In this document: one piece after another, positions 1-64,000 of the stretch
How positions within the stretch are numbered: the first letter of the stretch is position 1
How the letters are laid out: the number at the start of each line of letters is the position of its first letter
Source: Hymenochaete sp. R1
Lineage: Eukaryota; Basidiomycota; Agaricomycetes; Hymenochaetales; Hymenochaetaceae
DNA length: 64,000 bases
Assembly (NCBI GenBank): GCA_019400425.1
Contig: JAFREE010000065.1
Coordinates: 62,001-126,000 of the forward strand
Reading direction: 5' to 3'
The notes under the pieces: generated by a model
Databases searched by the model: none
What the model saw: the letters and a program-made list of their open reading frames with translations, nothing else
What the model was told of the DNA's origin: nothing
Translations under genes and position numbers: made by a program

Positions 1-499
1 GAATGATTTTGGTAAAACCGAAAGACTTGTAGTTGACAAGGTTGCCGAGCACCTATTGATTCATTCAGGGACAAGTCTCAGCCTCATACTTTATACGAAC
101 TTTTCGGGCAGTGTGAATCGACTCACCTGGGATGTGTAGAGTAAAACATCAGTCCAGTCTTGTTCATTCAATCCAGACTTGGACTGGAGTTCCTTCAGAT
201 CTGCCGGTCTTCCTTTGTCGCTGAACGTGAGGATGAGGAGATCGTAGAGAGAAGTTGCTTCTGGAGTCCATTGTTCCTGGATGATACGGGCGCCAGCCCA
301 ACTTGCTTGAGAGACGTAATGCGTATACTTTTTCTCCTTGGAACTATAAGCTATATCAGTAGTACCAGACACTGTGTCTGAACGTATTCAGTTACAATTA
401 CCTGAGCTGTGCAAACGCGCCGGAAGCGTTCAGACCACAGAAGGGCGTACGCTTGTCAGCGTAGAAGCGTTCGATGTTTAAGGCTGCAGCAGAAGCCAT
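1..499 (-). CDS. DPP3: Dipeptidyl peptidase III, 5' part (3' end outside window)
   Basis: Zinc metallopeptidase (family M49) that releases dipeptides from the N terminus of short peptides, normally cytosolic. Visible exons, read on the minus strand: 499-402, 343-127, 52-1. The translation starts MASAAALNIERFYADKRTPF and carries the family's N-terminal features: a segment reading YVSQASWAGARIIQEQWTPE, then LYDLLILTFSD, and the conserved block VLGNLVNYKSFGFTKII at the window edge. Both junctions are GT-AG with introns of 58 and 74 nt. The catalytic HELLGH-type motif lies beyond the left edge and cannot be checked. The start at 499 was chosen because it is the first ATG next to recognisable DPP III sequence; the frame remains open upstream. 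Its 5' end faces YME1 across about 285 bp, so the two probably share a divergent promoter. Family assignment is secure. Confidence 0.9.
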
Positions 500-783
500 T
501 GAACGATTATGTTGACCAGTCAATGATACACGATGATGGGATGGTAATCGAGGACGAAGATGGGGATGGAGATGTTGTGTACCGTGACGAAGCCATCTGT
601 ACATGTGATGCGATATGATCGATTTTCTGGATACTGGGGGAATTAACTTGAATGGGCTCGGAGCGTCGCACTTAGCGCTGTGAGAGGCACAGAGTCCGGA
701 TATAGCCGAGCCGGATAGCCGAGACCGTTGCCGTCGCCGAATTGAGCCGGGAGTGAGGACATCGTCAGCGATCGGCAAGTTCT

Positions 784-3700
784 TTGGCGAACTCCTCCGT
801 CAGTCAGTCCTGCTCGACTCGAGTCCGACATCGTCTTCTCCATCGTCTCCGGCGTTGTCGACATCCTCGACACATGTTTGGGCTGAACTTGCGTATAACG
901 CGCCCTCCGTCGTCGTTCCTGCCTGCACCTTCTTTGTCTTCCAACGCAGTTTATACTTCTCGATCGCTCGTGTACCTTGCAAGCAGTTCGCGTCTTCGGC
1001 CGTGTTATAGTGCTCCCTATTTTCCTCCTTCCCCGTCTCTTTGGCCTTCCCAATCAACATTTTTACGATATGCTAGACATGCGTCTACCGCATCGTTCCC
1101 ATCGGCGTTTGCCGTCAACGTCATAACTCGTCTTGAGGCTCTCGCTGATGCTGATCCCAATGACCTTGAAGCTCAGCTGAGGCTGTTTCGGATGCTTCAC
1201 AGTCAGGATAGAAAGGCGGCCTGGAATGTTGTAACGAGCCGTTGGCAACGTATGTGCGAACTTGTACGTATTCCGCTCATGTCTACATGTTCCTTATGAT
1301 TGATACCCGTGTATAAAGCATCCATCGTCCCCATTACTAGCCTCGGACGAAGCATTTCAATATTATACATTGGCTCTCATAAAGTCAGGACGCTCTTCAG
1401 ATATTGATTCCGCTGCGCAGAGCCGAGACGAACTTTTAAAAGCTCATCCCCGTGCACCTGTATCGGAATCGAACCACCAGGACGTATCGACACCAAATCA
1501 GGCGTCCTCTTCGACAGCACCGTCCGCTTCTTCTCATAGCAAGGAGCTTGCGCAGTCTGTCATTGCTGCTAATGAATCGTCGTCTCCCCCTCCCATTCGG
1601 CCCTCTCCCGATGCACGGGATTTCTCTGGTGGTACTGGTGCTGCAAGAAATGGCGTGGTTGCCAATGCTACGGGTGCTGGCTCTTCGGACTCGCCCATAT
1701 ATGTTTCTATTGCTGAATGTAAGCGATTTACATCTCCATTCAGTTTTTGCGCCAAATTGATGGATTTTTACAGCCCGCGGTGAGTTTTGGAAAAAGATCA
1801 TTAGGAATGTGTCATTCTTTGCAATCGGTGGATTTTGTAAGTGTCTCCTGGCTTTCGCGTCAATCAATGGCTGGACATTGTCCTAGTTATTCTTGTTGGC
1901 CTCTCGCTTTTCTTGGAAAATTCGAATCTCCTAAGGACTGGTCCGAAAACATCGGAATTCGAACCTATGAAGGGAAAGACAGTCAAGTTTAGCGACGTAC
2001 ATGGAGTAGACGAGGCAAAAGAAGAGTTGAAGGACGTCGTCGACTTCCTCAAAGACCCGACCGCGTTCTCAACTCTTGGTGGCAAGCTTCCCAAAGGCAT
2101 CCTCTTGACAGGCAGTCCAGGTACCGGAAAAACCATGTTGGCTCGAGCTGTCGCCGGTGAAGCAGGCGTTCCCTTTCTGTTTGCATCTGGTTCCGAGTTT
2201 GAGGAGATTTTCGTTGGTGTTGGAGCAAAACGGGTCCGGGAATTATTCGCAACCGCAAGGAAGAAGCAACCGGCGATCATCTTCATCGATGAACTGGATG
2301 CCATTGGTGGGAAACGGAGTAATCGTGATCAACAACATCTCAAACAGGTGAGGCAAAACCCATCTCCAATGCTTGGGTAAACCCGGAGCTTAAATTTAAT
2401 CATAGACATTAAATCAACTTCTCGTCGAGATGGACGGTTTCGTACAGTCTGAAGGCGTTATTGTCATTGCGGCTACCAATTTCCCGGAGTCTTTGGATCA
2501 GTGCGAAGTTCTTCGTTGAATGCGTTATAATCCCCATCTAACCCTTCTATCAGAGCTCTTATTCGCCCGGGACGATTCGATAGGACAATCGGTGAGAGAG
2601 AGAAAAGACATTTATGTATGATGATTTTGTTTTTACATTCTGTCATAGCTGTGCCCCTTCCTGACGTGCGAGGACGAGTGCAAATTCTCAACCACTTCAT
2701 GAAGAATGTAGTTAGTGGTATTGGTATGTCATTTTTGTTCCTGATCTCGTAGTTGATTCCTTACAACTGGGTGAAGACGTTGACGCGATGGTACTTGCGA
2801 GAGGTACCCCCGGGTTCTCTGGTGCCGAACTGCAGAACATGGTCAAGTTCGTATCATCTTCTTTGACTTAAGCCAATTCTCTAATGCTTTTACCCTAGCC
2901 AAGCTGCCATTCAAGCGTCAAAGGAAGGCGCTAAAGAAGTAAATCTGAAACACTATGAATGGGCAAAGGTGAGATACGCGTAGCTCAACTCAATCCGTGT
3001 CTAACATCAGACTATTTTCAGGACCGGATCATCATGGGTGCCGAACGGAAGACACATTTCATCGATCCCAAAGACAAGAAATCTACTGCGTATCATGAGG
3101 TATGCAGCTCACTACGACATGTATTGAAAGTATGTCTGATTTGGTCCACATGTTCTCAGGGAGGGCACGCACTGGTCGCAATGTACACTGAAGGCGCAAT
3201 GCCACTGCATAAAGTTACTTGTGTTACGCGTGGACACGCACTTGGATTGGTATGATACTTTTCTTTATGTATTTACTGTATTTTCTTACTGTCACTTTAG
3301 ACTCAATTTCTGCCCGAGAACGATAGAGTCTCCGTCACATTCAAGGAATACCTAGCGTCAATTGATGTTGCAATGGGAGGGAGGGTCGCGGAAGAAATCA
3401 GTAAGTTGTTCCTAGATTGTCGTAGCCTAGTCCGCGAATGATCTTTTCAACAGTCTACGGAACGGAGAACGTCTCAAGTGGTGCTTCCAGTGACATCCGA
3501 AACGCGACCCGAACTGCGTCTGCTATGGTTAGGGTAAGCGTTTCCTATCCTCATCGAAGACTTTTCATTGAATCCTTCTCACCAGCAATACGGCTTTTCG
3601 GATAAAGTGGGGCCTGTATTCCATCATGACAACGATAGTACGATTAGTCCGCAGAAGAGAGAGATGATAGAATCCGAGATCCAGAGGTAAAATTTTCCGT

Positions 3701-4057
3701 TTGGCAAGCATCTTGTAAATGAGCTGATGTCATCGCAGGTTAATCATTGAGGCTCAGGATCGTGCTCGCTTCCTGTTGAAGAATAAAGAGGAAGAACTAC
3801 ACAAAGTAAGTTTAGTATATGATTAAAAATGGAGGCTAAACAGCTAACTAATTATTTCTAAAAAGTTGGCAAATGCACTTGTCGAGTACGAGACTCTTGA
3901 TCTAGAAGAAGTCAAAAAAGTCATCAAAGGCGAACCTATCCGAACAGTAGAAGAGAAACTCCTCGAGGTTATTCAAGAGCCTGACACGCCCGAATCTAAA
4001 CCAGAACCTTCATCGATTCCGGAACCCAATGCCCAGCCCATTGCTAGTGTATCATAG
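784..4057 (+). CDS. YME1: Mitochondrial i-AAA protease (FtsH/Yme1 family)
   Basis: ATP-dependent zinc metalloprotease of the inner mitochondrial membrane with its active site in the intermembrane space. Exons: 784-1263, 1319-1718, 1774-1836, 1887-2347, 2406-2500, 2554-2591, 2649-2723, 2777-2846, 2899-2968, 3022-3099, 3160-3249, 3301-3400, 3454-3533, 3586-3686, 3739-3805, 3866-4057; total 819 codons plus stop. An Arg/Ser-rich N terminus suits a presequence. One hydrophobic segment ([17 protein letters not shown]) precedes the AAA domain. Walker A GSPGTGKT lies near residue 390, Walker [13 protein letters not shown] near 444, an RPGRFDR arginine-finger region follows, and the zinc motif HEGGH is near 609, split by the 3100-3159 intron. 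ATG 874 is an alternative start (789 aa). The acceptor at 2776 is preferred over one at 2752, which would give a 29-nt intron. High confidence in function. Confidence 0.93.
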
Positions 4058-4793
4058 ACTTCCCCCGCTCTAATTCTAATTTAATATTTTTTCTTCGCAA
4101 TTATGTGCTTTTTTTGCAAGCTCTGCATACCTTCGACGAGTACACGAATATTTGTCAAGACTAGACACATTTCCAGTACTTTGATAGGGTAGTTAATTTT
4201 TGTGTATCTGAGTCCGTCGCTCTGATATCGGAATAAAAATCGATTCAAGTTTGAGTAGTGAATCTCAGAACTTCGTTTGCATGGGCGCAGATAGACTGGT
4301 TGTAAGTCAGACACTGGCACATCTGTCGGTTGGTACACTTCATCTTTCTACTGCTTATTACTTGTACGTTCGCTGGCTGTGCATTTAAATTTGTATTCAG
4401 AAATATTACACGCGCCTTTAGATACCCACACTTTGTATCATTCCACTCACACCGTCACTGATAGAGCCGCAACTCCTCGACGAGTGCTCCGAGCTGTCAA
4501 ACTTGAACTCGGGTCGACAGAAATGTGTACCGTGTTTCATTACGCTACTGAGCCGACAATAGGTCTGCACAGGTCATTCGGAATAGCTATTAGCTCACCC
4601 AGCTTTGTTCGACTTCTCCTGTTCTGCTGTTCTCCGCAAATAAGGAAGCATTTCTCGAGGACAATTCTCCCTCATTCCCGCAAAGACCATCAACCAGAAT
4701 AACAGCGTGGACATTATCTCCATTTCTCTGATTTCTAAAGCTGAAGCCTCCCTTCCTGGTCATCGTTGACTGGATTCCTCAGGGTCTCGAAAC
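4058..4793 (+). other. Intergenic region, YME1 to LOG1
   Basis: About 735 bp between the YME1 stop and the first LOG gene. It holds the 3' end of YME1 and the upstream region of the next gene. The only open frames are short and match no family I recognise. No RNA gene or repeat seen. Confidence 0.5.
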
Positions 4794-6163
4794 ATGCACG
4801 CTCGGCCTCTGAATCTGACTCGACTCGAGCACGCGATCCTTCGCCCATGGACTCTAAGTACTTTCACTGCTACTCTTCCATCCATCACCAGGGCAAACTC
4901 CACCTCTGCCATCTACGCCATGTCATCCGCGAATACATCGAGACCTTCAGGCGTCGCCGTCTACTGCGGCTCTTCACTTGGAAATCAGGAGGAGTATCGG
5001 AAAGCTGCAGTGTGTAAGTGCATACCATCTGTTCCGTTCGCGGGCTTTGATGCTTACTCTGACTCACGCGGGTGGTACTTAGCTGTAGGAGCTAGCTTGG
5101 CCCGCGCTAAAAGGCTGCTCGTGTATGGTGGAGGAGCGAAGGGAATTATGGGCATCGTGTCTGGTGAGTCCAAGTTGCATTTATCGACCTATCATGGAGC
5201 TTCCTAAATCATGTACCACATCAGGCTCGGCTCTAGAACATGGAGGGGAAGTCACTGGTGTCCTGCCTTATGCCATGTAGTGCGTGTCCATGAACGATTT
5301 GCTTTTGGAGCACAATGCGAAACTTATCATACGTTTCCTAGTTCTGCTGGAGGGGAAAAGTGAGCTGGATTTGAGCTCATCGACATACTTTCCCCAACCA
5401 ATACCGAATCTGTCCTTCTTTTCAGAGAGAAAACGACCAACGAGATCGAAGCTAGTGTGGACATTAGAGTAAATATGCATGGGAATGAGAGAGTGATTAT
5501 CACGTTTGCATTGTCTTATATATCGATTTGACTTACCTTCCTCGATTTCAGCTAAAGACAGTACGTCCTATTTTTTTTCGGAGTGACTACATAGCAACCG
5601 TTGCGATACTCCCGGCAGGTCATTGTGAGCTCGATGCACGAGCGTAAAGTGGAGATGGCTTCGCGGGCTGGAGGTTTCATCGGTCTTCCAGGTGGATATG
5701 GTACCTTCGAAGAAGTGTTCGAAGTGACCACTTGGACGCAGCTGGGAATTCATGAAAAACGTGTGACCTCTCTTTCGTTTCTCCTTTTCATTCATTGTGA
5801 CTCAAAATCATGTTGGAACTTAGCTGTGGTACTTCTGAACGTGCTTGGATTCTATGGCCCGTTAAGGGACATGATCCGAAACGGCGTCAAGGCGGGATTC
5901 ATTCAGCCGTCGAACGAAAAATTGATTACGTTTGTGGATGGGCCGGACGATGCAACGGAGCACGGGGCTTTTGATTGGGGCAAAGGTAAGACAACCTTCC
6001 ACGATTTTCGTTAATATTATTTCTTTCTGAATTGTCTCTTTTAGCTGCTCTAGAAGCCCTTGACTCTTGGAATGGCGAGGAAAAGGTAGTTTATTCCTAC
6101 GATTGGACGAAAGCTATGCGCGCAAGTGGCGAGGAGATAAGTAGCGGATTACAGAATAGCTAA
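4794..6163 (+). CDS. LOG-family phosphoribohydrolase-like protein, copy 1 (canonical motifs)
   Basis: Member of the LOG/'lysine decarboxylase-like' Rossmann family; in plants and several microbes LOG enzymes release free cytokinin bases from their riboside monophosphates. Exons: 4794-5013, 5083-5163, 5225-5279, 5342-5359, 5426-5468, 5552-5560, 5619-5760, 5824-5985, 6045-6163 (282 aa). ATG 4920 gives 240 aa, the usual family length; the extra 42 residues have little acidity and could be a targeting sequence. Family motifs intact: [12 protein letters not shown] near the N terminus, [11 protein letters not shown], the SMHERKVEM block holding the catalytic Arg, PGGYGTFEE with the catalytic Glu (near residue 166 from the long start), then LGIHEKP. 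Exons of 18 nt and 9 nt were needed to keep frame and match the family. Tandem with a diverged paralogue 1 kb downstream. Substrate not provable from sequence. Confidence 0.88.
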
Positions 6164-7154
6164 AGCTTCTTGATAAGTAATCCGTGCACAAAACATGTTT
6201 ATACTGATAAAGTGAAGCTGTCTATGAGCATTAGAGACGATGTCGAAAGGGTACCGTATGACTCGGATGACCTCAAACTACGCAGTTGTCACCTTTCAAG
6301 CTGCTCCTCGCATTGTGTACGGTGTCCCAGCTTACTGCCAGCAAGTGCCATGGAAGCCGGAAGAGAAACACTTTCAGAGAAGTTTTGGTCCCGAACTCGG
6401 TCTCCGGTCTCTGGCAAACCCTTCAAAGGTCCTCCTATACTCACGAGAACAGGACCTACGAGTGCCACGCGTGGCGAATTCCTCCGCCAATACTAATTTT
6501 TCAAATTTTGTTCCAGTTGTCCGATTTTGAAAATACTAATCTTGACGATTGGCTCAGGCTCTATGACCTGGAACTGGAAACGTGGCTGAGGCCTGCTTCC
6601 AGAAAAAAGCGTATATGCGCCGTATGCTCGATTTAACATCTACGCCGAATTTGAGTGAACGGGCTGAGGTGCACTAGTATTCGTGTTGATACGTAAATGT
6701 GGCATTGATGCATGCTCGTTCCACGACTTTCCGGCCCTCTAATAACAAAACACGTGTTCAGTGCGTGCATCTTGTTATTCGCAATCCTTCATCAATACAT
6801 GTCGTTGAGGCTACTCATAAGTTTATTTGCAGCTTACGTCTCATCGTTCACCTTTTTTCATAGTAATAAGTGGCAACTGGACTATCGCAACAGGTTACTG
6901 CTCGACCGCGCTTGCGGCGGGAAGAGCAAATGAGCTTTAAGTGTTGGTCCTCCTTCCTTCCTCTACGAGCTACATTCCTTCCTGTTATCGGGACAGAATT
7001 GCGCATTCCCCCGGGGATTTGAAAGTGTATTCGGCGCTCCTTCTTTGTCAGGCCTTTTTCGCCACCGCTTCCTACAAGCCAAGCGCGCCAATCACTGCAG
7101 AAATACGCATATAAATCGCTCAACCTCAATCTATCTTCCCACCATTCACTCACT
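6164..7154 (+). other. Spacer between the two LOG-like genes
   Basis: About 990 bp without a recognisable gene. Several overlapping plus-strand frames around 6240-6640 reach about 100 codons but have no family resemblance and conflict with one another. The right end is the promoter region of the second copy. Confidence 0.5.
7110..7116 (+). promoter_or_regulatory. TATA-like element
   Basis: The sequence TATAAAT sits 38 bp before the ATG of the second LOG-like gene, followed by a pyrimidine-rich leader. The short distance would imply a very short 5' UTR, so the element may be fortuitous. Confidence 0.3.
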
Positions 7155-8339
7155 ATGTCACAGCCTATCTCGCATGTAAAGCCCAGGAAGAAATGTGTTG
7201 CTGTCTTCAGCGGATCTTCCTTAGGCAACTCTTCTGCTTTTCAGATGGCAGCCAAATGTTCGCCCTCAGTCTTTTTTTTTGATTTTCTCGTGCCATTCTA
7301 AACAAAAGTTCGCTCCTTCAGCTTTGGGAAAGGCGTTGGGTGAGGATCGCTATCGCGTTCTCAACGGCGGCCACAGGGATGGCCTCATGGCCAAAATAAT
7401 AAGTGAGCACAAGCAGCACATCAGATGATCATTCATGAATAGTGGTTTTGCAGATGCCACGTTGGATACTGAAGGCGGAGAGACTCTGAGTGTAATACCA
7501 CGCGCGATGTTTGACGCGGGTGGAGAACAGTGAGGCTTTGTCCCATTGACCAAAAATCAATTTATCTAATTTCATACGTCCGCTGCACAGAGACAAGGTA
7601 CAGCAATCAAGCGCCAATAAGGCAATCCAAGAAGAGGTGAGAGAATGTTCATATATCAGAGACTTTGAAAGCTCACTCGTTACCCTCTCACCGATGCCTT
7701 CTTTTCTTATAGGTCAGCAAAAATGAACCGGTGTGTTGAGAACGGTTGAGAGGTCATCCATATCACTTACATGCATCTATGCAGGATCATAAAATTGTGC
7801 ACTCGGCACGCGAACGATTGATGACTATAGCGTCAGAGGCAGATGCCATTTTCTTCCTCCCTGGTGGCTTTGGGTCCTTCGAAGAAATAATGGCAATGCT
7901 CGCATGTACGCAATTAAAGATACACGAGAAGCGTGAGTGATGTTTCCTTTGTAAAGATTTTCGTAACGAGCTGAGGTCCAAGTTTGACTAGCTATCATAA
8001 TTTTGAACGTCAACAACTTCTACCATCACTTGATCAAGCAAATCCAGAAGAGTGTAGAAGCTGGTTTTATCCACGAGTCTTGCGCCCTGGAGAAATTGGC
8101 CGTTATTGTTCAACCAAGTGATGTCTCGGACTCTGACTGGGGGTTAGGTCTGTAATCAGTATATGCCACTTTTTTTTGGAGAGTTGACAATCGCTTCTGT
8201 TCTTTTAGCTGCTTTGAAGGGCCTAGAACAATGGAAGGCTGACAACTTGAACTTAGTGAAGAGAGAGGTTAAATGTGGATACGAATGGAAAAAGTACTCC
8301 AAGGCCGACAGTGGATTTGGATTATATCAGTTTAGTTGA
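7155..8339 (+). CDS. LOG-family protein, copy 2 (diverged active site)
   Basis: Paralogue of the preceding gene. Exons: 7155-7257, 7322-7402, 7454-7529, 7591-7636, 7713-7730, 7785-7932, 7992-8147, 8209-8339 (252 aa). The fold markers persist (CVAVFSGSSLGN at the N terminus, LPGGFGSFEE near residue 133, KIHEKP after it), but the GGG loop has become LNGGHRDGLMA, the RKxEM block is SARERLMTIA (Arg kept, Lys and Glu lost), PGGxGT has Ser for Thr, and the Trp of TWxQLG is gone. At least five intron positions and phases match copy 1, including GAA xA|A after GGE and C|CT within HEKP, so this is an old tandem duplication. The 18-nt exon (VSKNEP) occupies the place of the 9-nt exon (LKT) of copy 1. 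It may have altered or lost the enzymatic activity; no stop or frameshift is visible. Confidence 0.82.
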
Positions 8340-8591
8340 ACTACTACACGTAGTTTATCAATTACGGCTTAATTTATATTTTCTCGATTACACTTTACAA
8401 GGCAGAATGTAGAACTGAGTCAAATATAGGTGATAGTTATGATATGCTGATCGATCAAAGAGACTGATGTTAAAGAACGGAAAAGATGGTCCACGGATTG
8501 GTGAAGATGCTTTCCACTCGAAAACGTGGGATACTAAACTGGCGGTTGTCGCGTACCGACGCCGCGTCGGACGCGCCTATTGACTCATTGA

Positions 8592-8658
8592 GGCCCCGTT
8601 CGGTGCGCGCGTCACGCAACAAAAAGTGCTTTTTGCTTTTTGTTGCCGCGTTCCCACG
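8592..8658 (+). repeat. Left terminal inverted repeat of the MITE-like element
   Basis: Matches the reverse complement of 9184-9250 at 66 of 67 positions by direct reading; the one mismatch is near the inner end. It contains an internal hairpin around an A-rich/T-rich core. Confidence 0.85.
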
Positions 8659-9183
8659 ATGTTGGCCGGGAAGTACGGGAGAGGCCAAAAAGCAGAAACG
8701 AGCCAACCTGAGGAGTGTGAGAATATTAATTGCAAGAGCGCGCGCGAGAGGAGGGCAGAGTTGATTCATCTTCCCTTCCCCTCTGATTTAGAGCCATATG
8801 CACATTTATACTAAATTCCACAAACAAAGTTGTCCCAGAAAAAATTCAGTAGATACCCCTGCCTCTGAACTTTCAGGGGAGTTTAATTCTGCGCAGAAAG
8901 CCTAAGAATTGTGTTCTGTGTAAGCTTTCGAAAGATGCAGATGAGTCTTCACACACTCAATTTTTGCATTCGGTGCCATGTAGACCATACAATTCTTATT
9001 TCTTTGCTTTCAAATATTGCATACAATTAGATTATGAAGGTATACATATGCATAAATAGTTTTGTAATTTTATCTATTTTTTGTGGTGAGATATTGCCTA
9101 TGTCCGTTTGCCCGTCCTCCTGCGGGAGGCAAGCAAAAGTGGTTGCACCGAACGACCACTTTTGCGTCTCGCGCTTTTTGCGC

Positions 9184-9250
9184 CGTGGGAACTCGGCAAC
9201 AAAAAGCAAAAAGCACTTTTTGTTGCGTGACGCGCGCACCGAACGGGGCC
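9184..9250 (-). repeat. Right terminal inverted repeat of the MITE-like element
   Basis: Reverse-complement partner of 8592-8658. Its outer end is 51 bp from the RAD1 start codon, so it lies in the RAD1 promoter or leader. Confidence 0.85.
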
Positions 9251-9272
9251 TGAGGCGCGCTAGTAACACGCG

Positions 9273-9298
9273 CCACCACCACCACCATCATCATCATC
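9273..9298 (+). repeat. Short CAC/CAT trinucleotide run
   Basis: A CCA/CAC tract running into CAT repeats, between the MITE-like element and the RAD1 ATG; probably in the leader. Confidence 0.7.
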
Positions 9299-9301
9299 GT
9301 C

Positions 9302-10776
9302 ATGCCCAGAAATGCGAGCGTGTTAAAAGCCACTGTGCCCGATATCAGACCAATCTCAAACTTCCTACGCGGCATTTGTCTCAACAACTCCAATCAGCGA
9401 GCACTCATGACCATAAACGATACTGGAATACAAGTATTCGTTCAAGAAGCACGCACACTTTTAGGTTCGTAAATGTAAACGCGCCTACCTCTTGATTGAT
9501 GATATAGATGTTGTGATGGTGCAGGAATTGTATGGCTAGGGAAAGACTTGTTTGATGAGTTTGAGTACACCCTTGAAGATATAGGTCCCGATGGCGAAGA
9601 TCAAGAGGGCGAATCTGCGACGGCGTTTGGCTTCCAGCTGCACACGCTCTTAGAATGTCTCAACATCTTTGGCACTGCGTTCGGACCTACAAGCTCTCAC
9701 AAAGCAAATAAACCTAACTGGAGGCGAACAGACACTCCGGATAACGACGAACAAGACACGAACCGAAGGGAACTGAGAGCAGGGCAATCACGAACTAGAG
9801 AACAAGATATTGGCAACGCAAGGATTGATTCCTTTTTCCCTCGAGCTGAAGGTAAAGGGACTGGAATGCGGCTATCATACGATGGGCAAGGGTATCCTCT
9901 GTCGCTCCTTTTGTATGTCACCTCATGGTTCATGGTTCCTCATTCCATACGTTGGTTCACGCTTTCAAAGAGCTGAAAGTTACAACGGCCCAACTACAAC
10001 CTGCGAACTTGCCACATACGAAGCTGACGAGTACCTTGAGATTCCTATAGACAGTGAAAACATGTAAGTGAAAACAATGGCTGTTTGATTTGCACGGTAC
10101 TGAGTCTCCCGCAATAGACTTATGAAGTGCATCCTCAAGGTATCGCTTACTGATTAAATTTTTCATTTTCATTTTCATTTTCTTATGCTAAACAACGTTC
10201 TACGTACAATAGTCTTCGTGGCTCCGTGATGCCCTCTCTGAAGTCGACCCAACGTGCGATAAAATCATATTTATCGGAAAGCCTTCTATTTCACAGACCG
10301 AGACTCAGAGAAATACCTCTCGTCCTCAGCTACGCATACATACTATAGGGCCTTTTGGTAGTGCAGAAGTAAGTAAATGCTCTAGTTAACTTGAGAATTA
10401 TGTCAACCACAGGGGCACATTAAGATGGATTTCCCGAGCGATAAAGAAGTGTTAGAGATATTTGAATGCGATTCGACTGTCTCTTTTAGGTGCGTAAAGT
10501 GGATCGGTAAAGGTGTTGATAATACCGAAGCACGTCCAGCTACAGATTTTCTCTCATTTCAAAAGTAGTCCGTGCCCTTCAAAACTCTAACAAATCCTCG
10601 ATCCGTATCGACACGCAAGGAGTGCTTAGCTTTCAATTTCTATCAAATACACCGAGCCCAAAATCCGGGACATCTGTCAGTACCATCGTAGAATTTAGAG
10701 TGAGTCAATACGAATGTGATAAGGCATCCCTTTCTAACCACGATAGCAGTGTTTGTCCATTGAAGATAATGAATAG
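9302..10776 (+). CDS. RAD1: DNA damage checkpoint clamp subunit Rad1 (9-1-1 complex)
   Basis: PCNA-like subunit of the Rad9-Hus1-Rad1 ring that loads at damaged DNA and activates ATR-type kinases. Exons: 9302-9464, 9525-9912, 9971-10063, 10118-10139, 10213-10368, 10413-10489, 10546-10699, 10750-10776 (359 aa). Family blocks seen: an N terminus ending EEARTLL, then DLFDEFEY, LHTLLECLNIFGT, GPTTTCEL, and near the C terminus FSLISKVVRALQNS. Residues about 120-165 form an acidic, charged insert that is probably disordered. The acceptor at 9970 was preferred because it yields LLLAESYNGPTTT, close to other Rad1 proteins. The 22-nt fourth exon is in frame. The promoter region carries the MITE-like element. 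Confident family call. Confidence 0.88.
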
Positions 10777-10824
10777 TGTACAGGGAAATTGATGTTCGAT
10801 AACAAATCACGAATATCTAACATG

Positions 10825-13800
10825 TCATATAGAAGCAAAATCAAGCATACCCACTGTATTTCCAAAACCGGCAAGACAAATGGAGTTCTTGAAGAAAAGG
10901 GGAGCTAAACGAGTAAAGGGTAGCCTCGGAATTTGTCTGCGAGACAAGTCATCTGCAAGGGTATCACCGAGCGGTTTGAAGGAGGACATTGACGTCAAGG
11001 AAAGCGATGACGAGCTGGGCACAAAATTTGACTTGGATACATTCAATACCCATACCTCCCAACGATCTAGCACGGGCGTTGTCAAACTTGATTGGCTGAC
11101 TATTGCCGCTTTATTACAAGACTTTTGTGGTGCTGGGGCTACTCTCTGACGCTCCCTGGATTTACGTCGTAGACCTACGACTTTTCCGTTCAAGACACCC
11201 CATCCGCCTCTCTCACAAGTCGTTTCCTGGACTCGGAAAAGCCTGAAACTCTGTTGCGCGAAAGGTGACACTGTTTCCGATGATGAAGATGCCTTGAGGC
11301 CATCTGGAATAGTGAGAAGTGCTTGTGCTGCTTGAATAGCACCGTCTCCTAAGGTAGAGCCTTCGGCATTTAATAGGGCCTGTCTATCAGGATAATCATT
11401 TCCTCGTCGCAGTGATTCTCTGTCGGATATCCTTCTTGAGTGTCTACCATGTGCGGACACAGGGAAGGATGAGGTATCTGGAGCGGTGTCACTCGATAAC
11501 GATGCGTGTCGACTACGCGGTCGGACGATCGAGTCCTGTTTCGACGTCGAAACAAAACTTCCATTTCGAGAACGCCGTCCGCCCATGTTCTCCTTCAGCA
11601 ACGGAGTCAAACTATATTTCGCAGGGCAAGTACACCTGTGGGCCAGTATCCCTTTTTCGGTCGCAACAACGTGTCCGATAGAGTATATGAGGTAGAATTC
11701 GCAAATTGGCACCTCACCGCATTGATGACATGCCGATGGCGCGTAAGACACGATCTGGAGGGCGTTCGTGGGACCGTAGGAGTCGTCTAGGGTCGCTATA
11801 AGCGTTTCTGTTGTCCCGTCCCAAACAGTAATTATCCCAGATACCGATGCAGCTGCCACAAGGACACGGCGTTCGTCTGCAATTTTGGCCTCGCACATTG
11901 CTACATTAATCACCGGGTCATCTCCGGAGCCTGCAGATAATATGGTTGAAATTCCATGTTGCTGCGTGTTACGACAGTTGACAACCTCGAGAGACCCGTC
12001 ATCGAAACAGAAGCACAGGGAGAGGTGTTCGAATCCGCGGACGCGCAGGATGATAGAGGTACGAACATTTCCAGCACTATGGGGTTTCTCTTCTACGCTT
12101 CGTCCATCGGCGCAGCGAATAAGTCTACCCTTGTCGAACGCTGCTAGAAGGCAATGATTTTCTTCTGGCCTAAACATTTCCAGACTGTTTGTGTGGGGAT
12201 GACTGCTGTCGCAAAATTCTAGTTGTTTAACCACCATAACGCATTTTTCTGGATGGTATTGTGTGACAAAGTGCGCAGAACATCCCGTTACAGCCCAAAC
12301 ACCAATAACACCCACTCCCGTGCCAATGGCCAAAAGGGAGCCTTTGCCATTCAGAGCTACGCAACTCGGAAGAGTATTGAGCGAGGAGCCCGATGCTCCG
12401 CGTAAACTGATTTCTGACGTATCCACCTTAATTTGGGCTTGCGTTGCCAATCTCCAAACAACGACTTCACCTTCGCTACTAACGGAAGTGATAACGGAGC
12501 CATCCGTATTCGAACCCAACAACGCTACGTCAGTCGCAAAAGCCCGAGGGTATATTTTCAAAGGTGGGCGCTTTTCCAATGTTACAAATGTCGTTTCCGT
12601 GTCGCTATTGGAGGCATGGTGATGGGTCTCGAGACGCTCTGTACCTTTGAGGAGATAGAGCAAGAGCGTGTAGAGCGATCCAAGAGTAACGCCAATGGGG
12701 ACAATCATGACTTTGAAGATCCACCAAAGAGACCGGAGACCTCGACGACGGAAGCGAGTCACATCTCTTTTGTGCTGCACATCTCCTTGATCAAGATCGA
12801 GCGCGAGAATTGTGGGAGCCTCAGCGCGTATGTGCACCAACGTTCGGTCCCACGAATTCAAAAGCCTCCATATTTCGCGAGCCTTTACGTCGTCGCGCAG
12901 CATCGTCTGCTCTGTTTTATTCCTATTCTTAGGGAAGGTGCGATTCGTTACAGTTGTGTCGTATCCATTTGAAGGGAGAGTAGAGTAATAGAGGGCCCCG
13001 GTTATGACTAAAAGCTGAATGAAATGTAAAGATGAAAATGAGAAATGTATATAAAGCATTGAGATGCTTACTAGTAGAAGACTGAAGTTGCGGGTCAGGC
13101 GACCCTTTGTTGCTTTGTTCGCCGACGTCATCATCCTCCTTACCGGGGACATCCTCGATTTGGATGCTTGCTCTGACACAGTTATTGGTTGTTTGGGGAC
13201 AGAACCAATCGCTTCTTGGCGGATAAGATCATCCAACTATTGTACCATCAACACAAGGTTCTTCGGGTCTTTAACATTACTCACCTCCAATCTTTGTAAA
13301 TCAATGGAAAGAACAGCGACGAAGAAGGTATGTATGAGGAACCAATGTGCAACTAGTACAACTATAGCGAATGCACAGAATTGACGTATAGCGCCCTGTG
13401 AGAAAAACGCCATGATACCAAGGATGGAATTGTACGAGACAACTTTTAGTGTATTTGACGTCCCTGCTCGGCTTAGACCTATACCAATGCGCTCTTTGAC
13501 AGGTAGCGTAATGGATGTTTTACTGACATCATCGATCTAAGATATTTACAGACTGTTAGAGTAGTGGGTAGGTGCAGCTTAGGCGGGTAACGCGCACCAG
13601 GCGAAACATGTTTTCGGCGCCAACAAAGACGATCACAATAGGAAATATGCCCCTTGGATTGCAAATAAAAACAAAAGTGAGCCATAGCTTTGAAAGTTGA
13701 CCTAAATTTACATACCATGGGACAAGTGTTATGCGGAGCCCATATAGTGCGCATACGCTCACACTTGTGATCGTACTTACTATAATCTCAATAATTCCCG

Positions 13801-14930
13801 TAAAGCACAAGCCGATTCGAGAGTGAACTGAGTTCATGTTGCGCATAGATCCAGAGAAAAAAACCTGAGTAACTCTGGAATTGAGTCACCAAAACATCGT
13901 TTATAATGCAAGACTCACGAAGAAAATGATGTACGATATGTAGAGTGTCACAGTTACCAAAGAGATTCGATATTCGTGCTTGATTTCTGCATTAAACTAA
14001 AATTATGTAGTAAGAATAACTCTAAGATATGCTTTAAAACAACTTACCTCAAGAGCCATGAAACTTGGTTCTTGTTCTTTGACCGTTAAAGATCCGAAAT
14101 CTGATGACACTGTCTCGAGTATATTCATCCAGTCATTGTGTCCAGAAGTCCCTTCGCAATCGTCCTCGTGGAAGAAATAGGTAAGAGCCAGGTACGAGGC
14201 GAAGTCCAGTTTAGAGCCCGGGGCATCTGAGATCTCCCTCCCGGCGAATACCAAAGAAGAACGAACGGGCAAAGTGTCTAATGAGACGTTTACACCTTCA
14301 TTGATGGTCTGCATGAGGTCCGGGTCATTATCCAATATCTGTGAATCATGAGCCCAGAATGCCAGAGGGCTTAGCCGCGCGCAAGATTCGTAGAGTGTTC
14401 GCAGACATCTGGTATCACCCTTCGAAATGGCATCCAGCAATGCTGCCTCAAATAGCAAAGCCGCTTTCAAAGTTTCGTGATTGATGGCACCGGCGTCATC
14501 ATCGAACTTGTTTGTCGTTATGAGTACACGTTCCACTCGAATGGTTTTCTCTAAACCACATCGAGCTCGAGTAACCGGGTCCCTAAGGATGCGCAAGGCC
14601 TGGTGTCCTTCCCAGACATTTTCCAGGTCATTTTCCAGAAAGACGAGCGTATGCGGATGAAGGCTGAATAAGTGGTTGAATGAAGCTGGCGGGGCGTGAG
14701 GAATTAAAAGCCTGATAGAGTCCGAGTAAATTCCAATCGCAGGGTAGAAGAGTGACGTTATAACAAGGCCGGAAATCAAAATGAGTCGAATCTGGTGGGT
14801 TGCGCAGTGTCTAAATCAGTTGAATTTAAAGTCATCGGTTTAGGCTCCTTTCGTGAACGAGACAGATTTGATCTACGTACATCCCGAATTTGTGGAAGAA
14901 ATTAGAGCTCCAGGTCAAAATCTTGGACAT
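10825..14930 (-). CDS. SCP1: SREBP cleavage-activating protein (SCAP), sterol-sensing domain plus WD40 repeats
   Basis: ER/Golgi sterol sensor that escorts the transcription factor SREBP; in fungi it also mediates the hypoxia response. Exons on the minus strand: 14930-14881, 14810-14048, 13996-13919, 13864-13716, 13652-13598, 13536-13285, 13236-13072, 13014-10825; 1233 aa, close to the size of animal SCAP. Order: a first membrane segment with the ISGLVITSLFYPA start typical of SCAP, a long lumenal loop, the sterol-sensing domain (for example SRIGLCFTGIIEIIVST, then PIVIVFVGAENMF, then TLPVKERIGIGLSRAG), a further membrane segment, then WD40-type repeats to the C terminus. The 57-nt segment 13015-13071 is a multiple of three without stop but has splice-site sequences and interrupts the sequence, so I treat it as an intron. 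A region of basic Ser/Arg-rich sequence is inserted among the WD repeats. No SREBP gene lies in the window. Confidence 0.9.
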
Positions 14931-15263
14931 TGTCAAGTCCACAACCCTCCCAAAAGCAGTACGGGATTATAGGGTAAGACACCTAAGTTTCTCAAAACAT
15001 CACCGTCACGTCAGGACCTGGGGCACATAGATCATGTAAGGTTCATTTATAAGCTTGAAACATGGGAATTACACACCCTGGAAAACGCTGGTGATCGTTG
15101 GAAGAAGTAAAAGAGTGTTCATAGGTTTATAAACGCTGCAGGTGTTGAGCACGCGTCCGTGACTGACGGCATCTCGCGCGCTGAAACTAGAGCTCGTCCG
15201 TTCCAAGCCGCTTTCTTCCACACGACGCCCTGCTTTAGCTACTGTTCTCACAGTCACTGCAAG

Positions 15264-16471
15264 ATGCAACGCATCTGCTTTCTCCATGTCTCGAAACCCC
15301 CGATTAAAAGAGCGGTACGGGTTCCCATACGTCGAAGATGTATGTCGTTTTATATGTTATGTGAATCATGGTAGCTTACTTGTGCCGGTCGTCCGTAGGT
15401 CTGCACGTTACTTCGCCCCAAAATGCAATTTCAAAGTTCGCTATGCCGGCAATGTCTCCGACCATGACTGAGGGAGGTATAGCTCAGTGGAAGAAAAGTG
15501 AGGGAGAGAGTTTTCATGCTGGTGACGTCCTTTTGGAAGTGGTACGTGGTTAGGAACTTCTTCTCAGCTTTGCTTAAACTCATCTATTTCGGTCAGGAAA
15601 CGGACAAAGCCACTATTGATGTAGAGGCTCAAGATGACGGAATTGTAGGGAAGATAATTGTAAGCTCGTCCTTTTGTCTGGCCAAGATGTGACTGTAATT
15701 CTCACCAGGCAGCGTTTAGTCCCCAGATGGAACGAAAAACATACCCGTTGGAAAGACAATCGCTCTGTTAGTAGAAGAAGGCGACGATATTTCAAGCCTA
15801 GAAATACCAAAGGATGAGGAAGCAAAGCCTACAAAAACTGAGGAACCGACAGCTTCCCAAACCCCAAAGCCTACCAAATCAACGTCCTCATCGCAGCCAG
15901 TTGAGCGCGTAACTCACGTAACATCCTCTCACCCACTCTTTCCTTCTGTCCAGCGTTTGCTAGCTGAGAACGGGATTGAGAATGCGGATAAGATCAAAGG
16001 GACTGGCGTACGTGGAATGTTAACGAAGGGCGACGTGCTCACACACCTGGGCAAAGTTTCGTCCCCCCTGGGTTCTTACTGCCCTCCGAAGTCCCCCATT
16101 CCGGATTCTGTTAAGAAAGCGGAAGCACCTAAGGTAAATTTGAATTCTCTTATATCTTATGCTATATTGGCTGGAGCAATGCCCTAGATGTTGGAAGGAT
16201 CGGCAGTCCGACAACTTATCGTCGCAAACCTTTTGCAAGCGTCTGCTCGTTCTCGGACCATGCCCCGTAAGTTGCTGTTTTTTGATCGCCTTTTTGTCTC
16301 GAGTGCACTAATGATCTTGCGACTATGTTAGTACCGACAGTACCTTTGAATTTTGACTCGATCATTGCCGACTATCTCTCATCATCTCCAGAGCCTCAGT
16401 GGAAACCTCCAGTCGAAGTACGACCAGAACAATCAAGGACTTCGGCTGACTTCCTTGAAGGGTTAATTTAA
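15264..16471 (+). CDS. PDX1: Pyruvate dehydrogenase complex protein X (E3-binding protein)
   Basis: Structural subunit that tethers dihydrolipoamide dehydrogenase to the pyruvate dehydrogenase core in the mitochondrial matrix. Exons: 15264-15339, 15399-15541, 15597-15659, 15720-16133, 16188-16266, 16332-16471 (304 aa). A basic N terminus (about 30 residues, Arg/Lys-rich, no acidic residue) is a mitochondrial presequence. The lipoyl domain starts at ISKFAMPAMSPTMTEGG with the lipoyl Lys in ETDKAT (residue 77). A Pro/Lys/Ser linker follows, then the peripheral-subunit binding domain (LLAENGIENADKIKGTGVRG). The C-terminal part is short and lacks the HxxxDG acyltransferase active site, which separates it from E2. 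The exon 1 donor at 15340 was chosen because only it restores frame. Divergent from SCAP across 333 bp. Confidence 0.9.
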
Positions 16472-16546
16472 GTAAAACAGAGCCCCGGTGTTCATGTTTT
16501 CATAGATTAGTACTGTAGGGGAATGATAATACATAAGCCTTCGCGG

Positions 16547-17520
16547 TCATTCTACAATGGCTCCTTCCATTTCATCCACATCCATTTCTGAGTAGACAAA
16601 TTGTTCTACACCAGCATTGCTAGGTTTCTTCGCAGTATCCTGATCAGCGCTTTTAGAGTGCCTGCGGGACGATTTTGCCTCTATTTTCTCCTCGTCCCCT
16701 CCGTCAACTTTAATCACGATGCTCATTGTTGCCTTATCTCGCGTCCGTAAATGTATATCCTCGTCTTCGTTGTCAGGTATCATCTCGTCTTTGACTTCTA
16801 CCGTTCCAGTCTTGATCTCCGTCTGGATTGCATCAGAAGACTGAGGAAGGATGCGCGGAAGAGAAAAGGCCAAGCGAGCTAGGTGTGGAATTGCGGCACC
16901 CATAGCGCATAAATAAAGCGTCTTGTATCTAGGATAGTTGCAATTTTCCTTCAGCTTATCGATACACCGAAGCATTAACAAGATACGTACCCATCTTTTA
17001 ATATTAGTTCTTTACACCGACGAAGATACATGCCCAGCGGCGTCCTGCGTGTCACACAGATCTGGTTCTTGCCCTCACGGTGACTCGAACGAGGACCCGT
17101 CGCAGACACCGATGTAGGTACGGTAGGAAAAGGCCGCGGAGGATCAAGCTTTCGGATGTTGAGCTTTGGTATCGTTGACTCCCTTTCTGCAGGAAATGTG
17201 CCCTTCCGCGGTTTGTTCTTCCTTTTTCTCTTCCTTTTGCCTGACGTTTGTCGTACGAGATTTTGCGCAAGATCCGACGGCCCGGAAAGAGATGTTCTGT
17301 CTACTTCCATCGCGGAACCATCAGCGTTTCTGTCACCATCCGGCTTTGCCTGACCGATGCTGGCGGTCTCAGATGTCACTTTGTCCGTCGTTACTCTTTT
17401 CTTGACTTTTCGTCCAGAGTCATCTCGCGTTTTCTTCGATTGAATATCGAGTCCCGATTTTCTGGTAGGTGATATAGACCGTTCGTCCAAGCGTCTTTTC
17501 TTTCCAGCAGCTTTAGACAT
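16547..17520 (-). CDS. POP7: RNase P/RNase MRP subunit Pop7 (Rpp20), Alba-like
   Basis: Small RNA-binding subunit of RNase P and RNase MRP, which process tRNA and rRNA precursors in the nucleus. Exons on the minus strand: 17520-16991 and 16928-16547 (303 aa). The Alba-like domain is clear: RRTPLGMYLRRCKELILKDG continuing across the intron into YKTLYLCAMGAAIPHLARL, then IQTEIKTGTVEVKDE. The first 150 residues are an unusually long Lys/Arg-rich tail with nuclear-signal character (starts MSKAAGKKRR), and the C terminus is acidic/basic low complexity. The open frame continues upstream to 17745, but that part is hydrophobic and unlike the family, so the start at 17520 is preferred. Typical Pop7 proteins are shorter. 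Confidence 0.82.
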
Positions 17521-18920
17521 GGCTTGTGCGAACAGAAGGCAGCATGAACTTGGAAGCGGTCTGTGAGTCAATAGTCTTACCAAATATGTCGGAAATTCAA
17601 GTTGAAGATCGACGCAGGGTATATTTGGCTTGTTTGTGCTTGTGTACGCGTTTATGGCTGTGCATGTGGCGAGATCTACCACAGCCAAAGGGAGGATGGG
17701 CAGTACCAGTGATAAGGAAAGGACTCGCCATGTCCAGCTCTCCATGCGAGCCGGCTACTCATTTCATTTGCGGCCGCAATGTATCTGATTTAAGTTCAAA
17801 TTGCTTGTGATTTCGAGAAACGGCGCCAGCTATCTTTGAGAACCACTCCAGCGCAGACACGGAAATGTTGTACAGATGGTTATGTAAATGGCCTGCATAA
17901 AGGCATGCAAAATGAAACGGAAGACCATGCTCCACCATTATGACCCAGACCTTCAACGCGTCGGCCTTGCTCAAAAAGGAAGACGCCCGTCCGACATATG
18001 GACGAAGTTATGTGGAGAAATTATAAGTGCAGTCGTGAACGGCAGGCTGTGCAGTATAGTATGCGAGAATAGAATTAGGAAAGTTAAAACATTAGCTGGC
18101 TGATAAGGCTCTTGAGCGCCCCAAATTTATTTGTATAAGCTGTCATAGTACCCGAGAATTCGGCAAATATTGATGTCAAGGAAGTAAGAACTGGATCGTT
18201 TGGTATTTTACGTTGACGAGGGACAGTGTACTAGTGGTCTCTGGTAGTTGTCAAGTGAAGAGAGAGTCGCTGGATGAAGGTGTGAGAAACCAAGCCCTGG
18301 CCCACAACGACATCATTGATGCCGCGCTGACACGTCACCGACCAAACCTACTGTTTTCCAAGAGCCAGACGAAAAAAAAAAAGAATCTTTCCATACACGA
18401 GCATCAAGAAAGGGTTTAAAGTCCGGCGCATATCGGATGAACGTCGAAGGACAGGTATTACTTGACTGGACCGGACGGGTCTGCTCGACAACGAGGGTGA
18501 AATGACCTGGGTAAGGGGTATCGACTCGACAGGCGGAAATCGTTTGCAGAGAACAGACTGCGCAGTATACGAGGAGCATAGGACATAAGTACGAGCCACA
18601 TTTCAGGGCGGTAGCCAAGATCGTAAGGTGGCGCTGAGTACCATAGCTGTAATACTCCGAAGAACTGCACCATCGAAGTCAATTTATTGAAAACCCCTTC
18701 CTATCCTTGTACCATGTTCAGCAAGAACACAAGCAGCATCCGGTATCGCTTAAAAAGAAGGATATAGGCACTCTTCTCATTTAAATACAATGTACATGAC
18801 GTAGACGAACGCACGAGCCTTCGAAGATGAGTTATATAGACTGTTCGAGAAACTTGAAATCGCGCCCTGGAGACACACAAGTCCACGAGCACATTAGATA
18901 CGAGATAGTTCGAACTGTCA
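17521..18920. other. Gene-poor stretch between POP7 and histone H1
   Basis: About 1.4 kb with only short, mutually overlapping open frames (longest about 100 codons, minus strand 18313-18618). None resembles a family I know and none can be joined into a convincing spliced gene. It contains the POP7 promoter and the H1 3' region. Confidence 0.45.
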
Positions 18921-19983
18921 TTACTTTGCACTCTTCGTGGACTGTCGAATATTTAGTCGCTGGTTGTTTCGGGTATGAGATTACTTACTGCTCTGGCTGT
19001 CGAGGACTTTGTCGTAGACTTGGACTTTGGTGCAGCTTTGGCTTTCGTGGCGGCAACCTGCAACACATGAGGACCATTTTCACCGTCAAAAGAAATAAGT
19101 ATTTTACCCTCTTAGCCTGAGCTTTCTTGGCTGCAGTCTTCTTGGCTGGGGAAGCTTTCGTCGCTGGCACTTTCTTTGCTGTCGCCTTCGCGGCCGCGGG
19201 CTTTGCCGAAGTTACTTTGGCTGGCTTTGACTTCGTGCCCGAAGTTGTGGTTGCTTTCGGTGCGGCTGCAGGCTTCATAGGCTTAGCAGCTGGTTTAACA
19301 GCTGGTTTATTCTGTACAAAGATGAGCTCATATGTACGGCACCCGTTGTTGTTGTATAATTAGAATAGAGACAAACCTCCTTTGCAGCTGAAATTTCTCC
19401 AGCTGGCAACTTGACCCTGCCAGACAATCCTGTCAGGGAAAATTAGTATATAGTCAAGTGAATTGAGTAAGATAATTGTTTGACCTTTCTTGAAGACCAG
19501 GGTACCTTTCTCATTGCCCAAGGCAAGTGCTCGATTGAGTTGGGAAGTCTGAGAAGGACCGAATTGGATCTTATATTTCTTCTCGATGTACCTTTGATAA
19601 GACACGATAAATTATCGGAATTCTGAGTAAGATAGGAAAGCGTAGAGCATACTTCTTGATCTGAGGTCTGGAAACGCCAACTCGAGCGTCTTCTGGATGA
19701 TCAACTATGCACATCTAAAAAATTGCGGTGATAAGTGAGGTTAGGGCATGTGATCGACGGTTGAAATGCGACAGACAAAACAAGAGTCAAAGGCAAGCCT
19801 TTTCTCAAATTATAGAGAACAAAAAAATGTTTCAGAAGGTCTCTGGAGCAAACCGGATGCGTCAGAGAAGAAAGCACGCTTTACCTTGATCATTTCATAA
19901 TAGGTGGGATGAGAGGCAGCTGGCCTGGCAGCACCCTTCTTGGCAGTAGCAGATTTAGCGGTCGATTTCTTGGTGGAAGACAT
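18921..19983 (-). CDS. HHO1: Linker histone H1
   Basis: Binds linker DNA and compacts chromatin. Exons on the minus strand: 19983-19885, 19714-19653, 19591-19485, 19429-19377, 19311-19108, 19057-18989, 18941-18921 (204 aa). A short basic N terminus (starts MSSTKKSTAKSATAKKG) leads to a winged-helix H15 domain: HPTYYEMIK, then DARVGVSRPQIKKYIEKKY, then SQLNRALALGNEKGTLVFKKG, ending GLSGRVKL. The tail is the classical Lys/Ala/Pro-rich sequence, finishing STKSAK. The first intron is 170 nt, long for this window, and the donor at 19484 is GTCAAA, weak but required by frame. Multiple introns are usual for fungal H1. High confidence. Confidence 0.93.
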
Positions 19984-20570
19984 TGTGAAGTATTGTGTAT
20001 AAGTATAAACTGAGAGTACCAGTAGACAGCAGACAGTATCGAAGAAGGGATCGACCGAAGAAAAAAAGATACGGGAAGTCCTGGGATGGTGGTGGTAGAA
20101 GTTCAAGAGGGAAGTGGACGTTGAAAGCGCGTCCTGCGAGGCTCATGATCATCCCATGTTGCCTTGGGGTCACGTGAGATTGTACACACACGCAACCAAA
20201 TAAGCAACTAGGTCCCACAATTTCCGGTCTATATATTTTGGAATGACATCACGCGAAGTACAATTTTGTTTTCTGAACTTTGCGCGCGGGCGTTTCAGCC
20301 TGGACACACACAGACACACGTTGCACGTTGGAGCTGGACCTGGGGTAGGTAGGATGGGCATACATAAGCATTACCGAAGGGCCTGAAGCTTCTACTTTTT
20401 CGTCGCAAAGGCCTTATTTGAAAATGAATATTAATGCCTTAGATAACTGGCACCAGGTTGATATGCCACTGCCCTCTCAAGCGTTTTTTCCCTTTCACTT
20501 CTACCGTCTTCGAGTCTCATAGCAGCGCTACCTCTCCCTTGTCATTCTTTGGACCGTCTTCAATTTTGTT
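19984..20570. other. Divergent intergenic region, H1 and next gene
   Basis: 587 bp between two divergent start codons. It should contain both promoters. No gene, repeat or clear regulatory motif identified. Confidence 0.5.
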
Positions 20571-21835
20571 ATGCTCTCGCCTCCTCTTCGACACCCCTCT
20601 CCTGGTTTCTGCTCCCATTCTTCGTCTCTTCGCGCACTCTCTCCTACTCCAGTCCACTCTTTTGCAGATGACAGTTCTTCGCGCCCATCTCTTAAGCGGC
20701 AGGCCACCGCACCGAGCTATGCCAGTGCAAACTCGTGCACCAAGACGCCGTGCGACATTGAGGCAGAGACTACAAATGCGTGGTCTAACGATGTGCACAA
20801 CGCGTTCATAGAAGGTAGGGCCAATAGTCCTTACAATCAAAGATTATCTTCTGACTTTACTGTCGAACAAGCCCTCCAGAACCATCCAGCGATATCTACT
20901 CGGAAGGTCAGTCGACCTTCTGAGGCACTCGCAGAAGATTCCGCGGATTACTGTGCTATCATTCAAGACTATATCCTCAAGAAGACGGGTCGTCCCCGTC
21001 CATATGATGAGATTCAAGAGCACCTCCACGGTGCTCTCGCTGAGTTGAAAGGTTTGTGGAGCTTCTTTCTTCTTTCCTTCTCTCTAATCTTTGTGTATTT
21101 TACTGAGGCGTCATCATTGTAGTGTTGCCTCCGTTGGATGTGACTTTTGGTTCTATCAACCTTGGCCTTGTCGCAGACGTTCCTCAGTTGACCCAAGACC
21201 CAAAGTCATACAGTCCCCTGCAGGGCTGGGAACTGCCTATTCCTGAAGATTCGACTCTTGATTCTTTTCCAAATATGCAGGTAGGAGTTGACCGGGATAC
21301 TCCATCAATGTCAAAACGTCGTCAAGCATGTAACAGGCCCACTCTCAAATTGACTGTTAACATACCATCCACAACGTTTTCTTCTGCCCGCCTAGGACCG
21401 CCGACTTCTAACACGACTCCTATAACACCCTCGTTCCTTCCCTCCAGCTCTGCAGCGAACCGGATGAGCCCATCAACGCCGATAGAAAAACGAATGAATG
21501 CGCCACTCGGTCCTCCAGAAATACCGCGCATGATTGATATGCGCCGTAACATGGCTGGGCGATGGATTCCAACGCCTACTGAGGGTATAATTCCAGCCGT
21601 TCCAAACTCTGAAAGCTCATCTCCAATTACATCGGCATGCTCCAACGGCTCTGGCACAGGCAAATTCTGCCGATCTAGTTCTATCTTTGGCTCAGCCGGC
21701 TGCTCGGAGCGCCCGAAGCTGGGTAATAGAGCGTTATCATGGCTTTCAATTCCCGTACGAGGCGAGGGACAACACAACGACCTCGACGCTCTTGCCAGTC
21801 CCTTCGCGACCAGTATCTTCCCGGCTTCAGATTAA
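20571..21835 (+). CDS. Hypothetical protein, Ser/Pro-rich
   Basis: Two exons, 20571-21051 and 21123-21835 (397 aa), joined by a 71-nt GT-AG intron with the junction K|VLPP. I do not recognise the family. Only residues about 115-160 look folded, with a helix-rich segment reading YCAIIQDYILKKTGRPRPY followed by EIQEHLHGALAEL; the rest is Ser/Thr/Pro-rich and probably disordered, with one basic patch (MSKRRQACNRP). Nothing suggests an enzyme, membrane segment or signal peptide. Low complexity with scattered SP/TP sites would suit a regulatory or scaffold protein, but this is a guess. Confidence 0.6.
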
Positions 21836-22328
21836 CGAAAATCAAGGATAAACAACCCTTTCAAAGAGGTAAAAAAAAACACCTACAAATGCGGACGTGC
21901 CAGAGTACCTTATGATTCTTCTCCCTTGCGAAATACTTTCATCCATGATCTTCCGATCGATCCCTTTTTCGATTAAATTCTTAAAATGATTCCATTACAA
22001 CATTAGTACTATATTCCGTGACATAATCTTCGATTTTCTTCATGCTATTTTAGCTCAATGACGGTCTCTTTATTTCGTATTATATCGAATGGCTGGTTGA
22101 GCAGTATGTACGTACGTAGTTAGTGGACGCGACTTAGCCTGCCCTGAATCGATTTAAACAACAATCAACAAGTATATGGAAAAGCGATTCTCCAACTAGT
22201 ACTGGTACGTGTTGGCTTTATTGATTCGACTTCATTTATTTCCAGCCAGCTTCGGCGCCTCATGGATTTCTAAATAATCACTGGCAAGTCCTCAGCTCCA
22301 TTCTTTCAATTCTTTCCGGGGTTTCGCT
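21836..22328. other. Intergenic region
   Basis: 493 bp, AT-rich compared with the genes on either side; a poly-A run near 21870 may mark the end of the upstream transcript. No gene seen. Confidence 0.5.
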
Positions 22329-25300
22329 ATGTCCGATAAATACGCGAAGATTCAGCAAGCCATTCAAAGTCTGAAGAAGGTCGCGACGAAGGGAAAGACC
22401 AAGAGATCCGTGCTCGAGAGTATCGACAACATATCGTCGTCTCTCATTCTTCTGGTACGTTTAATAAAGTTCGGGAGAAATATGTAACTTCATATGTCAC
22501 TGCTGCCTCGCCAAAAGAACGCTTCAGCTCCCTCCGCCCATTTCCTCAACAAACTTGTCGACGTTCTCCGCGCTCCGCTGGTTTCGCTGTATTCTGTTTG
22601 CACCCAACCTGCACTCGAGCTCGCCGCTGCTGTATTGTATACGCTGCTTAATACCTTCATCGGCTCGTGTATCAGTTCGGATGGAACAAAAGACAACGAC
22701 CGACAGGCAGGTTGGGAACGTGTCGCAAATTCTTTGCTCTCTGGTGTCTTGGTGAGTCCATGTGCTTTTGTAACTGATACGTCCGAAGTTTCTTTATGCT
22801 TACTACTCTTATTAAAGGACTTTATAGAAGCAGATGATGCAGGTGCGGCCTCCCTGTGTTACTTAACTTCGACCAGTTTAACGCAAGGCCTAGTAGCAAC
22901 TACTAAAGAGGCGATTGCTGATGCTCTCTATCCTGTCATTTGCCAATTCTTCTTCAAAGAATCGCAAATAAGACACTTGATTGGAGCAAACTTGCAGTGC
23001 TCGGTACGTGGAATATAAAATGGGTATGTTGTGTGACTTGTAGATCTGAAGGGTGAATACACTACTATAGGCCTTGATGCTTCTCTCGGAAACTGCTGCG
23101 ATGCATGCTGGGAATCAATCCAAGCTTCGCAGTCTTGACCTTTTAGGAGGGTGAGCCAGTTTAGTTTTATATCATCAAAACTGGCATGCGCCCAACAATA
23201 TCCGTCCAGGTCGTCGCTGGGGCGAGCTATATCAAAACCTCAAGGTAGATATATTGTCGCTTGATTTGGACGAAGTTAAGATTCCACAACAATTCTTTTA
23301 ATTCTCGCAGATTTTGTGATTCTTGAGAGCCTCCTCAATCTGCTTGCCCGTCTCATTCCGTCGGCCACTTCAAGCAAGGCCAAACACAGTCAGTTTCTCC
23401 GCGAGGTCTTTCTTCAGCCATGCTTCGACAAAGGTACCTGTGGCAAGAATATCTTTGATATACTCGAGAACAAGTCCACAAAAGTCTGGGAGGACTTGTC
23501 TGCTAAAGTAGTCGACGCACTGGCAGAATCTGATATCGCTTTGTGAGTGTCGGAAGTCACTATATGCGCTACTATGTTTGAGTTCTCTAGCCCCCAGCCA
23601 TTTAATGTGAAGGAGGTCATCGTGTGTGGTAATGCTTACCCGCAGCCGGAGGCATCGGATAGGTTATACGTTGATAGAACGTGTCTCTTCGTCAATATTC
23701 CACAAGAGGTACGGGACAGATACACGTTGGTTCATTTCATTCTGCATACTGAAAGCACCCAGGATGGAATGTACGAATCAATGCAAATCCCGTTCTCAGA
23801 AATCATTCAAATTGCGTTGAATCCTCCAAATGGTAAGCATTTAGGGAGCCCATTCCTCTTGTCCTTACTGACTGAAAGTAGAACAAACTTCCTTGGTCCA
23901 CGTTATCTTAAGTGATGTTCCTAAAATCGGGGAGCAATTTGTCTTGCATTCTGAGCGAAACGCCAGCTCCCATGAGCTTGAAGTTGAAATCTTGCTGAGT
24001 GAAATGGACCGGTTTAAAAAGGCGCTTAAATGGAGAAACTTGGTAAACGATTTTGCCTCACTTTTCCATTTCTTCGTTGACTATTTTAAGACCAAGTTTG
24101 TCGTTAGTCCAGGAGAAGAGAGAGCACCGCTGAAGATCTCGCTTGCGGAAAGTGCTCTCTTGGATTTCAGCTCAGAAGGCAGTGAGAACATGGAGCCTGT
24201 GGCGGAAAAATCGAAGGTATCGTTATACGAATTTCTTCAAGCTCAACTCTGACCATAGATTGAAAGGCGGTCATAAGTAAGAAAGGTAGAAAGTCACCTA
24301 CTGATAGGCGTGGATTGTAATGATAGCTGAACAGGTACTTCGGACGTGGAGCAACCAAAGCTTACAGCCGGGGATGGGATGGTTTGCGATAAGGAATCTA
24401 CGAATGGTATGCCACTTTCGTGGGTGGATTCGTGGAGTAACATCACTCGCTTTTACGTTAGATATTCCCCAACCACAAGAATTCTTAAGCTCTAAGCCTG
24501 GAAAACTCGATACTACCGTTTTTGGAGCTAGCGATGACGAACTTTCGGAACCGGAAGAGTTAGTCTCTCAGAAACGAGGGATTCCTCCAGCGATTGCCGC
24601 GGAAGAGCGCATCGCAGTAAATGAAACTGTGGGTTGTCTGTACCTCATTCACAAACATTCTGACATCTTTGCTATTAGGCAGGTGTCGGTGTCGAGGGGT
24701 TAGGAGAATCTACTGAGACGCCATCCGTTACGACCAAGAAAAGGCCGACCATCGCGAAAAGCAAGAAAGCTGCGACGAAACGCAAGCCACAAACTACCAG
24801 CACGCCTAAACGCAAGGTGCCTAAAGATAAAAAGCTGACAGAAGACGATAAAGAAGGTGACGATGCCACAACTCCAAGACCAAAACGCACTGCAACTCTT
24901 TCCACAAGCACAAAGCTCGACGATTACCTGCCGCCAAGTATTGCCGTCCCAACATCCATAAAAGCCAGCGGCTCCACGGTACAATTCAACAACGCTCATG
25001 ACTCTTCAAAGAATAAATCTCATACAGCTCCTCTTCGTGAGATATTTACGATTTTCGATACCGAGGATGAAGATCAAGATAAGACTCCGAGAGCCTCCAG
25101 AACCGTTGCTACTAAGGCTCAAGGCTCCTCCCCTTCGCCGAATTTAAAGTCGTTTGTCTCTCGTATGAAGGCAAAAAACTTGTCACCAATATCTGTTGAA
25201 CCTTCCAAGTCCCAAAAGAGGCCTGCGCAGCAAAGCGACGTTGATGTGCTAGAGACAACCTCCAAAAAAGCTCGGGTTGATGACTCAGTGAAGAGACCTA

Positions 25301-27001
25301 CACCAAAAGAAAAGGACAACGAGTCGAAATTTTCTAGCAAAAGATTAGTGAAGAAGCATCCAAACGCGGAAGAGCTTATACAAGGCGTCAACGACGTTTC
25401 GACCTCGCCTGATCTCGGAAATAAAGTCTCCGCCCCGAGTACCAAGTCGACTCCTGTTGCTACACAGAAATCCAAAAAGAAAGAGAACATCAAAGCTGCA
25501 CTTGCGTCGAAGGTCTCGTGAAGCACTTCCCCCCATATTTACTCTTTTGACGATAATTTATTTAGGGTGGCAAGCCGGAAAAGACGGTACCCAAACGTAC
25601 CCCAAAGACGACCGACCAAGCCAGAAAACCACTCCAATCTCTACCTTCGAACAAGCTCAAAACAAGTCCTTCCGTAAGTCAATTATTTGCGACACTGTTT
25701 TGACATGCTCATAATTGCGAGCAGGTTTCGCAGTCAGAGGCGAGAAGTCCCGACAGGGGGACACTAAACATACCACTATCCAAGCCTCGTAGCCTCGATA
25801 AATGCGGTATCGATGTCGATGTTGGAACAGAAATCACCGTCGACCCACTTCAAATCACCCGCGATTTCGATGTTCCAGTGTTTGACTGTACAGACGCAGT
25901 CGCGCATGGCAATGAGGGCTTAGACAAACCGCCTCACGATTTCCTTGAAAGCCCGCTCGATATTCCAGCCGTGTTTTCTTGTGGCGACGACCCCGACGCG
26001 CGCTTTATTGGATCTCCCAGCATGCAGCACGCTGCGGCTCCTATGAACGACAATATTGAACTCAACAAGTTTGACTCGGGGGTCGTAGAAGATGACATCG
26101 GGGAAATGCTTCAATCGCTCCAGGCTAGACGCGCGGCTGCCAAGCAACGGATCAAAAAGGTTGAAGTGAACGATGTTCGGTCCACGTCCGAATCTCCGTT
26201 CATCGAATCGTCTAAGCGTGAACAAGCTGAAAGAGTGCGATTTGTGGAATCTAATATGAAACGTAAGAACGTTGAAAAGCCTGGGGGACTATCTACTGGT
26301 AAATTGATAATCGGTTTCGGTCATGAATTGGTTCCCAATGGTATGCTAACCTATACACTCGGAAGGGAACACATCACGCTCTCGAGTGAAGCCTGTCTCT
26401 CCTATCAATTATGAAGGTACTGTGCTAGACATTGGAGAGCACGAGAAAGATCCTGCAATGGAGGACATAATAAAGGTTGGTCCATTGATTTATTATTTTG
26501 ATAAAATAGATCTAACGCCTTGAAATTAGGTGCTTGATGGAATACACCATGTCAGGATCTTCTTAGATTGTCTTCCTCAATTCGCACGGTATTGATTTCT
26601 TCGCCAGGCGATGGTGCGCAAAATTACCAACAAAGTCAAGCCGATGCAATCCGATGTAAGGATTGCAAGGGACACTTTGATTCATGAAGCCGTTCTCGAT
26701 CTTCAGCAACTAAAAAAAGAAAAGTAAGACATGAACACTTCCAATTTTCTTTTCTTTTCTCATATCAATCCGCAGCGTATTTCATTACAGCAATCTTTTT
26801 GAGCTAGAGACTTGTTATGCGAACATATGCAGGCGGCTTGATACTGAACTTGGCTCGACTGCTCATGCTAACATGGAAATCTGTAAATTCGCTCAGCTCG
26901 TCATTGCGTCTCATGACGTCAATTCTTCTTCGAAAAAGCTGCCGCGTACTCTCTTCAACGCACCACTGCCATCGATTTTCCCGAAGCACCTCCGAGCTTA
27001 G
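22329..27001 (+). CDS. Putative meiotic chromosome axis protein (Red1/SYCP2-like)
   Basis: Nineteen exons give 1214 aa: 22329-22454, 22518-22751, 22818-23003, 23071-23150, 23210-23244, 23311-23542, 23591-23708, 23763-23832, 23882-24216, 24267-24276, 24335-24406, 24462-24628, 24679-25512, 25566-25673, 25725-26340, 26417-26475, 26530-26550, 26608-26723, 26776-27001. Seen: an N-terminal all-helical region (about 1-285) like ARM repeats; a beta-rich block (about 290-410) containing FNVKEVIVCGN and ending in a long helix, like a PH domain; a roughly 600-residue Lys/Ser/Pro-rich disordered middle; a C-terminal helical domain (last ~130 residues, for example LIHEAVLDLQQLKKEN). This ARM + PH-like + linker + coiled-coil order is that of Red1, SYCP2 and ASY3, whose coiled coils build the meiotic axis. 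The assignment rests on architecture, not on a recognised motif. Segment 24042-24089 (48 nt, no stop) may be an extra intron. Confidence 0.5.
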
Positions 27002-27573
27002 TAGAAGAATATAGTCCTTCTTTCTGTTCCATCCTATCCCCCACTCTTCTCTCATGAAAACGAACTGTTGATCTGTGTATGAATGCCTCATATTAACAAC
27101 CTCTTAGTGTAATTGAAATGTGAGCTACTGTGATATATGACTGAGCCAGGGCAATATTGAGATGAAAATGATTTTTTTGCGGAGAGGTGGACCGCTCAGG
27201 GCTGTCGCTTGCACACCGAGATCGACGCGACGAGTAAGAAGAAGAAGAAAACGGAAAGTAGGACGGATCCTTTTTCCTTGTCCTTTCTTTCATACTGCCG
27301 CAGTGACGGATGCTACGCTCTTCGAGCATCTTAAGATGCCAGACATTAGGGCGAACAAACAGGCGCACTCCTGCGGGCCAGCTGCAGATCTCTTCCTCCA
27401 GCGATGTCCTACAGCCGAAAGTAGCGACGCGTCACGTAAATCATTATCCCCGACGGCCTGTCCAGACTCTCCTTAATTCACCTCCCTCGCCACTCTCGAC
27501 ATCCCATCTTCGAATTACTCCCTCTGCAAAGCCCATCGCTCGACGTAACTGCTGTGCATTTCACCCAAAGGCC
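27002..27573 (+). other. Intergenic region and possible 5' extension of the aminopeptidase
   Basis: About 570 bp. From ATG 27310 a frame runs without stop into the aminopeptidase ATG at 27574; the 88 extra residues are rich in Arg, Ser and Pro with a single acidic residue. The rest shows no gene. Confidence 0.5.
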
Positions 27574-30500
27574 ATGTCTACAGTTGGATCCACCACTACT
27601 TCGAGCACTCCGAATGAACATCGCCTACCGACGGATGCTAAGCCAAAGCATTATGACCGTGAGCCTTCTCTTGCATTAGCAATGCTGGATGATGTGGCGG
27701 GCTGAGCTATATTAAAAAGTGACAATTAAGACCGACCTGGAGAAGCTCGAATTCAGCGGATCGGTCACGATCGATTTGGACATTCAGGAGGAAACGTCTT
27801 CGCTTGTCTTTAATACTTCTTCTCTCGACCTAAAGAGCATAGTCATCAAGTCCAGTGCACATGCAACTGAACTGACTCCGAAGGATCAGTCTTTTGATGC
27901 TAAATCGGAGAGGACTACATTAGAGCTTCCGACATCCCTGCCTGCTGGATCAAACGTGTCGGTCAAGATTGACTTCAATGCTAAGCTCACGGGGTCTATG
28001 ATGGGATACTACCATTCATCGTGGGAGAAGGGGGATAAAAAGTCATACTACACGTTGACTCAGTTCGAGGTGAGCGATCATACTTTTGCTTCGCCTCTGT
28101 GTGCGTGATGGGTCTCCTCTTAGTCAACTGCCGCTAGAAGGGCATTCCCCTGTTGGGATGAGCCCTTGCTCAAGGCCACGTACAGTGTCACCATGATCTC
28201 GCGTGCAGACACGGTCAACTTAAGCAATATGAATGCCACTTCCGAGGAGCCGTATACTCTCGGTGAGTAAACTTTGCCGTCCTTTGGCGCTGCCAGGCTC
28301 AATCTTACATATGTAGCCGGCGCTGCTGAAGGAGATAAATGGAAGATCACGAAGTTTGCGAAGACTCCACCGGTACGTCGAACTAGAGTATACGAGTAAG
28401 CATTGAGTTTCTTACCGGAGATCAGATGTCCAGTTACTTGGTAGCATTTGCGAACGGCGAATTCGAGTATCTTGAGACCTCATACACGAGCCCCATAAGC
28501 GGAACAAAGAGACCTTTGCGTATCTATGGTTCGCACTCGCTTTATCTTCATTTGAGAACGCCACTTACCTCCAGCTTGTTCTTCATCCAGCTACAAAAGA
28601 CTATATCCACCAGGCTGAATTCGCTCTTGATGTCAAACGACGAGTGCTTCCCTTATACGAAGAAATGTTCGACATTGAATACCCTTTGCCAAAGCTGGAT
28701 ACTCTTATTGTCAGTAATTTGGAGAAATGAAGCATGGTCAGCACTGAATTTTGGTATTTAGGCAAGCGACTTCGATGCAGGCGCTATGGAGAACTGGGTA
28801 TGGTCAACTCAATAAGATCCTGGATCGTTTCTTATTTCTTGGTTGTTTACAATTCTTAGGGACTCATAACTGGTCGCACAACCGCTTTCTGCTTAGACCC
28901 AAAGAAATCTGGAATCAACGCACAGAAACGTGTTGCAACGGTACAGAGTCACGAAGTACGTTAGTTGGTATTCAGTCGTGGACTTCCGGGGCTAACGGTT
29001 AAGTTTCAGGTCGCTCACATGTGGTTCGGGGATATTACCGTACGTTCGACGTTCAGAAGCCTATACTCTATTAAGCATGGCTAACGGATATTCAGACAAT
29101 GGCTTGGTGGGACAACTTGTTCGTAAACTTCTCTGTTCTAAACTTAGTATCCTAAATAACATATCTTTACAGGTATCTCAATGAAGGTAGAATCCTATTC
29201 CAATGTATTCTACGGGCTGCTGATGAAAATTTTCTTTAAGGATTTGCGACTTTAGTAAGTGTATCGTCGCAGCTACTTATTTACCCTTCTTATACCTTGA
29301 AATTTATAGATGGGCGAAGTTATTACCATCGGTGAGCCTTTTGTGCATTTTCTCCTGCCAACGTCAACTCATCTAGCCACTGTTAGACAAGTGAGTTTCA
29401 CAAGCACCAGACTCCTCAGCAGTCTGATAGTATGTAGGATTTTCCCGGAATGGAAAGTATATAGCGAGTTCATCAACGAGCATCTAAGCAGAGCACTCGA
29501 CCTCGATGCCAAGTTATCGTCGCATCCTATCGAGGTGGAGTGTCCTGATGCGAACAAAGTCAACCAGGTATGTCTGAGTCTGCCAATGGACATACAGGGG
29601 AATTTTGACTGTCGTATTCAAGATTTTCGATGCATTATCATACTCAAAGGCTGGCTCCGGTCTGTGTTGGAAAGTAATTGATTTTGATTCTAACTTCACT
29701 AACAGAGATTGTAAATAGTACTCCGAATGCTTTCTGCCTTTGTCGGTGAAAAGACGTTCCTCCATGGCGTATCTTTGTATCTCAAGAAACATGTATATGC
29801 GAACAGCGTTAGCAAGGACCTGTGGGATGGTATCGCCAAAGCATCGGGTAAATGGCCTATGTGCCGATTGCAAGCCTGGTGCCTCACTAACTTTTTCTCA
29901 GGTAAGGACATTGTTACCATGATGGAGAACTGGGTCGGAAAAGTGGGTTATCCTCTCGTCACCGTAACGGAGAAGGAGGGATCCATCCACGTCCGTCAAG
30001 ATCGTTTCCTCGAGACCGGCCCTGCCAAGGAAAATGACAATCAAACAATCTGGTACGTTGTTTTATGAATATATGCGTGATCAACGTTCAAGGACCCAAC
30101 GGAAAGGCAAATCCCTCTCAACATTGCCTCGTACAACTCCGACGGAAAATTCGAAGTCAACCGAATTCTCCTTACGGAGAAGGAAACTACCATTCCTTTG
30201 GACACGAGCAAGCCGTATAAGTTGAACGCTGATACCACGGGGGTTTGTGAGTAGGCTCCTAAATTATAGGAAAACCGTGCTCACGCTTTGCAGACCGTGT
30301 CCTGTACCCGACAGAGCGTCTGGCGAAGATTGGTGCTGAGGCTGCAAAGCCAAATTCTGTATTCTCCTTGAACGATCGTATGGGCCTGATCAATGACATA
30401 TTTGCTCTTGCGAACGCCACCTTTGGAAAGCTCAGCGCGGCGCTAACTCTGACCAACGATTTCAAGCACGAGAAAGAGTGTGAGTTATGAGTTTTTAGCT

Positions 30501-31801
30501 TATATAGTGACGATTGCTCACCGTCTCAAAGTCTTGGTATGGCAGAGTATTCGCGATAATATAACCGATCTTGCTAACGTTTTCTGGGAAGACAAAGAGG
30601 TACATCGTTATGTCAGAGAATTAAATTAATCGGGGTATTCATTTCTTTCCAACAGGTTTACGAGGGCTTGAAAAAGTTCCGCTCGGTGAGTCATTTCTGT
30701 TACTTCTTTTTACATATCGCCTAACCTTTTGTAGGCCATCTATACACCTTTGGTAGAAAAACTTGGATATGACTACAAGGATACCGACTCTGCGGACGAG
30801 AAGCAGCTAAGATCATTAGCTGTAGCTAATGCGGCTGCTGCTGATGAACCTAAGTGCGACCCTGGTTCTTTTTTTTTCGTGAATATGGGTTAATGCTCAG
30901 TGCAGAGTTGTTAAAGAGCTTACGAGCAGATTTGCTGAGTTTATCAGAACCGGCGATGATTCAGCGATCGCCCTGGACTTGGAAAGGGCAACGTACACCA
31001 CGTCGGTTAAACATGGTGGACGCGCAGAGTATGAAGCCATAAAAGGTATTTTTGAGAAGCCGAAAACGCCCCAGACTAGGGTGAGCCGTTCAGCCCGTCA
31101 TACCTGTTTCAAAATTAACGATATCTAATTATTCAGTCTGCCGCTATGTAAGGCATTCCGAACAGCGTTTCTACAATTCTTGAAAATCTAACCCTATGCC
31201 AATTATCAGTGCCGCCCTGTGCGCAGCGACTGATGACGCTCTCGTCGATGAAACATTCAAGTTTATTCTGTCGGGCGCCAAGGATCAGGACGTTTACATG
31301 TTTATTGCTTTCTTGGCGAATAATATTAAGACACGTCGCCGCATGGCTAACTTCTTCAAGGAAAACTATGACGAAGTAGGTTAGAGAATCAATGTGAAGG
31401 CAACGTTGTTTGACCTCGTTTTACTTCTTTTTTCAAAAACAAATCAGTTCTATCGCCGTTTCTCTGCCAACACACAACTCACGCATTTGATCTCGGTGTG
31501 TATCAAGTTCGCCGTTTTCATGTGCGCTTACACAACTAAACCCTTGTGCAGTACTCTTTCCACAGTCTCTCTACGGAGGCTGATGCGAAGGATTTGGAGG
31601 AGTTCTTCAAGGACAAGGATGTGTCGAAATTCAACCTTGGTCTGCATCAGGCTTTGGATACCATCCGTGCTCACGATGCTGTCATCAAGGTACGTGTGTT
31701 CAGACTAAGCTGTGCTTCAGACACATTAACATTTTGTCCAGCGTTCGAAGGATGATGTTTCTCAGTGGCTCAAAGACTGGCAGAAATCTGCTAAACTCTG
31801 A
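27574..31801 (+). CDS. APE2: M1-family zinc aminopeptidase (Aap1/Ape2, puromycin-sensitive type)
   Basis: Removes N-terminal residues from peptides in the cytosol. Twenty-nine exons, 898 aa: 27574-27658, 27720-28069, 28124-28262, 28317-28372, 28426-28528, 28591-28709, 28762-28797, 28860-28955, 29010-29039, 29096-29118, 29173-29186, 29241-29254, 29310-29331, 29387-29390, 29438-29567, 29623-29659, 29719-29847, 29902-30056, 30093-30246, 30294-30479, 30532-30599, 30656-30685, 30735-30853, 30906-31080, 31137-31147, 31210-31375, 31448-31495, 31552-31689, 31742-31801. Motifs: ARRAFPCWDEP, exopeptidase motif GAMENWG, zinc motif HEVAHMWFGD followed by NEGFA (third zinc ligand Glu), and Tyr in the SKAGSVL region; the C terminus is the HEAT-like ERAP domain. 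The 4-nt exon 29387-29390 restores IDKIFPEW. The 30057-30092 intron (36 nt, donor GTTGTT) is the weakest junction. Start may instead be 27310. Confidence 0.92.
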
Positions 31802-31900
31802 TCGTACTGTGGCAGGCAAGGATATCAAGCATTTAGGTTATTCCCTTTAAGATTGCAAACCCCATGAAGCATGTATAAATAGGTTTTCATCTATCCGTTA

Positions 31901-34330
31901 CTACAATACATATCTAAACGCTTTGTTCTCAAACTCTGTCTGATCAAGCATTCCCCTTGTTTCAGCATCACGTTTTTCTTTTTCAGCGTCGACCACGCCA
32001 GTCTTATGCAACTCGTTGTTTCGACTCCTGTTCACGCACAGCATATAAATTCCTAGTGCAGCATGGCAGACTAGTTTTCCTGCGACTGGCATGCGTCGTG
32101 AGGGTCTCATGGCACGGAATTGAATGGTTTAAAGGATGCTTACATCCAATCAACATTGCCTTCAAGAAGTCAACGAGCCTCCTCAACGAGCTACCTATTA
32201 TCCATGATGACGCACCTTGGTTGCCGATGTAAACTGAGGTGCCTGCCTCTGAAGCACGAACTGCGGGCCCACAACGTTTCCAACGCAGTCTTTTCGGGTT
32301 GTGTTTGGGGTCAATGCCTGATTGAAGTCGAGAATTCCGAATGACATACAGGCGATGAAAGTCAAAGCATTTGCCGTCTGCTTCTTGGTATCTGCGAGAT
32401 TTCATGAGGCTCCATTCGCTTTGGAAAGGTATCGAATAACTCACAACCAGACATCTTGAAACCGTAATATAGGCAATTGGGTTAATAATAGTGAAAAGAA
32501 CGAGAGCGTACATTAACTGAAATGATATTCTATGGCAATCATTCAATGGTGCGAACATATGCTAGCGAACGAAAACGCTCACTAAGCTGAGAGCAAAGCT
32601 AATAGACTTGAAGGTATAAGATTTATTGAGCTGAGCGCAGAAAGAGAGAAAAAATACCCCCATATCCGTGAACCTGGAGGCGCGTTGAACTTTATTTCAT
32701 TGTAAAACCGAGAATCGGACAACTTACCAAAATGCCACCAGCCTCATCCAATTTTTGTCCGAAGGGAGGAATGCAAGGCAACCCGCAGCTATCAAACAAA
32801 TGATATTCCCGGCTGTTGCGACGATTATGCGATCTGGTAATCAATGGTGAGTGAATAGGATACGCCAGTAGTAAATAGTATAGAGATACATGCAATTTGG
32901 AGCGGAAGTAGCGACGTAGCCTCCGATGAGGAGACCAATGACTTGAAAGGCGTTAGCTACGCAGTCCATGAGTGTTGTTCGAATCGTTGAGAATCCCAGA
33001 CTGCTTATTATCTCTGTGCTAATTTGCAAATTAGCAAATCTCATTTCCGTTTTTCAATTGAGGGACGGCTAACGAAAAGTTACTTATAACGCCATTACTG
33101 AAACGAAACCAATGCTATTCATGAGTAAGAAGTAGAACAGGTAACTGGGGAATGATACGAACGGGACTCCGGCAGCGAAGACACTGATCACGATACAGTA
33201 CACTTTGAAGTCCAAAAGAGCGGCCTTGACTTGGTAAAGCTTGAACTTTGCAGATTTGATTCTGAGTACTGTCAGACCCGACGAAAAAAAGCTTAGATAA
33301 TCTGAGACTCGCCCAACTTGATTACTCGCCACTCTTGAAGCTGCGAGCACACGTTCTTCGTGTTTAAAGAATTTCGCATCCACGGGCGAGTCAGGAAGAA
33401 GGGCAAAGAGTATGAAGCCCCAGACCGTAGTTAACACACCGAGCTAAATGTAGATGAGCTATCCACGAGATTTGGTCGAGTATATTTGATGCTCACCACG
33501 ACAAAAATCAATTGCCAACGCTTCACTGGCCCAGCGTCGCTGTCCTTGCTGATTCCTGTGCTCATGAGAGAACCCAGAATCCCTGCCCATCCTAATGCTG
33601 AATAGATGAAGTTGTAGCGTAAAGGAGCCTCGCTTCTTGTCCACCAATGACCCATAGCAATAGTAATACCGGGAGTTATTGGAGCCTCAAAAACACCCAA
33701 CAGAAACCGACAAGCAGCAGCCCCTAAATACTCAAGAAGCATTAACGATGCTCTTTTAAAATTCCGCAAGGAACAAACCAGCAAAATCTTTGGACCATGG
33801 GAAAACGATAACGGCTACACCCCACAGAACCGTACATATGCCCATGACCTTTCCGGAAGGAAACTTGGTGAGAATGTATGCCGCGGGAAATTGCGATACC
33901 AAGTATCCGAGGTAGAAGATCGAGGCAAGCCAAGAGAACTGTGATCCAGAGAGGTTTATATCTGAGCGAATACCGAAAAGGTTTGCGTAATTAATGGCCG
34001 TTTTGTCCAGAAACTGCAACATGCTCGTGATGAACATCAAGGACAAGACATAGACATCGAGTTTGAGGAGAATTTGACGATTTCTTCTTGGATCCTGAAG
34101 ATAAATCAATCAATACCCGGGACGAAAAGCATCGCCGAACACTGGCACCTTACCAGTTCCAATCCCGATTGTTGAGCCTCGAAGAACTCTTCTAAGCCAA
34201 CATTTTCCTTGAGTTTGATTCGATCGACAGCCATCTTTGAACTTGAAGCCTCTCCAAGGGCAAAGCCCAATGGGGCTGATCGCTCCTTTCGAGGCTCTGG
34301 GGACTTTGGAGTGTCGGAGGGGCTTTCCAT
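31901..34330 (-). CDS. MFS transporter, Dal5/allantoate permease (anion:cation symporter) family
   Basis: Plasma-membrane proton symporter of the family that carries allantoate, vitamins and other organic anions; substrate unknown. Minus-strand exons: 34330-34154, 34094-33779, 33723-33497, 33443-33313, 33261-33163, 33097-33074, 33018-32894, 32833-32728, 32673-32658, 32606-32583, 32529-32512, 32454-32445, 32391-32350, 32289-32216, 32159-32144, 32070-31901; 524 aa. Family blocks: RQILLKLDVYVLSLMFITSM with LQFLDKTAINYANLFGI, ACRFLLGVFEAPITPG, YNFIYSALGWAGILGS, GVPNG, FSTIRTTLMDCVANAF, SGYTKKQTANALTFIAYCVG and GPQF. Two introns appear to be GC-AG (donors at 33312 and 32893), and exons of 18 and 10 nt were needed near the tenth membrane segment. 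Ends in a hydrophilic acidic tail. Family certain; the middle-to-end exon structure less so. Confidence 0.85.
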
Positions 34331-34944
34331 AATGGTAGTTACATGACCCTTCGACTCCGTACAGACATATAAATATTAAAAACGAAACCACGGATTCAAC
34401 GGTACTTGTTGCACTTTAAATTGAAGACACGGAGCAGGTGACCAGAGACAAGTTTGTTGAGCCGCACGGAACGCCATGCCTATCGCAAGTCATTGTTCCT
34501 GACTGTCGTACTAGAAGCAGGTAGGATGAATTGAATAACTGAGATAGTGGGAGCAGTGCAGCGACGAGTGGCCCATCGTGCGTGTGCGTGTGAACGGCAC
34601 GACGCCTACAGTACTAGTACGGGAAATAGCAAATAATTGCATCTCGCCAATTCAAGACAGAAGCCAAAGGAATCAACAGATTAATTTCGAGTGCTAAATT
34701 TGAGAGAAAAACGGATACGTATACGATCATTGATGGTCGTCAGTGAGCAGGGACGGTCGGGTTACTTTGCCCGGCTACTGAACGTTCACGCATAGTCACA
34801 CTGCTCCTAGATCGGCGTCGACATCGTCCATCTCATCGTTCAGCAGCTTATTCACCTTCACCTTCCTCACCTCCGCCACCACCTACCCCTACCCTTCCTC
34901 TCTTCGACTGCTCATTATAAACATATAGTAGCAGTTGCTCGTGC
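34331..34944. other. Divergent region between MFS transporter and HECT ligase
   Basis: 614 bp between divergent starts. The right part (about 34800-34920) is a CT-rich leader typical of fungal 5' UTRs. No C2-domain exon for the downstream ligase was found here. Confidence 0.5.
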
Positions 34945-37259
<2,315 letters not shown>

Positions 37260-37819
37260 TCGTGCACTGTTCTATTTTGGTTTGCAAGGGATTCTTATCT
37301 ATGCTGCTCTCTGTCGTATATGTACATTTCTGGCTATAAACTTTTTTTGCGTCCATTTTTTCTCTGTTCTAATTTTGTTTCGGCGCTTGCATTCCCTTCG
37401 CTTCATACACTATCTAAGGTTCTCCCTTCTGTCCATCAACTCTCCCCACTTCTCCGACCGTTGCATCGTGTTGAGAGTTAGTTCTACCCAAAGCGAGTAC
37501 AACATCGCTATTCTGATTTTAAGCTTCTTGGAATGTATTTACTGTACGGATACAATAAACGTAGTCCCTTGTTTATTAATACTTCGAGGCGTAAGGTGTC
37601 GTGATAGTAAGATAAGGTTCGGTTCCGGAGCCTGAATAGTGAAAGGTGAAGAATAAGAAAGGAAGTTATTAGGCTAACTCCAACAGGGGAAGCGTAGAAG
37701 TATCAATCGAATCGCCAGGACTATACGCAGTAGTAGATAATTCGATAATTTGAAGATGAGTGAGACCAGAGGCACAAGATGAATAGGATAAAGACAAGAG
37801 AAAGGTAGTCAACCGCCAC
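37260..37819. other. Convergent intergenic region
   Basis: 560 bp between two convergent genes, T-rich at left as expected for a 3' end. No gene seen. Confidence 0.5.
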
Positions 37820-40083
37820 TTAGACTTTCTCGAAAGCGAAACCAATATACACGTCTAAAGAAAGAGTACTTGAATACTCGCCCACAAACTGTGAAATGAG
37901 ATTCCGACAACTCACTAGCAGCTTCCCATTGGTCTTCGTCCATCTGGCTCTCACCCTGTTCATCAACGACTTTCATCTTCCGCAGCAGGGGTTCAAATTC
38001 GCGATGGTCGCTGTGTTCAGCATAGATGTCGTGGAACTCTGCCTTGTACAACAGTTTTAGTTGGTACTCCGATGCCATTCTGCAAAAACAAGGACAAAAA
38101 AGGGAGGCAATTGTTTCAGGTGAGTTGTTTGTGGGCCTAATAATGAGAAAGGAGGGGGGGGGGGAGGAGAACGTACTGGACAAAGTTGTCCCAGTGCACG
38201 ACATATTCCGGCACGTCTTCTACGGCATCTTTGAGGAAGAAAGAATATCGCTGACCGAATTTAGGTCGGCGCTCTCGCTCATCAAATTTAATTTGGTACA
38301 CTGAGTTGCCGAATGTCAAGTCGTTGGGTTCTTGGTCGGGCGGAAGTGCATCAAGGCGTTCTCTGTAAGATCCCTAGGTAAATTTCTATAAATAATGAGA
38401 AAAGAATTACTTCAGACGCACAAGAGGAGCTTGTCGTTAGGTATCGTCCCCACAAACCGCCCGCCTTTCCTCAGGAACCTCGTGACATTCTCCAACATCA
38501 GCCTTGCCTTCTGCACACTTTCAAACGCGTAGTGCATACAGAATTGCATGGAAACCACGTCGAAAGGCATAGCCCGAGGCGGAATGGGGAGGTCGGTGAC
38601 TTCGGTTAGGGAGTGGCTGAAACAGTCAATAGCAGCAAAATGAGCTACGAAACGAGAAGAGCCCTTCGTTGGGTTTGCTGCTGCTGACGACATGTACCGG
38701 GAGCGAGCTTGGTTGACGGATATTTCGGCTATGTCTGGTGAATTGTTGAACTGCGTTAGCATCAGTCACATTAGTATACAGACATTAAGGCTTACCGACA
38801 CCAACATACTCCCTCACCCTCGCCTTTTGCCACTTGTTTAGGTCACCCCCTTTCCCACAACCCAAGTCCAGCACTCTGCCTCCTCCGCTAAATTGGAACT
38901 TCCCATCTTTCCCTTTCTTCTCGCTACTATCATCCCCGTGTAAAGCGGGATGTGCGTAGCGTGCAATGAGCACCGACTTTACCCAGTTGTTAAAGTTTTT
39001 CAGGCCGATAATAGGCGATTGTTGCCGCTGTGTTACCCCGACGTCAGGTCTTTGGTTATCTACCAATCCACGTCAGCTATGAGCCTTGAAGAAACATCGG
39101 GAAGAAGACATACAATATTGAGCGACCACACCCCTGTCCATTGGACGCTTGGCCATGGGCTCCTGTGCACCGCGCGATAGGAGTGTACCATTTGTCATCG
39201 CGTCTAATTTCCGTTTTCCAAGCTTTGCTCGTTCTCGTAAGGGGTTCTTGCTCAAGGTCCTGTAGAACTCCCTTTCTTCAGAGGATATTGGTACAAGGAC
39301 GGAGCCGGGTGCACTTTTACGTTGTCGCGGCGCGTAGGGAATGGTCGTGCGCTTGACGGGAGGCGGGTGTGCGAATTCAACGACTTGCGGCTTAGGCCCG
39401 TCAAACGCATCCTTCGAGTAGATAAGAGGAGCGTTAGACAAAGACATTCGACCGATCTCGGGGGTTCGTGGCGAGGAATAAGAACCAGAAGCGACTGAAG
39501 ACGAAGAAGCACGTCGTGGCACAGGGCCGTCTCTTTGTCGGTTTGTGAGCGAGTCTACGCTCAGTACCGAAGACACGGATCGGTTACGCGAGATGGAAGG
39601 TGGGAGTAAGTCTCGTTCGCGGGGTCGCTGTAGGGGAGAACCAGTCGAAACGAGCGGAGGGGGAGGTGGTGGGAGGTGTGCAAAGGAAGAGATAGAAGAT
39701 GGAGAATTGTCAGCACCATTTGACTGAAGAATGTGTGACAAGTGGGCAGAGCGGGGTCGTGGAGTTCCAAAACTTGGACTGGCGGCGATGCTGTCGCTGG
39801 AGCTCGGCCGGCGCTGGAAGGAAGGGGAAGGAACGTGGTCATCTGCATTAAGCAAGACAGATAGGTCTGTCGCACGGCGCGAACACGTCGGGCTCTGTGC
39901 GACGTTCGCTGCAGAGGGGATGACGGACGTAGCAACACGAGGGCTTGTAAAGTAGGATTTGGGTGAAGAATTCGATGTTGACGCCGAAGAAATTGGGGTG
40001 AAGGGGGCTTGTGGCGAGGGCAAAGAGAGAGGTTGTGAAAGAGGCGAGTTGCGGACGGCGTCTCGCACTGGATCGAAGCCCAT
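37820..40083 (-). CDS. ABD1: mRNA cap guanine-N7 methyltransferase
   Basis: Nuclear enzyme that methylates the 5' cap guanosine with S-adenosylmethionine. Minus-strand exons: 40083-39114, 39059-38796, 38734-38422, 38362-38177, 38079-37916, 37854-37820 (643 aa). Residues 1-about 300 are a Ser/Pro-rich disordered extension. The catalytic domain begins at [20 protein letters not shown], followed by [16 protein letters not shown]. The SAM-binding motif reads [16 protein letters not shown], then [46 protein letters not shown], and the end [10 protein letters not shown], all as in Abd1/RNMT. The last intron acceptor (37855) leaves a 35-nt final exon. The intron 38080-38176 carries a poly-G run (about 38155-38163). 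Yeast Abd1 is about 436 aa, so the extension is additional. High confidence. Confidence 0.92.
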
Positions 40084-41506
40084 CTGATAAATTAACTACA
40101 CGCTGAGACGGCTGATTCGAGTTGCAAGGATCCCACTAGATGTTATGCTACCAAATTCGAGCTGGAAGACAGTAAAAATTGAGCTTGAGGACGAGAGTCA
40201 ACGTTCATGCACGGTCGAGGAGAAGGTCGAGAGCAGCAACGGTGCAGTCGACTCGGGCGCTTTCTCGGGCGTGACTCTGTCTCTCTCCCTCCCCTTCTCT
40301 TTTGGGCACGCCTCCGTCCTAATTCCCCGAGCCCCTGAGAGCCTCAGGTCAGTCAGGCTCATCTGCCTCGTCTCTCGCCACAATCTCTCTCAAAGTCTCC
40401 CTCAAAAAAGACCTCAGCTTTTCACGATATCGTACCACTCACAAAAGCCAACGAATAGTTCTATTGCTTGCGGATAAGCTCTTTCCGGGCCACTACATCA
40501 TGCGGCGCACAAGAAACAAATGAAGCTCTTCGCCTACCCTCGTTCCAAGCACAGCAGGTCCACTTTAACAACAAAATCGTTGACATTGGGGCGTCAATTT
40601 TCGCAACACTGTGATTTCCATGCATGCGCCGATACAATACGAGCATTGAGTATAGCGAGCACATGCAAATAGAAAGGCTCACATTCGAGCACTTGATCAA
40701 TTAGAAAACATGTTTCTTACTTCTTCCCTGTCGGTATAACACGGCTGAGTATGGAGAAAGTACTCTTCGAGGATTACTGGCAGGTTATGGCATATCTCAG
40801 TGAGCCTGTCCTTTTCTTTACTTTCTCAAAGGCTGCCTCCTGCTTATTCGACTAATATTCGTCAATGTGGCCTTTAATAGGAAAGATCCCCAATCCACCT
40901 TCCATGCATTCTCTCGCTGAAAAGCTGGTCCATTTCAAGATACATCTACTTTCCTCGTCTGCCAGACTTCTGGTCGGTGTAAACACCTGGGAATATGCAA
41001 TTGGAGGCTACAGGCCACCTCACCTTTGAATAATTACACCTTTCTTTGACTCGTAAGTAGAGTCGAGAGTATTCTTCGAGAGACAATGAGATATGCAGGA
41101 GAATAGGTTGACTTTGCGAGAGAATGCCGGTCGTCGTATCGCATTCGAGTGCCAAAGTAGAATGAAAGTAAGAAAACGACGAACCTAGGATTTGGATGTT
41201 CAAAGCCCTTTTGTAGCATAGAGTAGTTGCTAAAAAAATATATCAACCGCTGCCCTCCAAACGTTCGTGACTTCGGATAGCACAAGTCTTTCAGTCAGTC
41301 TCCTGGATTATGACGAGCTATGCTCATTGACATTCCTACATTCCATGAATATTTATTGATATCCCTTTGGGGTTATTATTAAATCACGTGGATTTTCGGT
41401 CTCTGACGACGACTCTCGGATACGGCGACCCGGAAAGTTGAAACCCACGTTGAGTTTGCACCTCCACTTCTTCCATCGCCCGGCTTGGAAAATTGACAGA
41501 GCTTGC
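40084..41506. other. Gene-poor stretch
   Basis: About 1.4 kb. Only short frames on both strands (for example 40145-40477 plus, 40946-41203 and 41034-41285 minus), none with family resemblance or convincing splice partners. It contains the divergent promoters of ABD1 and the LYR/GGQ gene. Confidence 0.45.
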
Positions 41507-42678
41507 ATGTCAATAACACCAAATCTTCGTGCTTCTGCTCGCGCAACATATCGCTTGCTCTTCAGAACAGCTTCAAGTACTTTCCAAGGTGCGCTTTCCC
41601 CAAGCTAATCTAGCCCAAACGACTCAACCCCATTTTTGGGTGCAGGAGACCAGCGAGTTTTAAGTGGTATGTCATCTAATTGAATATCTCTTCTTTTGTA
41701 TTTAGCATTGTCTACTAGCTTTTCAGGAGAAAATCAGGAATGATTTCCGAGAAGGGCGCTCCATAATGGACCCGAAGGCGTACGCCTCCCGCATCCAACT
41801 TGGCCAGGAGGTCGCAGACATCTTACGGCGAAATATCGTCCAAGCGCAAAAAATGGAGGCTCCCTCGTCACAGGTGCAGGATCGATCAGGGTCGGATAGA
41901 GAAGTCTGGAGTGAGTTATTGTTATGCCGGGTATCGTAAACAGTCATGGGCTAACTTTCCTTTCCAGGTTTGAGGATAACGAAAGATACGGAGCTTGGTT
42001 CAAACGAATCAATTAGAGGGGCCATGAAGAACAAGAGCTCTCAGAAGGTCACTGGAGGTTGCTGTTCGGTGGCGTGAGTTCCATCCTTCGTGCCGTAGGT
42101 GGTTGGCTTCCCCCGTTTATTCACTATGTATCATCTTCGTACATGGATGACACTCCTTGCGTCGTTTCCCTCTAAATCAGCGAGACCACGAAAACTGAAT
42201 CTGATGCTGATGCTGAATCATCCGAGAGTCCGCCAATTTCGTCAAAGCGCAAAATGAATTTCTCCGCCTTGAAACGCGCCAGCCAAGGACGAGTGAAACC
42301 TGAACTCGACGAGAACGACCTTGAGGAATCATTCGTACGAGGCAGCGGTCCTGGTGGTCAATCGATCAACAAGACCTCCAATAATGTCCAATTGTTGCAC
42401 AAGCCGACTGGCATTCGCGTAAATTGTCAGGAGACGCGATCTCTCCTAACCAACAGAATGATCGCAAGGAAAAATCTTCTCGAGAAGGCATGTTTGGACG
42501 CGATGAGAGTGGTATGCAGCTAAGTCGTTTTTTTGTCTAGCTTGACCATATAGCGAATCCGGGACTGTCGAAGGAGGGAATGAAACGAGCCAAACAGATT
42601 GAACGCGAACGACGTCGAAGGAAGAAAGCAAAGAAAAGGGCTCAGCTAGGTTCTGTTGGAGAACAATCATATGATTAG
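41507..42678 (+). CDS. MZM1: LYR-motif Mzm1-like factor joined to a GGQ (RF-1 domain) protein
   Basis: Exons: 41507-41588, 41646-41666, 41719-41910, 41968-42073, 42181-42487, 42541-42678 (281 aa if all are spliced). The first 134 residues are Mzm1/LYRM7-like, a mitochondrial chaperone for the Rieske Fe-S protein of complex [23 protein letters not shown] near residues 14-33, [32 protein letters not shown], and [15 protein letters not shown]. The second part has [17 protein letters not shown] (GGQ at 192-194), [18 protein letters not shown] and a Lys/Arg tail, as in mitochondrial peptide-release/rescue factors (mtRF-R/C12orf65, yeast Rso55). Reading through at 42074 ends the Mzm1 part with stop TGA 42075-42077; splicing GC|GTGAGT removes it and joins both in frame. 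Alternatively two genes, the second starting at ATG 42254 (123 aa). The intron at 42488 is GC-AG. Confidence 0.75.
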
Positions 42679-42907
42679 GGACGCTTTAAATACACAGGGA
42701 GTATGAACCTAGTCGGACGTATAATGCAGGAAATATAAGGGATGAAGCTTCAACGAAGCCCACCAATGAAGGAGTGACAGAAAGGATAAACTTTAATGAA
42801 TTTCCGGTTTAGCGTAATAAGTGAAGGCAAATAGAATAGAAGGATGGAAATGTTTGCGTTACAAAATGAATCCTACAAAATGTACGAGTGGTGTCATTCC
42901 GAATCCT

Positions 42908-43732
42908 TTAATCAAAATGCATCCAGTGCCCAGGAACCTTTTGTCGACATTTCTCACAGCCAGGACGCGGACCCATGGACACGAGTGTTCGCCCATGCCG
43001 CTTCTTAAGAGATGATGAAGAAGATGCCTGATCTAATGTCATTGGAGAGGGAGAAGATGGTATGTTGCCGTCCTGTTTCGAACGTGGTGTCGATGGAGTC
43101 TGCTGCAGTGTATGTGAACGGTGGACAGGTTCATCCGCCGGTGTAGCGGGTTGCAAGGTAATATTAGGAACAGCTTGCGTGAGCCTCTGAAGTCTAGAAG
43201 ACTCGCTTTCATTCGTGAATGGAGAACGTCGACTTTGCATGGTGTGTTCGACGGTAAAATATTGATTTGGGGTTCCAGGAGAATGATTATAGAGTGCGGA
43301 CCCGTGCGAGCGCTCCGAGTCCTTGTCGGGTGTATCCTTTTGAAAGGCAAGGTCAGGCTCTGATTTTTCAAGAGCAGCAAAAAAGGCAAGGCATACCATT
43401 TGCACATCCTCATGTCGTGAGTCAGTCTCACTCGTTCCACCATCCGTGCCCAACTCTGACTGTGCAGGTGTAAAGACGGGACTGTGAGAGGATAAGTCGT
43501 CCCGTATCTGCATCCATGCCCGGCTTTGCTCTTCGTTGAAGGGGCCTCGCGGCTCCGAAAATGGGTCTATATCGTAGGAAGTAACCAGAAATGGTCGTTT
43601 CTGCACAAGAAGTTGTGTAGATCAGGCTTGGTTCTCGAGATAACGAGCTAAAAGGTGTGGTGCACGCGTACGTACCAGAGCTCTTTCTATTGGACTGGGA
43701 GAGTCCGGACTACGAGAGCGTTTGCTGGACAT
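42908..43732 (-). CDS. Hypothetical protein with C-terminal CxxC segment
   Basis: Minus-strand exons 43732-43676 and 43600-42908 (249 aa), joined by a 75-nt intron (ERAL|KRPFLV). I do not recognise a named family. The N terminus (RPFLVTSYDIDPFSEPRGPF, then NEEQSRAWMQIRDDLSSHS) and the extreme C terminus (PGCEKCRQKVPGHWMHF) look conserved in style; between them is Ser/Thr/Pro-rich low complexity. The final CxxC-x7-H arrangement could bind metal but is only one half-site. No membrane segment or signal. Convergent with the LYR/GGQ gene across 229 bp. Confidence 0.55.
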
Positions 43733-44839
43733 GGACACGGCACGTAGACAAGGCTGAGGAGACAAAATGTCGACTTCCATAGAGGGCAATATAAAGAAGC
43801 TTCGGTGGACGAAGGGAGGACAAAGGCGTTGAGAAAGGTGGTCGTACAAAGACGAAGATGGGTCACGGAGCTTTCGGTTGCATGGGTGCCTGCCTGCCGC
43901 CGGTAACGCGTGCCAGTGACTATGACTCCGGACTCTGACTGCCATAGATTCACAGAAGCGTCAATTCGGGTTCTTTCACAAGCGATAAGCTGATAATTTC
44001 TCGAGGCTCCCATTTGTCTCAGAGGGCCTCGACGCAAAGGACTATGGGGATATATGCGCCTTACAACTTTAAGGCGACTGAACCGACACATAACGGGGAT
44101 ACTTTTTAGCTCTTAATACTCACACTTGTAGGCTAATTTCACTTTTGATAACCCAGCAAAGCGTTTGCAATCATAACACGGACAAACTAGGATGAAGTCG
44201 AGCTGCAGCTGTGCGGCGCCGATATGAAAGGTAGCATTATACGTGATTACTTCAGCCCGGCTTTCCCCGACGGCAGAGGTCTGTTTTTCTCCAAGAATTC
44301 AGCCGTTTTTGGTATCATGTCCTCGGAGAGTAGAGTCAGACTTACCTTGGGTCATGTCATGCTGCGCACAACTTGTTTCAAAATAATTACAAATGGGATG
44401 GAACTTGACTCACGGCGCGCCGACAAAGCATATCGATGTACAGAGGTATACAGAAATGGTGTACACCGCACTGACTCAGTTTTGGCGAGGAGATGGTAAA
44501 GTTTCTGTTAAGGATAATGATTCATTCCTCTCGTCTTCACGTCCCGGTCCAGGAAACACCCGAAAAGGACTGGGAGACGCGTTTATTAACTTTATATGGA
44601 AAGACGCGTTTGCATCACGTGCGTAGTGCACAAACAATGACAAGCGCGATTCGTGAAATCGAGATGGCAACTGGACCGACTGCGAACGCGGCGGGTACGT
44701 CGAGAAGTGCATCGTGCCCTTTCTTCTTTCCCTCGTCACCGTTTTCCCTTTTCACTCCCGCTGCTGCTGCGTGAAGAATGTCCCAAGGAGGATTGCATTC
44801 TCTAGCTACGATCATCAAACGGTGAATCTGATCTTTCTC
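43733..44839. other. Intergenic region upstream of CAP
   Basis: 1.1 kb with two short plus-strand frames (44224-44499, 44393-44626) that overlap each other and resemble nothing I know. Contains the divergent promoters of its neighbours. Confidence 0.45.
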
Positions 44840-46665
44840 ATGGACCATTCCCTAAGCCCTGATATTTTCGAACTCGTCCTCAGGCTTGAAGCCGCTACTT
44901 CTCGACTCGAGGATCTTGCTGTTACGCAGAATGGTTCTCCAATATCTGTGCCCCAGGCACCGAACTCGCATGCAGGAGCCCCTCCACCTCCACCACCTCC
45001 ACCGCCCTTACAGTCTTTCGAGGATGTTCCTAAAAGTGTAGAAGCTTTTGACGAGAATGTCATCTCCACGAAGCTTAAGCCATTTATTGAGCTTACCAAG
45101 TCTTTTACATCTCCGCTTGTCGTGGATCAGGTGCGTAATGATATATCGTTTATTAAAGTAATAACTCACAAGCAAGTGCCAGGTCGGACATGTAGAGAAG
45201 GTCTTTAGCGGCCTTCGCGCCATCGTTCTTGCGGCAGCTACATGCAGTAAACCAGATCAGGTAGCTTTCGCGTCTTTACAGGAGCCCACTTCGAAAGAAG
45301 TTTCGGCCGTCATGAGCTTTCCGGATAACAATAGGAAGGAAAGGACATGGTACAATCACTTGATGTTTATTTCAGAGGGTATCCCAAGCGTTGGCTGGAT
45401 AAATATTGTATGTTCGTTTCGGCCTCACCAAGGAAAATCCAATTCACTTACGACCTCTGTCTACCCGTAGGAACCAAAGCCAGGTCCTCACGTTGCCCAG
45501 ATGAAGGAGAGTGCTGAGTTTTATGGCAACAAGATCATCAAAGAATTCAAGCAGAGGTACGCGCTTGGTTCCTTCGCTTCAACACCAGCTCACAATCTTC
45601 GCAAGCGAACCGAAGCACGTTGAATGGGTGCGCGCTTGGATTTCCTTGTTGGAAGAACAGCGCAAATATGTCATGGAATTCCATACCACTGGCCTGACAT
45701 GGAATGCAAAGGTAACTCACCTCATTACATGATTGTTAATTTTACCGACTAACTATTCGCCAGGGCATCCCTGTAAGTCAGTACTCAGCAGCTGTTCCTG
45801 CTACGGGTGCCCCGCCTCCACCGCCACCTCCTCCTTCGAGCGGGTTTGCTTCTGGCGCACCATCCTCAGGTATTGGAGCAGTCTTCTCCGAGCTCAACCG
45901 CGGAAGCGAAATAACGAAGGGCTTGCGTAAGGTCGAAAAGTCGGAAATGACCCATAAGAACCCAGAACTTCGTGCATCTAGTTCCGTGCCCGCTGCTCCT
46001 GCCTCTTCTTCACCGACGGCGAAGAAGCCATCGAGGCCGGCAAAACCGGCTGCTTTAGCTGGGAAAAAGCCAGCCAAAATTGCTCTTGAGGGCACGAAGT
46101 GGATCATTGTAAGTTTCTTTGCATTCCATCCCAGATTCTTAGACTGCAGAACTCATGTCTGGACAGGAATTCCAAGAGAATGAATCGGGGTTGATTGTCG
46201 ATAACGCTGAATTAAATCATACCGTCAACCTCTTTGGTTGCAAAAATTCAACCGTGCAAGTCAAAGGCAAAGTCAATGCGGTGAACATTGGTATTTCTTT
46301 CCCATTCCATTCAATGCCCGATATAGGGAGCTCACTGTAATCCAGTGAACTGCACCAAGACCTCTGTGCTTGTCGATTCAGTCGTATCAAGTGTATCCGT
46401 TACGAACTCGCCTTCGTTTGCGGTCCAAATCACGGGCTCGGCACCGACTATTCTTCTCGATTCTACCGACTCGGGTCAAATCTACTTGTCCAGGTCTTGT
46501 CTTGGCGCGGAAATCACGACGGCGAAGTGCAGTGCGATCAATGTGAGCTTGCCCGTCGAGGGTGAAGAAGATGGAGTATTTGTAGAGCGGGCAGTGCCAG
46601 AAATGATGAGAACGGTGGTGAAGGATGGAAAGCTCATTACGAGCATAGTGGAACACTCCGCTTGA
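44840..46665 (+). CDS. SRV2: Adenylyl cyclase-associated protein (CAP/Srv2)
   Basis: Recycles ADP-actin monomers with cofilin and, in fungi, links Ras to adenylyl cyclase. Exons: 44840-45130, 45183-45407, 45471-45556, 45606-45711, 45764-46108, 46167-46290, 46346-46665 (498 aa). The order is typical: N-terminal oligomerisation segment (VLRLEAATSRLEDLA), helical folded domain (FIELTKSFTSPLVVDQVGHVE to TGLTWNAKGIPVSQYS), proline runs of eight to nine residues before the helical domain (44987-45005) and after it (near 45815), then the WH2-like and CARP beta-helix domains (PAKIALEGTKWIIEFQ, CKNSTVQVKGKVNAV, VNCTKTSVLV, GQIYLSRSCLGAEITTAKCS). The GTAAGT inside exon 5 at 45773 is read as coding because the next acceptor would be too near. 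High confidence. Confidence 0.93.
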
Positions 46666-47007
46666 GTGCGAGAAACGCCTGTTTTGGCGACTAATGATCT
46701 GTACTTTTGTCGGAACTTCGGAATGTGATTTTAGGATTTTGGACTGTATGTCGTATGTTTATCAACCCGTAGATGAACCAAGCGAGAGAAGCGAGAGCGG
46801 CTCACGCGAGAAAGCGGTGCTTAGTGCTTCGGATGCGCGTTGAAGTTTGAAATTGATGGCCGTTCCAGTACACTGATTATTCCCTCGCTCTTACACGATC
46901 TTTGGGTCTTCTGACAGCCGGTTCAGGCCAAGCGGGGCATTACACATTCAAAAGTGTCGTTGCCGGACACTGTTCCCCTTGACCTTTGACTGTCACTCGG
47001 GGGGAGG
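46666..47007. other. Intergenic region
   Basis: 342 bp between CAP and the phosphatase gene on the same strand. No feature recognised. Confidence 0.5.
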
Positions 47008-50000
47008 ATGGACTCAACCGGCTGGCACGCAACTCGAAGAGCTCAAAAGGTGTGGATTTGATCGAGTCTAAGTAGTAGCGTTGATGCTGAGCCTGTAAAT
47101 AATCGAACAGAACACTGGGCTTTACACACAACCTCAGCGCGGCCCAGATGGGTTGTACGAAGGTGTCGAGCAAGCACAACCTCTTGCTGACGGTGAGCGC
47201 TTTTTAAAAGCTTTTGTTGTTGTTGTCGCGAGCTTCCACCCGCCCGGGCATTGGCATTAACTTTGTACTTGCTTTAGGCATAATTGGCGGATTTCATGTC
47301 GGACCGCCGCCAGCACATGCTCGCCTTGACATCCCCCCGCCTGGATCACCTTACGAAGACTTTCCACCAACTCCTCCAGCGAAAGACCGACGTACGTTCC
47401 TCCCGGGCCCCAATGGCGCTCAGTACCCAAGGCAGCCATCCCAGGCGACTTATGAATCGAGCGTGGGCGGTCAATCATATATGTCAGGAGTCAGTGCGTT
47501 AGAGAGGTCAAAAATCTTACGAGCGGCTCGGATGAGTCCATATCTACAACTAATGGTTGGGTGAGTTTTTCGCGTTCCAATGGGATTATTCGACATTGAA
47601 GTTTATGTCTCTTTCAAAGCCCGCTGCTTCGATATGACACGGTAGACGAATACGGGGTCTGGCATGGGGCGTGCATGATCGCCAGTGAGTCTGTCTTATA
47701 GTTTGCTGGAACGAAAGAGATATAATCTATCTGCAAAGCTTCGGATGCGACTTCGGTGTACGAACCCCATCCAACGCTGACGTACGAGTGGGATCCTCAA
47801 TCGACAGGGATGCGACGGAAGCCATCGCAGATGACGGGAAAAGGTCGTTCGGTCGACTTGCTGGCACATCCTTCCGATCCCCGTTCTGGTGCAGCACTCT
47901 TAGACAACAATGGCGAAACGTTCAGAAGTGGCTTCTCTCAAAAGGAGTCTGTACTAGGTCACGAAATCTGGTTCTACGAAGATCACAAAGGAAGGTAAGA
48001 TCTCTACAATTGGATCTTCAGGATGAACGTTTCTAAACCGAAACATAAATTCAGAACCTTCACGTTCTGGCGATTTATCATGCAAGTACATTTGTCAGAG
48101 GTAAATTACATTCCCATATTGTTCAACTTCAAGTTGTCTATCTGCTGACGAAAAGAAACCGGCGCATAGCATGAAATGCCCGTGAGGTACTCCATCAACA
48201 ATGGGCAAACTCTCGAATTCTTTGTCCCAGGTCGCAACCAGAACATGCGGTGGGCAGGCTACTCTGTGTGTTATCTGTCAGCTTGTCGCTTGAAACATAT
48301 TTCTGAGCTACCGCTTTCTTTTTCTTCAATAGTGCAATGGATTCAGTGCTGGTGTGAACCCTGATGACTTCCGAGGACCAGGTTTTGATAGCGGATACGA
48401 TCCCGTATGGATCGACCTATTGCAGAAACACGAAGAATCTCCTTTTCATGCGCTTGTAGGTGGAGGTGACCAGATATACTGTGATGGGTACGTGTTTATA
48501 ATGTCTCCTACTACAGAATATGCACTCTTATACAACGTAAAAAAGGCTTGTGCGAGAACCCGAAATGCAGGATTGGCTCAATCAGCCCAAACCTGAACTC
48601 AAATTAAATTATCAGATCACAACGGAAATGAGAGCGGCCATTGATAGGTACATTGGATTTTTTGTTCGTCCAAGCCCTCTACCGATTGTGTCACTGGCAG
48701 ATTCTACTTCAACCATTATTGCCGAATATTCCAGAGTGGGGCTTTTGCTCGAGCAACTGCTTCAATGTAAGGGTTTCGTCCCGCTACCAAGAAAAAGAAT
48801 CTAATCGCCTATACAGACCGCAGATGAATATGGCAGGTATGAAGATGTAAATGGTTATTTGACATACTTGAAGATTAATTCTACTCCGTCTTTCAGATGA
48901 TCACGGTAAGCTCTTCAGATTTCTGAGTAGGGTGTCTGCTAACGACTTGACGTAGACTTGGTAAGACAAGGAATTTCTAATCAAAGGCGACACTAATCAA
49001 CTTAATGCTGCAGATTGACGGTTTTGGAAGTTGTAAGTATCGATTTCTAGAAAGCTTTAGGGATCACTGCTAAGCCACTGCACGCAGACCCTGACGATTT
49101 GCAGAGGTCTTCTGTTTTCAGCACGTAGGTCACATACATGAATGACGAAAGTATTGCGCCCCATTTTGTTTTCAGTATAGGTTCTCGAGGCTATTTCTTT
49201 TTCCTCCTCTTCCAATGTTTCATAAACGGTTAGCCACAGAAATGACCATTTGCTCAGGATTTTACTGAAGCTTTCCTCTAAGTGGAAGTTGATGGGGTCA
49301 GCGACGAATATGGCGTTCATTCGAATAAGTCCGTGATCATTGGAGAGCGGGGACCTTATGTGCCGTTCCCGTCGCACTCTTTCTTGTCGTATTTGGGCCC
49401 CAATTGCTACATGCTTCTATTGGACTGCAGGTTTGTTGACCATCCGATATAGAATCATACTTGCTCAATACTTCTTGCAGAGCTGAACGTCGTAAAGACC
49501 AGGTTTGCAGCCCTCGCCAATACCAAAAGGTTTTTGAAAGGCTTAGTCGACTTCCTCCACAAGTACAGCATGTCGTTGTCCAACTTGGTACAAGGTTTCC
49601 TGTCTCTGATCTCGGCATTGAATAATTCATTGTATAGGGATACCCATCGCTTATCCGCGAATGAACTTCATGGAAACGATGTTGGAGTCAAAATTCAACC
49701 CCCTCGTCGCAATGGGGAAGAGAGGGTCAACGAAGGTTGGAGGGTTTGTCAACAAATTCAACGCTGATGCAGAGTTACTGGATGACCTAGTATGTAACGC
49801 ACCGCTTTTCAACGTTCTGTTATACTGATAACATATTATTAGAACGATCACTGGACAGCCAAGAGCCACAAGACGGAACGGAACGAGCTGGTCATTAAAT
49901 TATCCAATTACGCGCAAGCAACGCATACCCGAATCACCTTCCTGTCCGGTGATGTGCACTGCGCCGCTGTAGGGCTATTCAAAACCCATGTTAAGGAGAA

Positions 50001-50630
50001 AAAAGCCAGCGACATCCCACCGCCTTTGGACTTCCGATACATGTTAAATGTTATTTCCAGTGAGTCAAAAGCATGCTTGTTTCAGAGCTTCCGTAGATAC
50101 TTATATCATATGCAGGTGCTATTGTGAACACCCCGTAAGGACCCCTCTAAATGTATCCGAGTCTTCACTCACACCTATTTCTTAAACCCAGACCTCCTAA
50201 TGCTGTGATATCACTGGTGACAAATCGAGCATCGAAGACGCATCAGACCCTACATTATGCGGGTATCGATGAAACCATGGTGAGCCACTTGATTTACTAT
50301 AGACTGACGGTATGTCTCAGCATGAGCAGATACCCTTGTTTGCCCAGGACACGAACGGGTCCACTGGGAATAGTAAAGTAAACATCTCAGACAATGATCG
50401 AGGAAATACCTCTGATGACGGGCCTCGATCTCAGGTCGTAATGGGCCGGCGCAATTACTGCATCGTGGAGTATGACAGCAGTGGTAACTTAGTATTTGAC
50501 ATACGAGTTGAGAAAGAGAAAGGGAGAGGGAAAACTGTTGGGTAAGTCCAGAACGAGCTTAGTGCTGATGACAAGTCTCAAGTTTTGAAACAGATACGCC
50601 GTTACAGCGCCATCTCCTCGCTGGCAGTGA
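47008..50630 (+). CDS. PhoD-like metallophosphatase
   Basis: Fungal member of the PhoD-like phosphatase family; substrate unknown. Twenty-four exons, 771 aa: 47008-47049, 47111-47192, 47278-47560, 47620-47684, 47739-47994, 48055-48100, 48170-48265, 48333-48487, 48546-48647, 48701-48766, 48817-48836, 48897-48905, 48956-48960, 49014-49032, 49088-49124, 49176-49228, 49283-49430, 49481-49587, 49638-49789, 49843-50059, 50116-50134, 50192-50279, 50330-50541, 50594-50630. Metal-site motifs: GGGDQIYCDG (about residue 331), MADDHDLIDGFGSYPDDL, and FLSGDVHCAAVGLF (about 615). Other blocks: GYSCNGFSAGVNPDDFRGPG, TIGSRGYFFFLLFQCF, YLGPNCYMLLLDCRAERRKD, VVVQLGIPIAYPRM. The DDHDLIDGFGSY core is assembled from exons of 20, 9, 5 and 19 nt. 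No signal peptide; an acidic/proline-rich N terminus suggests a soluble protein. The first two exons are inferred and less certain. Confidence 0.85.
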
Positions 50631-50821
50631 TACCATTTCGTTATTATTACCCCATGCTTTTTTGGATACACCTTCTGCCTTAGCTTTCCTGCTTAATCGC
50701 TCTCGTTTTTTTGTAAACATAAATGTATCAAATAAGAAAAAAAATCCTAAGATGAACAATGAGTTGAATTTGAATAACGTCCAAATGTACCAAAGCGAAG
50801 GGAACTATCAACAAAGCACAG

Positions 50822-52891
50822 TCATTGTTCCGTCTCCATAGCATCGGGAAGTTTCCCAGAAGATTCAGGATAAAGTTCGGTGCTTGGAGTCGGAGAGATA
50901 GAAATGCTCGTGGCCGTCAATGGTCTCGGAGGGAACCCCGCCGCTGCCATCCTCGCCTGTGCAGCTGCAACTGCAGCAGCCTGAGCGGCAGCTTCTGCGT
51001 CCTTCAAAGACGCCTCTGCAGCGATTTGCTTCTGCCGTAGCCTCTCTTCGCGCTGCCGTGCTCGACGCGCCCGCTCCAGTTCACGCTTCCGTTCCCTCCG
51101 CGCTGCAAGCTTCTTCTCCTCTTCCGTCATATCTGTCCCCCCTGCATCTTGAGAAGTCGAGACCTCACACTGATCGAGCTGCGACTCTTCCATCTCCGCG
51201 AATCCTTGCTGATGATCAGTGTCCGATTCTGGCGAGTCTTTCGCCGATTCCGGCGTTGGCGTCGCCTTCACCTTGGGATCGGGCACCAACTTTGTGTTGG
51301 GCTGGCCTTTCGATCGCCCTTGCCCCGTAGGTCGCTTCGATTTTGAGTTCTCGGGTTTCGGCTTCTCCGCTTTTTCGCGCAAGTTGTCCATGAACTGAGG
51401 ATTCGCAGCGGCTTGCCGTGACTCCTCCTCGTCCCGCTCATCTAGCTCACGCTGTTCTTGTATGAATTCGTCATATCGTTCGCATAAGGGTTGCCACTGT
51501 CGTTCTTTTGTGTCTGTAGCATCAGGATCGCATGCGAGTACGCCGTCTATATCATTCGGAGGTAGGAAGTCAAATTCAGGACCGGCGTTGATGCGCACAC
51601 GCGCTCCATTGAAAAGAGATATAAAAGGGTAATAACCGAGCCAGCCGTCGTCGAAGGGGTTTTCCGTATGTTCAACATATCCTTCTCGAGGAGGTTTTCG
51701 CCGATTGCCTTTATGTCGCGTCGAGGGAATAGTTCGTAGCTGTAAATAATCATAGAGGTCTTGAAACGCAACACCCTGCGGCTCTCCGTTGACGAAGAAG
51801 GCCATGAGAGATCCTCGGAGGATGGGCAGTGGCTGAAGGGGTGCCGGCTCGGGACGCGACTTGCTGCCTCTCCCACGCTCTGGAGCGCTCTTCACCGTCG
51901 CGGACTTCTTTGTGGATGACGGCAATGAAGATGATTCCTTTGATTTGTTGTTCGTGGATTCCATAAGAGCTATCATCTCTTTTGACTGGGGGTATTCGAC
52001 GGACTCGAAGTACGCTTGGCCTTTGAAATCGATAGCAATGCGTTCCCTCTTCAAATGCGCTGGGTCGTAAGGATCATTCGCCTTTGCCATGCGTTTCGGC
52101 GGTAACGAAATGTACAACCCAACCGTATCGCCAGATCCAAACGACCTTCCATAGGGCCGCGGGCGAGATAGCGTAACCTTCCTCCCATCCTTGTCTAGAT
52201 AGCCATAACTATACCCGTCCAAGCCAACCGGGCAATTGAGCATTGCCTCCCGCCTCCCCCAACCCAGCCGTACATGCGCACCTTCCTTGGCCGCACTATC
52301 GGGAAACTTTGATCCTCCGCCGTGCTCAATCTTCACTTCCAGATACCACTTCCCTTCGCGGACTGGCACGTTCAAGCGCGCGCTCCTGTATCCTTTCTCT
52401 CCACATAACCCCAAGCCGTCTGGAGACACCTTGACAAAAGGGCTGCGATCCTCCCAGCTGACTCGCACATAGCCAGATGGATTGCTTTCGATCATACGAT
52501 AGTGGATTTTAGAACCTGGAGGAGAGAGGCCGCATGGGATGTAACGGAAGCCCAACCGGTTGACCGCGATCTGGTCGGTTGTATGATATGAGGAATTATC
52601 CCCCGCTGACACAAAAACAGGGAGTCTGGAGACGGTATATCGCGGTCTGTTATCGATCTCGTTCGAGTCCTTTTCTGTCAATACGGATGCTCCAGCTGCT
52701 TGCGCACCCACAAGGCCCTGTTCAGACGGAGCAGGGGAACCGGTCGTGCTGTCAATAGCTGCATGCTTTCTCTTTCTGTTAGGTGGTGGGGGTGGTGTAT
52801 TGGAGAAGACCGGGGCAGGTGTGGATGCCTCGGACGCGTCTGGAGGCGTCGAATCGTCGATGTTCGCTGACTTAACGTTTTCTGTGTCCAT
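50822..52891 (-). CDS. ASH2: COMPASS histone H3K4 methyltransferase subunit Ash2 (SPRY domain)
   Basis: Core subunit of Set1/COMPASS, which methylates histone H3 lysine 4. A single uninterrupted frame of 689 aa, the only intronless gene of note in the window. The SPRY domain starts near residue 110 (RLGFRYIPCGLSPPG, YVRVSWEDRSPFVKVSPDGL, GYRSARLNVPVREGKWYLEV, AHVRLGWGRREAMLNCPVG, GYSYGYLDKDGRKV, GDTVGLYISLP) and continues after a low-complexity Lys/Ser insert with MAFFVNGEPQGVAF and GYYPFISLFNGARVRINAGP, the canonical Ash2 ending. The C-terminal 180 residues are highly charged with a long Arg/Glu/Ala helix (about 585-650), probably coiled coil. The PHD/winged-helix N-terminal part of animal ASH2L is absent, as in yeast Bre2-like proteins. 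High confidence. Confidence 0.92.
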   Translation of the reverse strand: MDTENVKSANIDDSTPPDASEASTPAPVFSNTPPPPPNRKRKHAAIDSTTGSPAPSEQGLVGAQAAGASVLTEKDSNEIDNRPRYTVSRLPVFVSAGDNSSYHTTDQIAVNRLGFRYIPCGLSPPGSKIHYRMIESNPSGYVRVSWEDRSPFVKVSPDGLGLCGEKGYRSARLNVPVREGKWYLEVKIEHGGGSKFPDSAAKEGAHVRLGWGRREAMLNCPVGLDGYSYGYLDKDGRKVTLSRPRPYGRSFGSGDTVGLYISLPPKRMAKANDPYDPAHLKRERIAIDFKGQAYFESVEYPQSKEMIALMESTNNKSKESSSLPSSTKKSATVKSAPERGRGSKSRPEPAPLQPLPILRGSLMAFFVNGEPQGVAFQDLYDYLQLRTIPSTRHKGNRRKPPREGYVEHTENPFDDGWLGYYPFISLFNGARVRINAGPEFDFLPPNDIDGVLACDPDATDTKERQWQPLCERYDEFIQEQRELDERDEEESRQAAANPQFMDNLREKAEKPKPENSKSKRPTGQGRSKGQPNTKLVPDPKVKATPTPESAKDSPESDTDHQQGFAEMEESQLDQCEVSTSQDAGGTDMTEEEKKLAARRERKRELERARRARQREERLRQKQIAAEASLKDAEAAAQAAAVAAAQARMAAAGFPPRPLTATSISISPTPSTELYPESSGKLPDAMETEQ

Positions 52892-53307
52892 GGAGCTCCA
52901 ATCTTGAGCAAATAGCGTGAAAGCAGTCGCGGTTCTGTTCTCAGCTTAGCCCCTCCGTTGGCACGATAATTCACGTTTTTCTGTCCCTAATTTGGGACCA
53001 TATTTCGCACGGTCAGGCGACAGATACACCATCCATCATCCCATACATGCATACATGCATATCAAGCAACCGGAGACTGCAAGCCAATCTTTCTCAAGTA
53101 TTTCCTTCGTATGCTTATATAGAATTCAATTTTACGCATCAAATACCTTACATTACCTAGATTCTGTTAGAAGTATTCAATATGTGTAACTTACGTAATA
53201 TGACGACTTGTCGATCAGTCGGATTGAGCCACCTGCCGCCTTCGTTGTCTCTTCCGAGCCCATCATATCATACCACTGATTGTCCTGGTCCACACTGGTA
53301 AGCAGAC
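52892..53307. other. Divergent promoter region of ASH2 and the E2 gene
   Basis: 416 bp, AT-rich, no gene recognised. Direct repeats of CATACATG near 53043-53060. Confidence 0.5.
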
Positions 53308-54225
53308 ATGAACACGAGGTACGAGGCTTCGTAATCTTTCGTCATGTCACTGCATTAGCTCACGAAAACTTTGCATAGACGCGTACTTCTGGTCTGTTAT
53401 ACGGAACTGATCAAGATCACTTCGACTGATTGTAGTGTAGGAACTCGGTAAATTGGCAAAGGACCCGATAGACGGGATTGAAGTCAACCAGCTTGGGGAC
53501 TACCTTACAGAATGGTGGGGTGTAATGCGCGGAAGAGTACGTCCTTTCATTGGATACACTGCTTTCGAGGGTAATACTGTTTCTTGCGCCGAGTGCAGAA
53601 AGGAACACCGTATGAAGGAGGAAAGTTTGTCTATTTGATAAGCTTCCCTTCCAACTTTCCTTTCGAGCCGCCCAAGGTCAGATGTTTTCTGCAGAGTAAA
53701 AACTACGCGTCTAATAATTGCACAGTTCAGATTTGCCACGAAAGTATATAATCCCGGCATCTCGACAGATAAAGGCGAAGTGTGCTTAGGGATATTCCGA
53801 GGTGAAGTCAGTGTAACATGCGATACTTATGAGAGGCAGATAGTTAAAGATACTATTAAATGAAGTGGCGGCCTGCAGAAACGATGAGGAGTGGTAAATC
53901 ATCTATTAACTACCGGGAGTACTGATTGTTGAAGAGAAACGTAGTACTGCAAGCAATCTACGAGAAGCTCAATGAACCGAGTCCGGACGACCCATTCGAA
54001 CCCGAGATTGCTCAGGTTCGTTCCTATATAGGAAGTTGTTGAGCTAGCTGACAGATACACATTTCTATGTAGGTCCTGAAAGATAACGAAGCGAAGTTCA
54101 AAGCAACAGCGATTGAATGGACGAGACAGTACGTGTGGAATGTTCTGTACACATGGAAAGTGGTTGAAACATTACTATGAAGGTATGCGATGGCTGAGCC
54201 TGTCGCACCGCATCCATCATCGTAG
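53308..54225 (+). CDS. Ubiquitin-conjugating enzyme E2-like protein with altered HPN motif
   Basis: E2 fold; carries ubiquitin or a related modifier on a cysteine. Exons: 53308-53318, 53379-53382, 53441-53536, 53599-53676, 53726-53806, 53866-53893, 53945-54015, 54073-54128, 54183-54225 (155 aa). Blocks in order: ELGKLAKDPIDGIEV helix, WWGVMRG, GTPYEGGKFVYLISFPSNFP, FEPPKFRFATKVYNPGIS, GEVCLGIFRGEWRPAETM, then LNEPSPDDPFEPEIAQVL and the C-terminal helices. Cys is about residue 83. The usual His-Pro-Asn preceding it reads Asn-Pro-Gly (residues 72-74). The second exon is 4 nt and was inferred from frame, intron lengths (60 and 58 nt) and the need for a start codon; the start is therefore less certain than the body. 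Overall nearest in style to the UBE2L3/UbcH7 group. Confidence 0.82.
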
Positions 54226-54858
54226 AGGTATATCTTGTTATTACGTTTATTTGTTTGTTTGTTTTCAATGAAATCCAATGAGACCAATGCATTGTGTGTT
54301 TGCTGGTAATGGGATGATGATCGAAGGAAAGAGCGCAATATTAATGATAATATTTAGACATTAAGCTGAGTTCAGGAACAAAAAGGGTGGTTGTAGTATT
54401 TATTTTGGGTTGTTTGTCCCACGTTTTTCGACCAGCGCGGATCTTCTGAGGCATCGACCAGTGCAGGCGAGAACGAAAGGTCGCCGACTGCAGTGTGTCC
54501 ATCGAGCTCAAGCTTACCCCTTCGTCAACGTCCATCATCTTTTCGGCTTTGTCTTCATTGTCGTCGGTGTTGTCGTCGGTGTTACCGTCGTCGTCGTATA
54601 CTTGTTATTGTATCATTCTTTCCTCTTGTTCTCGCTCCTTCTCTTTAACCTTTCAAACTTCCTCCGGACTTCATCAAACTTGCCTTGTCACCGCATTCCA
54701 GCTCTTCTCCTCGCCTTTTCTGGTCTAAAGAGACACTTCCGCTCGTTCAACACGTTTTTTAACGCGTGTTCTCTCCACCCCCAACTGCCATCGTCTCTTC
54801 GCCGAATCCTTCCCTCAAGCAGAAACAACGTGGTCTAGGCAAGGTTGCGTCTCTAACC
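54226..54858 (+). other. Leader/intergenic region of the Ser/Pro-rich gene
   Basis: About 630 bp; the right half is CT-rich like a fungal 5' UTR. The open frame 54410-54838 is made of such low-complexity sequence and is not supported as a gene. Confidence 0.5.
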
Positions 54859-57800
54859 ATGCATCGCTTCCGGTGCGTGTCCGTTTGCTTGCCTCGTATC
54901 TATCATCTCTCACAGCTTATTTCCTTCGTCCTGGACGTTCCAGCAAGAAATCTGACGCCAAACGCGGCGACGTTCCCTTGCATCCAGCCAGTTTCGCCTT
55001 CAGTTCAGCTCCGCAGCAGTATTCATATCCCATTGTCACCCAACACATCATCCAAGACCCTCCACCCGATTTGCCCTCCTTACCGCCTGTTAGCGACTTC
55101 AGGACTTCATTGATCTTACCTGAGTGAGCACAATCGTGTTGTTTACACAGCTTACACATTCACTCACCGCTTTTTTTACCAATTGTTTTGTGTAGGCTGT
55201 CGCGAAGATTTACGCTCCTTCGATCGACCAACGGCGCACACGTGAATTTGGAAGACCTGAAATATCGATTTGCCGAGCAAAGAGCAAAGGGTTCCGAATA
55301 CCAAATTTCAGAAGAGGAGGAAAATATGTTGTTGGATATGCTCAGCCGATTACGAGCCCAAGGCTCAGCAGCGAGCCCAAATGGAAAACTGGTCCCTAAG
55401 TCTCCAAATCCAGCAGCGATGAGATCCGAACCGTCTTCAGGTAGCTTGTCCAGCGAGGCAACATCCACAACGTCGTCAACGATTCGGCAGTCGTCACAAT
55501 CAACGACGACGCTTCAAACTTCTGTCGGCTGTGAGCCTCCTATTGGACCTGCTTCCCCTTCGAGTCGCGGAAGCAAGAGACATAGCAACCAACTGTTTGC
55601 TGGAGGCCAATTGAGAGATCAACGTACTATGAGAAAGACTTCGAACCGCACAATAAGCAGCAATCGAAGCGTGCTTTCGTCCGTACCTAGCGAAGCAACG
55701 TCCAGCAGCGTTGCTAATGCTCTGATCGATTTCTATTCTGATGGTGGTGCGAGGCCTGTGACCCCAGAGAATACTTCACCTCCAATCAGCGCAGCTTCGA
55801 GTCCCATTTCCCCACTTCGTCATGCGTCCTTTTCTTCAAACGAGGATATTCTTGGAGCCCTTCCAGGGGCGTCAGGCCAGAGGTATCGCAAAGACCTGAC
55901 CCATCAGCAAATTCAGCGGATGTCAATGTCCTTGGATGATGCATTGAAGGAGATAGAGGAAGAAGCGGAGGATCATGTTCTTGTCCCTCGTTCGTCTTCT
56001 TCTACCCAGGCAAATGGAGCAATTGCGAGCGAAAGGGATGCGTTTGCTTTGACCACAGATGACGTACGTACTTTGACCGGTATCGAATTCGTGTTCAGAA
56101 ATTAATTACCTCTTGCGGCGAATTACAGAGCACGCCAGTGTCACCTGTGCCCGTCACAGGCGCAGGCAACACCTCCTTCACTTCGACCGCGACGTCCGAC
56201 ATGGAAAGGCCTGGTTCAGCAACAGGCTATCGTTCCCCATCCCCTTACCGCACTGGAGGTGCTGCATCCCCTGTACCCCGAGTGCCAGGCTACATCCCCG
56301 GCATGCCCCGTCCAGTAACGCCTCACAGAGAAACAGATTTGGAGGATGTCCGTTCACTTTCTACCACCCCTCGTGCAGCCCTGTCCAACGCGCATACATC
56401 CATTTCGTCCATAGCATCACCTACGCCGAGCTTACTTCGTCAGGCTGTGGATGCCTCATCGACGCCGTATGGTTCTCGTCCAAAGTCACCCCATTCGTCA
56501 GTGAGACAGCATGGCCGGGCGACTCCTGACGACCGCCATGGGTCAGATCTTTCAGCAATCTCGTCACGTTGGAGACGCCCTTCTTCACCCTTGTCGACAA
56601 ACAGCAACGCTTTTCAATCTCTTAACGGTGGCTCACGACCAAGTACTCCTTCGAATGTGACGTGGAATGTGGGGTCACATGTATCTGTTCAGAGCTCGCG
56701 CTCTCTCGGGAGGAGTGGTACGTTGTCCGGTCACAGCAGGAGTGGAAGTGTTACAAGCGTGCAAGAAGAGGAACCCCGAGGGAAAGCTGAGGAGCCGCCC
56801 AACTTTGTTCTGAGGTCTCCACGTCCGGTGTATTCAACACCTGACGACGGGGAAGTAAGAGCGAAGTTCCTGTCAAATGGATCGGCTCTTTCAAGCTCAG
56901 CTCTGGCTTTTGTCGACTTCGATCCTTCATCAGTGCCCTTCGCATCTTCACCTCCCCCTGTGTCCAGCAAGGCACCTTCGACACCTGAAGGTAGCAGCCG
57001 TGAAAAAGCTGGTAGCAAACAGCTCCTCACCCCTCCAACTTCTCCCTTCGCCCAGACGTTCAACAACAGCAACCCGTTGTTGCTCTCGTCTACTTCGAAT
57101 AACTCATCCCGTTCTTCACTCGTCTCAGTCGGGTCGAGCTATCATTCGAGGGAAGAAGAACGCGGGAGCGGGAGCTTGTTCTTTTCTGTACCTAGTTTAT
57201 CCGAGCCGGCATGGCACGAATTTGCTTCTACGTCAAATTTGTCGAGTCGTACGGGTTCTCGTAGTCACCTTGGTCAGGATGATCCTGAGGCGATACTCCG
57301 TCAGAGCACTGGCCTTACAAAATCGGACCTATCAACGATTCAGAACAAGCTCATTGATGCGAGTCAAGTTCGGGCTAGAAACACTGAAGTACGAGCGTCT
57401 TCCACTCTCCGCCGACGCCGACCATCTACTGCCCAGTCTGTCCATTCCACTGGCGGACAAATGAGCCGGGTATGTGCTTTGTCTCATTCTTATGTATTTC
57501 TACTGTTTTAATAAAGTATTGCTAGACTACGAGTCCCGCACCAAAATTGGAGCTACAGTGGTCAACCGCCGAGCATACCGCCAAAGCAAATGCCCTATTA
57601 GACTCTGTTATCGACAGTCTACGGTTGCCAGATGACGAACCGCCAAGGCGGGAAGATTTAGAAATACCGCTCGACCCTCCTGTTATACCTCAGCTCGATT
57701 TTCTTCCTACATCAAGCCCAGGTCGTCGCAATAAGGATCTTGCGGATATCTTATTTGGTTCAAATGATAAAGAGCCTGTTCCCTCGATCATCGATTCGGA

Positions 57801-60121
57801 ACCCAGTCCCTTGCATGAAACGACTCCGAGTCAAAGAACTCAAGAACGGTCTCAACAATCCCAAGAGCCTAAAGTATCCCTTCCTCCGCAAGGAACGGAA
57901 AGGGAACCAGAGCCGCCCGTTATACCTGATTTCCATACGCCCGATCAAACGGAGTTGATGCGTCAAGTTCAGGAGCGGACTGAGGCAGCTATGGCTCAGC
58001 TAAGAAGGTCACCTCAGCAAGGCCGATTTCCGCAGCTTGGACCTCATGGTCCCAAGAAGAAGATTCATTTGCAAGATATCTCAGGACCTCACTTGATCCA
58101 GTCGTCTACAAGCATCGACAGGATCCCGGCCCTTCCCACGTCGCCTGCCCCAGTATCACCCATTAAGCCTTTTGCCGACCCTCAGCGCACAGTAAAAATG
58201 TCGTTTTCAAAGCGCATACGTAACACGTTGAAATACGCGAAAACGTCGCAACCGAATGGTGATGAAGTGACGCCATGGACACTGGAGAACGATTCGTCCA
58301 CTCTCACGAACTCGCCACAGACGGGGCATCAGAGTCTGGGAGCTTCGAAGCTGAGCGTCAACTCGACTAACCAACCAGGTGAGATGAATGGACATCCAAA
58401 CGGCGTTAATGTGTCCCCTCCAGCCTCTGCTGGGCCTAATTTGAAGACTTTTATGTCACGTTTCCGGAAGAAGGGCCAAGAGTCTTCGCAAAAGCACAGT
58501 TCAACGCCGTTGGTCAGCAATCCCAGTCGGCGCAGTTTCCAACTCGCTCCAGGATCATCTCCTTTGGTACGAAATGGAAGTATCTCACAATCTGAAGATT
58601 CGAGACCTATAGTGGCTCCCTCGATGTCTCGGGCTCCGACCGAGAGGCCTAGTACAACAGAGCCAACAGTATCGCAACCTTCACTTCCTTCTCTACCGAC
58701 AGATCCAGGGGCTCTCAAGCAATTCTACGAAGCGGCACAGTCCCTTGGTCTAGATCAGTCAGAAATTAAGGACTTTTTATCCCGGTCGCGATCATTGAAT
58801 AGCAAACCATCTCCTCTCGACGTTCGAGAAGAAGAGAGCTTCATGCGAGACAGGGATCCTGAGAGGGAGACTAACGGGCCTCCGCGAGCATTTAGTCCTG
58901 TCATCCCAGAAGTCTTCGTGGATCATTCAGCGGCAGATATCTCTAGGAGCGGAACACTTCGACAAAGCACTAGCATTCCCATATCGGCTGTTCCTCGTCG
59001 CGTTCGAGAAGTAGCTGATGGTAACGGTAACGCGCGCAATACCATTCTGCGCCGGACATTGATTTTTCCATCCACTGCCAATGGATCCTCGACAGATGTG
59101 CACTTATCGGCAAAGAAGACGACCAGGAGTGTTAAACGCACGAGCAACATGTCGTTCCAATCAAATAAGTCTCTCATTGACCGAGTCCCTACCCCTCCGC
59201 CGAATAAGGCCAAGAGGCAATCTGTCGAGCCATCGCCACCCATGCCTCACCTTCCCACGTCTTCCTCGTGGGTTAGCCTTGGACGACCTTCGATGTCGCG
59301 GTCCCCTCCTGCAACTCCCATTGATAGTTCGCGTTCACCATATGATTCATTGTAAGCTGCTTCTTTCCCTCTTTCATTCTGACCTCGTTAAGCCCTGCAT
59401 GTACACAGTTATGATATGTATGGTGATCGATCGGACATGCAAAGTCCAGAACTCCACGATCCTCAAACTCCTCACGATGACGGTCTTCCCGAAGTCGAAG
59501 AAGGCCAAGCCCTCGAAGTCATAGAGCTGGCTAACGGGGAGACAATCTGGTATATTTCTACAAACTTACTGAATCTGTGTTCCAGACCCTAATCGTTATA
59601 TTAGGTCGATTGTGAACGGGCTTAGAGCAGATGATGCTGAATCAATATATCCTCGACGTGCAAGCTTTGACTCGGAGTACTCTGCGGTTCCGCCAAACGA
59701 CAGCGAGAAGGAGCAACTATTCTTCAAGGAGCATGCTCGCACCGGCTCGAAGGGTAGCACTGTCTCGAGTACTGGGCGGAGACGTAGTCATATGCCAGCA
59801 AATAGGCCCGAAACAAAGGTCAGTCATCCATATCGACTCCGATATTACTATTGATTAAATGCTCTGCAGGTCTTCTACAGCTCCTCTGCTCATATTGCAC
59901 GCCTGATAGACTCGCTTTCTCGCAACACTGAAGCGGCCTCGTTCAACATCAAACCAAAGGTGACACCAGATCAACCGATAACGCTGAGTAGTCATGTGCC
60001 GGGCCACTCGCATTCAAGCTCATTGCAATCTAATTCTGCTCAAACTGACTCAGACGTTCACTGGACGGTGGAGGAACGCCTCGATCGCATGATTGATAGT
60101 GTTTCGAATCATAACCGATAA
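54859..60121 (+). CDS. Large Ser/Pro-rich hypothetical protein (1611 aa)
   Basis: Exons: 54859-54872, 54944-55123, 55196-56063, 56129-57469, 57526-59351, 59409-59549, 59605-59818, 59870-60121. The start is ATG 54859 because only this 14-nt first exon, spliced to 54944, gives frame with the downstream reading (MHRFRKKSDAKRGD). I do not recognise the family. Most of it is predicted disorder rich in SP/TP sites. Short ordered-looking pieces: LPELSRRFTLLRS with NLEDLKYRFAEQRAKG near residue 65-100, LDDALKEIEEEAEDHV, a helix LKQFYEAAQSLGLDQSEIKDF (about 1010), and a C-terminal helical segment ending in VEERLDRMIDSVSNHNR. Such proteins often are cortical or cytoskeletal scaffolds, but nothing here proves it. 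Frame and splice consistency make it a real gene. Confidence 0.75.
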
Positions 60122-60531
60122 TACGGGCTTTTTCTTCGATATGGGACATGCCTTTCTATGCTTTCCCCTCGCTTTACTTTGACTCTTCTCGTTGCTTTAT
60201 CTGTGCCTATTTTATTCCTCAGTCATCCCTGACACTCATTTGGAACAGTGATATATGTGTTGGGTGCCTTTTCCGTATATACGCACCCATTTATCTTCGT
60301 ACCGGACCTTTCTAACGAACTTAATATTATACAATGCTCTTCTTTCTAGGAAAGGATAAATGCATAGAAGCATGAGCCTGTTTAAACTTTCCATGATCCC
60401 ATGATCATGGTAAGATTGACAAAGCTAGCCAAGAGAAAACAAGTATTGATTTTGCCCCCGATGATAATACAAGAGTCAGAATGAGTTCATAGATTAATAA
60501 GGCCAACTCCCAACATCCCATACCAGTATAT
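60122..60531. other. Convergent intergenic region
   Basis: 410 bp between two convergent genes; AT-rich 3'-end sequence. No gene seen. Confidence 0.5.
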
Positions 60532-61644
60532 TCACTCCACGGCGCTCGAAGAGTCATGATACCCACTAAAATCTAACCATCTGTTTATGCATAAGGCAAG
60601 AAGAGCTTCCAGGAGTAGACCTGGGTTGACAAAAGTGTATTGGAGCAAGCCATGGGCGGGGCCGATAGGTGTTTGTTGGTCATACCGCTTGAAGAAGGCT
60701 ATACGCTGCCGTGTACCGTTTTGTGGTACATGAAAAAGCTTTGAGTTACAAATAAGTCAGATGAGCTTTCACTTCAGTACTCGACTTTGCACTCACATCG
60801 TAACTAGTTTGGTCCTGGCTTCGTTTCGTCCATTCAAATTTCGCATCGTTGTAAAAGAATGCACGGGCGCTGAGTGCAAACTTGAGTCAGCATCTCAACC
60901 CAGAAAGAGGTCGAAGTAGGAAGAGAATTCATAGTACCACGAGTTTGATCCTGGAAGGACCAACGAGTCTATAGCAATTGGATGCCGCTGTTTAACGGTG
61001 CACATGCCGAGGTAATTATTGTTCATGCTCCAATCGAAAGCAGCGACCAATTCATCCTGATTACGATAGATCTAGGTGAGATGGTTTGAGATGGTTGAGG
61101 GTCCAACCATAATCAGATTGTGGATTAGCCAAAAACGTATCGCAATATGACCATAGAAAGAAGGAGGCGAGAAGTGCGGATGGGAGATAATCGTTATAGA
61201 TAGGATTTAGGCAATTTGACTTTCACAGTCTCGGGTGCTGGAAAACAGAAGAGAAGGGCTGCTGAGCCAACGGACTAAGGCTAGATGCCAGTGTGTATGC
61301 GTCGATGCCCACACCAAAAACCGATGGTTACATCCTCCTTCCCCATCGCAGCATTACAGAACGTAGACTCAAAGGAATAAACAATGAATATGGATCACCT
61401 ACATTTGTTCTCGTATTAGACATGTATTGCTCAGGTGTCTAGTCAGGGTGTTCGCAATCCAATAGCGGCGGGAGCGGTCATGGAGGAAGCGTGAACATAG
61501 ATGGTTAGCGCCGGGCTGCGTGTGTATAGGAACCACGAGCACCGCAGCGTGTAATATCACGGCCACGTACTTCAAAACGATAAAAAATAGGTTCGACGTC
61601 TTCTCCAAGGATGATGCACTGGTGGTGGTAAAGAAGGATTTCAT
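60532..61644 (-). CDS. Hypothetical membrane-associated protein (5' half unresolved)
   Basis: Three 3' exons are consistent: 61071-60941, 60869-60797, 60738-60532, reading IYRNQDELVAAFDWSMNNNY to the stop, with SARAFFYNDAKFEWTKRS, then NGTRQRIAFFKRY and a final hydrophobic helix VNPGLLLEALLALCINRWLD. Upstream, ATG 61644 opens MKSFFTTTSASSLEKTSNLF and can be spliced through short exons (ending LNPALTIY and TPEQYMSNTRTN), then a hydrophobic stretch SAALLFCFPAPET before 61071, but junctions between 61090 and 61400 are doubtful. A beta-rich body ending in a buried-type hydrophobic helix recalls the Tubby-C/LURP1/scramblase-like fold; this is a weak impression. Function unknown. Confidence 0.5.
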
Positions 61645-62777
61645 TTAGCCATGTTCAGTAACTCGAGACGAGGAGATGGAGGAAGGGGCCTACATCGTCC
61701 CACTATTTGCGGACTCTGTATATCCCCTTTCCGTCGCCCGCTCACCTGGCGCGGATTACCCTCTCGCGATCCGGTGAAGTAGAGATCGTACAGGTTCTGT
61801 GCTGGCGTCATCCACGTAAAACAGCGTAATCAGCCGCCAGAGGCCCGAGATGGTATCCCAGATTCAGATGCGCGCAAAGCGTTAGGAGCAACTTGAAAGC
61901 GGTAGAGCAGAATCAAGCTCGAATGAGTGGGCACAGGGACCGAATGATAAATTGCGCTCGTGGGGACTATGGGGTATCCCATAAGGGGGTCAGACGACTG
62001 GCCCCCTCGGACATGCGAGAAATCTACGCCAGAGGGAAGAAGGTTTATGGTATATCGCATATACGATGGGCTAAGAACGACTGCTTCCGCTTTACATGCA
62101 ATTCCGCTGGACTTCCATAGTGTTTTTCGGAATCCTCCGTTTACCCAATAGTAGTAGAAGAGCGAAGAAAAGCTGTTATCGATATTGGTCGTCGCCCTCT
62201 TTTGCGTCGGGTACATAGACACGGACCGGACGGAAGATGAAGCTGTCTTTTCTGTACACGCGGAAGGCATCGTGTTCATGATGGTAGAGCGAAAGACTCG
62301 GAGTCCAGGGTTGCCAGTGTATAATGCTTCTCAATTGATAGAGATCCTAGCAAGAGGCATAAATGTCAGCCCCCTTCGATGTCGATGCGATCCCTTGATT
62401 GTTTTTGCGGTTTCTTGCAACTTCTTGGACTCGGAATTTCTCAAGACGGATACCAGCCGCCCTTTATGGATGTCATTGTCAGGTTCGCACGGTTCCCACA
62501 CGGCACGTGGATGGTTCACTATCGCCACCGAAAGGCGTGAACGGCTTGCTCAAACCTTACTCACAGCAGGCTATATTGGGTTTCCGCAAAAGTTGGTGCG
62601 GGCGGTCGCAGGAATGTTCGACGGCAATGTACCTAATTACGTTCTCACCGAATTGATCAATCCAAAAAGAAAAGGAAACAAGACGCGTATAATTTAAACG
62701 AACGATAACAAGGACAAGGATAAGAGGAAGGACCAACGAAGGAAAGGGCACATACAGGAGTGCAAATGTATGTGTCT
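61645..62777. other. Intergenic stretch with one unsupported open frame
   Basis: 1.1 kb. The plus-strand frame 62185-62697 (170 codons) and the minus-strand frame 61830-62279 (149 codons) overlap each other and resemble no known family. Either could be chance; I cannot support a gene. Confidence 0.4.
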
Positions 62778-64000
62778 TCAAGTTGCAATTTTGAACAGCT
62801 TTCGTGATTTTGTCTTCCTCGTAACATGCACAGCGCTTCCTTGCCCACTGCCAAATGCAAGCACGACGGTCTCCACGTCACCCTTGGCACGTCCATTCTT
62901 TCTCATGTTGATAGCGGCCTTTGCAAATTGGAATCGCTCCTGATCGGATCCTGTCACATACAACAGCATGCCAGAAGAAGGTCAACATGTCAGTGTCGCC
63001 CAGCGCAGTGTCAAACCAAATAGAAAGGCACCTATTTGGAATAAGGGAGACTCGACGGCATTTTTGAAAGATTCAAACCCTATCCACATAGTCCTCAATC
63101 AGAAGGACGGATCATCCAGCAACCAATAAGAAACCAACCGAGCTGCGTGAAGATGTTCAATAATTTCCCACGACCTTCGTCTGACTGCAAGTCGAGTATA
63201 GTTGGAAGTCGTACAATCAGGAAGTTGAACACTTCATCTCGAAGGGCAGGCCCATAAGGTCCGAGGATGGATGGTGACCGTAGAGCCTCCGAGGGGGTAG
63301 ACGACCCGTCACTTCGGGGTAGGCTTTCAACAAAGTCAACCCAATCATTCACGGTGTCGGCATTCAAGGACTGTCTGGCGATTTGATACGCAGCAGCGCA
63401 AAGATCATCCATGTCGCCGAGAAGACGGGCAGCAGCTAGAACACCTCGTGCATTCTCTGGTGTGACCTTGTTCAAGGCCTCTGCGGTGTACAGATAGTTG
63501 AGAGCTATAGATTTCAATTTGTATTCAGAAAAATTGAAGATTCAAATCCATGGTACAATGAATAAACGGTTACCTACGACGAAACCCTAAAACGAAACAC
63601 GTCTTGAACACCTAATTTCATTGAAAGAGGTGTACGACACACCTCATCAGTGACTTCCGGATACATCTCCAACTGTGCATTTATCCACATCATTCCGTTG
63701 GTCCTTGTCGAGTTCGCTAATAAATGCGCCAAGTACGGAGAGCGAGACAGAAGGATCGCATGCAACTGTAGCCTAAGGTGCGGAGAGACTTGCTGTATGA
63801 ACATATCAACGTCAAACACACACTATCGTTGTATGCATGAGTCACTAACCAAATATGTATCCGCGTACGCCTTCGTTGCATTGTCAGTCTATCAGATTTC
63901 AAATCGAAAGAGCAACACCCACGCCCATATGAAACCCGCTATTATAGAGATGATCAATAATTTTGGAGTTCTGCGAAGTTATTGCCGATGAGTGATCAAC
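62778..64000 (-). CDS. BTB/POZ-domain protein, 3' part (5' end outside window)
   Basis: Minus-strand exons: 64000-63923 (open to the edge), 63870-63850, 63792-63643, 63586-63574, 63504-63139, 63079-63032, 62950-62778; 282 aa visible. The BTB fold is recognisable: IIDHLYNSGFHMGAYADTYL, VSPHLRLQLHAILLSRSPYL (the region where BTB proteins store the 'H..iLa.rS.yf' motif), then VTDEGFVVALNYLYTAEALN and the BACK-like helices VTPENARGVLAAARLLGDMD, LCAAAYQIARQSLNADTV. The C-terminal part (DQERFQFAKAAINMRKNG to LFKIAT) is helical, then basic. BTB proteins act as dimerising adaptors, often for Cul3 ligases or in transcription; the role here is unknown. Exons of 21 and 13 nt are required by frame. Confidence 0.82.

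Follow-up and report, generated by a model that had tools for sequence, protein, structure and literature searches.

In yeast and human, the Mzm1/LYRM7 family and the Pth3 (Rso55)/C12orf65 (mtRF-R) family, to which the two halves of the protein described here belong, are encoded by separate genes. Yeast Pth3, a homologue of C12orf65 that rescues stalled mitoribosomes, is listed as a gene of its own (PMC7940416). Additional domains occur in approximately 7% of LYR proteins, and Lyrm7 is among the subfamilies with most of them; the part of that survey available here names no Mzm1-C12orf65 fusion (PMC11293456). For five insect species, a join of LYRM4 to RF-1/C12orf65 has been predicted (Angerer 2015, PMC4381221), likewise with an LYR protein at the N-terminal end followed by a C12orf65-type GGQ domain. 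However, the LYR protein of the insects is LYRM4 (ISD11) instead of LYRM7/Mzm1, the sequences are unreviewed predictions, and many such joins may be annotation errors according to the same source. Because insects are another lineage, the event would be independent, if real. The Rsm22-Cox11 protein of S. pombe is likewise a mitoribosome factor and a respiratory-chain assembly factor in one precursor and one reading frame, but it consists of other proteins, has the ribosome factor first, and is known to be cut after import (PMC4381221, PMC12375894). Finally, the MOCS1A and MOCS1B reading frames are reported to be joined by splicing within a single locus (Gray and Nicholls 2000, cited in PMC5817353).

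The locus studied here lies on the forward strand at positions 41507-42678 of the window, the 64,000-nucleotide stretch of Hymenochaete sp. R1 DNA that was analysed. Its six exons join to 846 nt with an open frame of 281 aa (Table 1), in the order Mzm1/LYRM7-type LYR domain, disordered linker and a GGQ domain like that of C12orf65/mtRF-R (Pth3/Rso55 in yeast). Upon retention of the intron at 42074-42180 the reading stops at GCG TGA after 134 aa, whereas splicing adds 147 residues; a preliminary description had given this splice and both lengths exactly. The acceptor ending at 42180 preserves the frame, and two other in-frame AG acceptors, with the exon starting from 42229 or 42283, just shorten the linker. 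For the last intron (42488-42540), GC-AG is the best reading (AAG/GCATGT...CTAG) and yields LLEK/LD..NPGLSK, the homologue consensus; an alternative GT donor at 42512 also leaves the frame open and adds 8 residues. Downstream, the start of a CAP (cyclase-associated protein) gene was observed at window positions 44657-45470 (CAP_N-CM E 3.1e-10, CAP_N E 4.6e-17).

Table 1. Features of the predicted Mzm1-mtRF-R gene (window coordinates).
Feature	Position	Strand	Remark
Exon 1	41507-41588	+	Start of Mzm1/LYRM7 half, TYR (LYR-like) motif; xYR in first 60 residues of 120/121 rows
Exon 2 (21 nt)	41646-41666	+	Required by the frame; yields GDQRVLSAF, cf. consensus GDxxVLxAF
Exon 3, Mzm1 helices 2-3	41719-41910	+	Helical in the AlphaFold2 prediction for homologue P0002
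Exon 4, signature of the Mzm1 C-terminus ([12 protein letters not shown]), initial stretch of linker	41968-42073	+	Ends GC, phase 2; RITKDT.L..N common to P0123
Junction intron 4, 107 nt, phase 2, GTGAGT...CAG	42074-42180	+	If retained: GCG TGA at 42072-42077
Exon 5, linker rich in acidic residues and serine, [11 protein letters not shown] helix, GGQ core	42181-42487	+	RF-1 E=4e-22
ATG proposed earlier as separate GGQ start	42254-42256	+	Met unconserved: of 121 rows, 26 have Met, 65 have Arg and 30 have neither
Intron 5, GC-AG, 53 nt	42488-42540	+	Gives LLEK/LD as in homologue consensus
Exon 6, GGQ domain end, basic tail, TAG stop	42541-42678	+	Spliced frame

Residues 1 to ~110 resemble the LYR protein Mzm1/LYRM7. 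The Pfam model Complex1_LYR matches the spliced protein with E=5e-5 and 23.6 bits, under its cut-off of 24.8. In an alignment of 121 rows (120 homologues and this protein), an xYR motif is present in 120, as AYR in 98, VYR in 11 and TYR, the form in this window, in 11, and TF.GD is found in 110. A change of L to A in the LYR motif is a trait of LYRM7 (PMC11293456). The aligned proteins appear to follow this pattern, with alanine or another hydrophobic residue in place of leucine and a subsequent Phe, and the TYR of the window fits it loosely, as Thr is not hydrophobic. Kinship with LYRM7 beyond the LYR helices is supported by the end RITKDT.L..N, which is common to P0123 (E 1.7e-5), a protein with a source name starting 'Complex III assembly fact', and, by pairwise alignment, to P0002. 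The three-helix LYR fold is present in an AlphaFold2 model of homologue P0002. By its family, the Mzm1 half would bind the Rieske protein and serve complex III. Pfam does not recognize most Mzm1 halves: PF05347 is precomputed on 4 of the 120 best matches and reached E<=0.01 in 11 of the 48 members scanned, and the proteins are therefore filed as 'RF-1 domain-containing'. A search for stand-alone Mzm1 yielded 3 proteins from 8 candidates, too few to tell much about separate Mzm1 genes.

The RF-1 model passes its Pfam cut-off on the spliced protein. Its match is confined to residues 174-267, which places the GGQ in an RF-1 domain without codon-recognition domains. GGQ is found in all 121 rows, and four rows without the full G.GPGGQ look like model errors. 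The closest structures are 7a5h_C (E 2.7e-21) and 2rsm_A (1.5e-18), followed by RF2 (1e-10) and ICT1 (0.29), and by sequence the GGQ half appears nearer to C12orf65 than to ICT1, RF1 or RF2. By analogy with this family, the GGQ module would catalyse peptidyl-tRNA release on stalled mitoribosomes. The identities proposed for the two parts in the preliminary description are supported.

A homologue search with the spliced protein returned 397 proteins. Each of the best 120 of the 397 aligns over both halves, arguing that the joined protein is more than chance, and all 120 are Agaricomycetes judged by genus name; an Mzm1 half and a GGQ half in one agaricomycete protein, the kind of combination that the preliminary description had suggested looking for, are present in every one of them. 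The Hymenochaetales-type genera among the matches listed are Fomitiporia, Pyrrhoderma, Phellopilus and Sanghuangporus. The other listed matches belong, by their genus names, to Agaricales, Boletales, Polyporales, Russulales, Gloeophyllales and Phallomycetidae; the fused protein of Coprinopsis cinerea is P0043. Agaricomycete entries named 'RF-1 domain-containing protein' or 'Mitochondrial zinc maintenance protein 1' (for example Fomitiporia P0002 and Abortiporus P0075) are the same two-domain protein, with 46-61% identity over most of the query in the broad-coverage rows among the best 120 of 397. These are database names only, and Pfam usually sees RF-1 alone in them. A search of open-licence papers found none on an Mzm1-C12orf65 fusion. 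The preliminary description likewise knew of no described Mzm1-GGQ fusion, but many database entries hold it, and the insect LYRM4-C12orf65 fusion is in print in the source cited above (PMC4381221). The fused Mzm1-mtRF-R gene is real, conserved and apparently undescribed. A Cys-Cys pair in the linker just before the junction (approximately residues 129-130) was observed in 14 of the 121 rows, mostly Hymenochaetales kin (P0001-P0008, P0011, P0026, P0034, P0054, P0058 and this protein).

Other copies were sought exon by exon in the assembly (27.8 Mb, 336 contigs). The Mzm1 query gave no match besides this locus. The GGQ query hit this locus, then C201 (E 9.7e-12), which carries an RF2-like gene, and more weakly C30, C1 and C296, and no second copy of either half was found by this search. 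Four genes of the genome contain PF00472: the present one, C201 (L011, 877-1719; 316 bits with the prfB model, under the cut-off of 370, and an SPF-like tripeptide), C30 (ArfB/ICT1-like, 41.7 bits, under its cut-off) and C296 (RF1-like, judged by eye). Within the limits of the exon-by-exon search, the fused gene appears to be the sole source of Mzm1 and mtRF-R in the genome. Separately, C201 represents a second full-type release factor, RF2-like, beside the RF1-, ICT1- and C12orf65-like genes. It could be contamination; an RF2 in a fungal nucleus would bear on the choice of mitochondrial stop codons.

A search with the GGQ half alone gave 249 proteins, of which the best 120 were listed, most on short metagenome contigs. 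Among these 120, 23 rows have organism names, and 8 of the 23 retain pieces of Mzm1. The GGQ domain stands alone in seven Ceratobasidium/Rhizoctonia rows and in Naganishia, Rhodosporidiobolus and Cystobasidium. Five GGQ-only models come from other Agaricomycetes (Tephrocybe P0130, Peniophora P0155, Taiwanofungus P0180, Serendipita P0187 and Chiua P0200); some of them look cut or begun inside an intron, and the N-terminus of Serendipita P0187 is unlike Mzm1. In a tree of the GGQ domain from 27 chosen fused and 9 separate rows with 200 bootstrap trees, the fused rows form one side of a weak branch (88/74), present in 88% of the bootstrap trees with all rows included. After removal of two long rows the branch rose to 97/92 and was present in 98%. 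This fits a single origin of the fusion within Agaricomycetes, with the placement of Serendipita unsettled. On the basis of this tree the fusion may have arisen within Agaricomycetes after the branch to Ceratobasidium/Rhizoctonia and been retained since.

The preliminary description had also suggested that the Mzm1 end supplies the import signal of the GGQ half. The first 30 residues of the Mzm1 start contain 4 basic residues and 1 acidic, with a helical moment of 0.52, and the idea is supported as an inference. A presequence-like N-terminus is also seen in several unfused GGQ relatives: the first 30 residues of P0198, P0204, P0234 and P0237 contain 0 acidic and 3-5 basic residues. In P0217 there are 2 acidic residues beside 5 basic ones. 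An obvious N-terminal presequence is missing from P0201, P0210, P0219 and P0227, four of the seven Ceratobasidium/Rhizoctonia rows.

An AlphaFold2 model of homologue P0002, built with 48 sequences, has a mean pLDDT of 78 and a pTM of 0.48. It contains the LYR bundle and a small hairpin, a stretch at approximately 118-167 with pLDDT <50, a short helix at 176-184 and the GGQ domain, after which comes a long basic helix. The low pTM is consistent with two domains whose mutual orientation is not fixed. The distance from the Mzm1 end to the GGQ is 48-203 residues in the 118 of 121 rows in which it was measurable.

Taken together, it is very probable that the locus is one gene for a predicted single mitochondrial fusion precursor, and that the fusion has been kept since its origin in Agaricomycetes. 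The gene would produce one precursor, Mzm1(LYRM7)-linker-mtRF-R(C12orf65/Pth3), from a transcript in which the junction intron is normally spliced, removing the in-frame TGA of its donor. The Mzm1 end would direct import into the matrix. There the LYR module may steady the Rieske protein before its entry into complex III, and the GGQ module may rescue stalled mitoribosomes, as their families do, the two modules folding independently on either side of a disordered, poorly conserved linker. After import they would either stay tethered or be cleaved as in S. pombe Rsm22-Cox11. The atypical junction intron, the five GGQ-only agaricomycete models, the weak 88/74 branch and the four Ceratobasidium/Rhizoctonia rows without a clear presequence count against this reading.

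Whether matrix peptidases invariably cleave the precursor within its linker, giving two ordinary mature proteins with the fusion as a packaging device, is close to an even question, leaning slightly to the negative. This reading is compatible with the single precursor and concerns its last step alone. Cleavage has a precedent in Rsm22-Cox11 (PMC4381221, PMC12375894). The linker is disordered and variable in length as described above, and a stretch R-x-[aromatic]-[S/T] lies in front of the GGQ module in 65 of the 121 rows. We take this sequence to resemble the R-3 presequence cleavage motif (Icp55/MPP). However, there is no Arg at this place in 56 of the 121 rows, this protein included, and the aromatic-Ser pair (120 of 121 each) begins the confidently modelled helix 176-184. 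Similar sequence is also found inside the unfused Naganishia and Ceratobasidium proteins, so the place may be structural; for these reasons the motif was not counted as evidence of cleavage. A function of the tether itself, with a permanently joined Mzm1-mtRF-R linking the rescue of mitoribosomes to the maturation of complex III and with LYR proteins and mtRF-R as possible partners at the mitoribosome, is considered unlikely.

According to the preliminary description, one locus could make either Mzm1 alone or the fusion, retention yielding the 134-aa Mzm1 and splicing the fusion. The ratio of the two factors would then be set by splicing. This model resembles MOCS1A-MOCS1B, but no sign of use of an unspliced product was found for this locus. 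The in-frame TGA at the donor and the normal-looking 134-aa Mzm1 speak for it, as does the junction intron itself: it is 107 nt long versus 52-57 nt in the other four introns, and introns 1-3 have a stronger branch-site-like word (CTAAT/CTAAC) than its best one, ATGAC, which lies 32 nt before its end. Length and branch site make it the most atypical of the four GT-AG introns. The junction intron is also the sole phase-2 intron among the five of the gene, and a GTGAGT or GTAAGT donor in phase 2 always reads NNG-TGA or NNG-TAA; no such stop arises in phases 0 and 1. The stop is thus a by-product of an ordinary splice site and not beyond chance.

Moreover, the protein alignment, through whose insertions alone intron phase in relatives was inferred, contains ~18 linker residues in Suillus P0077, P0096 and P0109 that are absent from P0101 and P0113, and the ORFs P0239 and P0232 have a linker insert similar to the Suillus one. 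In these five sequences the insert looks like a junction intron that is translated in frame and free of stops. Consequently, retention in the Suillus models and P0232 would lengthen the fusion and release no Mzm1, and Mzm1 alone by retention is no conserved design. The linker of the three Suillus rows contains KGGQR. For genomic DNA of relatives, a pattern scan of viral contigs gave 8 matches, 0 from a relative. Two Mzm1 readings do end within the linker (P0121, 131 aa, intron-free, on a 966-nt contig, and P0122, 104 aa), but both are contig fragments and could be unspliced or partial sequence. Many metagenome contigs of ~900-1000 nt were also observed to hold GGQ ORFs starting just upstream of the linker helix, some sharing the start MFIIS.... 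Such starts would suit two products; together with the two Mzm1 ORFs, they may reflect unspliced DNA, introns retained in transcripts, or separate starts. All of the best 120 of the 397 homologues have fused gene models, and a two-product locus is judged very improbable. The idea of a donor stop acting as a designed switch was rejected as a conserved feature by the phase-2 rule and the Suillus and P0232 readings, a rejection that does not extend to this species, in which low-level retention may occur.

Least credible of all is a misjoining of two adjacent genes by prediction, with the GGQ start at ATG 42254 or within the intron: a few annotators built GGQ-only models and this ATG yields 123 aa with the entire GGQ domain, but the best 120 of 397 homologues are all joined, Met occupies the place in 26 of 121 rows, and the first 30 residues from 42254 include 5 basic and 6 acidic ones, with a low helical moment of 0.20 versus 0.52 for the Mzm1 start, hence no obvious import signal.

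With a single fused gene kept across mushroom-forming fungi, equal production of both factors is forced. Because domain scans see the RF-1 half alone in most entries, surveys could wrongly infer a loss of Mzm1 in Agaricomycetes. The LYR-C12orf65 join has apparently occurred twice, with LYRM7 in Agaricomycetes and with LYRM4 in insects; a conserved partnership, hidden where the genes are separate, is a possible though unlikely reading of this. The fusion may be a packaging device, or it may hint at a link between respiratory-chain assembly and mitoribosome rescue, and the parallel predicted insect LYRM4-C12orf65 fusion makes the idea of linked jobs testable.
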